Positions 1 through 43,721 of a stretch of 43,721 bases of DNA are shown here, in pieces. Numbering within the stretch: the stretch's first letter is position 1; each line of letters opens with the position of its first letter. The DNA is from a virus, in the IMG/VR virus record IMGVR_UViG_3300031972_000820, positions 1-43,721 of that record; one strand, written 5' to 3'. Both the position numbers and the translations under genes were made by a program. The notes under the pieces were generated by a model, which made no database searches, was not told where the DNA came from, and was given only the letters and a program-made list of their open reading frames with translations.

Positions 1-571
1 CCCAAGTTAATTTTTTACCAGACGTAGCTCCGTAAAATATAACGTCATGGCCTGTGTCGTCTACGCCAACTTGGACCGTGCCGGCTACGTGAAGTTTACT
101 TGCCGGCGAAGACGTGCCTATGCCTACGTTACCTGCGTGGCTTACATATAAGTCCCCTCCTCCAGAAGCAGACCCATCTATCATTACACCACCATCACTA
201 TCTGTGTTATAAATTTCTAAATCACCATTTCTATTATATTCAATAACACCTTGTTCAACACTTGATTTTTCAAAAACTAATTTTATTGGATTAGCTCCAC
301 CACCAGCTGTTGTTAATTTTAAAAAATCAGATGTGCTTGAAGATGATATTTCTAATAATGAATCTGGCGAAGACGTTCCGATGCCTATATTAGATGTAGA
401 TCCATCAATACGCATAACCTCAGTGGCAGTGCCACCGTCATTGGTTTTGAATATTATATCTTTATCTTGAGTTACGTTTTCAATATATAGATCGTCGCCA
501 ATAACGTATATTTCACCGTCGTTGCTAAAGTTTACTTTAACGTCGTTTACTATTTGACCTATCCATTTCAT
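1..571 (-). CDS. fibre-like structural protein, 3' end beyond window
   Basis: An open frame starts at ATG 569-571 (MKWIGQIVND) and runs without a stop to the window edge, so at least 190 residues are visible and the C-terminus is missing. It is beta-rich and carries two NIGIGTSSP/NVGIGTSSP segments spaced about 85 residues apart, followed by runs such as SKLHVAGTVQVG. This repeat style is common in tail-fibre or receptor-binding proteins of marine phages and in bacterial surface proteins that end in an intramolecular chaperone. Such a chaperone, if present, would lie outside the window. It begins four bases after the stop of the 102-residue gene and is the last gene seen in the arm. A role in host recognition is inferred. 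Confidence 0.75.
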   Translation of the reverse strand, partial: MKWIGQIVNDVKVNFSNDGEIYVIGDDLYIENVTQDKDIIFKTNDGGTATEVMRIDGSTSNIGIGTSSPDSLLEISSSSTSDFLKLTTAGGGANPIKLVFEKSSVEQGVIEYNRNGDLEIYNTDSDGGVMIDGSASGGGDLYVSHAGNVGIGTSSPASKLHVAGTVQVGVDDTGHDVIFYGATSGKKLTW

Positions 572-575
572 ACGA

Positions 576-884
576 TTAGTTTATTATTACGTCTACTGTT
601 GGAGTTTCCGATGCTGATTTAGTAAGCTTAATATACAAACCAAACTGACCTTCAGCATTACTAAATGTCATATCATCATATATCAAAGTATTACCAACAG
701 GTAACTCTATCTTTTTTATAAGATAGAATTTACCGGTTAGTGATTTTTCAATATACAAGTCTACGTAGCAAGGCAAGCTAGCGTGGATATTTGTTAAAGA
801 TATTTTCTGTACAGAAACCTTATCTCCAGCTGCTAGAAGCTCTTGTGTTAATTCACCAGATATATTGTGGTGTTTAATTGCCAT
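576..884 (-). CDS. small beta-rich protein, probable appendage component
   Basis: 102 residues, ATG start, beginning MAIKHHNISG. The sequence alternates hydrophobic and polar residues (VDLYIEK, FYLIKKIELPV, FGLYIKLTKS) as expected for a single beta-sandwich domain; no signal peptide or membrane segment is present. It lies three bases after the paralogous pair of MATTTATIT proteins and just before the fibre-like gene, so it may be a subunit of the same surface appendage. I do not recognise a named family. A cytoplasmic accessory role cannot be excluded. Confidence 0.65.
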   Translation of the reverse strand: MAIKHHNISGELTQELLAAGDKVSVQKISLTNIHASLPCYVDLYIEKSLTGKFYLIKKIELPVGNTLIYDDMTFSNAEGQFGLYIKLTKSASETPTVDVIIN

Positions 885-887
885 TTA

Positions 888-1313
888 CTACTCGTAGAAA
901 CAAGTGTATTCTAAAGTAGTTTCAGTAGCGTCAGATGCAGTGAACTCAATATCTTTTCCTGATGCAGCGCACCAAGGAATAAACATCCAGTCTCCACCGT
1001 ATAATCTACCTATTTCTACTGCTGCTAACAAAATGTTTACATACTTAGTACCATCACCTCTACTGTTCATATTTTTAATATAAACCTTAGCTGATTTATC
1101 AGCTGTTACATCTGCAGCTATACCTGAAGTTAGTCCACCATCTAGTAAAACTACATTAGAAGCTGTTGCTACTTTTTTTCTGCCTAAACCAGTAGTTTCA
1201 GATATACCTGTATCTGTACCCGCTGTGTAAAGCGTAGCAGTATTAGATACTGAAATAGCATTGTCAGCTATATCATTACTTGCAATTGTTATTGTTGCTG
1301 TTGTTGTTGCCAT
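888..1313 (-). CDS. beta-rich structural protein, paralogue A
   Basis: 141 residues starting MATTTATITI. It shares its first eight residues and general layout with the next gene (1340..1801): the start, a segment with TLYTAGTDT versus NLYKDGTTA, a central VYIKN versus VYICLKN, and the pair EIGRLYGGDWMFIPW versus EIGRLYAGDWLFMPW near the C-terminus. These shared blocks mark a tandem duplication. No enzyme motif is visible. Threonine- and alanine-rich, beta-rich proteins of this size in phage late regions are usually decoration or fibre proteins, so a virion role is inferred. The start codon follows an A/T-only leader. Confidence 0.7.
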   Translation of the reverse strand: MATTTATITIASNDIADNAISVSNTATLYTAGTDTGISETTGLGRKKVATASNVVLLDGGLTSGIAADVTADKSAKVYIKNMNSRGDGTKYVNILLAAVEIGRLYGGDWMFIPWCAASGKDIEFTASDATETTLEYTCFYE

Positions 1314-1339
1314 TTTTATTTATTTATTTATTGTTAATA

Positions 1340-1801
1340 CTATGAATCAGCTGCTGTTACTAAAGTTTCTCCACTGTGGAATAACATGTACTCTACTACT
1401 GCTTCGTGAGTAAACGCCTGTATTTCTATACTTGAGTCGTTACCAGTTTGATCACTAACTGATTGAGTATCTGTTAAGTCATTATCCCAAGGCATGAATA
1501 ACCAGTCTCCAGCGTATAGCCTACCTATTTCTTCTGAGTTAATTGAAATTTTAACATAGTCTGTAACATCTGTATTCTTAAGACATATATACACATAGTT
1601 TGCTTTTTCTGATAAAGCAGCGCTATCTTGTATGAGGTCAAAGTTTGTTCCAGTTGGAACTTTTGCTCTATGATAATTTAATTGCTCTAATCCAGTTGCA
1701 GTCGTGCCATCTTTGTAAAGATTCATAGTAGCCGACAACGACAAGTTGTCACTCAGTAAATCTGCACTAGAAAGCGTAATTGTTGCTGTTGTTGTTGCCA
1801 T
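1340..1801 (-). CDS. beta-rich structural protein, paralogue B
   Basis: 153 residues starting MATTTATITL; a diverged tandem copy of the 888..1313 gene, with the conserved block EIGRLYAGDWLFMPW at about residues 91-105. The C-terminal part (SDQTGNDSSIEIQAFTHEAVVEYMLFH) corresponds to the paralogue's EFTASDATETTLEYTCFYE. No motif suggests catalysis. Its place between the secreted repeat protein and the fibre-like gene suggests a virion surface component, possibly a paired head or tail decoration. Function is inferred from context only. Confidence 0.7.
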   Translation of the reverse strand: MATTTATITLSSADLLSDNLSLSATMNLYKDGTTATGLEQLNYHRAKVPTGTNFDLIQDSAALSEKANYVYICLKNTDVTDYVKISINSEEIGRLYAGDWLFMPWDNDLTDTQSVSDQTGNDSSIEIQAFTHEAVVEYMLFHSGETLVTAADS

Positions 1802-1816
1802 TTTTTACTTTTTTAG

Positions 1817-4018
1817 TTATTGTTTGATTAATTTTCTTTCTACACTACCATCACTGTAGATGTAGAATAGAAGTTTGTTTTTACTTTCTTTTGATGGTCG
1901 ACCTAGTAAATCAGTAACTCTTACTAACTCTTTTTTATCTACTCTTTTAATCAATGGTCCTGACCAAGTACCATCACAGTAGTTATAAGTTAATTGACAT
2001 ATCTCATCCCACTCGTTTTCACAACAGTAATCGTCTACTGATAACACCCAAGCATAACAAAGATCGTTTAACCAATAAGGATTTCCTGGACCAGTAATAC
2101 AACCAGCGTTATATAAACAAGATATAGAATCATTAACATTAGCAGCTGGTTCGTAACTATACGCCCCTGGATCCATGCAACCCACAACCACTTCGATACA
2201 CGAGTTGTTATCCGTGTTAGCAAGTGGATTATAGTTAAGAGCCAAACTATCCATACACCCATAAACATAAGCGATACAACTAAAATCCTCCGTGTTTGCG
2301 AGCGGGTTATAGTTAAGCATAGAAGGATCCGTGCAGCCAGATACATAAGGTATACAAGAATTATTATCACTATTGGCTAAAGGATTATAGTTAAACATTG
2401 TTGAATCGGTACATCCGAAAACAAAAGGTTCACAACCACCGTCATCAGTGTTTGCGTTTACATCATAATTAAACATTGTAGCGTCTGTACAGCCGTAAGC
2501 AAGTGCTATACATGTGTCAGGAGTATTAGCGTTAGGATTGTAATTAAAAGCTAAAGGCTGCATACAACCAGTAACAATAGCAATACAAGAACCAGTGAGT
2601 TCAGTGTTTGCTAAAGGGTTGTAGTTAAATGCAGTTGAATCCATACATCCTAAAACTACAGGGATATCACAGGATCCATCATCAAAGTCCGCCAAGGCAT
2701 TATATTCAATATACGTTGGACTTGTACAACCTGGCACATAATAACAGCTTGAATCCGATGTATTAGCTGTATCATTATAGTTGACAGCCATAATATCTAA
2801 GCATCCAAATATTTTTTCTTCACATGTATTACCACAATTAGTAATAAAGAAGTAAGGTAATAATGGTTGTATAAAAGGAGGTTGAATACTAATCATCGTA
2901 TCTCCTTCTGGATTAATCAGAGTAAATCCACACTCTATAGTTGTTAGTTGTGCTAACGGATCAATTGAAAATATAAATCTTATAGGATCTGGAGCTGTAA
3001 GTCCTACATAGTGAATATCATTAAAAGTACCATTATGGGTAAAGTTATAAGATGTATCAGGGTGAACTAACTCTAAGTTTGAACCTACCCAACCGTTACC
3101 CATTAAATCGTGTAGTATTAAAGTGTAAACGCAAGTATCAATAAGCTCCATTGTATTAGCGTTTGCATCGTAGTTAAACATAGTTGTATCTAAACAACCA
3201 AATATTTTAAGCGTTTGACAGCTTCCATCGTCTAAGTTAGCAAATGGGTTCCACTCTACGTAATCGTTATCAGTACAACCTAGTATTGGTGGACATGAAT
3301 CAGATGCGAATACATGTGTAGAATCACTACCAAAAGCAGGGTCTGTACCATATACTAAAGTATCGTTGCATTGTTTTACAAAGTAAGAACCATCTTGTCC
3401 TTGCCATATAGCTCCATTTAAACCATCTCCGTACGAATCAAATATAGTAAAGTTTAATGGACCTTTAGGTATACACACTGGTATTACAACCGTAGCGTAA
3501 TCAGGATTAGCTCCATAGCCACCTCCAGAAGCATAAACAATACCATTTGTATCTGTTATTTCCCAAGAAGTTTCTGACTGATATTGATCTAAGTTTATAA
3601 TAACTTTAGCTGGCACACAAGGTACTGGTGGCGGTGGTGGATTTGGTTGACAAGGACCTAGGTTAAAGTTAATAATTTCTGTAGCAAAACCATTACTAGG
3701 ATTACATAAAAATTCTACTATAGTATCTTGACAATCATTCCAAGCTCTAAAAGATCCAGCCATACTTGTTGATTGCCACCCATCACCATAACTATCTAGC
3801 ATTATAACCGTGTGTGATCCAGCAGTAGTCCACAAAGTATCGATGTAGTATTCAAACTGCGATGTAGGCGCGTGATACATAACAGTATCACCATTATTAT
3901 CTGTAATGTAAAACTCTGACTCTACAGGTCCAAAACTATCATATTGAGCCTCAACTACTATATAAGAGTTTTGACTAAATATTGATAACGGTAATAATAG
4001 TAATATTAATTTTTTCAT
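1817..4018 (-). CDS. secreted Cys-repeat protein with T9SS-like C-terminal signal
   Basis: 733 residues from ATG at 4016-4018. A GTG start 15 bases upstream is possible, but the ATG has a GGAGAG sequence upstream and lies directly after the previous stop. Residues 1-15 form a signal peptide (MKKLILLLLPLSIFS) cut before Gln16. Two modules ending DSYGDGW/DSYGDGL follow, then about 11 copies of a Cys repeat of the form GCxDxxxxNYNPLANTDNxSC over residues 246-635, interrupted by one beta module. After a six-Cys segment, the last 45 residues contain DLLGR (703-707) and a short strand ending in KLIKQ, resembling type A sorting domains of type IX secretion. Such repeats are known in marine flavobacteria and some marine viruses. 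It is probably exported by the host and may act at the host surface; its role is unknown. Confidence 0.85.
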   Translation of the reverse strand: MKKLILLLLPLSIFSQNSYIVVEAQYDSFGPVESEFYITDNNGDTVMYHAPTSQFEYYIDTLWTTAGSHTVIMLDSYGDGWQSTSMAGSFRAWNDCQDTIVEFLCNPSNGFATEIINFNLGPCQPNPPPPPVPCVPAKVIINLDQYQSETSWEITDTNGIVYASGGGYGANPDYATVVIPVCIPKGPLNFTIFDSYGDGLNGAIWQGQDGSYFVKQCNDTLVYGTDPAFGSDSTHVFASDSCPPILGCTDNDYVEWNPFANLDDGSCQTLKIFGCLDTTMFNYDANANTMELIDTCVYTLILHDLMGNGWVGSNLELVHPDTSYNFTHNGTFNDIHYVGLTAPDPIRFIFSIDPLAQLTTIECGFTLINPEGDTMISIQPPFIQPLLPYFFITNCGNTCEEKIFGCLDIMAVNYNDTANTSDSSCYYVPGCTSPTYIEYNALADFDDGSCDIPVVLGCMDSTAFNYNPLANTELTGSCIAIVTGCMQPLAFNYNPNANTPDTCIALAYGCTDATMFNYDVNANTDDGGCEPFVFGCTDSTMFNYNPLANSDNNSCIPYVSGCTDPSMLNYNPLANTEDFSCIAYVYGCMDSLALNYNPLANTDNNSCIEVVVGCMDPGAYSYEPAANVNDSISCLYNAGCITGPGNPYWLNDLCYAWVLSVDDYCCENEWDEICQLTYNYCDGTWSGPLIKRVDKKELVRVTDLLGRPSKESKNKLLFYIYSDGSVERKLIKQ

Positions 4019-4019
4019 T

Positions 4020-4388
4020 TTATTTCTCTCCACATTTTTTACTTGGATTATTAACTTGTCTCCAATCTTCTTTTTGAAACCAGTCTCTTAATGTAGCGCC
4101 TTTTTTACGAGCACCTTTTACATTTGTTTTTGAAGAACGTCTATATTTACCAGCTTTACCAGACTTCTGTTTAGCAGAAACTAAACGTTGTCTTTCAGAT
4201 TTACTCATACTAGCTATTTTGCTAGCAGGCAAACAAGTCTTTCTAGTACCACCACCTTTTTGCTTAGTAGCCGGTGATGATTTACGACAACTACCTTTAG
4301 CTCCTTGAGCTGTACCGGGTACTCGTTCATAACCCTTCCAACAAGGTAGTGGACTGTTTTTAGTAAACTTAGACTTAATGTCGTACAT
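4020..4388 (-). CDS. small basic protein, Cys-containing
   Basis: 122 residues, very rich in Lys, Arg, Ser and Gly, with four Cys residues. It opens with a PCWKGYERVPGTAQGAKGSC segment and ends with TLRDWFQKEDW and NPSKKCGEK. PCWKGYE-type openings and KGGGTxKTCLP-type cores occur in small basic proteins of marine phages and of large algal viruses; I recall them as DUF-level families without known function. Nucleic-acid binding or packaging with DNA is plausible from charge alone. It is the first of a run of basic proteins up to 5781 and its stop overlaps nothing, sitting one base from the next start. Confidence 0.75.
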   Translation of the reverse strand: MYDIKSKFTKNSPLPCWKGYERVPGTAQGAKGSCRKSSPATKQKGGGTRKTCLPASKIASMSKSERQRLVSAKQKSGKAGKYRRSSKTNVKGARKKGATLRDWFQKEDWRQVNNPSKKCGEK

Positions 4389-4390
4389 TA

Positions 4391-4639
4391 TTACTTTTTC
4401 TTCATTTTCATTTTCATAGCTGAAGCTTTCTTCATCATCATTGTAGATTTCTTAAGCATAGCCATAGATTCTTTTTTCATCTTCATAGCAGCTTTTTTCA
4501 TTTTAGCTGGAGAATCTAATATTTTCTTTTTTAAAGCATCAGGTAAGTTTTTTTGTTTACCAACTAAAGGTTTTTTAGCAGGAGATTTCTTAGCCATTTT
4601 CATTGGTGCTTTTTTCATTTTTGCAGGTGCTTTTTTCAT
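4391..4639 (-). CDS. Lys/Met/Ala-rich histone-H1-like protein
   Basis: 82 residues made almost entirely of Lys, Met, Ala, Pro and Ser, with repeated units such as APAKMKKAP, SPAKMKKAAMKMKK and SMAMLKKS. The composition resembles the C-terminal tails of histone H1 and bacterial histone-like proteins. It has no fold that I can recognise and is probably disordered. Charge suggests DNA condensation, either of host DNA or inside the capsid; this is inference. It sits between a basic Cys protein and a PAP2 phosphatase with one or two bases between genes. Confidence 0.7.
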   Translation of the reverse strand: MKKAPAKMKKAPMKMAKKSPAKKPLVGKQKNLPDALKKKILDSPAKMKKAAMKMKKESMAMLKKSTMMMKKASAMKMKMKKK

Positions 4640-4640
4640 T

Positions 4641-5165
4641 TTAAGTTTTTTTAATATGTTTGTATAATTGTTTTCCTAATTTTGTCCCGTTAACACTATC
4701 ACTCTTATAGTGAGCATGTGCTATGTTTCTACTGTCAGATATATTTTTAGCTGTTTGCATAAACGCTTCTCCTTTACCGTACTTATCTTTTAATACCGAT
4801 GCTATAAGTATTCCTTGTGCAGAGTGGCCAGAAGGATACGAAGGAGTATTCATAGACTCCATTTTAACAGCCTTTAAACCTTTTTCTAACTCGTATGGCC
4901 TTTTTCTATTATGGTATTTCTTTAATTCTAATATTACAGGTGCAGACTCTTTTATAAGTTTAGCTGCTATTTTTTTATCGTAATCTTTTATACCTTGTTC
5001 GTCAGCTGTTTTTTTAAACGCAGCTTCTATATTGTCATACTTCTTAACAAACTCTTTACGTAAAGGTATTTTTTTAAGCGATTTAATCTCTTGATCTGTA
5101 TCAAAACTATTATCACTAGGTGGTTTCATTTTCTTGAAACTCGATATGTCAAAATCCTTAAACAT
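4641..5165 (-). CDS. soluble PAP2-superfamily phosphatase
   Basis: 174 residues with the complete three-part PAP2/haloperoxidase signature: K82-x6-R89-P90, PSGH at 111-114, and S145-R146-x5-H152-x3-D156. In this family the two histidines carry out phosphoryl transfer through a phospho-histidine intermediate. Unlike lipid phosphatases such as PgpB, no membrane helices and no signal peptide are visible, so it resembles the catalytic part of soluble class A acid phosphatases but without an export signal. Substrate is unknown; nucleotides or lipid headgroups are possible. It overlaps the next upstream gene by one base (TAATG) and sits within the basic-protein cluster. Confidence 0.88.
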   Translation of the reverse strand: MFKDFDISSFKKMKPPSDNSFDTDQEIKSLKKIPLRKEFVKKYDNIEAAFKKTADEQGIKDYDKKIAAKLIKESAPVILELKKYHNRKRPYELEKGLKAVKMESMNTPSYPSGHSAQGILIASVLKDKYGKGEAFMQTAKNISDSRNIAHAHYKSDSVNGTKLGKQLYKHIKKT

Positions 5166-5386
5166 TATTTCTTTTTAAAATCACCTCTAGTACAACGTAC
5201 ACCCCAGCCAGAAGCATAAGCGCTAGGCCATACTTTAAATTTCTTTTTTGCTTGAGCTTTACAACTAGCAGATATTTTAGCTAATGCTGGGCTAATTTTT
5301 TTAAGCATCTTGTTTGGATTACCTTTACCTCCATCAGCCTTACTAGCATGTACAGCTTTTCTTTGTGCGTCACTTACGTATCCCAT
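5165..5386 (-). CDS. small basic protein with WPSAYASGW motif
   Basis: 73 residues, Lys-rich, starting MGYVSDAQRKAVHASKADGG. The C-terminal half contains FKVWPSAYASGWGVRC, a motif I recall in small basic proteins of marine phages and giant viruses, of unknown function. Two Cys residues. Its stop overlaps the PAP2 start (TAATG), which implies translational coupling. Nucleic-acid binding is suggested by charge only. Confidence 0.75.
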   Translation of the reverse strand: MGYVSDAQRKAVHASKADGGKGNPNKMLKKISPALAKISASCKAQAKKKFKVWPSAYASGWGVRCTRGDFKKK

Positions 5387-5397
5387 AATTTATTGTT

Positions 5398-5781
5398 TTA
5401 ACATTTCCAGCGTCTACGTGCTGCTTTACCTCTTTCACCTGTCCAACCTTTTGATCTAGCACAGAAAGATTTTCTTCTAGCAGCCGCTTTACTGCCTGGT
5501 TTTACTTTTCCTGTTACAGCTGTTTTTAGCTTACTTCCAGGGTTTTTACGTCTATATTCTTTAACCCCCTTAGAAGTCATACCAGCACCTTCCTTGACTG
5601 TTCTAAAATTACGACCTTTACCTTTTGTAGTTTTTCTAGGTTCGTTACTCTTTTTTCTTTTTTCTAATGGCGAACCATCGTTTCTTCTACGACCACAACT
5701 AGTAACAGCAAAAGGATTACCTACTTGAACGTATCCTCTAGTTTTTTTAAACATACTGTTTTGTTTTTCGCTACCTGGCAT
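5398..5781 (-). CDS. Arg/Lys-rich protein, DUF6321-like C-terminus
   Basis: 127 residues, strongly basic. The second half (GMTSKGVKEYRRKNPGSKLK, then VTGKVKPGSKAAARRKSFCARSKGW, ending AARRRWKC) matches my memory of the small phage-specific family called DUF6321: a G-x-S-x-KG-x-x-x-Y start, KSFCAR core and a terminal WKC. Cys residues in KSFCAR and WKC are hallmarks. Function is not established; the size and charge fit a DNA-associated protein. It belongs to the same tight operon as the other basic proteins. The DUF name should be treated as a recollection. Confidence 0.75.
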   Translation of the reverse strand: MPGSEKQNSMFKKTRGYVQVGNPFAVTSCGRRRNDGSPLEKRKKSNEPRKTTKGKGRNFRTVKEGAGMTSKGVKEYRRKNPGSKLKTAVTGKVKPGSKAAARRKSFCARSKGWTGERGKAARRRWKC

Positions 5782-5782
5782 T

Positions 5783-5860
5783 TTACTTTATACTACACCA
5801 GCCAAGGCAAATTTTACCAAAACTTATTTTCTTTATAAATAAACATATTTTCTTTTTCAT
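5783..5860 (-). CDS. 25-residue Cys-containing microprotein
   Basis: A 26-codon frame from ATG 5858-5860 to TAA 5783-5785. The peptide begins MKKKICLFIKKISFG and ends KICLGWCSIK, with three Cys and many Lys. The frame fits the gap between its neighbours almost exactly: it starts one base after the stop of the thioredoxin-fold gene (TAATATG) and stops one base before the ATG of the basic protein at 5781. That exact tiling in an otherwise gap-free region is the main support. It is too short for normal gene callers. Role unknown; an amphipathic, membrane-active or metal-binding peptide is conceivable. Confidence 0.55.
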   Translation of the reverse strand: MKKKICLFIKKISFGKICLGWCSIK

Positions 5861-5861
5861 A

Positions 5862-6227
5862 TTAAAAGTCACTCATTAGTTGGTTATTAATTTCGTTTTG
5901 TACTTCTTTTTTTGTTGCTAGCATTTTAAAACTAAGATCAGCTTGAAACCTAGCAACCTCTTCGCCATCTTTAAATATTATAATAGTAGGTATAACCGCT
6001 ATTTTATGTTTAGCTTGTAGGTCAGGGCTTGTACTTATATCAACATAAGATATAGTTTTACACTCTTTTAAGTCTTGAACCCACGCAACTCCATTAGCCT
6101 TGTTCCACTCAGCGTTAAACTGCGATACGTGTATTTGACCAAAAGCAACGTTTGATGCTAATATACACATTAACACAAGAATATAAGCTATAAATAGCTT
6201 CCAGGTAGTATCTAGTTTATCTATCAT
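5862..6227 (-). CDS. membrane-anchored thioredoxin-fold protein lacking CXXC
   Basis: 121 residues from ATG 6225-6227; a TTG 15 bases upstream is less likely. Residues 9-28 form a signal anchor or signal peptide (LFIAYILVLMCILASNVAFG, then Gln31). The rest follows the thioredoxin fold: a short first strand, a VDIST strand, then IAVIPTIIIFKDGEEVARF with the cis-proline at 80 and a typical C-terminal helix. The usual WCGPC site is replaced by a single Cys57 in QDLKECK, so no dithiol chemistry is expected. It may be a periplasmic binding or scaffold protein. Eleven bases overlap the end of the upstream membrane protein gene. Confidence 0.75.
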   Translation of the reverse strand: MIDKLDTTWKLFIAYILVLMCILASNVAFGQIHVSQFNAEWNKANGVAWVQDLKECKTISYVDISTSPDLQAKHKIAVIPTIIIFKDGEEVARFQADLSFKMLATKKEVQNEINNQLMSDF

Positions 6228-6498
6228 ATAGTTTATCTTCAATTTTTTCTAAAGACTTTTTAATTTCTTGTACGTCTTTTTGAGTATCCATAATAGTATT
6301 ACGTATCATTTGATCTTTCATATCAAACTCCATACGTGTAACTTCTGGTGATGGTGGTGCTGGTAGCTCTTTAGCTTCAGCGATATCTGCTTGTAAAGCA
6401 AACCACATGCCTATTATAGTTGCCATAGCAAAACCTATAGCTATTAAACTTTTAATACTTACTTGAAATCCTGTGTCTTCGTTTAATTCTTTTGCCAT
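6217..6498 (-). CDS. single-TM protein with C-terminal coiled coil
   Basis: 93 residues. A hydrophobic helix at about 17-35 (SLIAIGFAMATIIGMWFAL) is followed by a Pro-rich hinge (ELPAPPSPEV) and a heptad-like coiled coil to the C-terminus (IMDTQKDVQEIKKSLEKIEDKL). No signal-peptidase site is evident, so it is likely an inner-membrane protein with its coiled coil on one side. Layout is that of an inner-membrane spanin or an assembly or entry factor, but no outer-membrane partner is recognisable. The gene overlaps the thioredoxin-fold gene and is one base from the exported 359-residue gene. Confidence 0.7.
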   Translation of the reverse strand: MAKELNEDTGFQVSIKSLIAIGFAMATIIGMWFALQADIAEAKELPAPPSPEVTRMEFDMKDQMIRNTIMDTQKDVQEIKKSLEKIEDKLYDR

Positions 6499-6499
6499 G

Positions 6500-7579
6500 T
6501 TAAAATATAACGTAATTTAATCCTAGTTTAAAATCGTACCATTCTCTGTTCCAGTACTTATTGTATTTTCCTTCTGCAAACAAACCTAAGTTTTTATTAA
6601 CTTTTATTCCAGTTATTAAACCTGCTGAATAATCAAACCATTGTCCATCTACATAATTGTGATATGAGAAACTGCCACCATCATCATAGTGATAAGGCAT
6701 GAAGTTACCCCAAGCGTGTAACCATTTTGACTTACTATATTTGTAAAAGTCAAAACCAACAACTGCTGATTGTTGTATTTTTTTATCTAATTCGTTTCTT
6801 TTTCTTTCAGTGTAATCTGATAATACTTCTGGTACTACAACCGCCTCCCAAACCTCAGCGCTAGTAGCAACTAATTCACCTTGTGGATTATAATATTCAC
6901 TATTAGCAACATCGATATTGTAACCTTCTTGTATAGCTAAATATGTATAATGTAAATTGCCATTATCTAACATCCACTCTTCTAACGGGTTGTAACCATA
7001 AGGTTCAGCAAGTCTTTGCACTGCCCCAATGTTTACCGAAAAGTTTCTACCAATTTTTAATCTATACCTTTGAGATGCTTCGAAGTATTTTATATCAGCA
7101 AAACCATCTTGTAAGTATTCAAGCTTTAAAGCAAATACATTTATGCATAATCTATCTTGACAACCATCATCAGAACTATATCTAATGAAATGATGTTGAT
7201 CTATATAATCTACACCTTCTTGTCTTTTAAAATCAGCTTCAAATAAGTATTCAACCCCTTTTACTTTACCTACAGTGGCCGCATCACTATAATTAGATTC
7301 AGTTCCATCGTAAAAAGTTTGTGCTTTGTTTTCGTAGCCAAACCTAGCGATCTTACGTAATCCTATGGTAAAATTATAATCATAAGGAGTTGAAATAGTC
7401 TGTGTAGATAAACCATTATCTACAGAGAATACTTTAATATCAGAAAGTGATGTTCCACCATTGACAGCAGCATAAAACGTAGAGAACTTTAATAAGTCTC
7501 TAGCTTCTTGTAATCCAAATGTTTGCGCTGTTATTATATTAGACACTAATAGCAGCAGTATTATTAGTCTTTTTACCAT
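6500..7579 (-). CDS. exported probable outer-membrane beta-barrel protein
   Basis: 359 residues with a clear signal peptide (MVKRLIILLLLVSNIITA, cleavage before Gln19). The mature part is rich in alternating aromatic strands; its last segments, NLGLFAEGKYNKYWNREWYDFKL and the terminal GLNYVIF ending in Phe, match the C-terminal strand of outer-membrane barrels. No catalytic motif is seen. It lies just after the giant ejection protein gene. A phage-encoded outer-membrane protein could alter receptors, block superinfection or aid release; all of these are inferences. It could also be a soluble periplasmic beta protein. Confidence 0.7.
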   Translation of the reverse strand: MVKRLIILLLLVSNIITAQTFGLQEARDLLKFSTFYAAVNGGTSLSDIKVFSVDNGLSTQTISTPYDYNFTIGLRKIARFGYENKAQTFYDGTESNYSDAATVGKVKGVEYLFEADFKRQEGVDYIDQHHFIRYSSDDGCQDRLCINVFALKLEYLQDGFADIKYFEASQRYRLKIGRNFSVNIGAVQRLAEPYGYNPLEEWMLDNGNLHYTYLAIQEGYNIDVANSEYYNPQGELVATSAEVWEAVVVPEVLSDYTERKRNELDKKIQQSAVVGFDFYKYSKSKWLHAWGNFMPYHYDDGGSFSYHNYVDGQWFDYSAGLITGIKVNKNLGLFAEGKYNKYWNREWYDFKLGLNYVIF

Positions 7580-7609
7580 CTTTTTATTATCACTTATTTT
7601 TTTAATTGT

Positions 7610-10600
7610 TTACTCTGTTTTAAATTTTGGTTTTATGCCTTTGAACTTACTTTTGCTTTTCTTTTTACTTTTAACCTTTTCTTTTATTTTTTTCATCTTC
7701 TCAGTATCACCAAGATCTAAACTCCAAGTTGTATAACCACTAAAGAACATTGCTCTTTGAAAAGCCGTGTATTGATTGTCTAAAGCATTTCTTACGTTTA
7801 TTGTTTTTTGATACAACCTATTTGTTGGTAAAGTTGTTGTAGCTTCAATATAGTTAGTTACAGCTGACCATTGTGGATTATCAATATCTAAAGTTGTCAT
7901 TTCGTCTATAACCTTAGTATTATAGTTAAGCGTTTTTTCAGCATTAACTATTTTTCTAGCTCTAATACCTATTACCGGCGAAAAGTTTAAAGCTTCCATT
8001 ATAACAGCACTTTCGTCCTTGTTGTAACTTTTCTCTCTTTGCTCTGCAAATTTAATCATCATGTTTTTAAGGGTAGATAACGCAACGCCGTATATACCAG
8101 AGCCTCTTAATATAGTATCTATAGAACCATTTATAACTCTTTCTTTTTTCTTTAAAAATGCCTCACTCTCATCGTCATCATCGCCAAACATAACAGCAAA
8201 CAATGCTGTTTGTAAACCATAGAATATTAAATTTTGAGCAGCGCCATAATACAATATTCTAGACAGGTTAGACATATCACTTTGCGTTTGCGTGGTGTTA
8301 GGCCTTGTTATTCTTCTGTTTTTAAGATCACTACCTGCTTTTTTAATTATTCTATTATACTGAGATGGCGTATTTAAAAAGTTTAATACTAGCTTACCTA
8401 TCCAGCTAGCTTGTTGTTTTGATGTCATATCAGGTCTAGCTGACTGCTGCGTAGACTGTGTTATATCTTGAAAATCAGTAAAAGCTTTAGCTTCAGCTTC
8501 TTTCTGACTTAAACCTTGTTTTAAATATGTGTTTATTCTGTTTCTGTAAAACGCAGCACCACCTGTTGCAATTGCAATGCTATCACCAATTTGCGTAGGT
8601 AAAAAACCTAATCTAAGTAATTTACCTGTTATAATAGCTACTTGATCAAACAAACTATCTGGTCTAGCTTTTTTAATAGCTTCTACAAGTTCAGCTCCGT
8701 TTACATCAGTACCAATCCCACCACGTCTTTGTTTTAACATGTCTGAGTTAAGTATAAAAGCAAAGTCTTTCCAATATTGTTTTTGATTAGCAAAAGCTTT
8801 ACCAGCAGCTAATATATTATTATCAGCAAAGTTTAAGTAGTTAACATTAGAAAGTTGCTGTAACAAAGCAGATCTAGTGTTAAAAAACATAACACCAGCT
8901 ACAGAAGCGTTTAACCAGTTTAAAAACCTGTTTGGTTTTCCACTTTGACCTTTAGGTCTGTTTACACCAGTTTTAATTCTATGTAACATATCTTCTAAAG
9001 CTTCTCTAAAATCTTTACCATAAGCAGCTTCAATTTTATTTAAGTTTTCTTCAGAAAATAATACATCAGCATTTTCTATAAACTCAGAAAGATATTGTGC
9101 TCTACCAACTCTACCTGTAGCATCAACTAGATCAATTCTTATATTAGCTGTTTCCCAAGATTCTCCTGGAGCTACATAGTCTTCTTGCTTAGATATAACA
9201 TTTAAAGTTTCAGCATAAGCTTGAAGCCTTGAATCTGACTCTACAAGCTTAGTTAATTTAGCTTGATCAGTTTCTGTTAAACCAGGTATTTTATGACCAT
9301 GTTTATTCCATAAGTAAACTCTAATAGCATCTTGAAAAGTAAAATCACCATCTGGAGTTGTTTTTATAAGCTTATCGTTTACATCAGGAAATTGCTCATT
9401 TAATTTTTTATAATCATTTGCTATAGCTTGCTTAGCTGTATCTAATTCTCTATAAGCTCTATTTAAAGGTCTAACTAAAGCTTGCTCTAAAAAGTCTCTG
9501 TGAGCATCACCTTTTCTACCTTTTCCCATAAAGTTATATAGTAATCCAACAAAATCTTCATGTGACGGTGGTATGAAAAATCTAAACTTACCTTTATCAT
9601 CACCACGTTTTCTACCTTTTATAGCTGAAAAACGTTTTTGAGCTTCAATACCAGTAACATCTTCTAATATATCATTAAACTGATCGTTCATTGAGTTACT
9701 AAACTTAACTCTAGCTTGTTGAACTTTAGATTTAACATCTAATTGATCTAACATGTTTTTAACAGCTTGTACGTTTTGTAAAGCGTCATCAGCAAAATAA
9801 AAGTCGTTAAAACCTTCACCAACTTTTTCAGCAATCCAAAGCGCTTTAGCTTCAGCTGTAGAGTTACCTAAACCAGTTATGTTATCAATAGGTATATTTA
9901 ATCCATTGGCTTTTAAGAAATCAAATATAGCTTTCTGAGCAGCAGGTGGCCTTGCTGTTAATACAAACATATTTTTAGGACCAAACTTACTTTGTAGTTT
10001 TAATGCTTTTTGAAACAATGGTGCTAACTTACCTTTTACAACTTTATTAAACTCTGAAAAATCAAAAGTATAACCTTGATCTAATAAGTTTTCATAAGTA
10101 CTAGCATATTGCTCTGCGTTTAAAGTACCAGTTGTACCATCTGGTCTAGTAAATTTAACTAACGACTTAGTCGTAGCAAGTGTATCGTCAAAATCTAGAA
10201 CAGTAATACCTTTTGTTGGGTTATTAGTTGATCTTGAAAACACAGCTGATTTGCTTAGCTTAACTGTAGACTGCTTGTTTAACGTTTTTTCTATTGCATT
10301 AATAAGCTTTTTATTTGTCTGCTCATTAGTTATATCAACATTAGAATCTACGTAATCAGTAGAGTTTATTCTACCTGATATTCTAAAGTTTACTTTTTTA
10401 TTAACTCCAATATTTGACATAAACTCACCAACTAATTTTATTTTTTTACCTTTGTTTAGCTCTAAGTCTTTTATATTTAATCTTGATTCATTTACTATTG
10501 CTTGTGTTGTATTATCAACGTTTTTGTTTCCTGTAGCCATACGGTACAAGTTTCTACCTATAACAATAAAACCTTGGGGTGCGTTTTTATATTTACCACT

Positions 10601-13600
10601 AGCGTAACCTGTAGATAAATATTCAACAGGAACTTCTATTTCTATTAAAAAATTAGATCTTCCATTATCTTTTAGCCAACTAGCTTGTGCTTCGTTTAGT
10701 GTAAAGTTTTTAATCTCACCAAGTTTAGCAACACGTAATGCTTTTTGCAATTTTTTATACTGATCTTGCGCTTGCTTGCCAATAATATCGTCAAATAAAC
10801 TGCCTTTATCATTAGTGGTTGTGTTTTTGTTTGGAAAATTAATATCTAAAGATTCGTTTAAAAACGTTAAAGATTGAGAAATACCTCTTGCTTTTTGTAA
10901 TTTAGTTTCTATGCCTACTTTAATATTTCCTAAAGAAACGTATATATCACCAAGCTTACCACCACCAACTACTTGTAACATTGAGTTTTTAATAAAACTA
11001 ACTGTTTTTTGTAGTTGTTTTTTAATTATATTTTCGTGAGCTATACCAGCGTTTGTTGTTTTACCGTTTTTATTATCAAGTATTATTTCTCTTAGTATTT
11101 CAGACTGTAATTTTTTATCGTTTACTATAGACCCATACTCATTGTTTGTTATGTATTTGTATACAATTTTAGCTATAGCCTCTTTGTTTTGTTTAGAATG
11201 CTCACGAGGACCTGGCATGCTTGAGTCTCTTTCTAAGGGTATATTTAATTTATAACCTGTAGCCTTACCATTGTCATCTCTATCTACGGTAATTATTTTG
11301 TTAAAATAAAATGGATCTTGATTAGCGTTATTTATTAACTCTTCAATTTTGCTTTGTAAATTTTCAGTAACCTGCTCGCTGCTAAGTGAAAATTTAACGT
11401 TAGGCTTTCTGTTAATAGCCGCTGCTAACCTTTGTATGTCACTAACATCTATAGTTTCATTTTTTATTTCTGCTAGCTGTTGTCTTTTTTCTATAATCTC
11501 AGGTTCTTGAGCAACTTCCATTGTAGCATCGTAAGTCAACGCTCCAGCAATATTTTTTGCCAATGTATCTTTTCTAGTACCTTTTTTACCAGATCTTAAA
11601 CCTGTAACAGGATTTATAGCTGGTATCATGAAATATGATAAAAACTGTTTTTCAGTAGGATTACCTTTTTGATATAAATTAACAGATTTATCTTTATTAT
11701 AAGCGTTAATGGCAGAAGGTGGTAATAAGTTTTGATTAACCGCATCTTCAACTTCTTGTTTTGTAGTAAGTTTTTTCACAAACTTAGTAAATACTCTGTC
11801 ATCTTGAGAAGTTTCTCTTTCCATTTGTACCAAGTCAGATACAAATAAACTTTCCATTATAATCTCTCTATATTGTTTTAAATTAGCTTCATACTTGTTT
11901 GTACCTAGTAAGTTTTTAACATCTTTAAATAGATATGTATTAGCTTGATCTCTTAAGTTTCTCTGTATTTGTCTAACCGTATCTTTTGTACTGTATGCTC
12001 TTAGTAAACTTTTTCTAGCAGCATCTAAAACTTTCATATATAAAACACCACCTGTTTCTAACCCAAGTATTTTTCTAAATTTAGACTCTGCTTGTTGCTT
12101 AGCTTTTTGTTTGTCTGCTTTTTCTTGTATTTGAGCTTGAATAGACATGTCTTTTTCTTCAAGCTTTTTCATTTCACTAGTAGTTTCAGCTGCAACTTGA
12201 ATTTTAACATCACCTTCTTTGGTTGTTTCACCTACATCTCTAGAGCCTTTATCTTCTTCTTTTTGTTTATATATTTTATTATAAACGTCACCAGCTCTAA
12301 ATGTAATTCTACCTTGTAAATAACCAAATAAACTATTATTTTCTTCTGGCTTAAAACTTTTTATATCAGGCGTTAAAGCAGTTATAACGTCACTAACAAA
12401 GTTTTTTGGAACTTTATCTGCTTTGTACCTAGCTGCTATTAAATTATCTAAATAACCTTTTTCTTTTATTTCTTTTACTACATCATCAGCTTCTGCTTGG
12501 TAGTAAAAATTACCTGTACCTTTTTCTGTAAGGTTGTTACCATCTTTATCAACTTTACCAAGTTTATCTACAGCATCTGTAATTGTTTTAGAAGCTTTAG
12601 CTTTAAATTTAGCCAAATCAACATCTTTATCTTGTTCTGCAAATGCTATTGCTCTTTTACCAAGTTTTCCTTCTTTTATATTAGCTTGGTATTCTTTTAA
12701 AAAGTCATAAGCTTGCCTACCATTTTTAAACTCTTTACGATAACCAGGAATTAATTTATTCATTAACTCTTGTATTGCTAAACCAATTTTTTGAAAAACA
12801 GTTTCGTTGAATGTTATTTCTTTTTTAGCAATAGCATCTGAAAAAGCAGTAAATATTTCTTCAGTTTCAAAAATAGAGTCGCCTTCTAAATTGTAGCTTT
12901 CTTTTAATCTTTTTCTAACCGCCGCTTCTTGTTCTTTATTTAAAAAACTAATAAAACTTTTACCTAGCTTTTTTTTGTCGTCTGTGTTTAGCTTATCAAA
13001 AGATTTACCTATAATACCATGTAATAACTCATGTGAACCAACGTTTATAGCGCCTTCTTTTAAAGCTGTTTTTTTGTTTATGTATATTTGATCTCCTTTA
13101 ATAAAACCATCTCTATCAGTTACATCGCCCTCAAAATCTCCTTTTGTTCTTACATCATTATATGTTTTTTGAAAATCATCAAGTTCTTCTATTTCAACAA
13201 CTTCTTTGCCTATTTTTTCACCTTCTTTTTTTGCAAACTCTATGTTTTCTTTGTAAAGTATTTCTTGTATGTTTGCTTTGTTTTCTTTATATTGATTAGA
13301 AAGACCTTCAATAGCTACATTAAAATCATCTTCTTTAATTTCGTTGTTTCTAAATTTTTCTATTAAGTTGTTTGCTCTAAAAGCAGTAACATCAGAAAGA
13401 TCTGATAATTCTTCTATTTTTTTAATATCATTATCAGAAAGACTATTATATATATCGTTTCCTTTTTTAATTTTATCTTTAACATTAGATTCTGCTTTTT
13501 TTATTTCTTTATCAAGCGCAAATTTAACGTCTTCATCTTTAGAAGAATTATAACGTTTTCTTAATTCAACTAATTTGCTTAAGTCTTCCTCAACATCTAA

Positions 13601-14719
13601 ATTATTGTCATATTTTCTAATACTAGTTAATGCTTTGGCAGAATAAGCGCCACCTTTGAGTCCAGTTCCACCAAAAAAACCTTGTAAGCCAGCCTCAATC
13701 CCTTGCTCGCTAAACATACCTTTTGCTATAGACATTAAATCGTTTATATCTTCACCTTTTCCCTTTGCAACAGCTAACTCTTTATTGTATATCTCTAAAC
13801 CAGTTTGACCCATTTCAGTAAAAGCTTCTACTCTACCAGTTCCCAATATATTCAAGCCATTTCTTATGTTTTTGCTTTTTTTATAATTTTTTGTTAAATA
13901 CTCCCCAACTTTTTTATTAAACTGTTTTCCAACGCCTGTTTTACCTACTATTTTGCTAAAACCAAAATATTCTAAACCAGCTTGAAAAGCTGCTATTCTA
14001 AATGGAGCAGCTACATCTTGTTCTCCTGATTTCATCAAATCTTCTAACGTAATGTTGTTTGCTTTTGCTTTTTCTTTGTTAGCTGTTATAAAATTATCAG
14101 CAGCAAAATCCATAAAAAAACCAGTTCCAAAAGTACCTAAGTTGTAAGCTACAGATCCACCAACGTTGGCTATACTACCTCCAATAACTGATAAATAATC
14201 ACCAAAACTATCAGCTTCTTTAAAAGTCATTGTTCTTTTTTGATCTTTTTTTTCTTTTTCAAAGTTTTCTATAATGTTTTGAAATTGTTTAGAATCAGAA
14301 GCATACAGATTTTTAAAAAAAACTGGGTTTTCTTTAGTTATTTCTTTCATCTTGTCTTTACCAAAAACACTTTCATATATTAAGGTAGTGGCGATATTTA
14401 AACCAGAATAAGCGCCCAATCCGTTTTCTTTAGCAACCTCCTCAACGGATTTGTCGCCAGTCCCGATACCATAAAACTCGCCGACATCGCTAACCATTTC
14501 AAAAGCATTAGATATATTGTTTTTAAAACTTTGCCAAGCGCTAATTTCTGACTGCTCCGAAGAACCATTTTCCGACCCTGAATCCATACTGCTTGACGCA
14601 GGGTCTGTCGTCTTTCCCGGCTCATCATACTTAATAGCATTAGGAAATTTTTCTAAAAACATTTGTAAATCTTGTGGTGCAACGTTATAACCCTGCCCAT
14701 CTACTATATATTTTTCCAT
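7610..14719 (-). CDS. giant internal virion/ejection protein with HExxH and HAD domains
   Basis: 2369 residues, the largest product here. N-terminal 400 residues contain amphipathic, glycine-rich stretches (ADSFGDYLSVIGGSIANVGG). A zinc-metalloprotease motif HELLH occurs at 563-567. A complete HAD hydrolase set follows: DFDDT at about 1509-1513, VLTARP, a later Lys, and FADDA near 1643-1647. Short KFS/KLS linkers separate blocks. The final third resembles the membrane-associating end of podoviral core proteins, with a hydrophobic helix near 2150-2170 followed by GDDDDE. The layout fits polyvalent proteins, long phage proteins that enter the cell with DNA and carry several effector domains. 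Position after the 228- and 456-residue genes matches T7 gp14-gp15-gp16 order. No lytic transglycosylase motif was identified. Confidence 0.85.
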   Translation of the reverse strand: MEKYIVDGQGYNVAPQDLQMFLEKFPNAIKYDEPGKTTDPASSSMDSGSENGSSEQSEISAWQSFKNNISNAFEMVSDVGEFYGIGTGDKSVEEVAKENGLGAYSGLNIATTLIYESVFGKDKMKEITKENPVFFKNLYASDSKQFQNIIENFEKEKKDQKRTMTFKEADSFGDYLSVIGGSIANVGGSVAYNLGTFGTGFFMDFAADNFITANKEKAKANNITLEDLMKSGEQDVAAPFRIAAFQAGLEYFGFSKIVGKTGVGKQFNKKVGEYLTKNYKKSKNIRNGLNILGTGRVEAFTEMGQTGLEIYNKELAVAKGKGEDINDLMSIAKGMFSEQGIEAGLQGFFGGTGLKGGAYSAKALTSIRKYDNNLDVEEDLSKLVELRKRYNSSKDEDVKFALDKEIKKAESNVKDKIKKGNDIYNSLSDNDIKKIEELSDLSDVTAFRANNLIEKFRNNEIKEDDFNVAIEGLSNQYKENKANIQEILYKENIEFAKKEGEKIGKEVVEIEELDDFQKTYNDVRTKGDFEGDVTDRDGFIKGDQIYINKKTALKEGAINVGSHELLHGIIGKSFDKLNTDDKKKLGKSFISFLNKEQEAAVRKRLKESYNLEGDSIFETEEIFTAFSDAIAKKEITFNETVFQKIGLAIQELMNKLIPGYRKEFKNGRQAYDFLKEYQANIKEGKLGKRAIAFAEQDKDVDLAKFKAKASKTITDAVDKLGKVDKDGNNLTEKGTGNFYYQAEADDVVKEIKEKGYLDNLIAARYKADKVPKNFVSDVITALTPDIKSFKPEENNSLFGYLQGRITFRAGDVYNKIYKQKEEDKGSRDVGETTKEGDVKIQVAAETTSEMKKLEEKDMSIQAQIQEKADKQKAKQQAESKFRKILGLETGGVLYMKVLDAARKSLLRAYSTKDTVRQIQRNLRDQANTYLFKDVKNLLGTNKYEANLKQYREIIMESLFVSDLVQMERETSQDDRVFTKFVKKLTTKQEVEDAVNQNLLPPSAINAYNKDKSVNLYQKGNPTEKQFLSYFMIPAINPVTGLRSGKKGTRKDTLAKNIAGALTYDATMEVAQEPEIIEKRQQLAEIKNETIDVSDIQRLAAAINRKPNVKFSLSSEQVTENLQSKIEELINNANQDPFYFNKIITVDRDDNGKATGYKLNIPLERDSSMPGPREHSKQNKEAIAKIVYKYITNNEYGSIVNDKKLQSEILREIILDNKNGKTTNAGIAHENIIKKQLQKTVSFIKNSMLQVVGGGKLGDIYVSLGNIKVGIETKLQKARGISQSLTFLNESLDINFPNKNTTTNDKGSLFDDIIGKQAQDQYKKLQKALRVAKLGEIKNFTLNEAQASWLKDNGRSNFLIEIEVPVEYLSTGYASGKYKNAPQGFIVIGRNLYRMATGNKNVDNTTQAIVNESRLNIKDLELNKGKKIKLVGEFMSNIGVNKKVNFRISGRINSTDYVDSNVDITNEQTNKKLINAIEKTLNKQSTVKLSKSAVFSRSTNNPTKGITVLDFDDTLATTKSLVKFTRPDGTTGTLNAEQYASTYENLLDQGYTFDFSEFNKVVKGKLAPLFQKALKLQSKFGPKNMFVLTARPPAAQKAIFDFLKANGLNIPIDNITGLGNSTAEAKALWIAEKVGEGFNDFYFADDALQNVQAVKNMLDQLDVKSKVQQARVKFSNSMNDQFNDILEDVTGIEAQKRFSAIKGRKRGDDKGKFRFFIPPSHEDFVGLLYNFMGKGRKGDAHRDFLEQALVRPLNRAYRELDTAKQAIANDYKKLNEQFPDVNDKLIKTTPDGDFTFQDAIRVYLWNKHGHKIPGLTETDQAKLTKLVESDSRLQAYAETLNVISKQEDYVAPGESWETANIRIDLVDATGRVGRAQYLSEFIENADVLFSEENLNKIEAAYGKDFREALEDMLHRIKTGVNRPKGQSGKPNRFLNWLNASVAGVMFFNTRSALLQQLSNVNYLNFADNNILAAGKAFANQKQYWKDFAFILNSDMLKQRRGGIGTDVNGAELVEAIKKARPDSLFDQVAIITGKLLRLGFLPTQIGDSIAIATGGAAFYRNRINTYLKQGLSQKEAEAKAFTDFQDITQSTQQSARPDMTSKQQASWIGKLVLNFLNTPSQYNRIIKKAGSDLKNRRITRPNTTQTQSDMSNLSRILYYGAAQNLIFYGLQTALFAVMFGDDDDESEAFLKKKERVINGSIDTILRGSGIYGVALSTLKNMMIKFAEQREKSYNKDESAVIMEALNFSPVIGIRARKIVNAEKTLNYNTKVIDEMTTLDIDNPQWSAVTNYIEATTTLPTNRLYQKTINVRNALDNQYTAFQRAMFFSGYTTWSLDLGDTEKMKKIKEKVKSKKKSKSKFKGIKPKFKTE

Positions 14720-14721
14720 AT

Positions 14722-16092
14722 TTAATTGTTTGGATTATCTGGTTCTCTATCTATGTTGTTTGGAATACCGTCTCCATCTCTATCGTTATTAAAGTCTATA
14801 AATTTAATATCTGTTTTTGGCGTGATATACCCTTCTCCAAACAAGTCTAAACCTCTTCTTGCTAAAGCATCGTTAGTTGGTATTGTTTCTATTTTTTCAT
14901 ATTTACCAGTAGCTTTCTGTATATAAACATCTGTGTTTCCTTTGCCATCAGAAATATATTTATAAGATCCTTTTCTATCATAGTTTATTTTACCAGGTAC
15001 TAACATGTTATCATATTGAGCTTTTGCTGTAGGATAGTTAACACCTGTATAACCATCTACAGTGTAGTTTTTATATTGATTTCCTCCGTCAGTTTTTTGA
15101 CTATAATTTAACCCATGTCCAGTTCTAGTAACGTTTGTAAAGTATTGAGCTACTAAACCTCTAACTTTATCTCCGTTTTCGTTTTTAAACATAAAGTCTG
15201 TGTCGTACTCATACTTTCCCTTCTTAAACCTAGGATCGCTTTTGTCTAGTTTGTAGCTTTCGTAACCAGCATATATTTTTGGATCTAATGTTCCACTTGC
15301 GAACTGCTGCTCAAAAGTATCGTTAGAACTATCACCAACTAAATCTTGTGTTATTAAAGCTTGTAACCCATCGTTTCCAGTACTTCTTAAGTTATTAAAA
15401 AGTCTATTGTAAGTTGTTGATTCTATAAACTTCCCACCTTTTTGTGCGTTTCCTATTTCTCTTTGAAAATTATCTAAAAAAAATGTTTCTGATATATTAT
15501 TTCTAGGATTCCACGTACCAGCTCTATCTTTAAATAAACTTGTTTGACCACCAACTGTAAAAGATAAATCACCATTATCTCCAATACCAAACTGACTATT
15601 GTTAGTATACACATCTGTAAAGTAAGCGCCATTAGGCTGTGCTTTACCTTTAGCTAATTGGCCTTCATCAAAAGCTGTTATATAATCAGCTTTATCTTGG
15701 TTAAAAACTTTTATTTGATCATTAAGATTTACAAGAGAAAATTTAATTGCTTCCATTTTATCTTTAACATCTCTATCTTTTGTTTTATCAAATATTTCAG
15801 CTAACCTACTGTACTCATCTCTTTGTTTATTTAAGAAAGTTCTAACTACCTGCTTATTAGATTCATCTTTCATAAAATGTATTTGGTCTAAACTAGGTAC
15901 TTGAGCGCTGTAGGCTTCCATTTTAGCCGCTTGTTCTTCTTCGTCTTTTTTTATAGCACCAAACACACCCATAAAACCTTGTGCAAATGCTCCAACGCTA
16001 TTAGATAGTCCAGCTTCAGAAGCCGCTACTTGAGCTTCACCTGCTATTAAACCCATATTAGGTCCATATGATAATGATTGTTTTTTTGCCAT
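14722..16092 (-). CDS. probable internal virion protein with Ca-binding-like tail
   Basis: 456 residues, beginning MAKKQSLSYGPNMG. The first 150 residues are Ala- and Glu-rich helices (IKKDEEEQAAKMEAY); the middle is mixed with many Asn/Gly/Tyr. The last 20 residues contain DRDGDGIPNN, the D-x-D-G-D-G-x-x-N pattern of thrombospondin type 3 or dockerin-like calcium loops. It sits between the 228-residue Gln/Ala-rich protein and the giant protein, separated by a few bases on each side, so it is the best candidate for a gp15-like ejection core protein. No enzyme motif is seen. Confidence 0.65.
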   Translation of the reverse strand: MAKKQSLSYGPNMGLIAGEAQVAASEAGLSNSVGAFAQGFMGVFGAIKKDEEEQAAKMEAYSAQVPSLDQIHFMKDESNKQVVRTFLNKQRDEYSRLAEIFDKTKDRDVKDKMEAIKFSLVNLNDQIKVFNQDKADYITAFDEGQLAKGKAQPNGAYFTDVYTNNSQFGIGDNGDLSFTVGGQTSLFKDRAGTWNPRNNISETFFLDNFQREIGNAQKGGKFIESTTYNRLFNNLRSTGNDGLQALITQDLVGDSSNDTFEQQFASGTLDPKIYAGYESYKLDKSDPRFKKGKYEYDTDFMFKNENGDKVRGLVAQYFTNVTRTGHGLNYSQKTDGGNQYKNYTVDGYTGVNYPTAKAQYDNMLVPGKINYDRKGSYKYISDGKGNTDVYIQKATGKYEKIETIPTNDALARRGLDLFGEGYITPKTDIKFIDFNNDRDGDGIPNNIDREPDNPNN

Positions 16093-16098
16093 ATTGTT

Positions 16099-16785
16099 TT
16101 ATTTAACCTCGATTCCAAAAAAGTCCGTTACTTTGTTTTGTCCAAATTGTCCAGTTGCGTAAGCTGCGGCTAAACCACCAATACCACTAGCTAATTGAGC
16201 TTGACCTTGCGCTACAGCTTGATTTGCTACGGCCAACCTTTGCTGACCCATACCAAACATTGTAGATGTTTTTTGATATTCTAAAGCTCTAGCTTGAGCT
16301 TCACCACCCATTCGTATTTGTTGAGCTTGTAATTCACCAGCTCTTTCTAATTGTTGTATTCTACCAGCTTGCATAGCCGCCGCTCTTTGATTAGCAGCTT
16401 CTTGAGCTCCTATCGATGCAGATATCTGTGCTGTTTGTTGTGTTTGTTGATTTGCTAGTGATTGTGCTAAAGCAGCAATTCCACTACCACCAGCAGTTTC
16501 TCTAAATCTACCTAGTATATCTGCTCTAGCTTGAGCACCTTGTCTAGCTTGAAATTCCGCTTGCTGAGTATTTACAGTTAAGTCTTCCATAGTATTCTCC
16601 ATACCTAAATAAGGATTAGTAACATCAGCATATATATTGCTAGTGTCTAAACCTTCATAAGCTGCTTTCATTTCTTCGTATCTAGCTTTAGCAGCTCTCT
16701 GCTCTCTTTTTCTTCTTCTACTTCCAAAAAAGCCGCTTAAAAGACTTGCTCCAGCTTGTACCATTGCTATTTCAGTACCTGTCAT
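16099..16785 (-). CDS. Gln/Ala-rich internal virion protein (gp14-like)
   Basis: 228 residues. A hydrophobic N-terminal stretch (AMVQAGASLLSGFFG) is followed by a basic patch RRRKREQR and then long Ala/Gln-rich helices (GIAALAQSLANQQTQQTAQI, QEAANQRAAAMQAGRIQQ). This is the typical makeup of the first ejected protein of short-tailed phages, T7 gp14 or P22 gp7-like, which inserts in the outer membrane. The next two genes downstream would be the remaining ejection proteins. Assignment rests on composition and synteny; no sequence family was verified. Confidence 0.65.
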   Translation of the reverse strand: MTGTEIAMVQAGASLLSGFFGSRRRKREQRAAKARYEEMKAAYEGLDTSNIYADVTNPYLGMENTMEDLTVNTQQAEFQARQGAQARADILGRFRETAGGSGIAALAQSLANQQTQQTAQISASIGAQEAANQRAAAMQAGRIQQLERAGELQAQQIRMGGEAQARALEYQKTSTMFGMGQQRLAVANQAVAQGQAQLASGIGGLAAAYATGQFGQNKVTDFFGIEVK

Positions 16786-16840
16786 ATTATTTTCTTTTAT
16801 TTTACTTTATTATTATCACAGTTTTCACTGTTTTTTTACT

Positions 16841-18460
16841 TTATGATGCTGATAGGAATTTTTCAACGTCGATGTACAGGTTAAAATTAGTGTCATCTAA
16901 GTTTTTAAATTCTATATTACCTGTTATAGTAGCTGATCTACTTGTATTACCTAAAGTTAGCGTAACTCCACTTTCCAAAGTTTGTGCTGCGCTTAACGTC
17001 CAGTTTCCAGCACCATCAGCTGTAGCACTTGTTACCGTTGGACTTGCTACTGCAGGATTTATACCTATACCGCTAACTGTAGACAAGTTTTGTATAGTAC
17101 CTTCCCTATCAGCTACAGGTATAGTCGCGCTAGCACTAACAGCGCTTGTTGTTGTTGTTGTTTGTGGAACTAACTCTACTTTTAAATCTGAAATTACTAA
17201 ATCACTATTGTGTATCTTTTTTATAGCACTAGGACCGTAAGCGTAGAAAACAGAATCTTGTCCAGCTAAGTCACCATGAACTTTAGTGTTTAATGTGAAG
17301 TTACCTTTTTGTTGTGTTATAATACCATTTACTATAGTTGGTTTTTGTCCTAATGTTTCAAGTGCAGGTATACTAATATTTACAGCGGTATTAGTAACTT
17401 CTTCCACGCTTCCATCTGGATTATTTATTTCTGTAGTATAAGTAGTTGTATCTTCAAAAGAGCTTATATGAGCAGCACCAATAACATTATCACTATCTAA
17501 CAACTGCATACCAACGCCAAGTTTATGTATACTACTACTACTGTCCACACTCCACCTTCTATACCTTGGTGGTGTAAAAGTTAAAGTAACACCATCACCA
17601 ACAGAATCTAAAGCTTCCGAAGCTCTAAATACGTTTGTAGATACAATGGAAAAAACAGTTACAACAGATCCAGTTGGTATACCTGTGCCAGTTACTCTGT
17701 CACCAACCTTCATTTTTGTAGCGACAGCAGAATCCATAGTTATATCCGCAGATTCAGAAACAGCACCATTTACAGTATCTGTGTTACGTGCAGTTCCATC
17801 AAATATATCATCTCCATCAATAGCAACTCCAGAACCGATTGTTAATGTAGCATAAGCTGCTAAATCACCTTCAGATGGTTGTCTTAATATTGTAATTGCT
17901 TTTGTTGCAGCTAAAGTTACTGTCATTGAAAAAGGAACTTTACCAACTGTAGCGCCTCTACCTAAAGTTATAGTATCAGTAGCAAAAGTTGCTCCAACGA
18001 AATTACCTGTAGAATGTTGTGTTCCACTAGGTGATATCCCGGCTATAGTTATAGTTGTATCAGTGTATTGGTATATTACTTTTTGTAATAAGTTTGAATT
18101 AGAACCTTGCGAAGAGTTTATATCTAAAGTTCCATCTCCAAATCTAGACTCGACATATTCAGTATGAACAGTATCATGCATAGATTCTGCAAAAAGATAT
18201 ATATCGTACTGATCGTTGTCAGTTATCGCTGGAAAAACTATACTACCGTTAAAAGATTCAGATTTAATTATTTTATTTTTTAATCGTTTTTTAGTAGAAG
18301 TAAAAACTCTATTAGTAAAATCATAATAATAACCATCTTCGTTTTTAACTTCTAAAGAAAATATAGCGCCTTTATCACCAATAACAGCAAAATTTCTAGT
18401 ATTACTAGCCGCGCGCATATTACTTAAATCTATGTTTAAACTTTTTATTACTTTTGCCAT
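16841..18460 (-). CDS. beta-rich virion appendage protein
   Basis: 539 residues. Thr-, Ser-, Val- and Gly-rich beta sequence throughout, with repeated segments like TATITLGRGATVG and SATITGNIEFKNLDDTNFNLYID at the end. A central KMKVGDRVTGTGIPTGSVVTVF stretch resembles short beta domains common in marine-phage fibre and structural proteins. It follows the nozzle-like gene by eight bases and precedes the ejection proteins, which suits a tail-attached fibre, spike or plug protein. No enzymatic motif or chaperone tail is visible. Confidence 0.65.
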   Translation of the reverse strand: MAKVIKSLNIDLSNMRAASNTRNFAVIGDKGAIFSLEVKNEDGYYYDFTNRVFTSTKKRLKNKIIKSESFNGSIVFPAITDNDQYDIYLFAESMHDTVHTEYVESRFGDGTLDINSSQGSNSNLLQKVIYQYTDTTITIAGISPSGTQHSTGNFVGATFATDTITLGRGATVGKVPFSMTVTLAATKAITILRQPSEGDLAAYATLTIGSGVAIDGDDIFDGTARNTDTVNGAVSESADITMDSAVATKMKVGDRVTGTGIPTGSVVTVFSIVSTNVFRASEALDSVGDGVTLTFTPPRYRRWSVDSSSSIHKLGVGMQLLDSDNVIGAAHISSFEDTTTYTTEINNPDGSVEEVTNTAVNISIPALETLGQKPTIVNGIITQQKGNFTLNTKVHGDLAGQDSVFYAYGPSAIKKIHNSDLVISDLKVELVPQTTTTTSAVSASATIPVADREGTIQNLSTVSGIGINPAVASPTVTSATADGAGNWTLSAAQTLESGVTLTLGNTSRSATITGNIEFKNLDDTNFNLYIDVEKFLSAS

Positions 18461-18468
18461 ATTATAAT

Positions 18469-21400
18469 TTATTTACTACTTTCTGTTACTTCAGATCCAA
18501 CAGAGAATATTTCCGTTTTACTTGTAGAGTTATTTTCAAAAATTGCGCTAGCGTAATGACCAAGTAAGCTAGAAACGTTTGCTACATTGTTTTTAGCAAA
18601 TAAAACAAAATCGTCAACAGATACAGATCCTATAGAACTAACTTCTAACTGTTTGCTACTAACACTTACAACATCACTTATTTTTTGTATACCATTGTTT
18701 TTGTAGTACAACACATCACCAACTTGAACAGAAGAATTTATTGATCCGTTAAACTTTATTATATTATTGCCAGCGTCAATACTTTTAACTTTTCCTATAC
18801 CTTGAACATTTAAAGCGCCAAAGTCAGAATTTGAATCTAAATCAGCATCGATACCTTTTATATAGTTTGACCATCTACCTTCTTTTTCTATAAACTCGCT
18901 TATACTACCTTCTTGTTTATTTGTGTAAACCTTGCTCACAGACCAATCTTTTTCACCACTATAGTTTAATGTATTAAAACTTTTTATAACATCAGGAGAG
19001 TCGTTTAAAACAACCTCTAGAACTGATGGTTTTAAACTTTCTCCATAAAAAGTATTTCTATCAACTGATTCATCGTGGTGTTTATATATTTTACCATTTT
19101 TAAACGTATAATAATCATTAGAACAGCTAATACCGTTTTCTGGCACAAAAGATTTAAAACTAACCCAACCTCTTACATTTTCTTTATAAGATATAGTTGT
19201 ATTTGTAGTTGGTAAAGTTATGTTATACTCATCTTTTCTATCATCATAGCTACCTATAATTTTATCGTTACCTTTAAGATTATCTTTAAAGTAATCTTTC
19301 ATACCAGCGTCTGATATAGGTGTTAAACCATCTTTTGATAATCTTAATACAGCACCTCTAACTTTATCTGTGAAGTAAACTCTATACGATTCTGATGTAA
19401 ACGATTCTGGGTTTGTAGATATGCCATACTCACCAACAAAAGGTCTAGATTGACCAAGAACTTTATTTGTAGCTGTAACGTTAACGTTGCCATCAGCATT
19501 AAAAAGAGCATCTTTATTAGCGTATATCTGTAAAACCTTATCTTCACATAAAGCAATTAAATCAGAGTCTCTAGAGTGAATTTTTTGTATACTACCATAT
19601 ATAGGGTTTAATTCTTTTGTTATTTTTTCTCCAGCTATAAATTGATTTAAATTATTAACGTTACCAACGCCATTATATATACCAGAGTATATTAAACCAT
19701 ATTTTCTACGCTCTTGCTTGTAATCTTCTTCTTCTTCTAAAACCGTAGATACTCTAGCTCCGTTAGTTATAAATGGTAAGTTGAAACCATCTTTAATTCT
19801 ATTTGATTCAACACCATTTCCAAAAGAAAAGCAATTATGCCAATTCAAAGTGTACTCAGTATTAGTGTTGTAAAGATTTTGTGATATATATATTTTACTA
19901 GCAGTTGTTCCGTTTTGATCAACCTCATAACCACCAACAGTTACAGTTATAGAACTACCGTCTGGCTTAGTTATTTTTAACTTTGATTGTGGTTCTATGT
20001 ATGGCGAACCAATGTAAGGGTTTGTAATATTGGAAAGTCCTTCTGGAATTGCAAAAGATATAAACCAACCTGAGTCTTGTGGGTAATTATTTGTTAGAGG
20101 TGTTTGAAAACCTACATTTAAAACAGTTGTTCCAACAGAAACACTACTTGCGTTTGCTGGATGCTCAACTTTAGATCCAACTGGTATTGCCAAGTGTTTT
20201 GTTTCTTCTTTTAACTCTATTGGGTTTAATCCACTAGCTTCGTAATATACGTCTAAAGGTGTGTTTTCTTTTGGCTCTGTTTCCCAGATAGCAGGATTAG
20301 TAGGTAATTCAGAATCACCTTCAACTGCTTCTAAAAATTCTATAGTGTGGCTAACAGCATATAAACCTGGGTTAGCTATACTAAAGTTTGGCGATTGAGC
20401 ATTTATTCTATTTGTAGAGAAGCTACTATAACCGTTCATAACAGCTTGTCTAAACACCATATTTTGCCCAACTGTAGGTTGTGTAGTAAATATAACGTGG
20501 GTACTTTCTAGCAAGTCAACGTAACCAGTCAAGTGTATTAAAAATTCAGTATTGCTTACCTCTTCAATTTTCCAAACTACTAGATATTTATTAGTACCAG
20601 CTGCATCATAGGTATGACCTCCATTACTGTGAGACTCAAGTATCATACCTTTTTTAATCTGATGTTTAGTTCCGTCAGTATGATCCGCTAGTAAAGTTCC
20701 CACTCTAACACTACAACTTGAGCCAAAAGTAGCGGTACCAGCAATACTATGATGTGCTATAGTTAATTTTAAACCATCACTAGAAATAGGTCCTAAAGCT
20801 CCAGTTGGATCCCAGTTCATATTTCCATTACCATCTTCGTTTTTTATTTTTAAATTCCAAGTTTTAGTTAAGTTTGGTGACAACTGTGCTATTTGGTTGT
20901 CTGGATCACTAAAACCAGTGACACTTCCACCTCCATTATCACCATCGTGATATCTAAGTCGTTGAGAAGTAGTGTTTGTTTGTATTGTATATACTGTTTG
21001 TGATGGGTCTTCTTTAAACCTAAATATTCTACCTGTGTTAAATTGAGAAACCAACCCAACAGTATCAGGGTCATTGTGAAAATCGTTCGCACCACCATCT
21101 ATACCTATATCCCAAAAACCAGATATACTAGCATCACTAGCTGTTGAAATTTCATTGTGAAACAATCCACCTATACCAATTCTAAGTGTTGCTTGAGAAT
21201 TTCCACCGCTTTGATTTGTAATACCCTGCATCGTACCATCTACAAGACTAACCCAAGACCAGTTCAAAGATCCATAGCCATCTCTAGCGCCAGAATATTG
21301 ACCAGCATCAATAAACCAAACTTCATCATCTTCAGCTTCGAAGTTTTTAACATGACTATTACTATCATTAGGATCTTCTAAGTATATATCACCTTGTTTT

Positions 21401-24400
21401 AAGTTTGAAACATCTCTACCACTAGCTTGAGTGTAGTCCCAACTTCCAACCCAACCATCATTAGAAGAGTTTTGGCCACTACTAGTATAATCTAAAAATT
21501 CATTTTCCCAGTGTGAATTTACACCAAACCTATACTGTCCAGCATCCGTACTTACTATTGTTGATGAAGAATCTCTAAAATCTATTTTGCTACCAGCGTC
21601 ATCAGCATTATACCTATAATTTCTAAAAAAAGCAGCGTATCTACCAAAATCACCACCAACAGCGGTATCATACATACCGTCAGTTTGACCTGTTATAGAT
21701 CCAGCGTGTGTAGTAGCTATATCATCTTTTAAATAGTATAATTTCTTAGACGTAGCAACTCTATAGTTAACAGAAATATTAACGTTATCCATTACGTTTT
21801 TAACAAAAACAACATCTTTAAGCAACTTAACAAAAAATCTACCATCAAACTCAGGTGAGTTTTCCGCTTTGTATTTATATATGTTTACTATAGTACCGTC
21901 TAAAATCTTAGTACCATCAGTTATAAAGTCTACATCTTCACCTAATTTTTTATCTAGCTTTAAAAAATAAGAAGCATCCGCTGTGTTGTTTACCGTTTGA
22001 TGCCTCCAGTTTGTATCTATTTTATTTATTCTATATCTTTTTGATGTTCCAGCTATAGAACTAAACTCTATATAAAAAACGCTACCATCATCAATTAAAT
22101 CAATGTTAGCGCCAGCGCTATTAAGAAAAGGTCCATATGTAAGCTCTATAGCGTCTTCACCTGACAAAGGAGAAGAATTAGAAATTAAAGTATCTCCAAA
22201 TATATTGTTTGTAGCAAATATATGTTCTTTAGATTCTATTAAAGCTCGTTTTGTTTTAATGTAGTCTGGAGCTTCATTTTCTATAGCTATAACTTTATAT
22301 CTAGCTGGTTCTTTAACTTGATAATCAACATCTGCTCCTTTTTTTAATATTAAAAAATCATCTAAAGAAACTTTGTTAACATCTGAAGAAGCGAAAGAAA
22401 CCCAAACGTGATCGTCTTCAGCTTGCCAAAATCTATCCATAGCTAGATTATAGTATTCTCCAGAAGTTTCTTTTACAAAAAACTTAAAAAACTCAGTGTC
22501 TTTCATGAAGTCACTACTATCAAGCTTAACTTTTATTTTATTTTGTTTGTCGGCAAGCTCGTTTTCTATTTTTATACCGCTTTTAGTACTGCTATCTTGA
22601 CTTGCTATAACAGGCGTTTCTCTACCGTATTTATCAACAAAAGCAATACCAACTTGATAATCTCTAGCCGATTTAACAGAAGGTTTAGTTCTGCTTTGAA
22701 TTAGTTTTTGCTCAACGCTAGTTGTTATTTTTGGATAGTAAACATCGTTATTTTGGTTTATCAAATCGTAGCCTTGCTCGTAGTTAGCATATATAATTCT
22801 ATTACCAGTAACATCTTGTGCTAAAGCTTTTTTAGGGACATTGTCCCAAGGTCTTATAAGTTGATTTGAGGGTACAGATCTGTTTACAGCCTCTGAAGTT
22901 ATAGTGTATGGAGTATTCCACTTGTCAGATCTTATAGAGTCTAAAACGTAAACATTTGTAGAATTATCTTCTTTGTATAAAATGTCAATAAACACAGCAT
23001 CGTCAGGATGTACATCTGTATCAGGATGTAAAATAACGCTAGTGGTTAAGTTTGTCATACCTAAGTTATAACCTTTCTTTGGGTGGTAATCAAAACCACC
23101 TGGTAAAAACGCTACTTGTGTAAAAGGTGAGAAAGCAGAATATTCTCCGTCTTGATATCTATATCTAGTGGCAAATCTAGGAAGTTTAAATTGATAAAGT
23201 TTTTCTTGAGTATCAAGTCTATCAACGGCATATTTTAGCTCACCATTACCAGTTTCTACAGTTGGTGGCGTACCTACTATATCTGTTATTTTAAACTTAA
23301 CTCTAGCATTATCTGAATTTAAGTTTACTATAGATACAAAATCTATATCGCCTTCAAAATCAGCATTACCATTTTGTATAAAAAATCTACCAGCATAACT
23401 ACCATAGTTAGAGCTGGTATAAGCTGAATTTATATCAAGAACTATATCTTGCGTGAAAGTACCATTGCTATCTATAAGATCTGAATACCAATAGTAAGCG
23501 TTCTGATTTGCGTTTGTATTCGCTACTACAAAATAAACTCTTAAGCCATTAGCGTTAGAAGCGCTAACGTTAGATAATTTAACCGTAATTCTATAAAGGC
23601 TATCTGCTCCAGTTTCCCAACTGCAATTATTCGCAAACCATATTTTTTTATAGTTTCCACCTCCTCCTTGTCCACCACTATAATTAGACGTGTTTACGAT
23701 TATTTTATCATTAGCATTATCGTATGATGCAATTCCATTATTCCAACCATAATTTAAAGGTTTTGTTCCACTAGTGTTTGGAAAAATAAAATCACCGTTT
23801 TCAGCTTTTTCATCTTGTTTGTCAGTAAATGTATTAAGAGTTCCTGTTGGGTTGTTATTACTAATATTAGGGTTGTAAAAGAAATCTGATATTGTAGCTT
23901 TTATAGAGTAATTTGTTATAGGTAAAGATGGTGGTTCACCATTTTGATCAAACTCTTTAAAAACAACAGTGTCACCTGGTTGCCATTGTAAAGTGAAACC
24001 GCTATTACCTTCTATATTTGTTTCTATAGCAGTTTTAAACTCATCTCCAATTTTAAATGTAGAAAAATCATAATGAGGATGATTAGTTATACTTCCAAAA
24101 CTGTTAAAAGAAGATGTGTTGTTAACTGCAGTAGTAGGCTCTGTTATACGCATAACCCCAGTATACGTGTAAGCTTCATTTCTTTCCGATACTAGCTGTA
24201 TTTTAGGAGCTATAGATGGAGCTTTTTTTATAACTGTTATATGTTTTTCTTCTATAGGTATTGATGTACCTGTTTTAGGATTTAAAAAAGAAGTATGAGT
24301 AATTCCGTTTGGATCAGTACCATCAATACATCTTTGTATGTTTATTTTTTTAGGCTCACTATTATTGTCAGTCCAAAACAACATGCCGTCTATAATGTTT

Positions 24401-25218
24401 ATTCCTGTTACAATACTATTAGTTTGAAACTTTAAAACGTCTTCATGGTCAACTAAAACTGGAGTTATAGAGTTTAATCTAGTATCATGTTGAATTATTG
24501 AATTTCCTTTTTCTTTTAAAGATATACTTTTAAGTCTTACTGTTTTAGCAAAATTATTACCATCAGTTAACTCTACACGAAAACGCATTTCTGTTAAATT
24601 ACCGTTTAATGACTGGTTAAAAGTAAATACATTTTTGTATTTTCCATTAATAAGTATTTTTACAGGTTCGTTCGCTTCATTATAGTAAGGTCTATAGCCA
24701 GTAGGATCACCAATACCTACCATGTAAAATTTAGTATTATCTGTCGAACCACCATCATCAAGATCGCTAAACTCAACATCTAACTCATATGTTTTACCGT
24801 CAACTAAATCAAAACTAGTTGATTGAAATAATGGGTATTGGCTTGCTGATGAATTTATCGAAGATGTAAGTAAAACACCATCACCGCTATAATCTTCGTT
24901 TATTATAGAGCTGCTATTCCACTCTGTGCTATCTAAAAGACTTGAATCGTTTAATGATTGTTGCGCCGTTATAAAATAATAAACTTTGTCATTTGCTTCG
25001 TCAGCAACAGAACCAATACATACAGAGTTAGTACCTATAAAATCTTGACCAGAAACTAAAGAATTACCTAATATGTTTTGAACGGTACCAACAGCAGATC
25101 CTTCTGAAGTTGAAACCTGTATGTTTTCTGCATGTCTATACTCACCGTTAGGAACAAGACGCTCGTCAAGGTCTTTATTCATTTTACCTCCGGTAAACTG
25201 ATGTTTAATTTCTGGCAT
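18469..25218 (-). CDS. giant tail nozzle/stabilization-like protein
   Basis: 2249 residues. The start GGKMNKDLDERLVPNGEYR leads into ENIQVSTSEGSAVGTVQNI, which resembles the opening of podoviral tail-tip nozzle proteins (T7 gp12, P22 gp10), where a ring of beta blades begins with residues describing the ordered list of sites. Near the C-terminus, SRDSDLIALCEDKVLQIYAN, SESYRVYFTDKVRGAVLRLS and TTISYKENVRGWVSFKSF read like successive propeller blades of that family. Usual members are about 500-800 residues, so roughly 1400 residues of inserted beta and lectin-like domains decorate this one. It follows the adaptor gene by three bases. Host-receptor binding by the inserts is inferred. Confidence 0.72.
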   Translation of the reverse strand: MPEIKHQFTGGKMNKDLDERLVPNGEYRHAENIQVSTSEGSAVGTVQNILGNSLVSGQDFIGTNSVCIGSVADEANDKVYYFITAQQSLNDSSLLDSTEWNSSSIINEDYSGDGVLLTSSINSSASQYPLFQSTSFDLVDGKTYELDVEFSDLDDGGSTDNTKFYMVGIGDPTGYRPYYNEANEPVKILINGKYKNVFTFNQSLNGNLTEMRFRVELTDGNNFAKTVRLKSISLKEKGNSIIQHDTRLNSITPVLVDHEDVLKFQTNSIVTGINIIDGMLFWTDNNSEPKKINIQRCIDGTDPNGITHTSFLNPKTGTSIPIEEKHITVIKKAPSIAPKIQLVSERNEAYTYTGVMRITEPTTAVNNTSSFNSFGSITNHPHYDFSTFKIGDEFKTAIETNIEGNSGFTLQWQPGDTVVFKEFDQNGEPPSLPITNYSIKATISDFFYNPNISNNNPTGTLNTFTDKQDEKAENGDFIFPNTSGTKPLNYGWNNGIASYDNANDKIIVNTSNYSGGQGGGGNYKKIWFANNCSWETGADSLYRITVKLSNVSASNANGLRVYFVVANTNANQNAYYWYSDLIDSNGTFTQDIVLDINSAYTSSNYGSYAGRFFIQNGNADFEGDIDFVSIVNLNSDNARVKFKITDIVGTPPTVETGNGELKYAVDRLDTQEKLYQFKLPRFATRYRYQDGEYSAFSPFTQVAFLPGGFDYHPKKGYNLGMTNLTTSVILHPDTDVHPDDAVFIDILYKEDNSTNVYVLDSIRSDKWNTPYTITSEAVNRSVPSNQLIRPWDNVPKKALAQDVTGNRIIYANYEQGYDLINQNNDVYYPKITTSVEQKLIQSRTKPSVKSARDYQVGIAFVDKYGRETPVIASQDSSTKSGIKIENELADKQNKIKVKLDSSDFMKDTEFFKFFVKETSGEYYNLAMDRFWQAEDDHVWVSFASSDVNKVSLDDFLILKKGADVDYQVKEPARYKVIAIENEAPDYIKTKRALIESKEHIFATNNIFGDTLISNSSPLSGEDAIELTYGPFLNSAGANIDLIDDGSVFYIEFSSIAGTSKRYRINKIDTNWRHQTVNNTADASYFLKLDKKLGEDVDFITDGTKILDGTIVNIYKYKAENSPEFDGRFFVKLLKDVVFVKNVMDNVNISVNYRVATSKKLYYLKDDIATTHAGSITGQTDGMYDTAVGGDFGRYAAFFRNYRYNADDAGSKIDFRDSSSTIVSTDAGQYRFGVNSHWENEFLDYTSSGQNSSNDGWVGSWDYTQASGRDVSNLKQGDIYLEDPNDSNSHVKNFEAEDDEVWFIDAGQYSGARDGYGSLNWSWVSLVDGTMQGITNQSGGNSQATLRIGIGGLFHNEISTASDASISGFWDIGIDGGANDFHNDPDTVGLVSQFNTGRIFRFKEDPSQTVYTIQTNTTSQRLRYHDGDNGGGSVTGFSDPDNQIAQLSPNLTKTWNLKIKNEDGNGNMNWDPTGALGPISSDGLKLTIAHHSIAGTATFGSSCSVRVGTLLADHTDGTKHQIKKGMILESHSNGGHTYDAAGTNKYLVVWKIEEVSNTEFLIHLTGYVDLLESTHVIFTTQPTVGQNMVFRQAVMNGYSSFSTNRINAQSPNFSIANPGLYAVSHTIEFLEAVEGDSELPTNPAIWETEPKENTPLDVYYEASGLNPIELKEETKHLAIPVGSKVEHPANASSVSVGTTVLNVGFQTPLTNNYPQDSGWFISFAIPEGLSNITNPYIGSPYIEPQSKLKITKPDGSSITVTVGGYEVDQNGTTASKIYISQNLYNTNTEYTLNWHNCFSFGNGVESNRIKDGFNLPFITNGARVSTVLEEEEDYKQERRKYGLIYSGIYNGVGNVNNLNQFIAGEKITKELNPIYGSIQKIHSRDSDLIALCEDKVLQIYANKDALFNADGNVNVTATNKVLGQSRPFVGEYGISTNPESFTSESYRVYFTDKVRGAVLRLSKDGLTPISDAGMKDYFKDNLKGNDKIIGSYDDRKDEYNITLPTTNTTISYKENVRGWVSFKSFVPENGISCSNDYYTFKNGKIYKHHDESVDRNTFYGESLKPSVLEVVLNDSPDVIKSFNTLNYSGEKDWSVSKVYTNKQEGSISEFIEKEGRWSNYIKGIDADLDSNSDFGALNVQGIGKVKSIDAGNNIIKFNGSINSSVQVGDVLYYKNNGIQKISDVVSVSSKQLEVSSIGSVSVDDFVLFAKNNVANVSSLLGHYASAIFENNSTSKTEIFSVGSEVTESSK

Positions 25219-25221
25219 ATA

Positions 25222-26775
25222 TTAGTGCTTTATCCACTTAGACTTGCCTCTAAGTATTTGAGTTAATTCTTCTATTTTTAAGCTTGATAATCTTAGTTTT
25301 GCTTTTCTTACCTCTGCAAATTTTTCTTTTTTAAATCTAGGTACTAGTTGTTGGCCATAAACAGTAGTTGATAATATAGCGTATGCTATACACTTATACA
25401 TAGCTTCTTCAGCAAACTTATGAACTTGCATTTCAGCGTCAGTACCAAGACTATCACTTATGTAATCTAAGATCACAGTTTTTCCTGAAATATTAGAGCT
25501 AAAGTTAATCTTTCCTAATCTATTGTCTATATAAAAAGATCCATTAGCTTGAGCGTGTTGAGGATCTAACCCATATCTATTACCACGCATTGGCCAATAC
25601 GTATCGTCTTCATAGTCATCATTATTGTTTTCTGAAGGTGTTGTAGATTTGTAGTTAGCCCAAGCTGTTGACTCTAGGTTTTGTGATAAATTTGGTAATA
25701 AAGAATCTCCAATTATAGTGACATTGTCAATAGTATTTGTACTTTGATTAGCATCTCCATTTGAAAGTGTGGTAAAATTCTTAACAGTACTTATTATAAT
25801 AACATAGGCAAACTTGTCTCCATTTACGTCTTCTTGTACACTTGTTAAATCTAAGTCAAGAGTTTTTGTTTCTTGCGTTGCACTGTCAAAGTCAATAAAA
25901 GAACGCAAACCACTAGTTGTTGTTAGCGTAAAAATATCATCATCATTTAACTTACAATTATCTAAACCGCTAGCTGTTAATGCTTCTGGGTTTTGAACGT
26001 TAGCATTAAACTCTACATTAGGAGTATTACTTGATCCTGGCTTTAAAGAAGTTATACCTATTCTTACATCGCCTTTTCCCTTGATACTTGCCGTTTCGTC
26101 AGCAACGGTAGCTGTAGCGCTAAACTCTAAGTTATCTACTCCAGCTAAATTAATTCTTTGCCACGCAAAATAAATATTAGCCGTAACAACAGTACTATTG
26201 TTTCTAGTTCTAGAACCATGCTTGAAGGTTAGTTTGTTATCAGAAACAGATATAGAGTCTGTGCTCAACGCAGTAGTTGCAAATATACTTGATGTTTTCC
26301 AACTAGCATCTCCGGATTGACCTTCTCCAACACCAGATGTAGAAGTAAAATTGTAATTAGTTAAAAAGTTTGTTGCCTCCGAGGTAAAATCGTATTCTTT
26401 ATTTTCTGCTTGTTTTATTGAGAAAGGATTTGATGTAGAGTTTGTTTTGTATAAAGGATGTTTTATACCAGCTGAATCAACCCAAGATACTTTTGTATAG
26501 TTAACATAATCGTGAGGAAGAATCATACTTAAAGATGGTGGTAAAACTATTTCTTGTGCTTTTACAGATTTAAACGTATCAAAAGATAATTCTTGTAAAG
26601 CTCTTTGCGCGTGAAACGCAATATCTGCTCTTTTTATTTTAGGTATTATTTTTCCTTCACCAACATATGCAATTTGAAATTGACTTATTATATCGTCTAG
26701 TGATGTAAACTGATAATTACCAAGATCGTTTCCTTGATAATAACTTAACTGTGTTTTACCGTCTAATAATCCCAT
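25222..26775 (-). CDS. tail adaptor protein (T7 gp11-like) with inserted domain
   Basis: 517 residues. The N-terminal part (KRADIAFHAQRALQELSFDT followed by EIVLPPSLSMILPHDYVNY) and the C-terminal helices (KFAEEAMYKCIAYAILSTT, RFKKEKFAEVRKAKLRL) have the pattern of podoviral adaptor ring proteins: a helical bundle contacting the portal, with a beta core after DYVNY. Between about residues 125 and 345 there is a beta-rich insert (FTSTSGVGEGQSGDASWKTS and onward) that looks like a carbohydrate-binding-type sandwich. The order portal-capsid-connectors-adaptor-nozzle supports the role. Family assignment is by resemblance, not by search. Confidence 0.7.
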   Translation of the reverse strand: MGLLDGKTQLSYYQGNDLGNYQFTSLDDIISQFQIAYVGEGKIIPKIKRADIAFHAQRALQELSFDTFKSVKAQEIVLPPSLSMILPHDYVNYTKVSWVDSAGIKHPLYKTNSTSNPFSIKQAENKEYDFTSEATNFLTNYNFTSTSGVGEGQSGDASWKTSSIFATTALSTDSISVSDNKLTFKHGSRTRNNSTVVTANIYFAWQRINLAGVDNLEFSATATVADETASIKGKGDVRIGITSLKPGSSNTPNVEFNANVQNPEALTASGLDNCKLNDDDIFTLTTTSGLRSFIDFDSATQETKTLDLDLTSVQEDVNGDKFAYVIIISTVKNFTTLSNGDANQSTNTIDNVTIIGDSLLPNLSQNLESTAWANYKSTTPSENNNDDYEDDTYWPMRGNRYGLDPQHAQANGSFYIDNRLGKINFSSNISGKTVILDYISDSLGTDAEMQVHKFAEEAMYKCIAYAILSTTVYGQQLVPRFKKEKFAEVRKAKLRLSSLKIEELTQILRGKSKWIKH

Positions 26776-26779
26776 TTAT

Positions 26780-27544
26780 TTATTGTTTTTCTTGTTGAAC
26801 CTTAGCTCCTTCTAAAGCAGCTGCTGTTTGTGTTAGTTCTGGTTTTTGAATAGCTAAACCTGCTAAAGCTAATATTCTGTATACTAATTCTGATTCTTCA
26901 GACTCATGTAGCTCAAAGTTGTTAGAATTATCAGAATTGTACAAAGCTTTCTCTCCAACTATCTCATAACCCCATTCTGGTTTTATTGGCTTCTCTATAT
27001 AACTTATATACAAATCGTTTGAAGAAACCATTTCTGGATATATTTTTATTGTTGGTTTTTTACCTAGAGCAGGTGAAGTAGGGTTAGAATTTATTTCTGT
27101 GAACCTAGAATATACTGGTCTTTTTTTAGTAGGAACACCAAGTTTAGACCCTACGTATTTATTTAACTCGTTTATTTGTATTTCTTCGGCATCAACTTTA
27201 CCTTGACCGTAGTCAACTCTAACCATAGATAATCTATACAAAGACGGAGCTCCACTATTAGTTACACCTAGTAAATTATATTCACTATCACTTACATTTG
27301 AAACTTTTCTATCGTACCTTTCAAATAAACTTATTTTTTCTTCTATATTAGTTACAATATCAGAATGCCCAGCATTATTGCCAGGCAGTCTCATTGATTG
27401 GTTTAAATCATAAAAATACTGTTCGAATATCTCTTGTTGTGCTTGATCAGCAAATAAGTTAAACTCTTGTGGAGTTATATATCCTCTTTGCTCTTTATTA
27501 GCGAGGGCTAAAACTTTTTGATACACGTCGTTTATACTTACCAT
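26780..27544 (-). CDS. head-tail connector/ring protein
   Basis: 254 residues, starting MVSINDVYQKVLALANKEQR. The N-terminal helices (ITPQEFNLFADQAQQEIFEQYFYDL) followed by beta segments (YRLSMVRVDY, PTIKIYPEMVSSNDLYISYI) and a closing helix (ELVYRILALAGLAIQ) match what is expected for a ring protein between portal and tail. It is preceded by a stable RNA hairpin at 27561..27597 and followed by the adaptor with four bases between. The exact connector class is not determined. Confidence 0.65.
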   Translation of the reverse strand: MVSINDVYQKVLALANKEQRGYITPQEFNLFADQAQQEIFEQYFYDLNQSMRLPGNNAGHSDIVTNIEEKISLFERYDRKVSNVSDSEYNLLGVTNSGAPSLYRLSMVRVDYGQGKVDAEEIQINELNKYVGSKLGVPTKKRPVYSRFTEINSNPTSPALGKKPTIKIYPEMVSSNDLYISYIEKPIKPEWGYEIVGEKALYNSDNSNNFELHESEESELVYRILALAGLAIQKPELTQTAAALEGAKVQQEKQ

Positions 27545-27560
27545 AATTTTTTTTTAATTT

Positions 27561-27597
27561 GTAGTTTGCAATCGCCCCGTAGAGCGACTGCATCTAC
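27561..27597 (-). other. RNA hairpin between connector genes
   Basis: Arms TGCAATCGC (27567-27575) and GCGACTGCA (27584-27592) pair with one wobble around the 8-base loop CCCGTAGA; outer arms GTAG (27561-27564) and CTAC (27594-27597) add four pairs. It stands out as GC-rich in an A/T-only spacer. On the minus transcript it is followed by an A-run rather than a U-run, so it is not a classic terminator. It could be an RNA processing site, a leader structure for the 254-residue gene, or overlap a short readthrough frame. Confidence 0.6.
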
Positions 27598-27604
27598 AGT
27601 TAGA

Positions 27605-28435
27605 TTAATTTAATCTTTTTTCAATATTTTGGTATATCTCCATACCTTCATCGGTTTTAAACCAAGCTGCTAAAGCTGAGTAAGGGTGTTCGTCAAATGG
27701 AACGTTCATTAACTTTCTGTCGTTAGAACCCCACAAAAAAGTTCTTTGATCAGAAGATAATTTTAATATCCCCATTTCAGTTGCTCTAATACCAAAGTTT
27801 CTAAGAACAACATTTTCATCATTTACTAATTCTAAGAACAATACTGGGTTTTTCTTGGCATACAATAGTAAATCTCTTTTAAGTTCTTTAGAACTCATGT
27901 CTGATACCTTAGAACCCACTTCAACACGCATAATTGCTTCGGCCATATCTATATCCATAGACTGAGCAGCATTTAGTGCTTTAATCTCTGTTTCTATATT
28001 TTGCACTTCGTCAACCGCTATTTTCACGTTATCTTGTTCAAAGTACCTTCTGCCTTTATGTGGGTGGTAGAGTGATAATAGTTTTTGTAAAACCGTTTTA
28101 TTTTTAGGTACTAATAAAAAACCATTTTGAAAAGTTATGTGCTCAAGTCTTTGATCACCAACCATCTCATCTACAAAACAGGTTCTTTGATTAGAAGTAT
28201 ATTTTAATTCTCTTTCGTATCCTAATTCTTCGTCAAAATAATATATGTCCGTGGATTTTATAGTCGCTGTTAACGGTTTTTTACCTTGAGCTAAATAATA
28301 AGTTCTATCTTTTATTTCCCAAGTATCTTTATTTTTTTTAGGTAATGGTTTTTCCACAACCGGTGTTTCAACTTTTGGTTGCTCTACAACCTGTGGAGTT
28401 GTTTCCACTTCTGTTTTTTTAGCTTTTTTTGCCAT
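27605..28435 (-). CDS. conserved head-region protein of unknown function
   Basis: 276 residues. A Lys/Pro/Glu/Val-rich low-complexity N-terminus (about 1-35) precedes a folded part with YYLAQGKKPLTATIKSTDIY, then FLLVPKNKTVLQKLLSLYHP, and a helical C-terminus (SKELKRDLLLYAKKNPVLFL). It lies just behind the capsid gene and its terminator, before the connectors. Such a protein could be a capsid-associated or connector factor. I do not recognise the family and no catalytic residues stand out. Confidence 0.6.
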   Translation of the reverse strand: MAKKAKKTEVETTPQVVEQPKVETPVVEKPLPKKNKDTWEIKDRTYYLAQGKKPLTATIKSTDIYYFDEELGYERELKYTSNQRTCFVDEMVGDQRLEHITFQNGFLLVPKNKTVLQKLLSLYHPHKGRRYFEQDNVKIAVDEVQNIETEIKALNAAQSMDIDMAEAIMRVEVGSKVSDMSSKELKRDLLLYAKKNPVLFLELVNDENVVLRNFGIRATEMGILKLSSDQRTFLWGSNDRKLMNVPFDEHPYSALAAWFKTDEGMEIYQNIEKRLN

Positions 28436-28459
28436 AATATAATATATAATAAAATTAAT

Positions 28460-28500
28460 AAAAATAAAGGGACTGGGAAATTAATCCCAGTCTCTTTAAA
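28460..28500 (-). terminator. hairpin terminator behind the major capsid gene
   Basis: AGGGACTGGGA (28468-28478) and TCCCAGTCTCT (28485-28495) pair over 11 positions with one imperfect pair, around loop AATTAA. On the minus transcript the hairpin is followed by CCCUUUAUUUUUAUUAAUUUU, a U-rich tract, as in a rho-independent terminator. It sits 15 bases after the capsid stop. It would raise capsid mRNA relative to the downstream tail genes if read-through is partial. Confidence 0.8.
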
Positions 28501-28510
28501 ATAATTGTGC

Positions 28511-29950
28511 TTAGTTTAATAACATAAAGTTATTTCCACCTTGAACTACTAAACATCTTTCAGATAAGTAGTTAATAGTCATTGCATCTAAATCAGAAGT
28601 AGCAGCTCCAACTGAGTCAGTAACCCAAGTTTTAAGTTTTCTACTTTCTGTTTGAGAAGCTCTGTATCTAAGGTGTAAGAAAGGACGTTTCATGTTTTTA
28701 CCTAACATTTCGTCATAAACTGAAGTTACACCAGCTGGTATAACAACACCTCTAACGTCATTATAAGTTAAACCACCTCTTAAAGATCCATCGTTTAAGT
28801 ATTTCCAGTCAGTTTTGTAGAAGTCATAAGAACCTCTTCTGAAACCAGAGAAACCTAAGTTTAATGCCATATCTTCAGAGTTATCAAATACTCCATAAGA
28901 AGTACCACCAGCTCCGTAAGAATTCATAGAAGCTAACATGTCATCCATTGCTAGAGCAGTTGCTCTATTAACAAACATCATATTTTCTTCAATAGCACCT
29001 TGCTTGTCAAACTTTGCTAACATAGCGTCAAACTCAGCTAAATCAGTAGCAGCGTTAACACCTGTAACACCAGTAGAAGTGTGACCTCTATCAGTAATAG
29101 CAGCAAATAAACCTTCAGTACCAGAATTACCATCACCTAAATCAGAACCACCAATAGCTCCAGAACCTGCAGCTAATTTACTTTCTAATAAAGCCATTTC
29201 ACAGTAATCTCCAAAACGAGCCATAGTATCACCATTAGCTTTTAAGTACCATAAGTAACCGTTTTGACCTTCTTCACCAGAAACTTCAACCCAACCAATT
29301 TGAGAAGCATCTGACCCAGAAACTCTATAAGTATCTTTTAAGATAAGCATTTTTGATCTAAAAGACTTGAAAGAAGGTTCAACTGATTGAAAATCGTTTG
29401 TTCCTCCACCAAGACCCATTCCATTAGTTCCTTTGTTAAATTCAGAACCATAAACGAATAATGAAGCTGTATTAGAAGCTGAATCATCAGTTGTTCCAAA
29501 TCCTGCAACAGCACCAACTGTAGCTGCTTCGTAAGGTAATAATGTTGCTGTAGTTTGATCAGCTGCAATAGCTGATACGTAACATGGTATAACCGTGTCA
29601 ACGTTATCACTCAAAAGAACTGTTGCTCCCAAACGGATAGCGTGAGTTCCTGAAGATGCTACTGTAAATACACCCGCGTTTGTTACTTCACCATCGTAAG
29701 ATAAGTGTAATCTTCCTTGTTCAGACCAAACAACTGCGTCTGCTGAAGAAGCTTCTTCCGCCCCTACTTGTGCTAAGAATCCAGAAACAGTTCTTTTACC
29801 GTATCTTTCAACTTCTTTTTCCATTAAATCTGGTAAGTATTGTTGTTCCCAACCCGTACTACCGTCAATAAAATTTATGAAATTTGAAGGTGACGCCTGC
29901 ATTGCTGGTGCCGGTACCACGTTTAAATTTCCTCCTGCCGTAATTGCCAT
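28511..29950 (-). CDS. major capsid protein
   Basis: 479 residues starting MAITAGGNLNVVPAPAMQAS. Gene order (terminase, portal, acidic scaffold, this gene, connectors) and size fit an HK97-fold major capsid protein; sequence features include an N-terminal arm, an acidic and aromatic spine-helix region (GWEQQYLPDLMEKEVERYGK), long loops (GSEFNKGTNGMGLGGG) and C-terminal domains ending LVVQGGNNFMLLN. No protease maturation domain is attached. A hairpin terminator lies right behind it. The call rests on synteny and general resemblance. Confidence 0.8.
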   Translation of the reverse strand: MAITAGGNLNVVPAPAMQASPSNFINFIDGSTGWEQQYLPDLMEKEVERYGKRTVSGFLAQVGAEEASSADAVVWSEQGRLHLSYDGEVTNAGVFTVASSGTHAIRLGATVLLSDNVDTVIPCYVSAIAADQTTATLLPYEAATVGAVAGFGTTDDSASNTASLFVYGSEFNKGTNGMGLGGGTNDFQSVEPSFKSFRSKMLILKDTYRVSGSDASQIGWVEVSGEEGQNGYLWYLKANGDTMARFGDYCEMALLESKLAAGSGAIGGSDLGDGNSGTEGLFAAITDRGHTSTGVTGVNAATDLAEFDAMLAKFDKQGAIEENMMFVNRATALAMDDMLASMNSYGAGGTSYGVFDNSEDMALNLGFSGFRRGSYDFYKTDWKYLNDGSLRGGLTYNDVRGVVIPAGVTSVYDEMLGKNMKRPFLHLRYRASQTESRKLKTWVTDSVGAATSDLDAMTINYLSERCLVVQGGNNFMLLN

Positions 29951-29969
29951 AATTTATTTTTTTAAATTG

Positions 29970-31184
29970 TTATTTGTTTTTGTTTTTAATTTTAAACTTA
30001 AAATCAGAAGAATTATCACCTAGCACTTTAAACTTCATACCACCCGCTTCAATTTTACCATGACTTTGTCTTGGGTTCATATCGACGTTTTTGGCTTTAG
30101 CAACACTATTTTTCATAGCGTCAGCTTTTCCTTGTTCGTAAAAGTGTTTTGCAACAGCATCTGCATTCATCGCCGTATATAGAGATTTGTGATAACCCTT
30201 AGCATCTGATAATGTATTATTTTTATCTAAAAACTTTTTAGTAAAATTATTTATATCGCTCTGAGTGTTTTTAACCTCTTCAGCATTGTTTACATTAAAC
30301 CTGTATTTTTTATCACCGACGTTATATTCAAAACCTTTGAACTTGTCGTTAAAAACGTTATTTGTTTTTTGCGCAAAAATATCAGAGTTCTTTTTAACTG
30401 TTTTTTGAGTTGCTTCTGACTCCTCGTTGTACCTATTAAAGAAATCAACTGCTTTTTGTTGCTCACCCGTAAGTTTGCTTCCAGCTTTGATGTCTTCATA
30501 GTATTTGGACTTTTGCCCGTCCAAGTGGCTTTTAGCGTTCGCAACTTGCTCTTTTAACGCTAATTTTTTTCTTCTTATATCTATCTCCTCATCTTCTTCT
30601 TCATCCCAAGAAAATTTATCTTCTAACATGAAGTTTATTTCTTCTGAATTTAAATGAGGTTTTGTTTGTTTGTAGTACTCGTAAAGTAAATCTGAATCTT
30701 CTAGTTTACTATAATCTTGATTAAGTTTTACATAATCGTTTAAATCACCCCCAGTCTCTTCCATAAAGTCCATCAACTTTTGGATATTCTCTGGTAACGG
30801 TTTTCCTGTAGCTTCGGCTTCTGCTACAGCTTCTTCTATCTGCTCCTCAACCTCAGCAACTTCTTCTTCCGTAGATTCTTCAGTAATTTCTTCTAATACT
30901 GCAGCTTCTTGTGCTTCTTCTTTCGGTTGTACTTCTTCTTGTTCTTGTGTGGGCTCGGCATCTTCAGACTCTGCAACCACTCCGCTGTCGTCAGCGTTAT
31001 CTTCTTTAGTTTCATTTTCTTCTTTTGGTGTTGGTGGTTTACTTAAATCTACTTTTATTACACTGTCATCTTCAGCAGATTCAAATTTACTTTTATCAAC
31101 TTTTACCACGTTTTCGTCACCTGGATCACCTTGATTATTTTTCGGTGTAGTCTCTTCGACTACGTTTTCTTTTTCTTCTTCCAT
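29970..31184 (-). CDS. acidic scaffolding-type protein
   Basis: 404 residues. About 145 N-terminal residues are Glu/Val/Thr-rich and disordered (ITEESTEEEVAEVEEQIEEA), then helical segments with Asp/Glu/Lys (SWDEEEDEEIDIRRKKLALK), and a basic C-terminal tail (DFKFKIKNKNK). Acidic body and basic tail, placed between portal and capsid, is the classic layout of a capsid scaffold whose C-terminus binds the coat. It could also contain a head maturation protease, but no Ser/His catalytic motif was seen. The start lies behind an A/T-only leader shared with the gene at 28435. Confidence 0.75.
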   Translation of the reverse strand: MEEEKENVVEETTPKNNQGDPGDENVVKVDKSKFESAEDDSVIKVDLSKPPTPKEENETKEDNADDSGVVAESEDAEPTQEQEEVQPKEEAQEAAVLEEITEESTEEEVAEVEEQIEEAVAEAEATGKPLPENIQKLMDFMEETGGDLNDYVKLNQDYSKLEDSDLLYEYYKQTKPHLNSEEINFMLEDKFSWDEEEDEEIDIRRKKLALKEQVANAKSHLDGQKSKYYEDIKAGSKLTGEQQKAVDFFNRYNEESEATQKTVKKNSDIFAQKTNNVFNDKFKGFEYNVGDKKYRFNVNNAEEVKNTQSDINNFTKKFLDKNNTLSDAKGYHKSLYTAMNADAVAKHFYEQGKADAMKNSVAKAKNVDMNPRQSHGKIEAGGMKFKVLGDNSSDFKFKIKNKNK

Positions 31185-31211
31185 AATATAATATAATAAT
31201 AATTAATAAAT

Positions 31212-33632
31212 TTATCTAGGGTCAAACGAACCTAAATCAAATCCTCCGCCTAGTATATCATTACCTGCAGACTCAAAGTTTTTAGGTGGTTTTCCACTAT
31301 TTCTTTGTTCAATCATCTCTGATTGTTGTGTAGCTTGTATTTTTGTTCTTTCGTCTTTACGATCTTCTTTTTCTTTTTCCCTGCTTTTCATACCATCAAC
31401 CTCAACTCCTTTAAGTTGCATGTTATATTGAAACTCTAAAGCCATCAACTCTTTTTTATGCAATACTTCTTGTTGCATTTTTTGAGCTTCAATTTGAGCT
31501 TTCATTTGTTCTAGTTGCGCTTGGCCTTGCGCTAACGCTTGTTCTTTTTGTAATTCAACTTGAGCAGCGGCTTGAGCAGCTTGAGTATTAGCTTGAGCTT
31601 GCATTTGAATATTTTGCTGCTGAATAGCCTGGTCTTTTTCTCCTTTCTTTTTTCTACGTATTTTAAGAAGTTGATTAGCCATTTTAATATTCTTAATATC
31701 TCTAAGATCTATAGCATCTTCAAGCTCTATACTTTTTTGCTGTAAAGCCATTTGAATATTATTTTCTAAAATAGCTTTCTCTTCTTCGTCTGGCATTAAA
31801 TCTATAAATATACCAAAATCGTATAAATGTAAACTTTGCATCTCTTCAAGAGTCGCAACATTATGAACTCCTATTGCTTGTATAAAAGCATCTTTAGTTG
31901 GAGAATACTCTATAATATCAGATATCCTTAATGATAAACACTCTGCTGTTTCAGCTGTTAAATATAAACCAGCTTGTAATATATGTCTAGTTGCTGTATT
32001 ACTATTTGCAGCCGCTAACTTCTGAACGCCTACTAAAGCATTTTTATCTGGCATACTACCGTCTCTAGCTTCATTAAGTCCGGTTACATCTCTTATCATT
32101 TGTAAATAATAGTTGTAGTTACCTATAAGTGCTTGCATTTTATTTCCACCACTACCTGATGTAATTTCTTGAATAGGTACTTTACCTGGATTCATGTCAC
32201 CTTCTGACGTAAAGCTTCTTCCTATTACGGATCCAGTTTGGAAGAACATATTTAAAGCTTCTTGTGGGTTGTAGTTTGTACCATTTCCTAAATCAACTTC
32301 AGCTAAACCGTCAGCGTCTAAGTAAACACCATCTGGAACCATTCTAGCCATAACTTGTTGTAACTTCAAGTGTGTCAACTGAATCATATCAGCAAAACCA
32401 GTTATACGCTTTACTAGTGAGTCTATCTTACCGTTGTACATTCTAGGCGCTACAATAGCATAATTCATTTTTACTTTAGTAAAATCACTTTTAGGTCTCA
32501 TCATATTTCTTGACATTTCCCACCTAAGTAATTTATCAGTACCTAATATCATTGCTCCATCATAAAGACACTCAATAGATCTTAGCATTCTAGTGTAACC
32601 ACCTTCTTTATCTTGTGGTGGATTAAACGAATCATCTTTAGGTATTATTTTATCAGCACCAGTCGCTGTTTCTTTTACTTTATATACCTCATTCATGTAG
32701 GTCTTGTAATTAAAGTATAAAACCTGAATAGTATTATTATCTTCTTTATCTTCGCTATGTCTAGAATTATAGTTTGATCTGTTATAAGATTTATTCTTCA
32801 TTATATCCTCAAGATCACTTTCTGTTAAATGTGGAAATTGTTTTGCCAACTCATTAACAGGTATACTTTTCGCTTCACCAACATAATATATATCGTCAAA
32901 ATATGGGGACTCAGTGTAAGAGTAAACTAAGTTTGCAGGATCAACATAATCTATAACAACACCTTCAGACGTATTAAACGAAGTTTTAACAGCACCTATC
33001 CCTAAAACTGTCAAATCATAATAGAATTGCTTTTTAATAAGTTCGTACTTATTACCTTCAAACAAAGTATTTATAGCTTGTTCTTCAGCTATTTCAACAG
33101 ATTGTTTGTATGTTAGCTGCATGTGAAGCTCTAGCTCTTCAATAGTTTCTGGTAATTTTTCAATATCATTTTCAGCAGTTGATATACCAAAATTTTCTTT
33201 TGCAAAAGCGTCTAACTCTTTAGTACGCATGTCAGCCAATATAGACTCCATGTAATCTGTACGTTTAGCTACTCCATATGGATCTTGAGAATAAGCTTTT
33301 ACATCGTAAGTTCTTTCAGCAATACCGTTAACAACTATATCTACAAACTTAGATATGATAGGCACAGGCTTCCAGTCTAAATTAAGATAGGACAAATCAC
33401 CGTTTATAGATAACTCATCCTTATATTTTTGTATTGATTGTTCGCCTCTAGCATACAATCTTAAATTATGAAAATCATTTTGATTAGTTCTATATCTATT
33501 AAAACCTCTGTCGTTGTTAAACCACTCTTGCTCTATTGCTTTACCTACCTTCAAACCATAGTCATAGCTTAACTTTTCAGCGTCGCTAACTGTTTGACTC
33601 GGGAAATAACTTCTAATGCCAGACTCTGCCAT
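31212..33632 (-). CDS. portal protein
   Basis: 806 residues. The N-terminal three quarters show the portal pattern: RPxY-type arms, the DWKPVPIISKFVDIVVNGIA segment, a wing with NTLFEGNKYELIKKQFYYDL, and the stem/crown section around GNYNYYLQMIRDVTGLNEAR. From about residue 640 the protein turns to a long Gln/Ala/Lys coiled coil (QAQANTQAAQAAAQVELQKE) that would form the barrel or a scaffold contact. The gene lies five bases after the terminase and before the scaffold. It acts as the DNA gateway of the head. Confidence 0.85.
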   Translation of the reverse strand: MAESGIRSYFPSQTVSDAEKLSYDYGLKVGKAIEQEWFNNDRGFNRYRTNQNDFHNLRLYARGEQSIQKYKDELSINGDLSYLNLDWKPVPIISKFVDIVVNGIAERTYDVKAYSQDPYGVAKRTDYMESILADMRTKELDAFAKENFGISTAENDIEKLPETIEELELHMQLTYKQSVEIAEEQAINTLFEGNKYELIKKQFYYDLTVLGIGAVKTSFNTSEGVVIDYVDPANLVYSYTESPYFDDIYYVGEAKSIPVNELAKQFPHLTESDLEDIMKNKSYNRSNYNSRHSEDKEDNNTIQVLYFNYKTYMNEVYKVKETATGADKIIPKDDSFNPPQDKEGGYTRMLRSIECLYDGAMILGTDKLLRWEMSRNMMRPKSDFTKVKMNYAIVAPRMYNGKIDSLVKRITGFADMIQLTHLKLQQVMARMVPDGVYLDADGLAEVDLGNGTNYNPQEALNMFFQTGSVIGRSFTSEGDMNPGKVPIQEITSGSGGNKMQALIGNYNYYLQMIRDVTGLNEARDGSMPDKNALVGVQKLAAANSNTATRHILQAGLYLTAETAECLSLRISDIIEYSPTKDAFIQAIGVHNVATLEEMQSLHLYDFGIFIDLMPDEEEKAILENNIQMALQQKSIELEDAIDLRDIKNIKMANQLLKIRRKKKGEKDQAIQQQNIQMQAQANTQAAQAAAQVELQKEQALAQGQAQLEQMKAQIEAQKMQQEVLHKKELMALEFQYNMQLKGVEVDGMKSREKEKEDRKDERTKIQATQQSEMIEQRNSGKPPKNFESAGNDILGGGFDLGSFDPR

Positions 33633-33637
33633 ATTTA

Positions 33638-35851
33638 TTATTTGATTATTTGTGAATTTGTTCCAGTATTACTATACTTGGAAATGTTTATGTTTAGTGG
33701 TTGTTTTTCAACCTTTACGTTTGGTGCGTATAAATGTCTGTTGTTAGCCATTATAGCTAAACCAGAACTTATAGACGCATCAAACTTTGTTCTTTTGTTT
33801 ATATCAAACCTACTCCAGTCGTTTAAAAGATCATTAAAATATAAATCTCCAAACGTTCCATCTTGCTTCATACCTACGTGATCTTGTATATACATTTCGA
33901 TTGCAGCGGCATGTGCTTGTTTTATATCTTCGCTAGAGTTAGGTATACCACCTACTTCTTTTTCTGCAACGGATAATTTGTTCCATACTTTATCAGGTCT
34001 ATTCATACTGAACCCTCTATATCCTCTACGCCTCAAATAATACAAGAGACGAGGTTTATTGTTCTCTGCGAGTATAGGCATTCCGTAAAATACTAAAGCC
34101 ATTAGAACGTCCTCAAAGAAGATCTCGGCTGTTGGTGGTCTTGATAAGTATTCTAAAAAGAAACTGTTCGCTGGTGCGTCTTCCATACTGAACCTAGTTA
34201 AGCCGTGTAAAGCTCCTTTTGATCCTTCACCATCTACTGTACCTGATATATCATAACTATCACAACCAAAAGCACCCATATGTTCGTTGCCAGGATATTT
34301 AATACCGTTTTTAAGTATTACTCTGTTTTGTATTTGTGATGGTGGCACCCAACTTACTTTAAACCTACCTTTTGGATCTGGGTAAAATATTACTTGTGAA
34401 TCTTTTATACCGTTAACCCATTGAAAATTACCTTTAGTTACACCTAGTGTTCTAGACATTTCCTCATTGTAATCTATCTGCTCGTATAATTTAACTAAGT
34501 TAAATATACTATTCTTAGTCTCATCTCTAAACGCGTGCTCTGTAGTTCTTGGAAACTGGCGGTAGAATTCATTTAAAGCATCTTGATCATCTTTTAAACC
34601 ATCTACTTCGTTTTGCCAGTTATCTATTACACCTACATCTATTAATTCACCGTCTGGAGCGAACACGTCGATATCAGGAGTAGTGAAAACTGGAATTCCG
34701 TACTCGTCAATAAATCCTTCGTAGTTCCATTCCATTGGGATAAACAAAGAGTATAAACCAGATTTTGTTTGACCATTTCTATTTCTTTTAGTGACATCTG
34801 ATGCATTGTATAATTTTTTAAAGTTATCGCCTCCTTTATCTAAAGCGTTTGATGTTGAACCCATCATACACTTACCTATAATTCTACTACCTAATCTTAA
34901 ACATGTTTTTGTAACACGCCAGTTATTTAATATATTATCAGGCCTTTCCCACTTACCACTTTCATCATGTACTAATAACGCTAGCTTTTCACCGTCATAG
35001 CTATTGTCACCTGTGTTTTTCCAATCTATTGTTGTATCTAATCCTTGTATGTCTTCCAGCTTTTCATTAGCTGTTATTTTCTTTCTTGTAAACTTACTAG
35101 CAGGTACTCTATACGCTAGCTCTGTTTTTGGTCTATCCATACCATCTTGAACTGGTTTGAAGAAAAATGGATAGTTAATTGATATTGGCACTACTTTATC
35201 TGTAAACATTTTCTTTGCATCAGCACCTGTTTTAGATAGTATACCATATCTACTATCACTTGCAAGAGTGGCTAAGTTAACTGTTTCTGCAGATGACATG
35301 AAAGAAAACCCTGATCTTCTGTTCTTTAGGTAACACATACCATAACATCTTTTATCTGCTTTACAAGCTTCCCAAAATATAAAGAACAATCTGTTTGCCT
35401 CTCTAAAATCTGGTGCACCTACATCTATCTTGCTCCATTGCAGGTACATATAGTGAGTTCCTGGTATCCACGTTGGTTTTCCATTATTAGTAAACCAAAA
35501 ACCTTCTTCTCTACGTTTAAACTCTTCATCTATATAATCGTGCCACTGGTCTTTCTGATCATCAGGATATGCTCTCCAATCAAATATGTTTTTCAAACGC
35601 TCAAGCTCTTTAGGTTGTTCAAACTTAACCCACTTGTTTTTATCGTTGCTATACACACTTTTCGGTACTTTCGGTAATGCTATAGCTAAATTCTGTATTT
35701 CTATAATCTCGCCGATTTGACCACTGCGTGATAACACTATAATATCATGGTCTTTATCGTAACCGTATTTCCACTTTTTACCTTTGTTAAGTCTACTGAT
35801 AGTAGTTTTCTTAACTGGCTCAATAGTCTTAACTAAATCTTGCTCGTACAT
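33638..35851 (-). CDS. terminase large subunit
   Basis: 737 residues. The N-terminal ATPase part has a deviant Walker A near residue 175 (LKNRRSGFSFMSS) and a Walker B near 293 (LALLVHDESGKW, with the catalytic Glu after Asp). The C-terminal RNase H-like nuclease begins near 530 with FGCDSYDISG and later contains FDASISSGLAIMAN. The motor packages DNA through the portal encoded directly downstream. The gene overlaps the candidate small terminase by one base (TAATG), consistent with coupled expression. Confidence 0.9.
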   Translation of the reverse strand: MYEQDLVKTIEPVKKTTISRLNKGKKWKYGYDKDHDIIVLSRSGQIGEIIEIQNLAIALPKVPKSVYSNDKNKWVKFEQPKELERLKNIFDWRAYPDDQKDQWHDYIDEEFKRREEGFWFTNNGKPTWIPGTHYMYLQWSKIDVGAPDFREANRLFFIFWEACKADKRCYGMCYLKNRRSGFSFMSSAETVNLATLASDSRYGILSKTGADAKKMFTDKVVPISINYPFFFKPVQDGMDRPKTELAYRVPASKFTRKKITANEKLEDIQGLDTTIDWKNTGDNSYDGEKLALLVHDESGKWERPDNILNNWRVTKTCLRLGSRIIGKCMMGSTSNALDKGGDNFKKLYNASDVTKRNRNGQTKSGLYSLFIPMEWNYEGFIDEYGIPVFTTPDIDVFAPDGELIDVGVIDNWQNEVDGLKDDQDALNEFYRQFPRTTEHAFRDETKNSIFNLVKLYEQIDYNEEMSRTLGVTKGNFQWVNGIKDSQVIFYPDPKGRFKVSWVPPSQIQNRVILKNGIKYPGNEHMGAFGCDSYDISGTVDGEGSKGALHGLTRFSMEDAPANSFFLEYLSRPPTAEIFFEDVLMALVFYGMPILAENNKPRLLYYLRRRGYRGFSMNRPDKVWNKLSVAEKEVGGIPNSSEDIKQAHAAAIEMYIQDHVGMKQDGTFGDLYFNDLLNDWSRFDINKRTKFDASISSGLAIMANNRHLYAPNVKVEKQPLNINISKYSNTGTNSQIIK

Positions 35852-36126
35852 TATTTAGATCTACCTTCTGCAAATCCTTTGAATACTTTTGCTTTTGCCT
35901 CTTCTGGTGTTTTTCCCTCGAGTAGGTTTTCTTCTTCTTGGATTCTGTTAAGTATTTCAAATGCATCGAATATAGCTAGTTTTTTAGTAGCTGCTGCATT
36001 TTTAAGTCTATCTGCTGTTAAGTCGTCATCTGAATCTACAATAGCTTCTTTAGCAACTTTAATCAGCTCTTCAACTGCTTTGTGCCCAGCTTGGATTATA
36101 CTCTTCTTCGTTTCCTTGATGTTCAT
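35851..36126 (-). CDS. candidate small terminase subunit
   Basis: 91 residues from ATG 36124-36126, chosen over a TTG start at 36213 that would add 29 residues and increase overlap with the upstream gene. The product is all helical (KETKKSIIQAGHKAVEELIK, RLKNAAATKKLAIFDAFEIL) and ends with a basic patch (KGFAEGRSK). Position directly before, and overlapping, the large terminase gene suits a DNA-recognition small subunit. The lack of a clear HTH and its small size leave room for another packaging cofactor. Confidence 0.55.
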   Translation of the reverse strand: MNIKETKKSIIQAGHKAVEELIKVAKEAIVDSDDDLTADRLKNAAATKKLAIFDAFEILNRIQEEENLLEGKTPEEAKAKVFKGFAEGRSK

Positions 36127-36661
36127 ATTTGATTGTAATAAAATTAGATAATATTCTGTATAGTCTTTCGCCGTTAACAACAAACTCGTATTCACTTCCT
36201 GGTCTAAAACCAATTAGATCGTTAACCCCTACTGTTTCATCTGAGTATTTAATAATACCTTGTAAAGGTTTTTCAGACTCAATATTAAATTGATCCGTAG
36301 CTTTTAAAGGTATAACAAAACAATATCCTTTTGGAGCTTTCCACTCGTTATCTCTTTTGTATAAAAAGATTTGATCTTGTGTTATAAAGTAAGTAGATTC
36401 ATTAAAATAACTTCTACTATTCTTTTCTTTACCCTTAACATCGTGCCATCTTCTAAACACATTGTGATGTACTATAACTGTATCACCGGGTTTTATATCT
36501 GTTTGTCCTACCATAGGTGTAGATACCACAATAGCTTCTCTATTTACATATTGATGGTTAAATATCTCAGTATTAAGAATAAGCTTTCCACCGTCTACTT
36601 CTTTTGTATTATTGTATCTATCTCCTTTTGGCGTTACAACAAAGTTGTATACGCTTTTCAT
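36071..36661 (-). CDS. GroES-fold-like protein next to terminase
   Basis: 196 residues. The first 100 residues align by eye to co-chaperonin GroES: GGKLILNTEIF for the strand and loop region, NREAIVVSTP, then the diagnostic IKPGDTVIVHH at 56-66, and a closing IFLYK strand. A second shorter beta part follows (GYCFVIPLKATDQF, GFRPGSEYEFVVNGERLY). Between the genes for a hypothetical and a candidate TerS, it could bind the phage GroEL ring or act in capsid assembly as T4 gp31 does. This is a fold-level resemblance only. Confidence 0.55.
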   Translation of the reverse strand: MKSVYNFVVTPKGDRYNNTKEVDGGKLILNTEIFNHQYVNREAIVVSTPMVGQTDIKPGDTVIVHHNVFRRWHDVKGKEKNSRSYFNESTYFITQDQIFLYKRDNEWKAPKGYCFVIPLKATDQFNIESEKPLQGIIKYSDETVGVNDLIGFRPGSEYEFVVNGERLYRILSNFITIKYEHQGNEEEYNPSWAQSS

Positions 36662-36882
36662 TAGTATTCTAGATTATATTCTACAGACACAGCCATGTTC
36701 TTGTTAAAATCTTTCCAAGGCAATACGTCTTTGTTCTTTTTGATGTAGATAGAAAACTTGTCTTCCTCCTCTATGATGTCACAGATAGTATGACCACCAT
36801 ACACTTCTTGCCCCACGGCATAGTGCATAGCGTCATTCTTATAATTTGATCCGATACTAATCTTTCTTATTAGCTTCGACAT
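36661..36882 (-). CDS. small protein of unknown function
   Basis: 73 residues, beginning MSKLIRKISIGSNYKNDAMH. A short beta-rich domain with YAVGQEVYGGHTICDIIEEE and a final AVSVEYNLEY strand. No membrane segment or signal. Its stop overlaps the GroES-like gene start (TAATG) and its own start overlaps the upstream coiled-coil gene by 26 bases, so it is embedded in the packaging operon. I do not recognise a family. Confidence 0.65.
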   Translation of the reverse strand: MSKLIRKISIGSNYKNDAMHYAVGQEVYGGHTICDIIEEEDKFSIYIKKNKDVLPWKDFNKNMAVSVEYNLEY

Positions 36883-37132
36883 CGTAATTTATTGTTCCAT
36901 CTTGGATGTTAATATCTACAGTACCATATTCTTTTTCAAGCTCAGTTTGTAATTTACCTAGCTCTTCTTGAATACCGTTAATCTGGTGCATCAAGTTGTG
37001 TTTCTTAACTTCCATAGAGCCTAATTCTATCTGACCTCTATTAATGTTACTTACTACTTCTTGAATACTTTTTAACTGCTCGTCAGTTATCTTTGCAGGT
37101 TTAAGGTCTACCACCTTTTCTTTTGTTGCCAT
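36857..37132 (-). CDS. small coiled-coil protein
   Basis: 91 residues starting MATKEKVVDLKPAKITDEQL. A central coiled coil covers roughly residues 20-70 (LKSIQEVVSNINRGQIELGS, then QINGIQEELGKLQTELEKEY). C-terminal IQDGTINYDVEANKKD looks beta or disordered. Comparable short coiled-coil genes are common in marine phage operons. Oligomeric scaffolding or an accessory assembly role is likely but unproven. Confidence 0.65.
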   Translation of the reverse strand: MATKEKVVDLKPAKITDEQLKSIQEVVSNINRGQIELGSMEVKKHNLMHQINGIQEELGKLQTELEKEYGTVDINIQDGTINYDVEANKKD

Positions 37133-37163
37133 TTTATTTAATTTAATTTAAGTTAATTTGTTT

Positions 37164-37925
37164 TTATTTTTCAAATCCTAATACTATTTTAATAGGATTT
37201 ATATTGTAAAGTATATCACCATCTACTAAATCGGTTGCCGAGGTACTGGTAAGCGTTATTTGTGTTGCACTATCAGCTGATGCAACCGTACCAATAAGAC
37301 TATCAGCAGCTGGAGTACCTACTGAAGTTCCAATGTGAACAACATCGCCTGCCGCAAAATGTTCTCTAACATCCATACTTGTACCATCCATTGTTATAAC
37401 TTGAGTTGAAGCAGCTCCCGCAGTTCCAGCCTCAGCTATAGCATTTATAGATCGAAAATCAAAAGAACCACCAGCTATCATAGCTACATATATAGTGTCA
37501 AAACCTACGTTATTACCTGTCGTTGGATCTCCCTGTAACACTAGTGGGGGTGCAGCAGCGGCTGAGTCGGTACCTAATGTAGCTATTGCTGTACTTTCAA
37601 GTGATGCTGATGAAAAGTTCTCTGCGTCAAAGTTCAAAACTCCAATAAAATCATTACTTGGTCTATGATCCAGACCTGCACGAAAACTACCTAAAGAAAC
37701 GGTATTTGTTTTTGAAAAGGCAAGGTGAAAAGCATTAACATTTTCTGTTGGCGTCGCATCACCTTTTGCTCTAATTAACACCGTAGCAGATCTCAAGCAA
37801 GAAGCGCCTTTTGGTATTTCAATAGCTGTCCAATCAACTAATAATTGGTCTGCTGTAGCGGCTCCTGAATGTTGGTCTGAAGCGGATATAGTAAGTAGTT
37901 TTTCTACTGTAAAATATTTTCCCAT
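37164..37925 (-). CDS. beta-rich virion structural protein
   Basis: 253 residues starting MGKYFTVEKLLTISASDQHS. Ala/Ser/Thr/Gly-rich with strands such as LRSATVLIRAKGD and DTIYVAMIAGGSFDFRSI, and a small domain near the end with AAGDVVHIGTSVGT. The sequence style resembles capsid decoration or cement proteins of marine phages. It lies between the holin and the packaging genes. A virion location would need peptide evidence. Confidence 0.6.
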   Translation of the reverse strand: MGKYFTVEKLLTISASDQHSGAATADQLLVDWTAIEIPKGASCLRSATVLIRAKGDATPTENVNAFHLAFSKTNTVSLGSFRAGLDHRPSNDFIGVLNFDAENFSSASLESTAIATLGTDSAAAAPPLVLQGDPTTGNNVGFDTIYVAMIAGGSFDFRSINAIAEAGTAGAASTQVITMDGTSMDVREHFAAGDVVHIGTSVGTPAADSLIGTVASADSATQITLTSTSATDLVDGDILYNINPIKIVLGFEK

Positions 37926-37929
37926 AATT

Positions 37930-38316
37930 TTATTTTTTTACTTTTTCTAATGATCTACCGCCAAAATAAGCGCCGATCACAGTTATTAATACTAATTGCA
38001 AAAGATCTATATAAGAGTCTTTTACGTTAAATTTTATTGCACCTGCGTCTATAAATATCAATAGCATGGTGCATACTATTAAAAAAATCAATACCATTGG
38101 CCTAACATTTTTACTTAGCCAAGAATCTGATTTTAAATCTGCTTCCCAGCGAGATGTTATATTCTTTTCCATCTCTATTTCGTAGTTAGCAATTAATTCT
38201 TTTATTTTTCTTTCTGCTTCTAGCTTTTCTTCACCAGAGGTATGTAGGTTATCTATCACGCTACCAACACCTTTTATAAGTTCTGTTGCTCCACCTGAAA
38301 ATAATTTACTTAACAT
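37930..38316 (-). CDS. three-helix holin
   Basis: 128 residues. An amphipathic N-terminal helix (LSKLFSGGATELIKGVGSVI) and a charged coiled stretch precede the block RWEADLKSDSWLSKNVRPMV, then two hydrophobic helices (LIFLIVCTMLLIFID and LLQLVLITVIGAYFGG), ending SLEKVKK. The W-x-x-D-x-x-S-D-S-W-x-S-x-x-x-R-P pattern before the helices matches the holin family first described from gene-transfer-agent lysis (three TM type). Such holins make membrane lesions that start lysis. The start codon overlaps a 16-residue upstream frame. Confidence 0.85.
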   Translation of the reverse strand: MLSKLFSGGATELIKGVGSVIDNLHTSGEEKLEAERKIKELIANYEIEMEKNITSRWEADLKSDSWLSKNVRPMVLIFLIVCTMLLIFIDAGAIKFNVKDSYIDLLQLVLITVIGAYFGGRSLEKVKK

Positions 38317-38360
38317 TTGCAGTTCTTTTTAAATCGTTTACACTTTTTACACTTTTTCAT
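38310..38360 (-). CDS. 16-residue Cys/Lys-rich micro-ORF overlapping the holin start
   Basis: ATG 38358-38360 to TAA 38310-38312 encodes MKKCKKCKRFKKNCKC, with two CxxC/CxC pairs. It fills the gap between the upstream gene and the holin, and its last codons overlap the holin ATG by seven bases. That arrangement is typical of a leader that couples or tunes translation of the next gene. With four Cys and eight Lys it could bind a metal or nucleic acid; whether it is made as a peptide is unknown. Confidence 0.5.
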   Translation of the reverse strand: MKKCKKCKRFKKNCKC

Positions 38361-38369
38361 AACTTATTT

Positions 38370-38609
38370 TTAATAACTACTACCTCCAGTGTTAGTGTTA
38401 GTAGTTGGAGTTGTTTGTGGTTGTTGTGGCGCGTTTGTATTCAGTGGCATGCCAGTAGCTTCTAAGTGATTTGCACCACCCATATACCCTTGTACACCTT
38501 GGTGGCTGTGAGTATGAAAACCAGTTAAACCGTTTTCACTAGCCCAGTTTAAAGCTTCTTCAACTGTTGAGAATAAAGGTATACCAGCTATAGTTGTTAG
38601 TATTGCCAT
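38370..38609 (-). CDS. small protein with HTHSHQG motif
   Basis: 79 residues from ATG 38607-38609; a start 45 bases upstream overlapping the previous gene is less likely. The core reads TVEEALNWASENGLTGFHTH, then HQGVQGYMGGANH, and the tail is Gln/Thr/Pro/Asn-rich and disordered. The EALxWAxxNGLTGxHTH theme recurs in small proteins of marine phages, function unknown. Clustered histidines suggest metal binding, possibly at a trimer tip. It is two bases from the membrane protein gene upstream. Confidence 0.65.
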   Translation of the reverse strand: MAILTTIAGIPLFSTVEEALNWASENGLTGFHTHSHQGVQGYMGGANHLEATGMPLNTNAPQQPQTTPTTNTNTGGSSY

Positions 38610-38611
38610 TT

Positions 38612-38824
38612 TTATTTTTTTGCAAATTTTTCTACACCACTTATACCGAAGCATCCTAACACTACAAATACAAATGAATCGTATACAAATTCGTTAATTA
38701 TTAAATCTTTACCTACATAACCAGTTACAAGGTCTACTATCATTATCACACACATTATTGAAAATGCAATAAAACCTATGATAGATTTTTCGTTCCAGTT
38801 GTTATTATCTTTAAATATCTCCAT
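38612..38824 (-). CDS. two-TM membrane protein, possible second holin
   Basis: 70 residues from ATG 38822-38824 (MEIFKDNNNWNEKSIIGFIA). Two hydrophobic helices (SIIGFIAFSIMCVIMIVDLV and DSFVFVVLGCFGIS) are separated by a short polar loop, and the end GVEKFAKK is basic. The layout is that of a small holin or antiholin and it lies 300 bases from the three-helix holin. The start overlaps the HExxH gene by 14 bases. An upstream start at 38869 would give an 85-residue form. Confidence 0.6.
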   Translation of the reverse strand: MEIFKDNNNWNEKSIIGFIAFSIMCVIMIVDLVTGYVGKDLIINEFVYDSFVFVVLGCFGISGVEKFAKK

Positions 38825-39242
38825 TTCCACCATTATTTGCGTCTTCTTCCCAAGGAAAACCAGTATCACCAGCTTCTTTCCACTGACCGTCTACAAGTAT
38901 TGAATCAACACCGTTAATATCTTTTCTTTCAAATCTTTCTCCATTATACATAATATTATTGTCATCATAAGCCAACTTACCAAGCTTCATATCCGTAGCA
39001 TGTCTCATTTCATGGTTTATAACTTGACGATATTCATAGCTTCCTGGTATTATATTTTCGTTAACATATATAGTTCCATCCATATTAGCTTCACCCATAA
39101 CACCTTCATTTAATGGTACTCTAATAATAGGTGTGCCAGGTATAGAGCCTTCACCACCAGCTTGTTTACCAAAACGCATTTTTGTTTTGATCTCACCGCT
39201 AACAGCATAATTACCTCTATTTTTTCCTAGTTTAAATCCCAT
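38811..39242 (-). CDS. small HExxH metallopeptidase-like protein
   Basis: 143 residues. The motif HEMRH (in YRQVINHEMRHATDMK, about residue 77) gives two His ligands and the catalytic Glu of a zincin; a downstream Asp or Glu could be the third ligand. A preceding strand GTIYVNENI acts as the usual edge strand. No signal peptide. The C-terminus is acidic (PWEEDANNGGNGDI). It lies beside two membrane proteins and the holin, so a lysis-linked or virion-processing protease is possible. The gene starts with a one-base overlap (TAATG) with the upstream wHTH gene. Confidence 0.65.
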   Translation of the reverse strand: MGFKLGKNRGNYAVSGEIKTKMRFGKQAGGEGSIPGTPIIRVPLNEGVMGEANMDGTIYVNENIIPGSYEYRQVINHEMRHATDMKLGKLAYDDNNIMYNGERFERKDINGVDSILVDGQWKEAGDTGFPWEEDANNGGNGDI

Positions 39243-39682
39243 TATCTATCTTTATCTTTTATCATATCATCTATAGCTTTATTATAAACTTTATCTGTAT
39301 ATGATTTATTATTGTAAAATACACTTCTATCTGAAGTTGGTAGGTCTTCCTCACCTAATAGTATTCTGTATATCCTACTAATTACTTGTGAACATTTAAA
39401 CGAGGTTTTAAATACAGAGTACATTATAGTAGTTCTGTTTCTGTGTCTCCACGTTTCTATCCACCCATCTCTTTTAAGTCTTTCCCAACGGTTTTTATCC
39501 CAACTCATAGTGTAAACTCCGTCAATAAAATCCTTTCGTGTAAATCTTCCTTTACAATCTAAATAAATTAATAATTCTAAATCTGCATCTTTTAACCCGT
39601 AAGTTTTACAGACCCACTTTCTAGTGAGCCTGTAATACTTAAGGATATTCATATCACGCAAATCTTGCGCGGTTAACCTCAT
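39242..39682 (-). CDS. winged-helix-like protein, possible transcription regulator
   Basis: 146 residues. The region LRDMNILKYYRLTRKWVCKT, LKDADLELLIYLDCKGRFTR, then SWDKNRWERLKRDGWIETWR fits a winged helix like MarR-type regulators: a helix pair, a recognition helix, and a wing with RNRTTIMYSVF. A Lys/Asp-rich C-terminal part follows. It is basic overall and has no membrane segment. In the late arm it could regulate late transcription or bind phage DNA. Confidence 0.65.
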   Translation of the reverse strand: MRLTAQDLRDMNILKYYRLTRKWVCKTYGLKDADLELLIYLDCKGRFTRKDFIDGVYTMSWDKNRWERLKRDGWIETWRHRNRTTIMYSVFKTSFKCSQVISRIYRILLGEEDLPTSDRSVFYNNKSYTDKVYNKAIDDMIKDKDR

Positions 39683-39685
39683 CTA

Positions 39686-40075
39686 CTATGATAATGCAGC
39701 AGCAGGTGTGATCGCTCCAACAGCTGTAACTTCTGATACAGCGTAAGTGCTTGATAAATCATCTGCAACTACGATGAAACCATCGTGGTGTATACCGCCG
39801 TTAGCAGCTCCAGCAAATAATCTAGCTAAAGCAGTCATAGCATCTTTGTGATCGTTTGTTCCAACAGTTAGCACAATTGAGTCGTTGTTTGCTACGTTAC
39901 CATCTTGGCCGTCAGATACATTTCTGATTTGAGGCGTGTAAAAAATAGTTAACGCAGTATCACTTGTTGGGTGCATACCTTTAAAACTAGATAAAGGAAT
40001 ACAACACGATTGAGCTGAATCATCGTCATCTGCTAGAGTAGCTTGTGTACGAAAGTACAAATAAACTTCTTTCAT
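39686..40075 (-). CDS. small Ala/Thr-rich protein, probable virion component
   Basis: 129 residues starting MKEVYLYFRTQATLADDDDS. Beta-rich with ALTIFYTPQIRNVSDGQDGN, SIVLTVGTNDHKDAMTALAR and a short GGIHHDGFIVVADD strand. It ends AVGAITPAAALS. The composition suits a decoration or cement protein. It is separated by a 71-base A/T-rich gap from the GroES gene and is read in the same direction. The family is not recognised. Confidence 0.6.
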   Translation of the reverse strand: MKEVYLYFRTQATLADDDDSAQSCCIPLSSFKGMHPTSDTALTIFYTPQIRNVSDGQDGNVANNDSIVLTVGTNDHKDAMTALARLFAGAANGGIHHDGFIVVADDLSSTYAVSEVTAVGAITPAAALS

Positions 40076-40146
40076 TTTTTTTGTTTTTTAATAATTAATA
40101 ATTTGTTTTTGTTTTTAGGTTCTGGGGTTTTGGTTTATGGTTTAGG

Positions 40147-40404
40147 TTAATCTACTAGAACAACATCGCCATCACGAATAACCCTATAAAGAGTATCTTT
40201 CCATGATATGTCGTGTCCAGCATGTTTATCGTAATATATCGTATCACCATCTTTTAAACCTTCTACAAGGTTTCCGCACGATATTATTTTTGCTTTTATA
40301 TAACGGTTGTCTTGATCAGTTTCATCTGTCATGATCAACCCAGCAACCTTTTTAGGTTCTGTCTTTATTCTGTCTACTATAATGTATCTATTGATTGCTT
40401 TCAT
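40147..40404 (-). CDS. groES: co-chaperonin GroES
   Basis: 85 residues starting MKAINRYIIVDRIKTEP, a short GroES. The core strands are present: VAGLIMTDE (a mobile loop region shorter than in bacteria), IKAKIISCGN, then LKDGDTIYYDKHAGHDI with the conserved G-D and Y-D-K, and the closing LYRVIRDGDVVLV. Bacterial GroES is about 95 residues, so the loop is trimmed. Its start lies inside the tail end of groEL (17-base overlap), so both are read from one message. It caps the GroEL ring. Confidence 0.87.
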   Translation of the reverse strand: MKAINRYIIVDRIKTEPKKVAGLIMTDETDQDNRYIKAKIISCGNLVEGLKDGDTIYYDKHAGHDISWKDTLYRVIRDGDVVLVD

Positions 40405-41953
40405 TTGTTCTCATGTTTGAAATTACACAATCTGCAGATATAATCGTTGATACTACACTTACTGCATTTTTAAGTGCTGACTTGGTAACTAACACTGGAT
40501 CTATAATACCAGCTGAAATCATAGTAGCATCTTCTCCTGTTACTACATCTATGCCTTGACCTTCTGGTTCGTTATGTTCTACATAGTCTATACCAGCATT
40601 TTCAAGTACAGTGTAAAAAGGAGCTTTTATAGATCTTAGTAGTATCTCTTCACCTACCGCTTTAGCGGAGATTTTCTGAGAGGCATTTAATAGTGCAACT
40701 CCGCCACCTGGTACAATACCTTCTTTTAAAGCTGCTTTTGTAGCATAGATAGCATCTTCAACTCTATCTTTCTTTTCTTTAAGTTCAACTTTAGAATCAG
40801 CGCCTACTTTTACCATACCCACTGATCCTGATAGCATAGCTAACCTTTGTCTATGTTTCTTTTGTATAAACGGGTTTTTCTCCCATTTATCTATAGTTTT
40901 GTTAATACTAGCTATTCTTTCCTCCATTTCATCTTGTGGAGTCTCTATAGTAAGAACTGTATTTTTATCGTCAGTTATAGCTGTATAAGCAACTCCTAGA
41001 CAATCTATATCTATAAGATCTAAATCATCACCAAGTTCTTCGTTTATAACTTTAGCACCTACAAGAAAAGCAAGATCTGCTACTGTATCATCTTTAGTAG
41101 GACCAAAGCCTGGCAAGTCAACTATATTAACTTTTATATTACCTTTTACTTTATTCATAAGAAGTGCAGCTTTAACTTGCTGATCAACTGGAGCTACAAT
41201 TAACAAAGAACGTTTGTTTTTTATAACATGTTCTAATATCTTTTGTATTTTTCTTATATTAGGTATTTCTGAAGATACTATTAATACTAATGGGTTATCA
41301 AGCTCACATATCTGCTTGTCCTTATCAGTAACGAAATGTGGAGATGTGAGTCCTGAATCTACTTGTACGCCGTCAACTACTTCGACATATGTTTCTTCAG
41401 TTGGTGACTCTTCCATTAATACCACACCATCCTTACCTACTTTAGTATAAGCTTCTGCTATAATCTCTCCTAGCTCCTCATCATTATTACAACTAATTGA
41501 ACTAACAGATCTCAGCATATCGCCCTCGATCTTTACAGAAATCTTATCTAGGTAATCATTAACCTTTGTAAGACCGGATTTAATCCCGTCTTTAATTTCT
41601 CTAATGCTAGCATCGTTTTTGCTAACCTCTTTTAATAGTGATTCAGCAAGGACGGTAGCTGTAGTAGTACCATCACCTGCTTCTCTCACTGTGTTTCTAG
41701 CAGCTTCTTTAATAAGGGTTGCACCCATATTTTCAACCGGGTCAAATAAGACAACCGATTCTGCTACGGTTACTCCGTCTTTTGTTATGACCGGGAGTCC
41801 TCTGGCGTCTTCGTATATAACGCACTTTCCAGATGCTCCTAGGGTTGATTTTACTGCTTTAGCTAGTTTTTCAACGCCAGCTACTATTTTACTATTTGCG
41901 TCATTGCCAAAGTTTACGTCTTTGACAATCTCGCTTGGTTGATTGTATTCCAT
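40388..41953 (-). CDS. groEL: chaperonin GroEL
   Basis: 521 residues. Key ATP-site parts are present: ITKDGVTVAESV (with the D of D52), GDGTTTATVLAESLL (with D87) and RVEDAIYATKAALKEGIVPG (with D398), plus GGGVALLNA. The C-terminus ends in NMRTNESNQ, without the GGM-repeat tail of bacterial GroEL, and the total is about 27 residues shorter. The ring presumably folds phage capsid or the giant tail proteins. It is directly followed by the overlapping groES, the same pairing as in bacteria but in reversed order. Confidence 0.95.
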   Translation of the reverse strand: MEYNQPSEIVKDVNFGNDANSKIVAGVEKLAKAVKSTLGASGKCVIYEDARGLPVITKDGVTVAESVVLFDPVENMGATLIKEAARNTVREAGDGTTTATVLAESLLKEVSKNDASIREIKDGIKSGLTKVNDYLDKISVKIEGDMLRSVSSISCNNDEELGEIIAEAYTKVGKDGVVLMEESPTEETYVEVVDGVQVDSGLTSPHFVTDKDKQICELDNPLVLIVSSEIPNIRKIQKILEHVIKNKRSLLIVAPVDQQVKAALLMNKVKGNIKVNIVDLPGFGPTKDDTVADLAFLVGAKVINEELGDDLDLIDIDCLGVAYTAITDDKNTVLTIETPQDEMEERIASINKTIDKWEKNPFIQKKHRQRLAMLSGSVGMVKVGADSKVELKEKKDRVEDAIYATKAALKEGIVPGGGVALLNASQKISAKAVGEEILLRSIKAPFYTVLENAGIDYVEHNEPEGQGIDVVTGEDATMISAGIIDPVLVTKSALKNAVSVVSTIISADCVISNMRTNESNQ

Positions 41954-41983
41954 GTATTAAATTAAATTTGATTAAATTTTACT

Positions 41984-42277
41984 CTATTCGAAAGTTTTTA
42001 CAACCTTTGGCCCTTTCGTAGCCTCTAATTTGTCAGCGAAGTGCTTTACGCTGCCATTTATGGCTGTCTCCGCTCCTTCTATTGTCTCTCTACGTGTAAC
42101 ATCTTGCCATTCGTCTTCCTTGTCGGGATTTAAGCACTCTGTTTGGTAAAATCCATTAGGTAATTGGGTTATTCGCCAGTTTTTCTTCTCAGCAAGATGT
42201 TTCCAATGGTTAATTGTTGTTTCATTTGGTTTTAGGTTGCCAGTGTATGTGCTGGTCTTGTAGTATAAATAAGTCAT
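41984..42277 (-). CDS. conserved small protein of unknown function
   Basis: 97 residues starting MTYLYYKTSTYTGNLKPNET. It reads as a compact mixed alpha/beta domain with TTINHWKHLAEKKNWRITQL, PNGFYQTECLNPDKEDEWQD, then ETIEGAETAINGSVKHF. A single Cys and several Trp. Genes of this general form accompany phage chaperonin and structural genes in marine viruses as I recall them, but no function is known. It sits 30 bases before groEL and 44 bases after the basic protein. Confidence 0.65.
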   Translation of the reverse strand: MTYLYYKTSTYTGNLKPNETTINHWKHLAEKKNWRITQLPNGFYQTECLNPDKEDEWQDVTRRETIEGAETAINGSVKHFADKLEATKGPKVVKTFE

Positions 42278-42321
42278 TTTTTGGTTTTTTTGGTTAATTT
42301 GACTAGGTTTAGGGTCTATCC

Positions 42322-42558
42322 CTATTTTTTCTCTTTTTTAGTGCCCTTACCATCGTTACCGCGGTTGGCCTTAACGGATTTAAACTTACCATCTTTATGA
42401 TCGTAGTCCATACCCTTAATATTTTTACCTGCTTTTAACGCAGAGCGTCTCTTTCTTTGGTTTTCAGCCTTTTTTTTACGTCTAGCCGGTGTCATCGCGG
42501 TTTTTTTATCGCGAATAGCTTTCATACGTTTAGCTGTGGGTGAGAGTTTCTGTGTCAT
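42322..42558 (-). CDS. small basic protein
   Basis: 78 residues, Lys- and Arg-rich, with SPTAKRMKAIRDKKTAMTPA and KKKAENQRKRRSALKAGKNI, and a C-terminal block GMDYDHKDGKFKSVKANRGN ending GTKKEKK. The DYDHKDGxFKSVxxNRGNDGKGTK block recurs in marine-phage small proteins. Nucleic-acid binding is likely from charge. The D-H pair hints at an HNH-like remnant, but no complete HNH motif is present. It is separate from the other basic cluster at the left end. Confidence 0.65.
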   Translation of the reverse strand: MTQKLSPTAKRMKAIRDKKTAMTPARRKKKAENQRKRRSALKAGKNIKGMDYDHKDGKFKSVKANRGNDGKGTKKEKK

Positions 42559-42592
42559 ACGTAGTATGATTACATATTTAATTCACTATTTA

Positions 42593-42907
42593 CTAAAATG
42601 GTATTGTAACTACTATAGAACCAAACGTAGAACCTATTATATCAGCTATAAGATCACCTTTCTCAGCACCACCGTTTCTAGCATCATATATCTCTTTGCC
42701 AATACCTATAGCCATACCTGTACCTATACCTATTAATATAGCTTTTCTTTTGTTACCAGTTTTCTTTAACACATAGCTAGTAGTAGCAGATGATATAATA
42801 TAAGTATATCCTACATGTAACTGCTTATCTTGATGTAAAGACAAAACATTTAAGCTTTGTGCATTGCAACTTATACTTATTAGTAGTAATCCTATTATTC
42901 TGACCAT
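42593..42907 (-). CDS. exported YfiM/DUF2279-like membrane protein
   Basis: 104 residues. Signal peptide MVRIIGLLLISISCNA, cleavage before Gln17. The mature part reads DKQLHVGYTYIISSATTSYV, then GIGTGMAIGIGKEIYDARNG and GDLIADIIGSTFGS, the D-K-x-x-H, K-E-x-Y-D and D-L-x-A-D-x-x-G arrangement of the YfiM/DUF2279 family of envelope lipoproteins. The Cys in SISCNA does not match a standard lipobox, so a lipoprotein is doubtful. Role in phages is unknown; an envelope or lysis function is plausible. It overlaps the upstream secreted gene by 13 bases. Confidence 0.6.
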   Translation of the reverse strand: MVRIIGLLLISISCNAQSLNVLSLHQDKQLHVGYTYIISSATTSYVLKKTGNKRKAILIGIGTGMAIGIGKEIYDARNGGAEKGDLIADIIGSTFGSIVVTIPF

Positions 42908-43350
42908 TTATAAATCCTATTATTTTTAATGTACATTATACCTTTAGGTATAGAAGTAAGCTCTCTACCTAATAAGTCATATATTTTGTTGTTTAATAAT
43001 ATTGGATTTAATTCATTAACATGTGTAACTGTATTAACTAGTTGCCACGCACCGTTTACAAACACTACATACTGGCATGTATCACACATCCACACTGGTG
43101 ATAGGTCATAACATACTTTAACAGTATCAAGCATATTTACATCAGGAAACATACCTACATCACCACTTGCTGAGTAACACTGCTCTGTATCACAAACTTC
43201 CCACATAAACGTTACACTGTCAGTTGAGTTATTAGTACCTATAAGTGTTAACGTCTGTCCACCACTTATACTATATGACACTGAGTCACACACTGTCTGT
43301 GCGCTCACGTATGTAGTACATAGTAGAAAGATTGCTATAAGTTTATTCAT
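42895..43350 (-). CDS. secreted Cys-rich protein with T9SS-like tail
   Basis: 151 residues; first gene of the minus-strand arm. Signal peptide MNKLIAIFLLCTTYVSA, cleavage before Gln18. A central domain holds eight Cys within about 20-92 (VCDTEQC, YDLSPVWMCDTC). The C-terminal part from about residue 110 has KIYDLLGRELTSIPKGIMYI with DLLGR at 125-129 and ends NNRIYKWSE, which resembles the type A C-terminal signal of Bacteroidota type IX secretion (the DLLGR and KGIxYI elements). Only the tail, about 40 residues, matches. It probably reaches the cell surface of the host. Function unknown. Confidence 0.75.
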   Translation of the reverse strand: MNKLIAIFLLCTTYVSAQTVCDSVSYSISGGQTLTLIGTNNSTDSVTFMWEVCDTEQCYSASGDVGMFPDVNMLDTVKVCYDLSPVWMCDTCQYVVFVNGAWQLVNTVTHVNELNPILLNNKIYDLLGRELTSIPKGIMYIKNNRIYKWSE

Positions 43351-43465
43351 ATATTTATAGTTACTCGAATATGATTTTATTTAAAGTGTGACAATTGCCT
43401 GTTACTATCTACTATTAACTAGCTAATGTCACAAAAAGTATTGTAAATATTGGGGTATAGTGTAG

Positions 43466-43479
43466 CCCCCCCTCCCCCC
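43466..43479 (-). other. G-tract on the minus strand (possible G-quadruplex)
   Basis: C7-T-C6 on the plus strand gives GGGGGG-A-GGGGGGG on the minus strand, in an otherwise AT-rich region. Such a tract could fold as a two-layer G-quadruplex or mark an origin, cut site or transcription block. It is not part of any coding frame. Confidence 0.5.
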
Positions 43480-43571
43480 GGCACTAGTCACAAATTAAAA
43501 ACGCTTTTCTTTAGCCCCACGGGCCCATTTTCATTATCATTTCCTTAAAAGTTTTTAGCTTTTGTAATACA

Positions 43572-43595
43572 GACTAGTCAGAGCACAAACTAGTT
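43572..43595. promoter_or_regulatory. paired palindromes, candidate operator
   Basis: GACTAGTC (43572-43579) and AACTAGTT (43588-43595) are perfect 8-base palindromes with centres 16 bases apart. They lie 55-80 bases upstream of the plus-strand start, with another ACTAGT at 43483. Paired palindromic half-sites at such spacing are typical for dimeric repressor or regulator binding. Whether a phage protein (for example the wHTH protein at 39242) binds them is unknown. Confidence 0.4.
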
Positions 43596-43650
43596 ACGAC
43601 TACACCCAGATAATATATACAGATAATAACTAACTAAACTAAATACTACT

Positions 43651-43721
43651 ATGTCAAAAGAAATTAACAACATCACTACTAAAAGATTCGTAATCCGTAA
43701 ATCATTAATCGGTAAGCACAC
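43651..43721 (+). CDS. 5' end of plus-strand gene, product unknown
   Basis: ATG 43651-43653 opens a frame to the window edge: MSKEINNITTKRFVIRKSLI and four further residues. An AT-rich leader with repeated TAACTAACTAAACTAAA precedes it. Only 23-24 residues are visible, which cannot identify a function. The divergent orientation suggests the start of the early or replication arm outside the window. Confidence 0.65.
   Translation, partial: MSKEINNITTKRFVIRKSLIGKH

Follow-up and report, generated by a model that had tools for sequence, protein, structure and literature searches.

Introduction

Phages that encode cargo of the T9SS have been described before. Cryophage carries T9SS cargo genes with type A domains (PMC7468147), and gut phages encode T9SS-tailed proteins near BACON genes (PMC6949934). 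A short kind of sorting signal was reported by Ye et al. (2025) from Prevotella intermedia, whose short CTDs comprise 43-55 residues and are preferentially cleaved at PT/GI, five cleavage sites having been fixed by mass spectrometry (PMC11969387). Their motif B contains Tyr and Gly and then a basic residue, motif D reads GxY (or GxN) before an Ile, and motif E is basic; three strands are predicted for these CTDs, and PorV binding is predicted as for long CTDs (PMC11969387). According to the authors, no species of the phylum other than P. intermedia has been reported to have both kinds of CTD (PMC11969387). In the open-access literature that we searched, neither phages nor marine Flavobacteriales are described as having short CTDs. 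Phage T9SS cargo is already known; what appears to be new is that phages use short CTDs and that these are abundant in marine Flavobacteriales.

Here we analyse a 43.7-kb virus record (IMGVR_UViG_3300031972_000820, 43,721 nucleotides; the whole stretch is referred to as the window), which encodes two predicted exported proteins with short C-terminal tails, P0001 and P0002.

Organisation of the P0001 gene

P0001 is encoded at 42895..43350 on the minus strand as the first minus-strand ORF, adjoining a divergent plus-strand ORF that starts near 43650. A first-pass annotation had described it as a 151-residue first gene of the minus arm with a T9SS-like tail, and the ORF list and sequence bear out the position, the length and the quoted tail: the C-terminal sequence is KIYDLLGRELTSIPKGIMYIKNNRIYKWSE, and the stretch quoted at the time, KIYDLLGRELTSIPKGIMYI, corresponds to residues 122-141. 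The protein begins with a Sec-type signal peptide, as judged from its sequence pattern (residues 1-18, MNKLIAIFLLCTTYVSAQ; 43297..43350, minus strand), a prediction that agrees with the family pattern and with a helix at residues 3-22 of the AlphaFold model. It is followed by a putative beta-sandwich (Ig/FN3-like) domain (residues 19-106; 43033..43296), a linker of residues 107-116 (43003..43032), which is predicted to be disordered (pLDDT <50) and contains the cleavage-site-like motif THVNEL, and the short sorting tail (residues 109-151, i.e. 43 residues; 42898..43026). Within the tail, alignments A3 and A4 and the published motif definitions (PMC11969387) locate motif B, KIYDLLGRE (residues 122-130; 42961..42987), motif D, KGIMYI (residues 136-141; 42928..42945), and motif E, NNRIYK, with basic residues near the C-terminus (residues 143-148; 42907..42924), all on the minus strand.

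The next gene (42593..42907, minus strand) shares 13 bases with P0001, and both are probably on one transcript. It encodes a YfiM/DUF2279-like, predicted periplasmic protein, which matches PF10043 at the cut-off and NF008028 with E = 3.6e-10, below the cut-off. A search upstream of P0001 for a Bacteroidota-type promoter (TTTG/TAnnTTTG) found none.

In an IMG/VR scan, 43 viral loci were found to contain homologues of P0001, and 71 loci were retrieved with the tail alone as query, so that the tail, which the first-pass annotation had proposed to seek in related phages, is present in dozens of them. Neither P0001 nor locus L036 had a homologue among 50,697 records of isolated phages. The alignment of 32 family members (A3) reveals a common pattern of signal peptide, conserved-cysteine domain and conserved tail with the consensus xxIYDLxGREL..IP.G.MYIRNxKxYI. 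The invariant and near-invariant cysteine columns of the domain correspond to C21, C53, C58, C80, C89 and C92 of P0001. When we scanned with the N-terminal domain only in search of homologues with a long CTD, all new members were short-tailed. Whole-gene dN/dS amounts to 0.11-0.22 in three close pairs, P0001 giving 0.15 and 0.22 with two close relatives. The gene as a whole is under purifying selection, and since homologues occur in more than 40 viral loci and dN/dS is 0.11-0.22, we regard it as real. The tail is less constrained than the domain, with dN/dS up to 0.86 in the close group, where there are very few changes; this counts against a reading of P0001 as T9SS cargo. At locus L037 the family ORF (1289-1957) extends upstream to an ATG, which places about 65 extra basic residues (MRKPRSKTYLKSLTSKAVKYYFENPDISLKVIAAKYRIN...) ahead of the signal peptide; this extension probably reflects a misplaced start or a gene fusion.

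The position of the gene varies among phages, some carriers have no YfiM-like neighbour, and the related phage L024 has no P0001 gene at the corresponding position. Relatives of the window's terminase are found in elemo-group Flavobacterium phages, in Cellulophaga phages and, at 64% identity, in an environmental phage. In the same genome, a 2249-residue protein (18469-25218, minus strand) ends in a crassvirus muzzle C-terminal domain (PF25729, E = 2e-11). The window also encodes a GroEL-like chaperonin (40388-41953, minus strand; PF00118, E = 7e-51) and a GroES-like protein (40147-40404, minus strand; PF00166, E = 2e-8); in nine loci GroEL genes lie at most five genes from a P0001-family gene, in some of them directly upstream. 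Homologues of an exported thioredoxin-like protein of the window (5862-6242, minus strand; PF00085), recognised by eye as cluster C5, are encoded at most four genes upstream of P0001-family genes in five phages, and they might help to form disulfides in a family so rich in cysteine.

Predicted fold

An AlphaFold2 model of P0001 computed with A3 has a mean pLDDT of 77.5 and a pTM of 0.59. It comprises a beta domain at residues 24-104 (strands with pLDDT of about 82-94), followed by the disordered linker (107-116) and, at the C-terminus, by a small beta tail. Comparison with the PDB yielded FN3/Ig-like matches only (best Foldseek hit FN3-like, E = 0.025; VIA Z-scores of 8-9, up to 9.0). These may just reflect a common arrangement, and no solved structure emerged as a clear relative of the N-terminal fold. 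The uncharacterised protein A0A218ML00 of an uncultured virus (BFVD) matches across the entire P0001 model with 34% identity and is probably a member of the family.

A short tail shared with cellular proteins

The P0001 tail has no match in Pfam, NCBIfam or PHROGs, which counts against the T9SS-cargo reading. A canonical type A domain was rejected for both P0001 and P0002, as neither matches PF18962 or TIGR04183 at E values up to 10; the P0001 tail of about 43 residues has short beta elements only, lacks a PNP motif and does not reach the seven strands of type A domains. The first-pass annotation had proposed to align both tails with type A domains and had counted similarity below the family thresholds against its claim. 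Both tails do lie below the PF18962 and TIGR04183 thresholds, but this test has no discriminating power: of five tail-bearing Bacteroidales proteins that were scanned (L145, L073, L076, L082 and L070), none matches either model. With HHalign, phage short tails and canonical long CTDs align at 10% in motif B only, which also counts against the T9SS-cargo reading, compared with 21% for cellular short versus long CTDs. Both window tails resemble the classic long type A domains only weakly.

From the cleavage-site-like motif to the C-terminus, P0001 has 42-45 residues, within the short-CTD range of 40-55; the median length of the 61 phage tails that were parsed is 42. YDLLGRE in P0001 fits the short-CTD motif B, and Y124 and G128 are near-invariant in A3. 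Motif D of P0001, GIMYI, is one residue longer than the usual GxY, a further point against the T9SS-cargo reading; L037 has GIYI, and the cellular proteins L070 and L109 share the longer form with its GxxYI spacing. At the cleavage position P0001 has VTHVNEL, whereas many relatives, including many outside the window's own group, have PTGI, PTSI or TTGI (or, at this linker position, TVGI), to be compared with PT/GI of short CTDs.

We searched 84,980 prokaryote species, one genome per species, with a tail profile built from phage sequences only. Of 436 candidates 128 loci were confirmed and 80 kept. In all 80 the match lies at the C-terminus, ending at most six residues from the end of the ORF. 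A signal-peptide-like N-terminus was found in 79 of these 80 cellular ORFs and in 46 of 46 complete viral ones. By record title, 78 of the 80 belong to Bacteroidota (Prevotellaceae, other Bacteroidales and Flavobacteriales); the remaining two are L147, an 'uncultured bacterium', and L075, a Pelagibacter MAG. The L075 contig, labelled Candidatus Pelagibacter, encodes an Omp28-like protein with a short T9SS-type tail (3273-5132) and is probably misbinned Bacteroidota or phage. The short tail is modular: in cells it occurs on GH5, GH30, C10 peptidase, choice-of-anchor D and other unrelated secreted proteins, and in viral contigs on Omp28-like and thioredoxin-like proteins. In a phylum-wide draw, the tail profile matched only 6 of 247 genomes, mostly weakly, and the P0001-type tail is therefore clade-specific rather than phylum-wide.

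HHalign identifies the phage tail with this cellular class (99.4%, E = 1.5e-21, 45 of 46 columns ungapped, cleavage-site region included), and an HMM of cellular tails only, run on all six frames of the window, ranks P0001 first (E = 1.9e-8; next ORF 0.024); since the cellular tails had been gathered with the phage profile, these two results are less independent than the figures suggest. The C-terminal position, the signal peptides and the association with PorV are unaffected by the sampling. A chance motif, which the first-pass annotation had considered less likely in view of two tailed genes, is rejected by the species-wide search together with the cell-only HMM result; in a shuffle control, no shuffled sequence got past the filters of HMMER, which left no distribution of scores for comparison. 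From these comparisons we assign the P0001 tail, with high confidence, to the short T9SS-type sorting tails.

The second tailed gene, P0002

P0002 is encoded at 1817..4033 on the minus strand, 38.9 kb from P0001, in agreement with the distance of about 39 kb given earlier. Its sequence suggests another exported protein, of 738 residues from a GTG or 733 from an ATG five codons in, and its family comprises 35 viral loci. The C-terminus is VTDLLGRPSKESKNKLLFYIYSDGSVERKLIKQ, with the tail KKELVRVTDLLGRPSKESKNKLLFYIYSDGSVERKLIKQ at 1820..1936 (minus strand). Most of the 35 loci have the P0002-type short tail; in the orthologues L246-L251 a canonical type A domain occupies the same place, and the five of these that were scanned score 36-41 bits with TIGR04183 (cut-off 23) and 38-44 bits with PF18962 (cut-off 27). 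This swap provides direct evidence that the short tail replaces a T9SS sorting domain. The first-pass annotation had regarded the tails of P0001 and P0002 as alike and T9SS-like. Their T9SS-like nature is strongly supported for both, but they represent two different short types: the idea of a single domain is unsupported, as HHalign gives 50% over one 12-residue motif only.

One viral contig, IMGVR_UViG_3300025759_000334 (L249/L206), combines a P0002 orthologue bearing a long type A domain with a short-tailed Omp28-like protein. Repeats of the form GC.D..A.NYNPLANTDDGSC make up most of P0002 itself, and a short stretch matches a protein of Synechococcus phage S-CAM3 that one record labels as virion structural.

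Likely hosts and gene exchange

Among 296 sampled Flavobacteriales genomes the P0002-type tail occurs in 95, often in at least 20 copies, and the P0001-type tail in 40; both types are present in 39 of the latter genomes (p = 3e-21). Tail-bearing Flavobacteriales genomes are mostly 0.8-2.0 Mb in size. Streamlined marine Flavobacteriales have both tail types as well as chromosomal P0001-family genes. As named from translations, one such gene, L068, adjoins thymidylate synthase (thyA), DHFR and clpX genes, and another, L069, adjoins asparaginase and TatD genes, with P0002-type-tailed genes on both sides; some other host loci, which are short, could be prophage. The phage therefore probably infects a member of the streamlined marine Flavobacteriales, in whose own proteins the same tails occur. 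In a phylogenetic tree, the host members of the P0001 family are interspersed among the phage ones, e.g. L068 with L041 (100/99) and L329 plus L331 with L151 (100/98). This scattering indicates gene exchange between phages and hosts.

These data bear on two alternatives. Phage structural proteins commonly have Ig-like domains, and P0001 heads an arm that also contains the terminase, portal and capsid genes. P0001 could hence be a virion protein whose Ig/FN3-like domain decorates the particle, the tail being a mere structural hairpin. We consider this improbable: a Sec signal peptide does not suit a protein that is assembled in the cytoplasm, cellular glycosidases and a peptidase share the tail, and the family occurs in host chromosomes and at inconstant positions in other phages. 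The interleaving of host and phage members, together with the lack of the gene at the matching position in L024, would also suit a recently acquired host gene that brings the phage no benefit and whose tail is a leftover. This is marginally less credible still, given the purifying selection (dN/dS 0.11-0.22), the presence of the gene in many divergent phages and a second T9SS-tailed gene, P0002, in the same genome.

Association with PorV

In 201 genomes from the family of G008, the tail profile matched 133 of the 155 genomes with PorV above its cut-off, as against 3 of the 46 other genomes (Fisher p = 8e-24, with kinship ignored). PorV was likewise present in 8 of 8 selected tail genomes versus 0 of 14 control genomes. 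In Flavobacteriales, 32 of 39 tail genomes exceed the PorV cut-off, and the seven below it may be incomplete assemblies. This co-occurrence, the canonical T9SS domains replacing the tail in P0002 orthologues and the phages that carry the family without a YfiM-like neighbour speak against the least probable alternative, namely that the tail acts through a different route, for instance by anchoring the protein in the periplasm or binding a chaperone in a lysis function shared with the overlapping YfiM-like gene. In favour of this alternative one could cite the predicted periplasmic neighbour with its 13-base overlap and the extra residue in motif D.

Proposed export route

Since the last 43 residues match a Bacteroidota T9SS sorting tag, the phage probably uses the export machine of its host. 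With a probability of roughly 0.8, we read P0001 as phage-borne cargo of the host T9SS with an Ig/FN3-like domain. Its secretion, cleavage and surface attachment, and the role of surface effector that the first-pass annotation had suggested, are inferred along the following route. Sec would export P0001, whereby the signal peptide is removed, and in the periplasm residues 19-106 would form an Ig/FN3-like domain with disulfides. The 43-residue tail, with motifs B, D and E, would then bind the shuttle PorV and bring the protein across the outer membrane through the translocon. Cleavage by the sortase PorU may follow near residues 107-112, after which the domain would be linked to surface polysaccharide or released. 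As a guess, the displayed domain changes the surface of the infected cell, e.g. by masking receptors or excluding other phages.

More tentatively, and with the odds rather against it, short CTDs could constitute a large uncatalogued class of T9SS signals in streamlined marine Flavobacteriales, which marine phages routinely put on small Ig/FN3-like proteins for display on infected cells, for instance to block other phages. If so, phages of abundant marine Bacteroidota would exploit the host T9SS through a minimal tag, and short CTDs would be widespread, compared with one Prevotella species reported so far in the literature searched. Because Pfam and NCBIfam miss the tag, such phage genes would be invisible in present annotation. 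The short tag would also indicate the host of uncultured phages.

Comparison with known systems

With type A domains (PF18962, TIGR04183), the P0001 tail shares motif B (xYDxxGR-like) and a basic C-terminal end; these domains, however, span about 75 residues with seven strands, and the window tail lies beneath every threshold. As in Cryophage and the gut phages, phage genes bear T9SS sorting domains and presumably use the host machine. There, the domains sit on endoglucanase, GH39, PA14 and BACON proteins and are annotated as T9SS sorting domains, whereas the P0001 tail sits on a small Ig/FN3-like protein, is short and is missed by the models. It also differs from the short CTDs of P. intermedia in that it is phage-encoded, has its closest host relatives in marine Flavobacteriales, is known from sequence alone and, like other phage tails, usually has GxMYI instead of GxYI as motif D. 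Measured against the published description, P0001 nevertheless resembles these short CTDs in tail length, C-terminal position, Tyr and Gly of motif B and a basic motif E, in the small beta tail that follows a coiled linker in the model and, more loosely, in a cleavage-site-like motif with Ile/Val and a motif D ending in YI. The phage layout as a whole, about 42 residues long and with Gly invariant in both motif B and motif D, likewise corresponds to that of the P. intermedia short CTDs.
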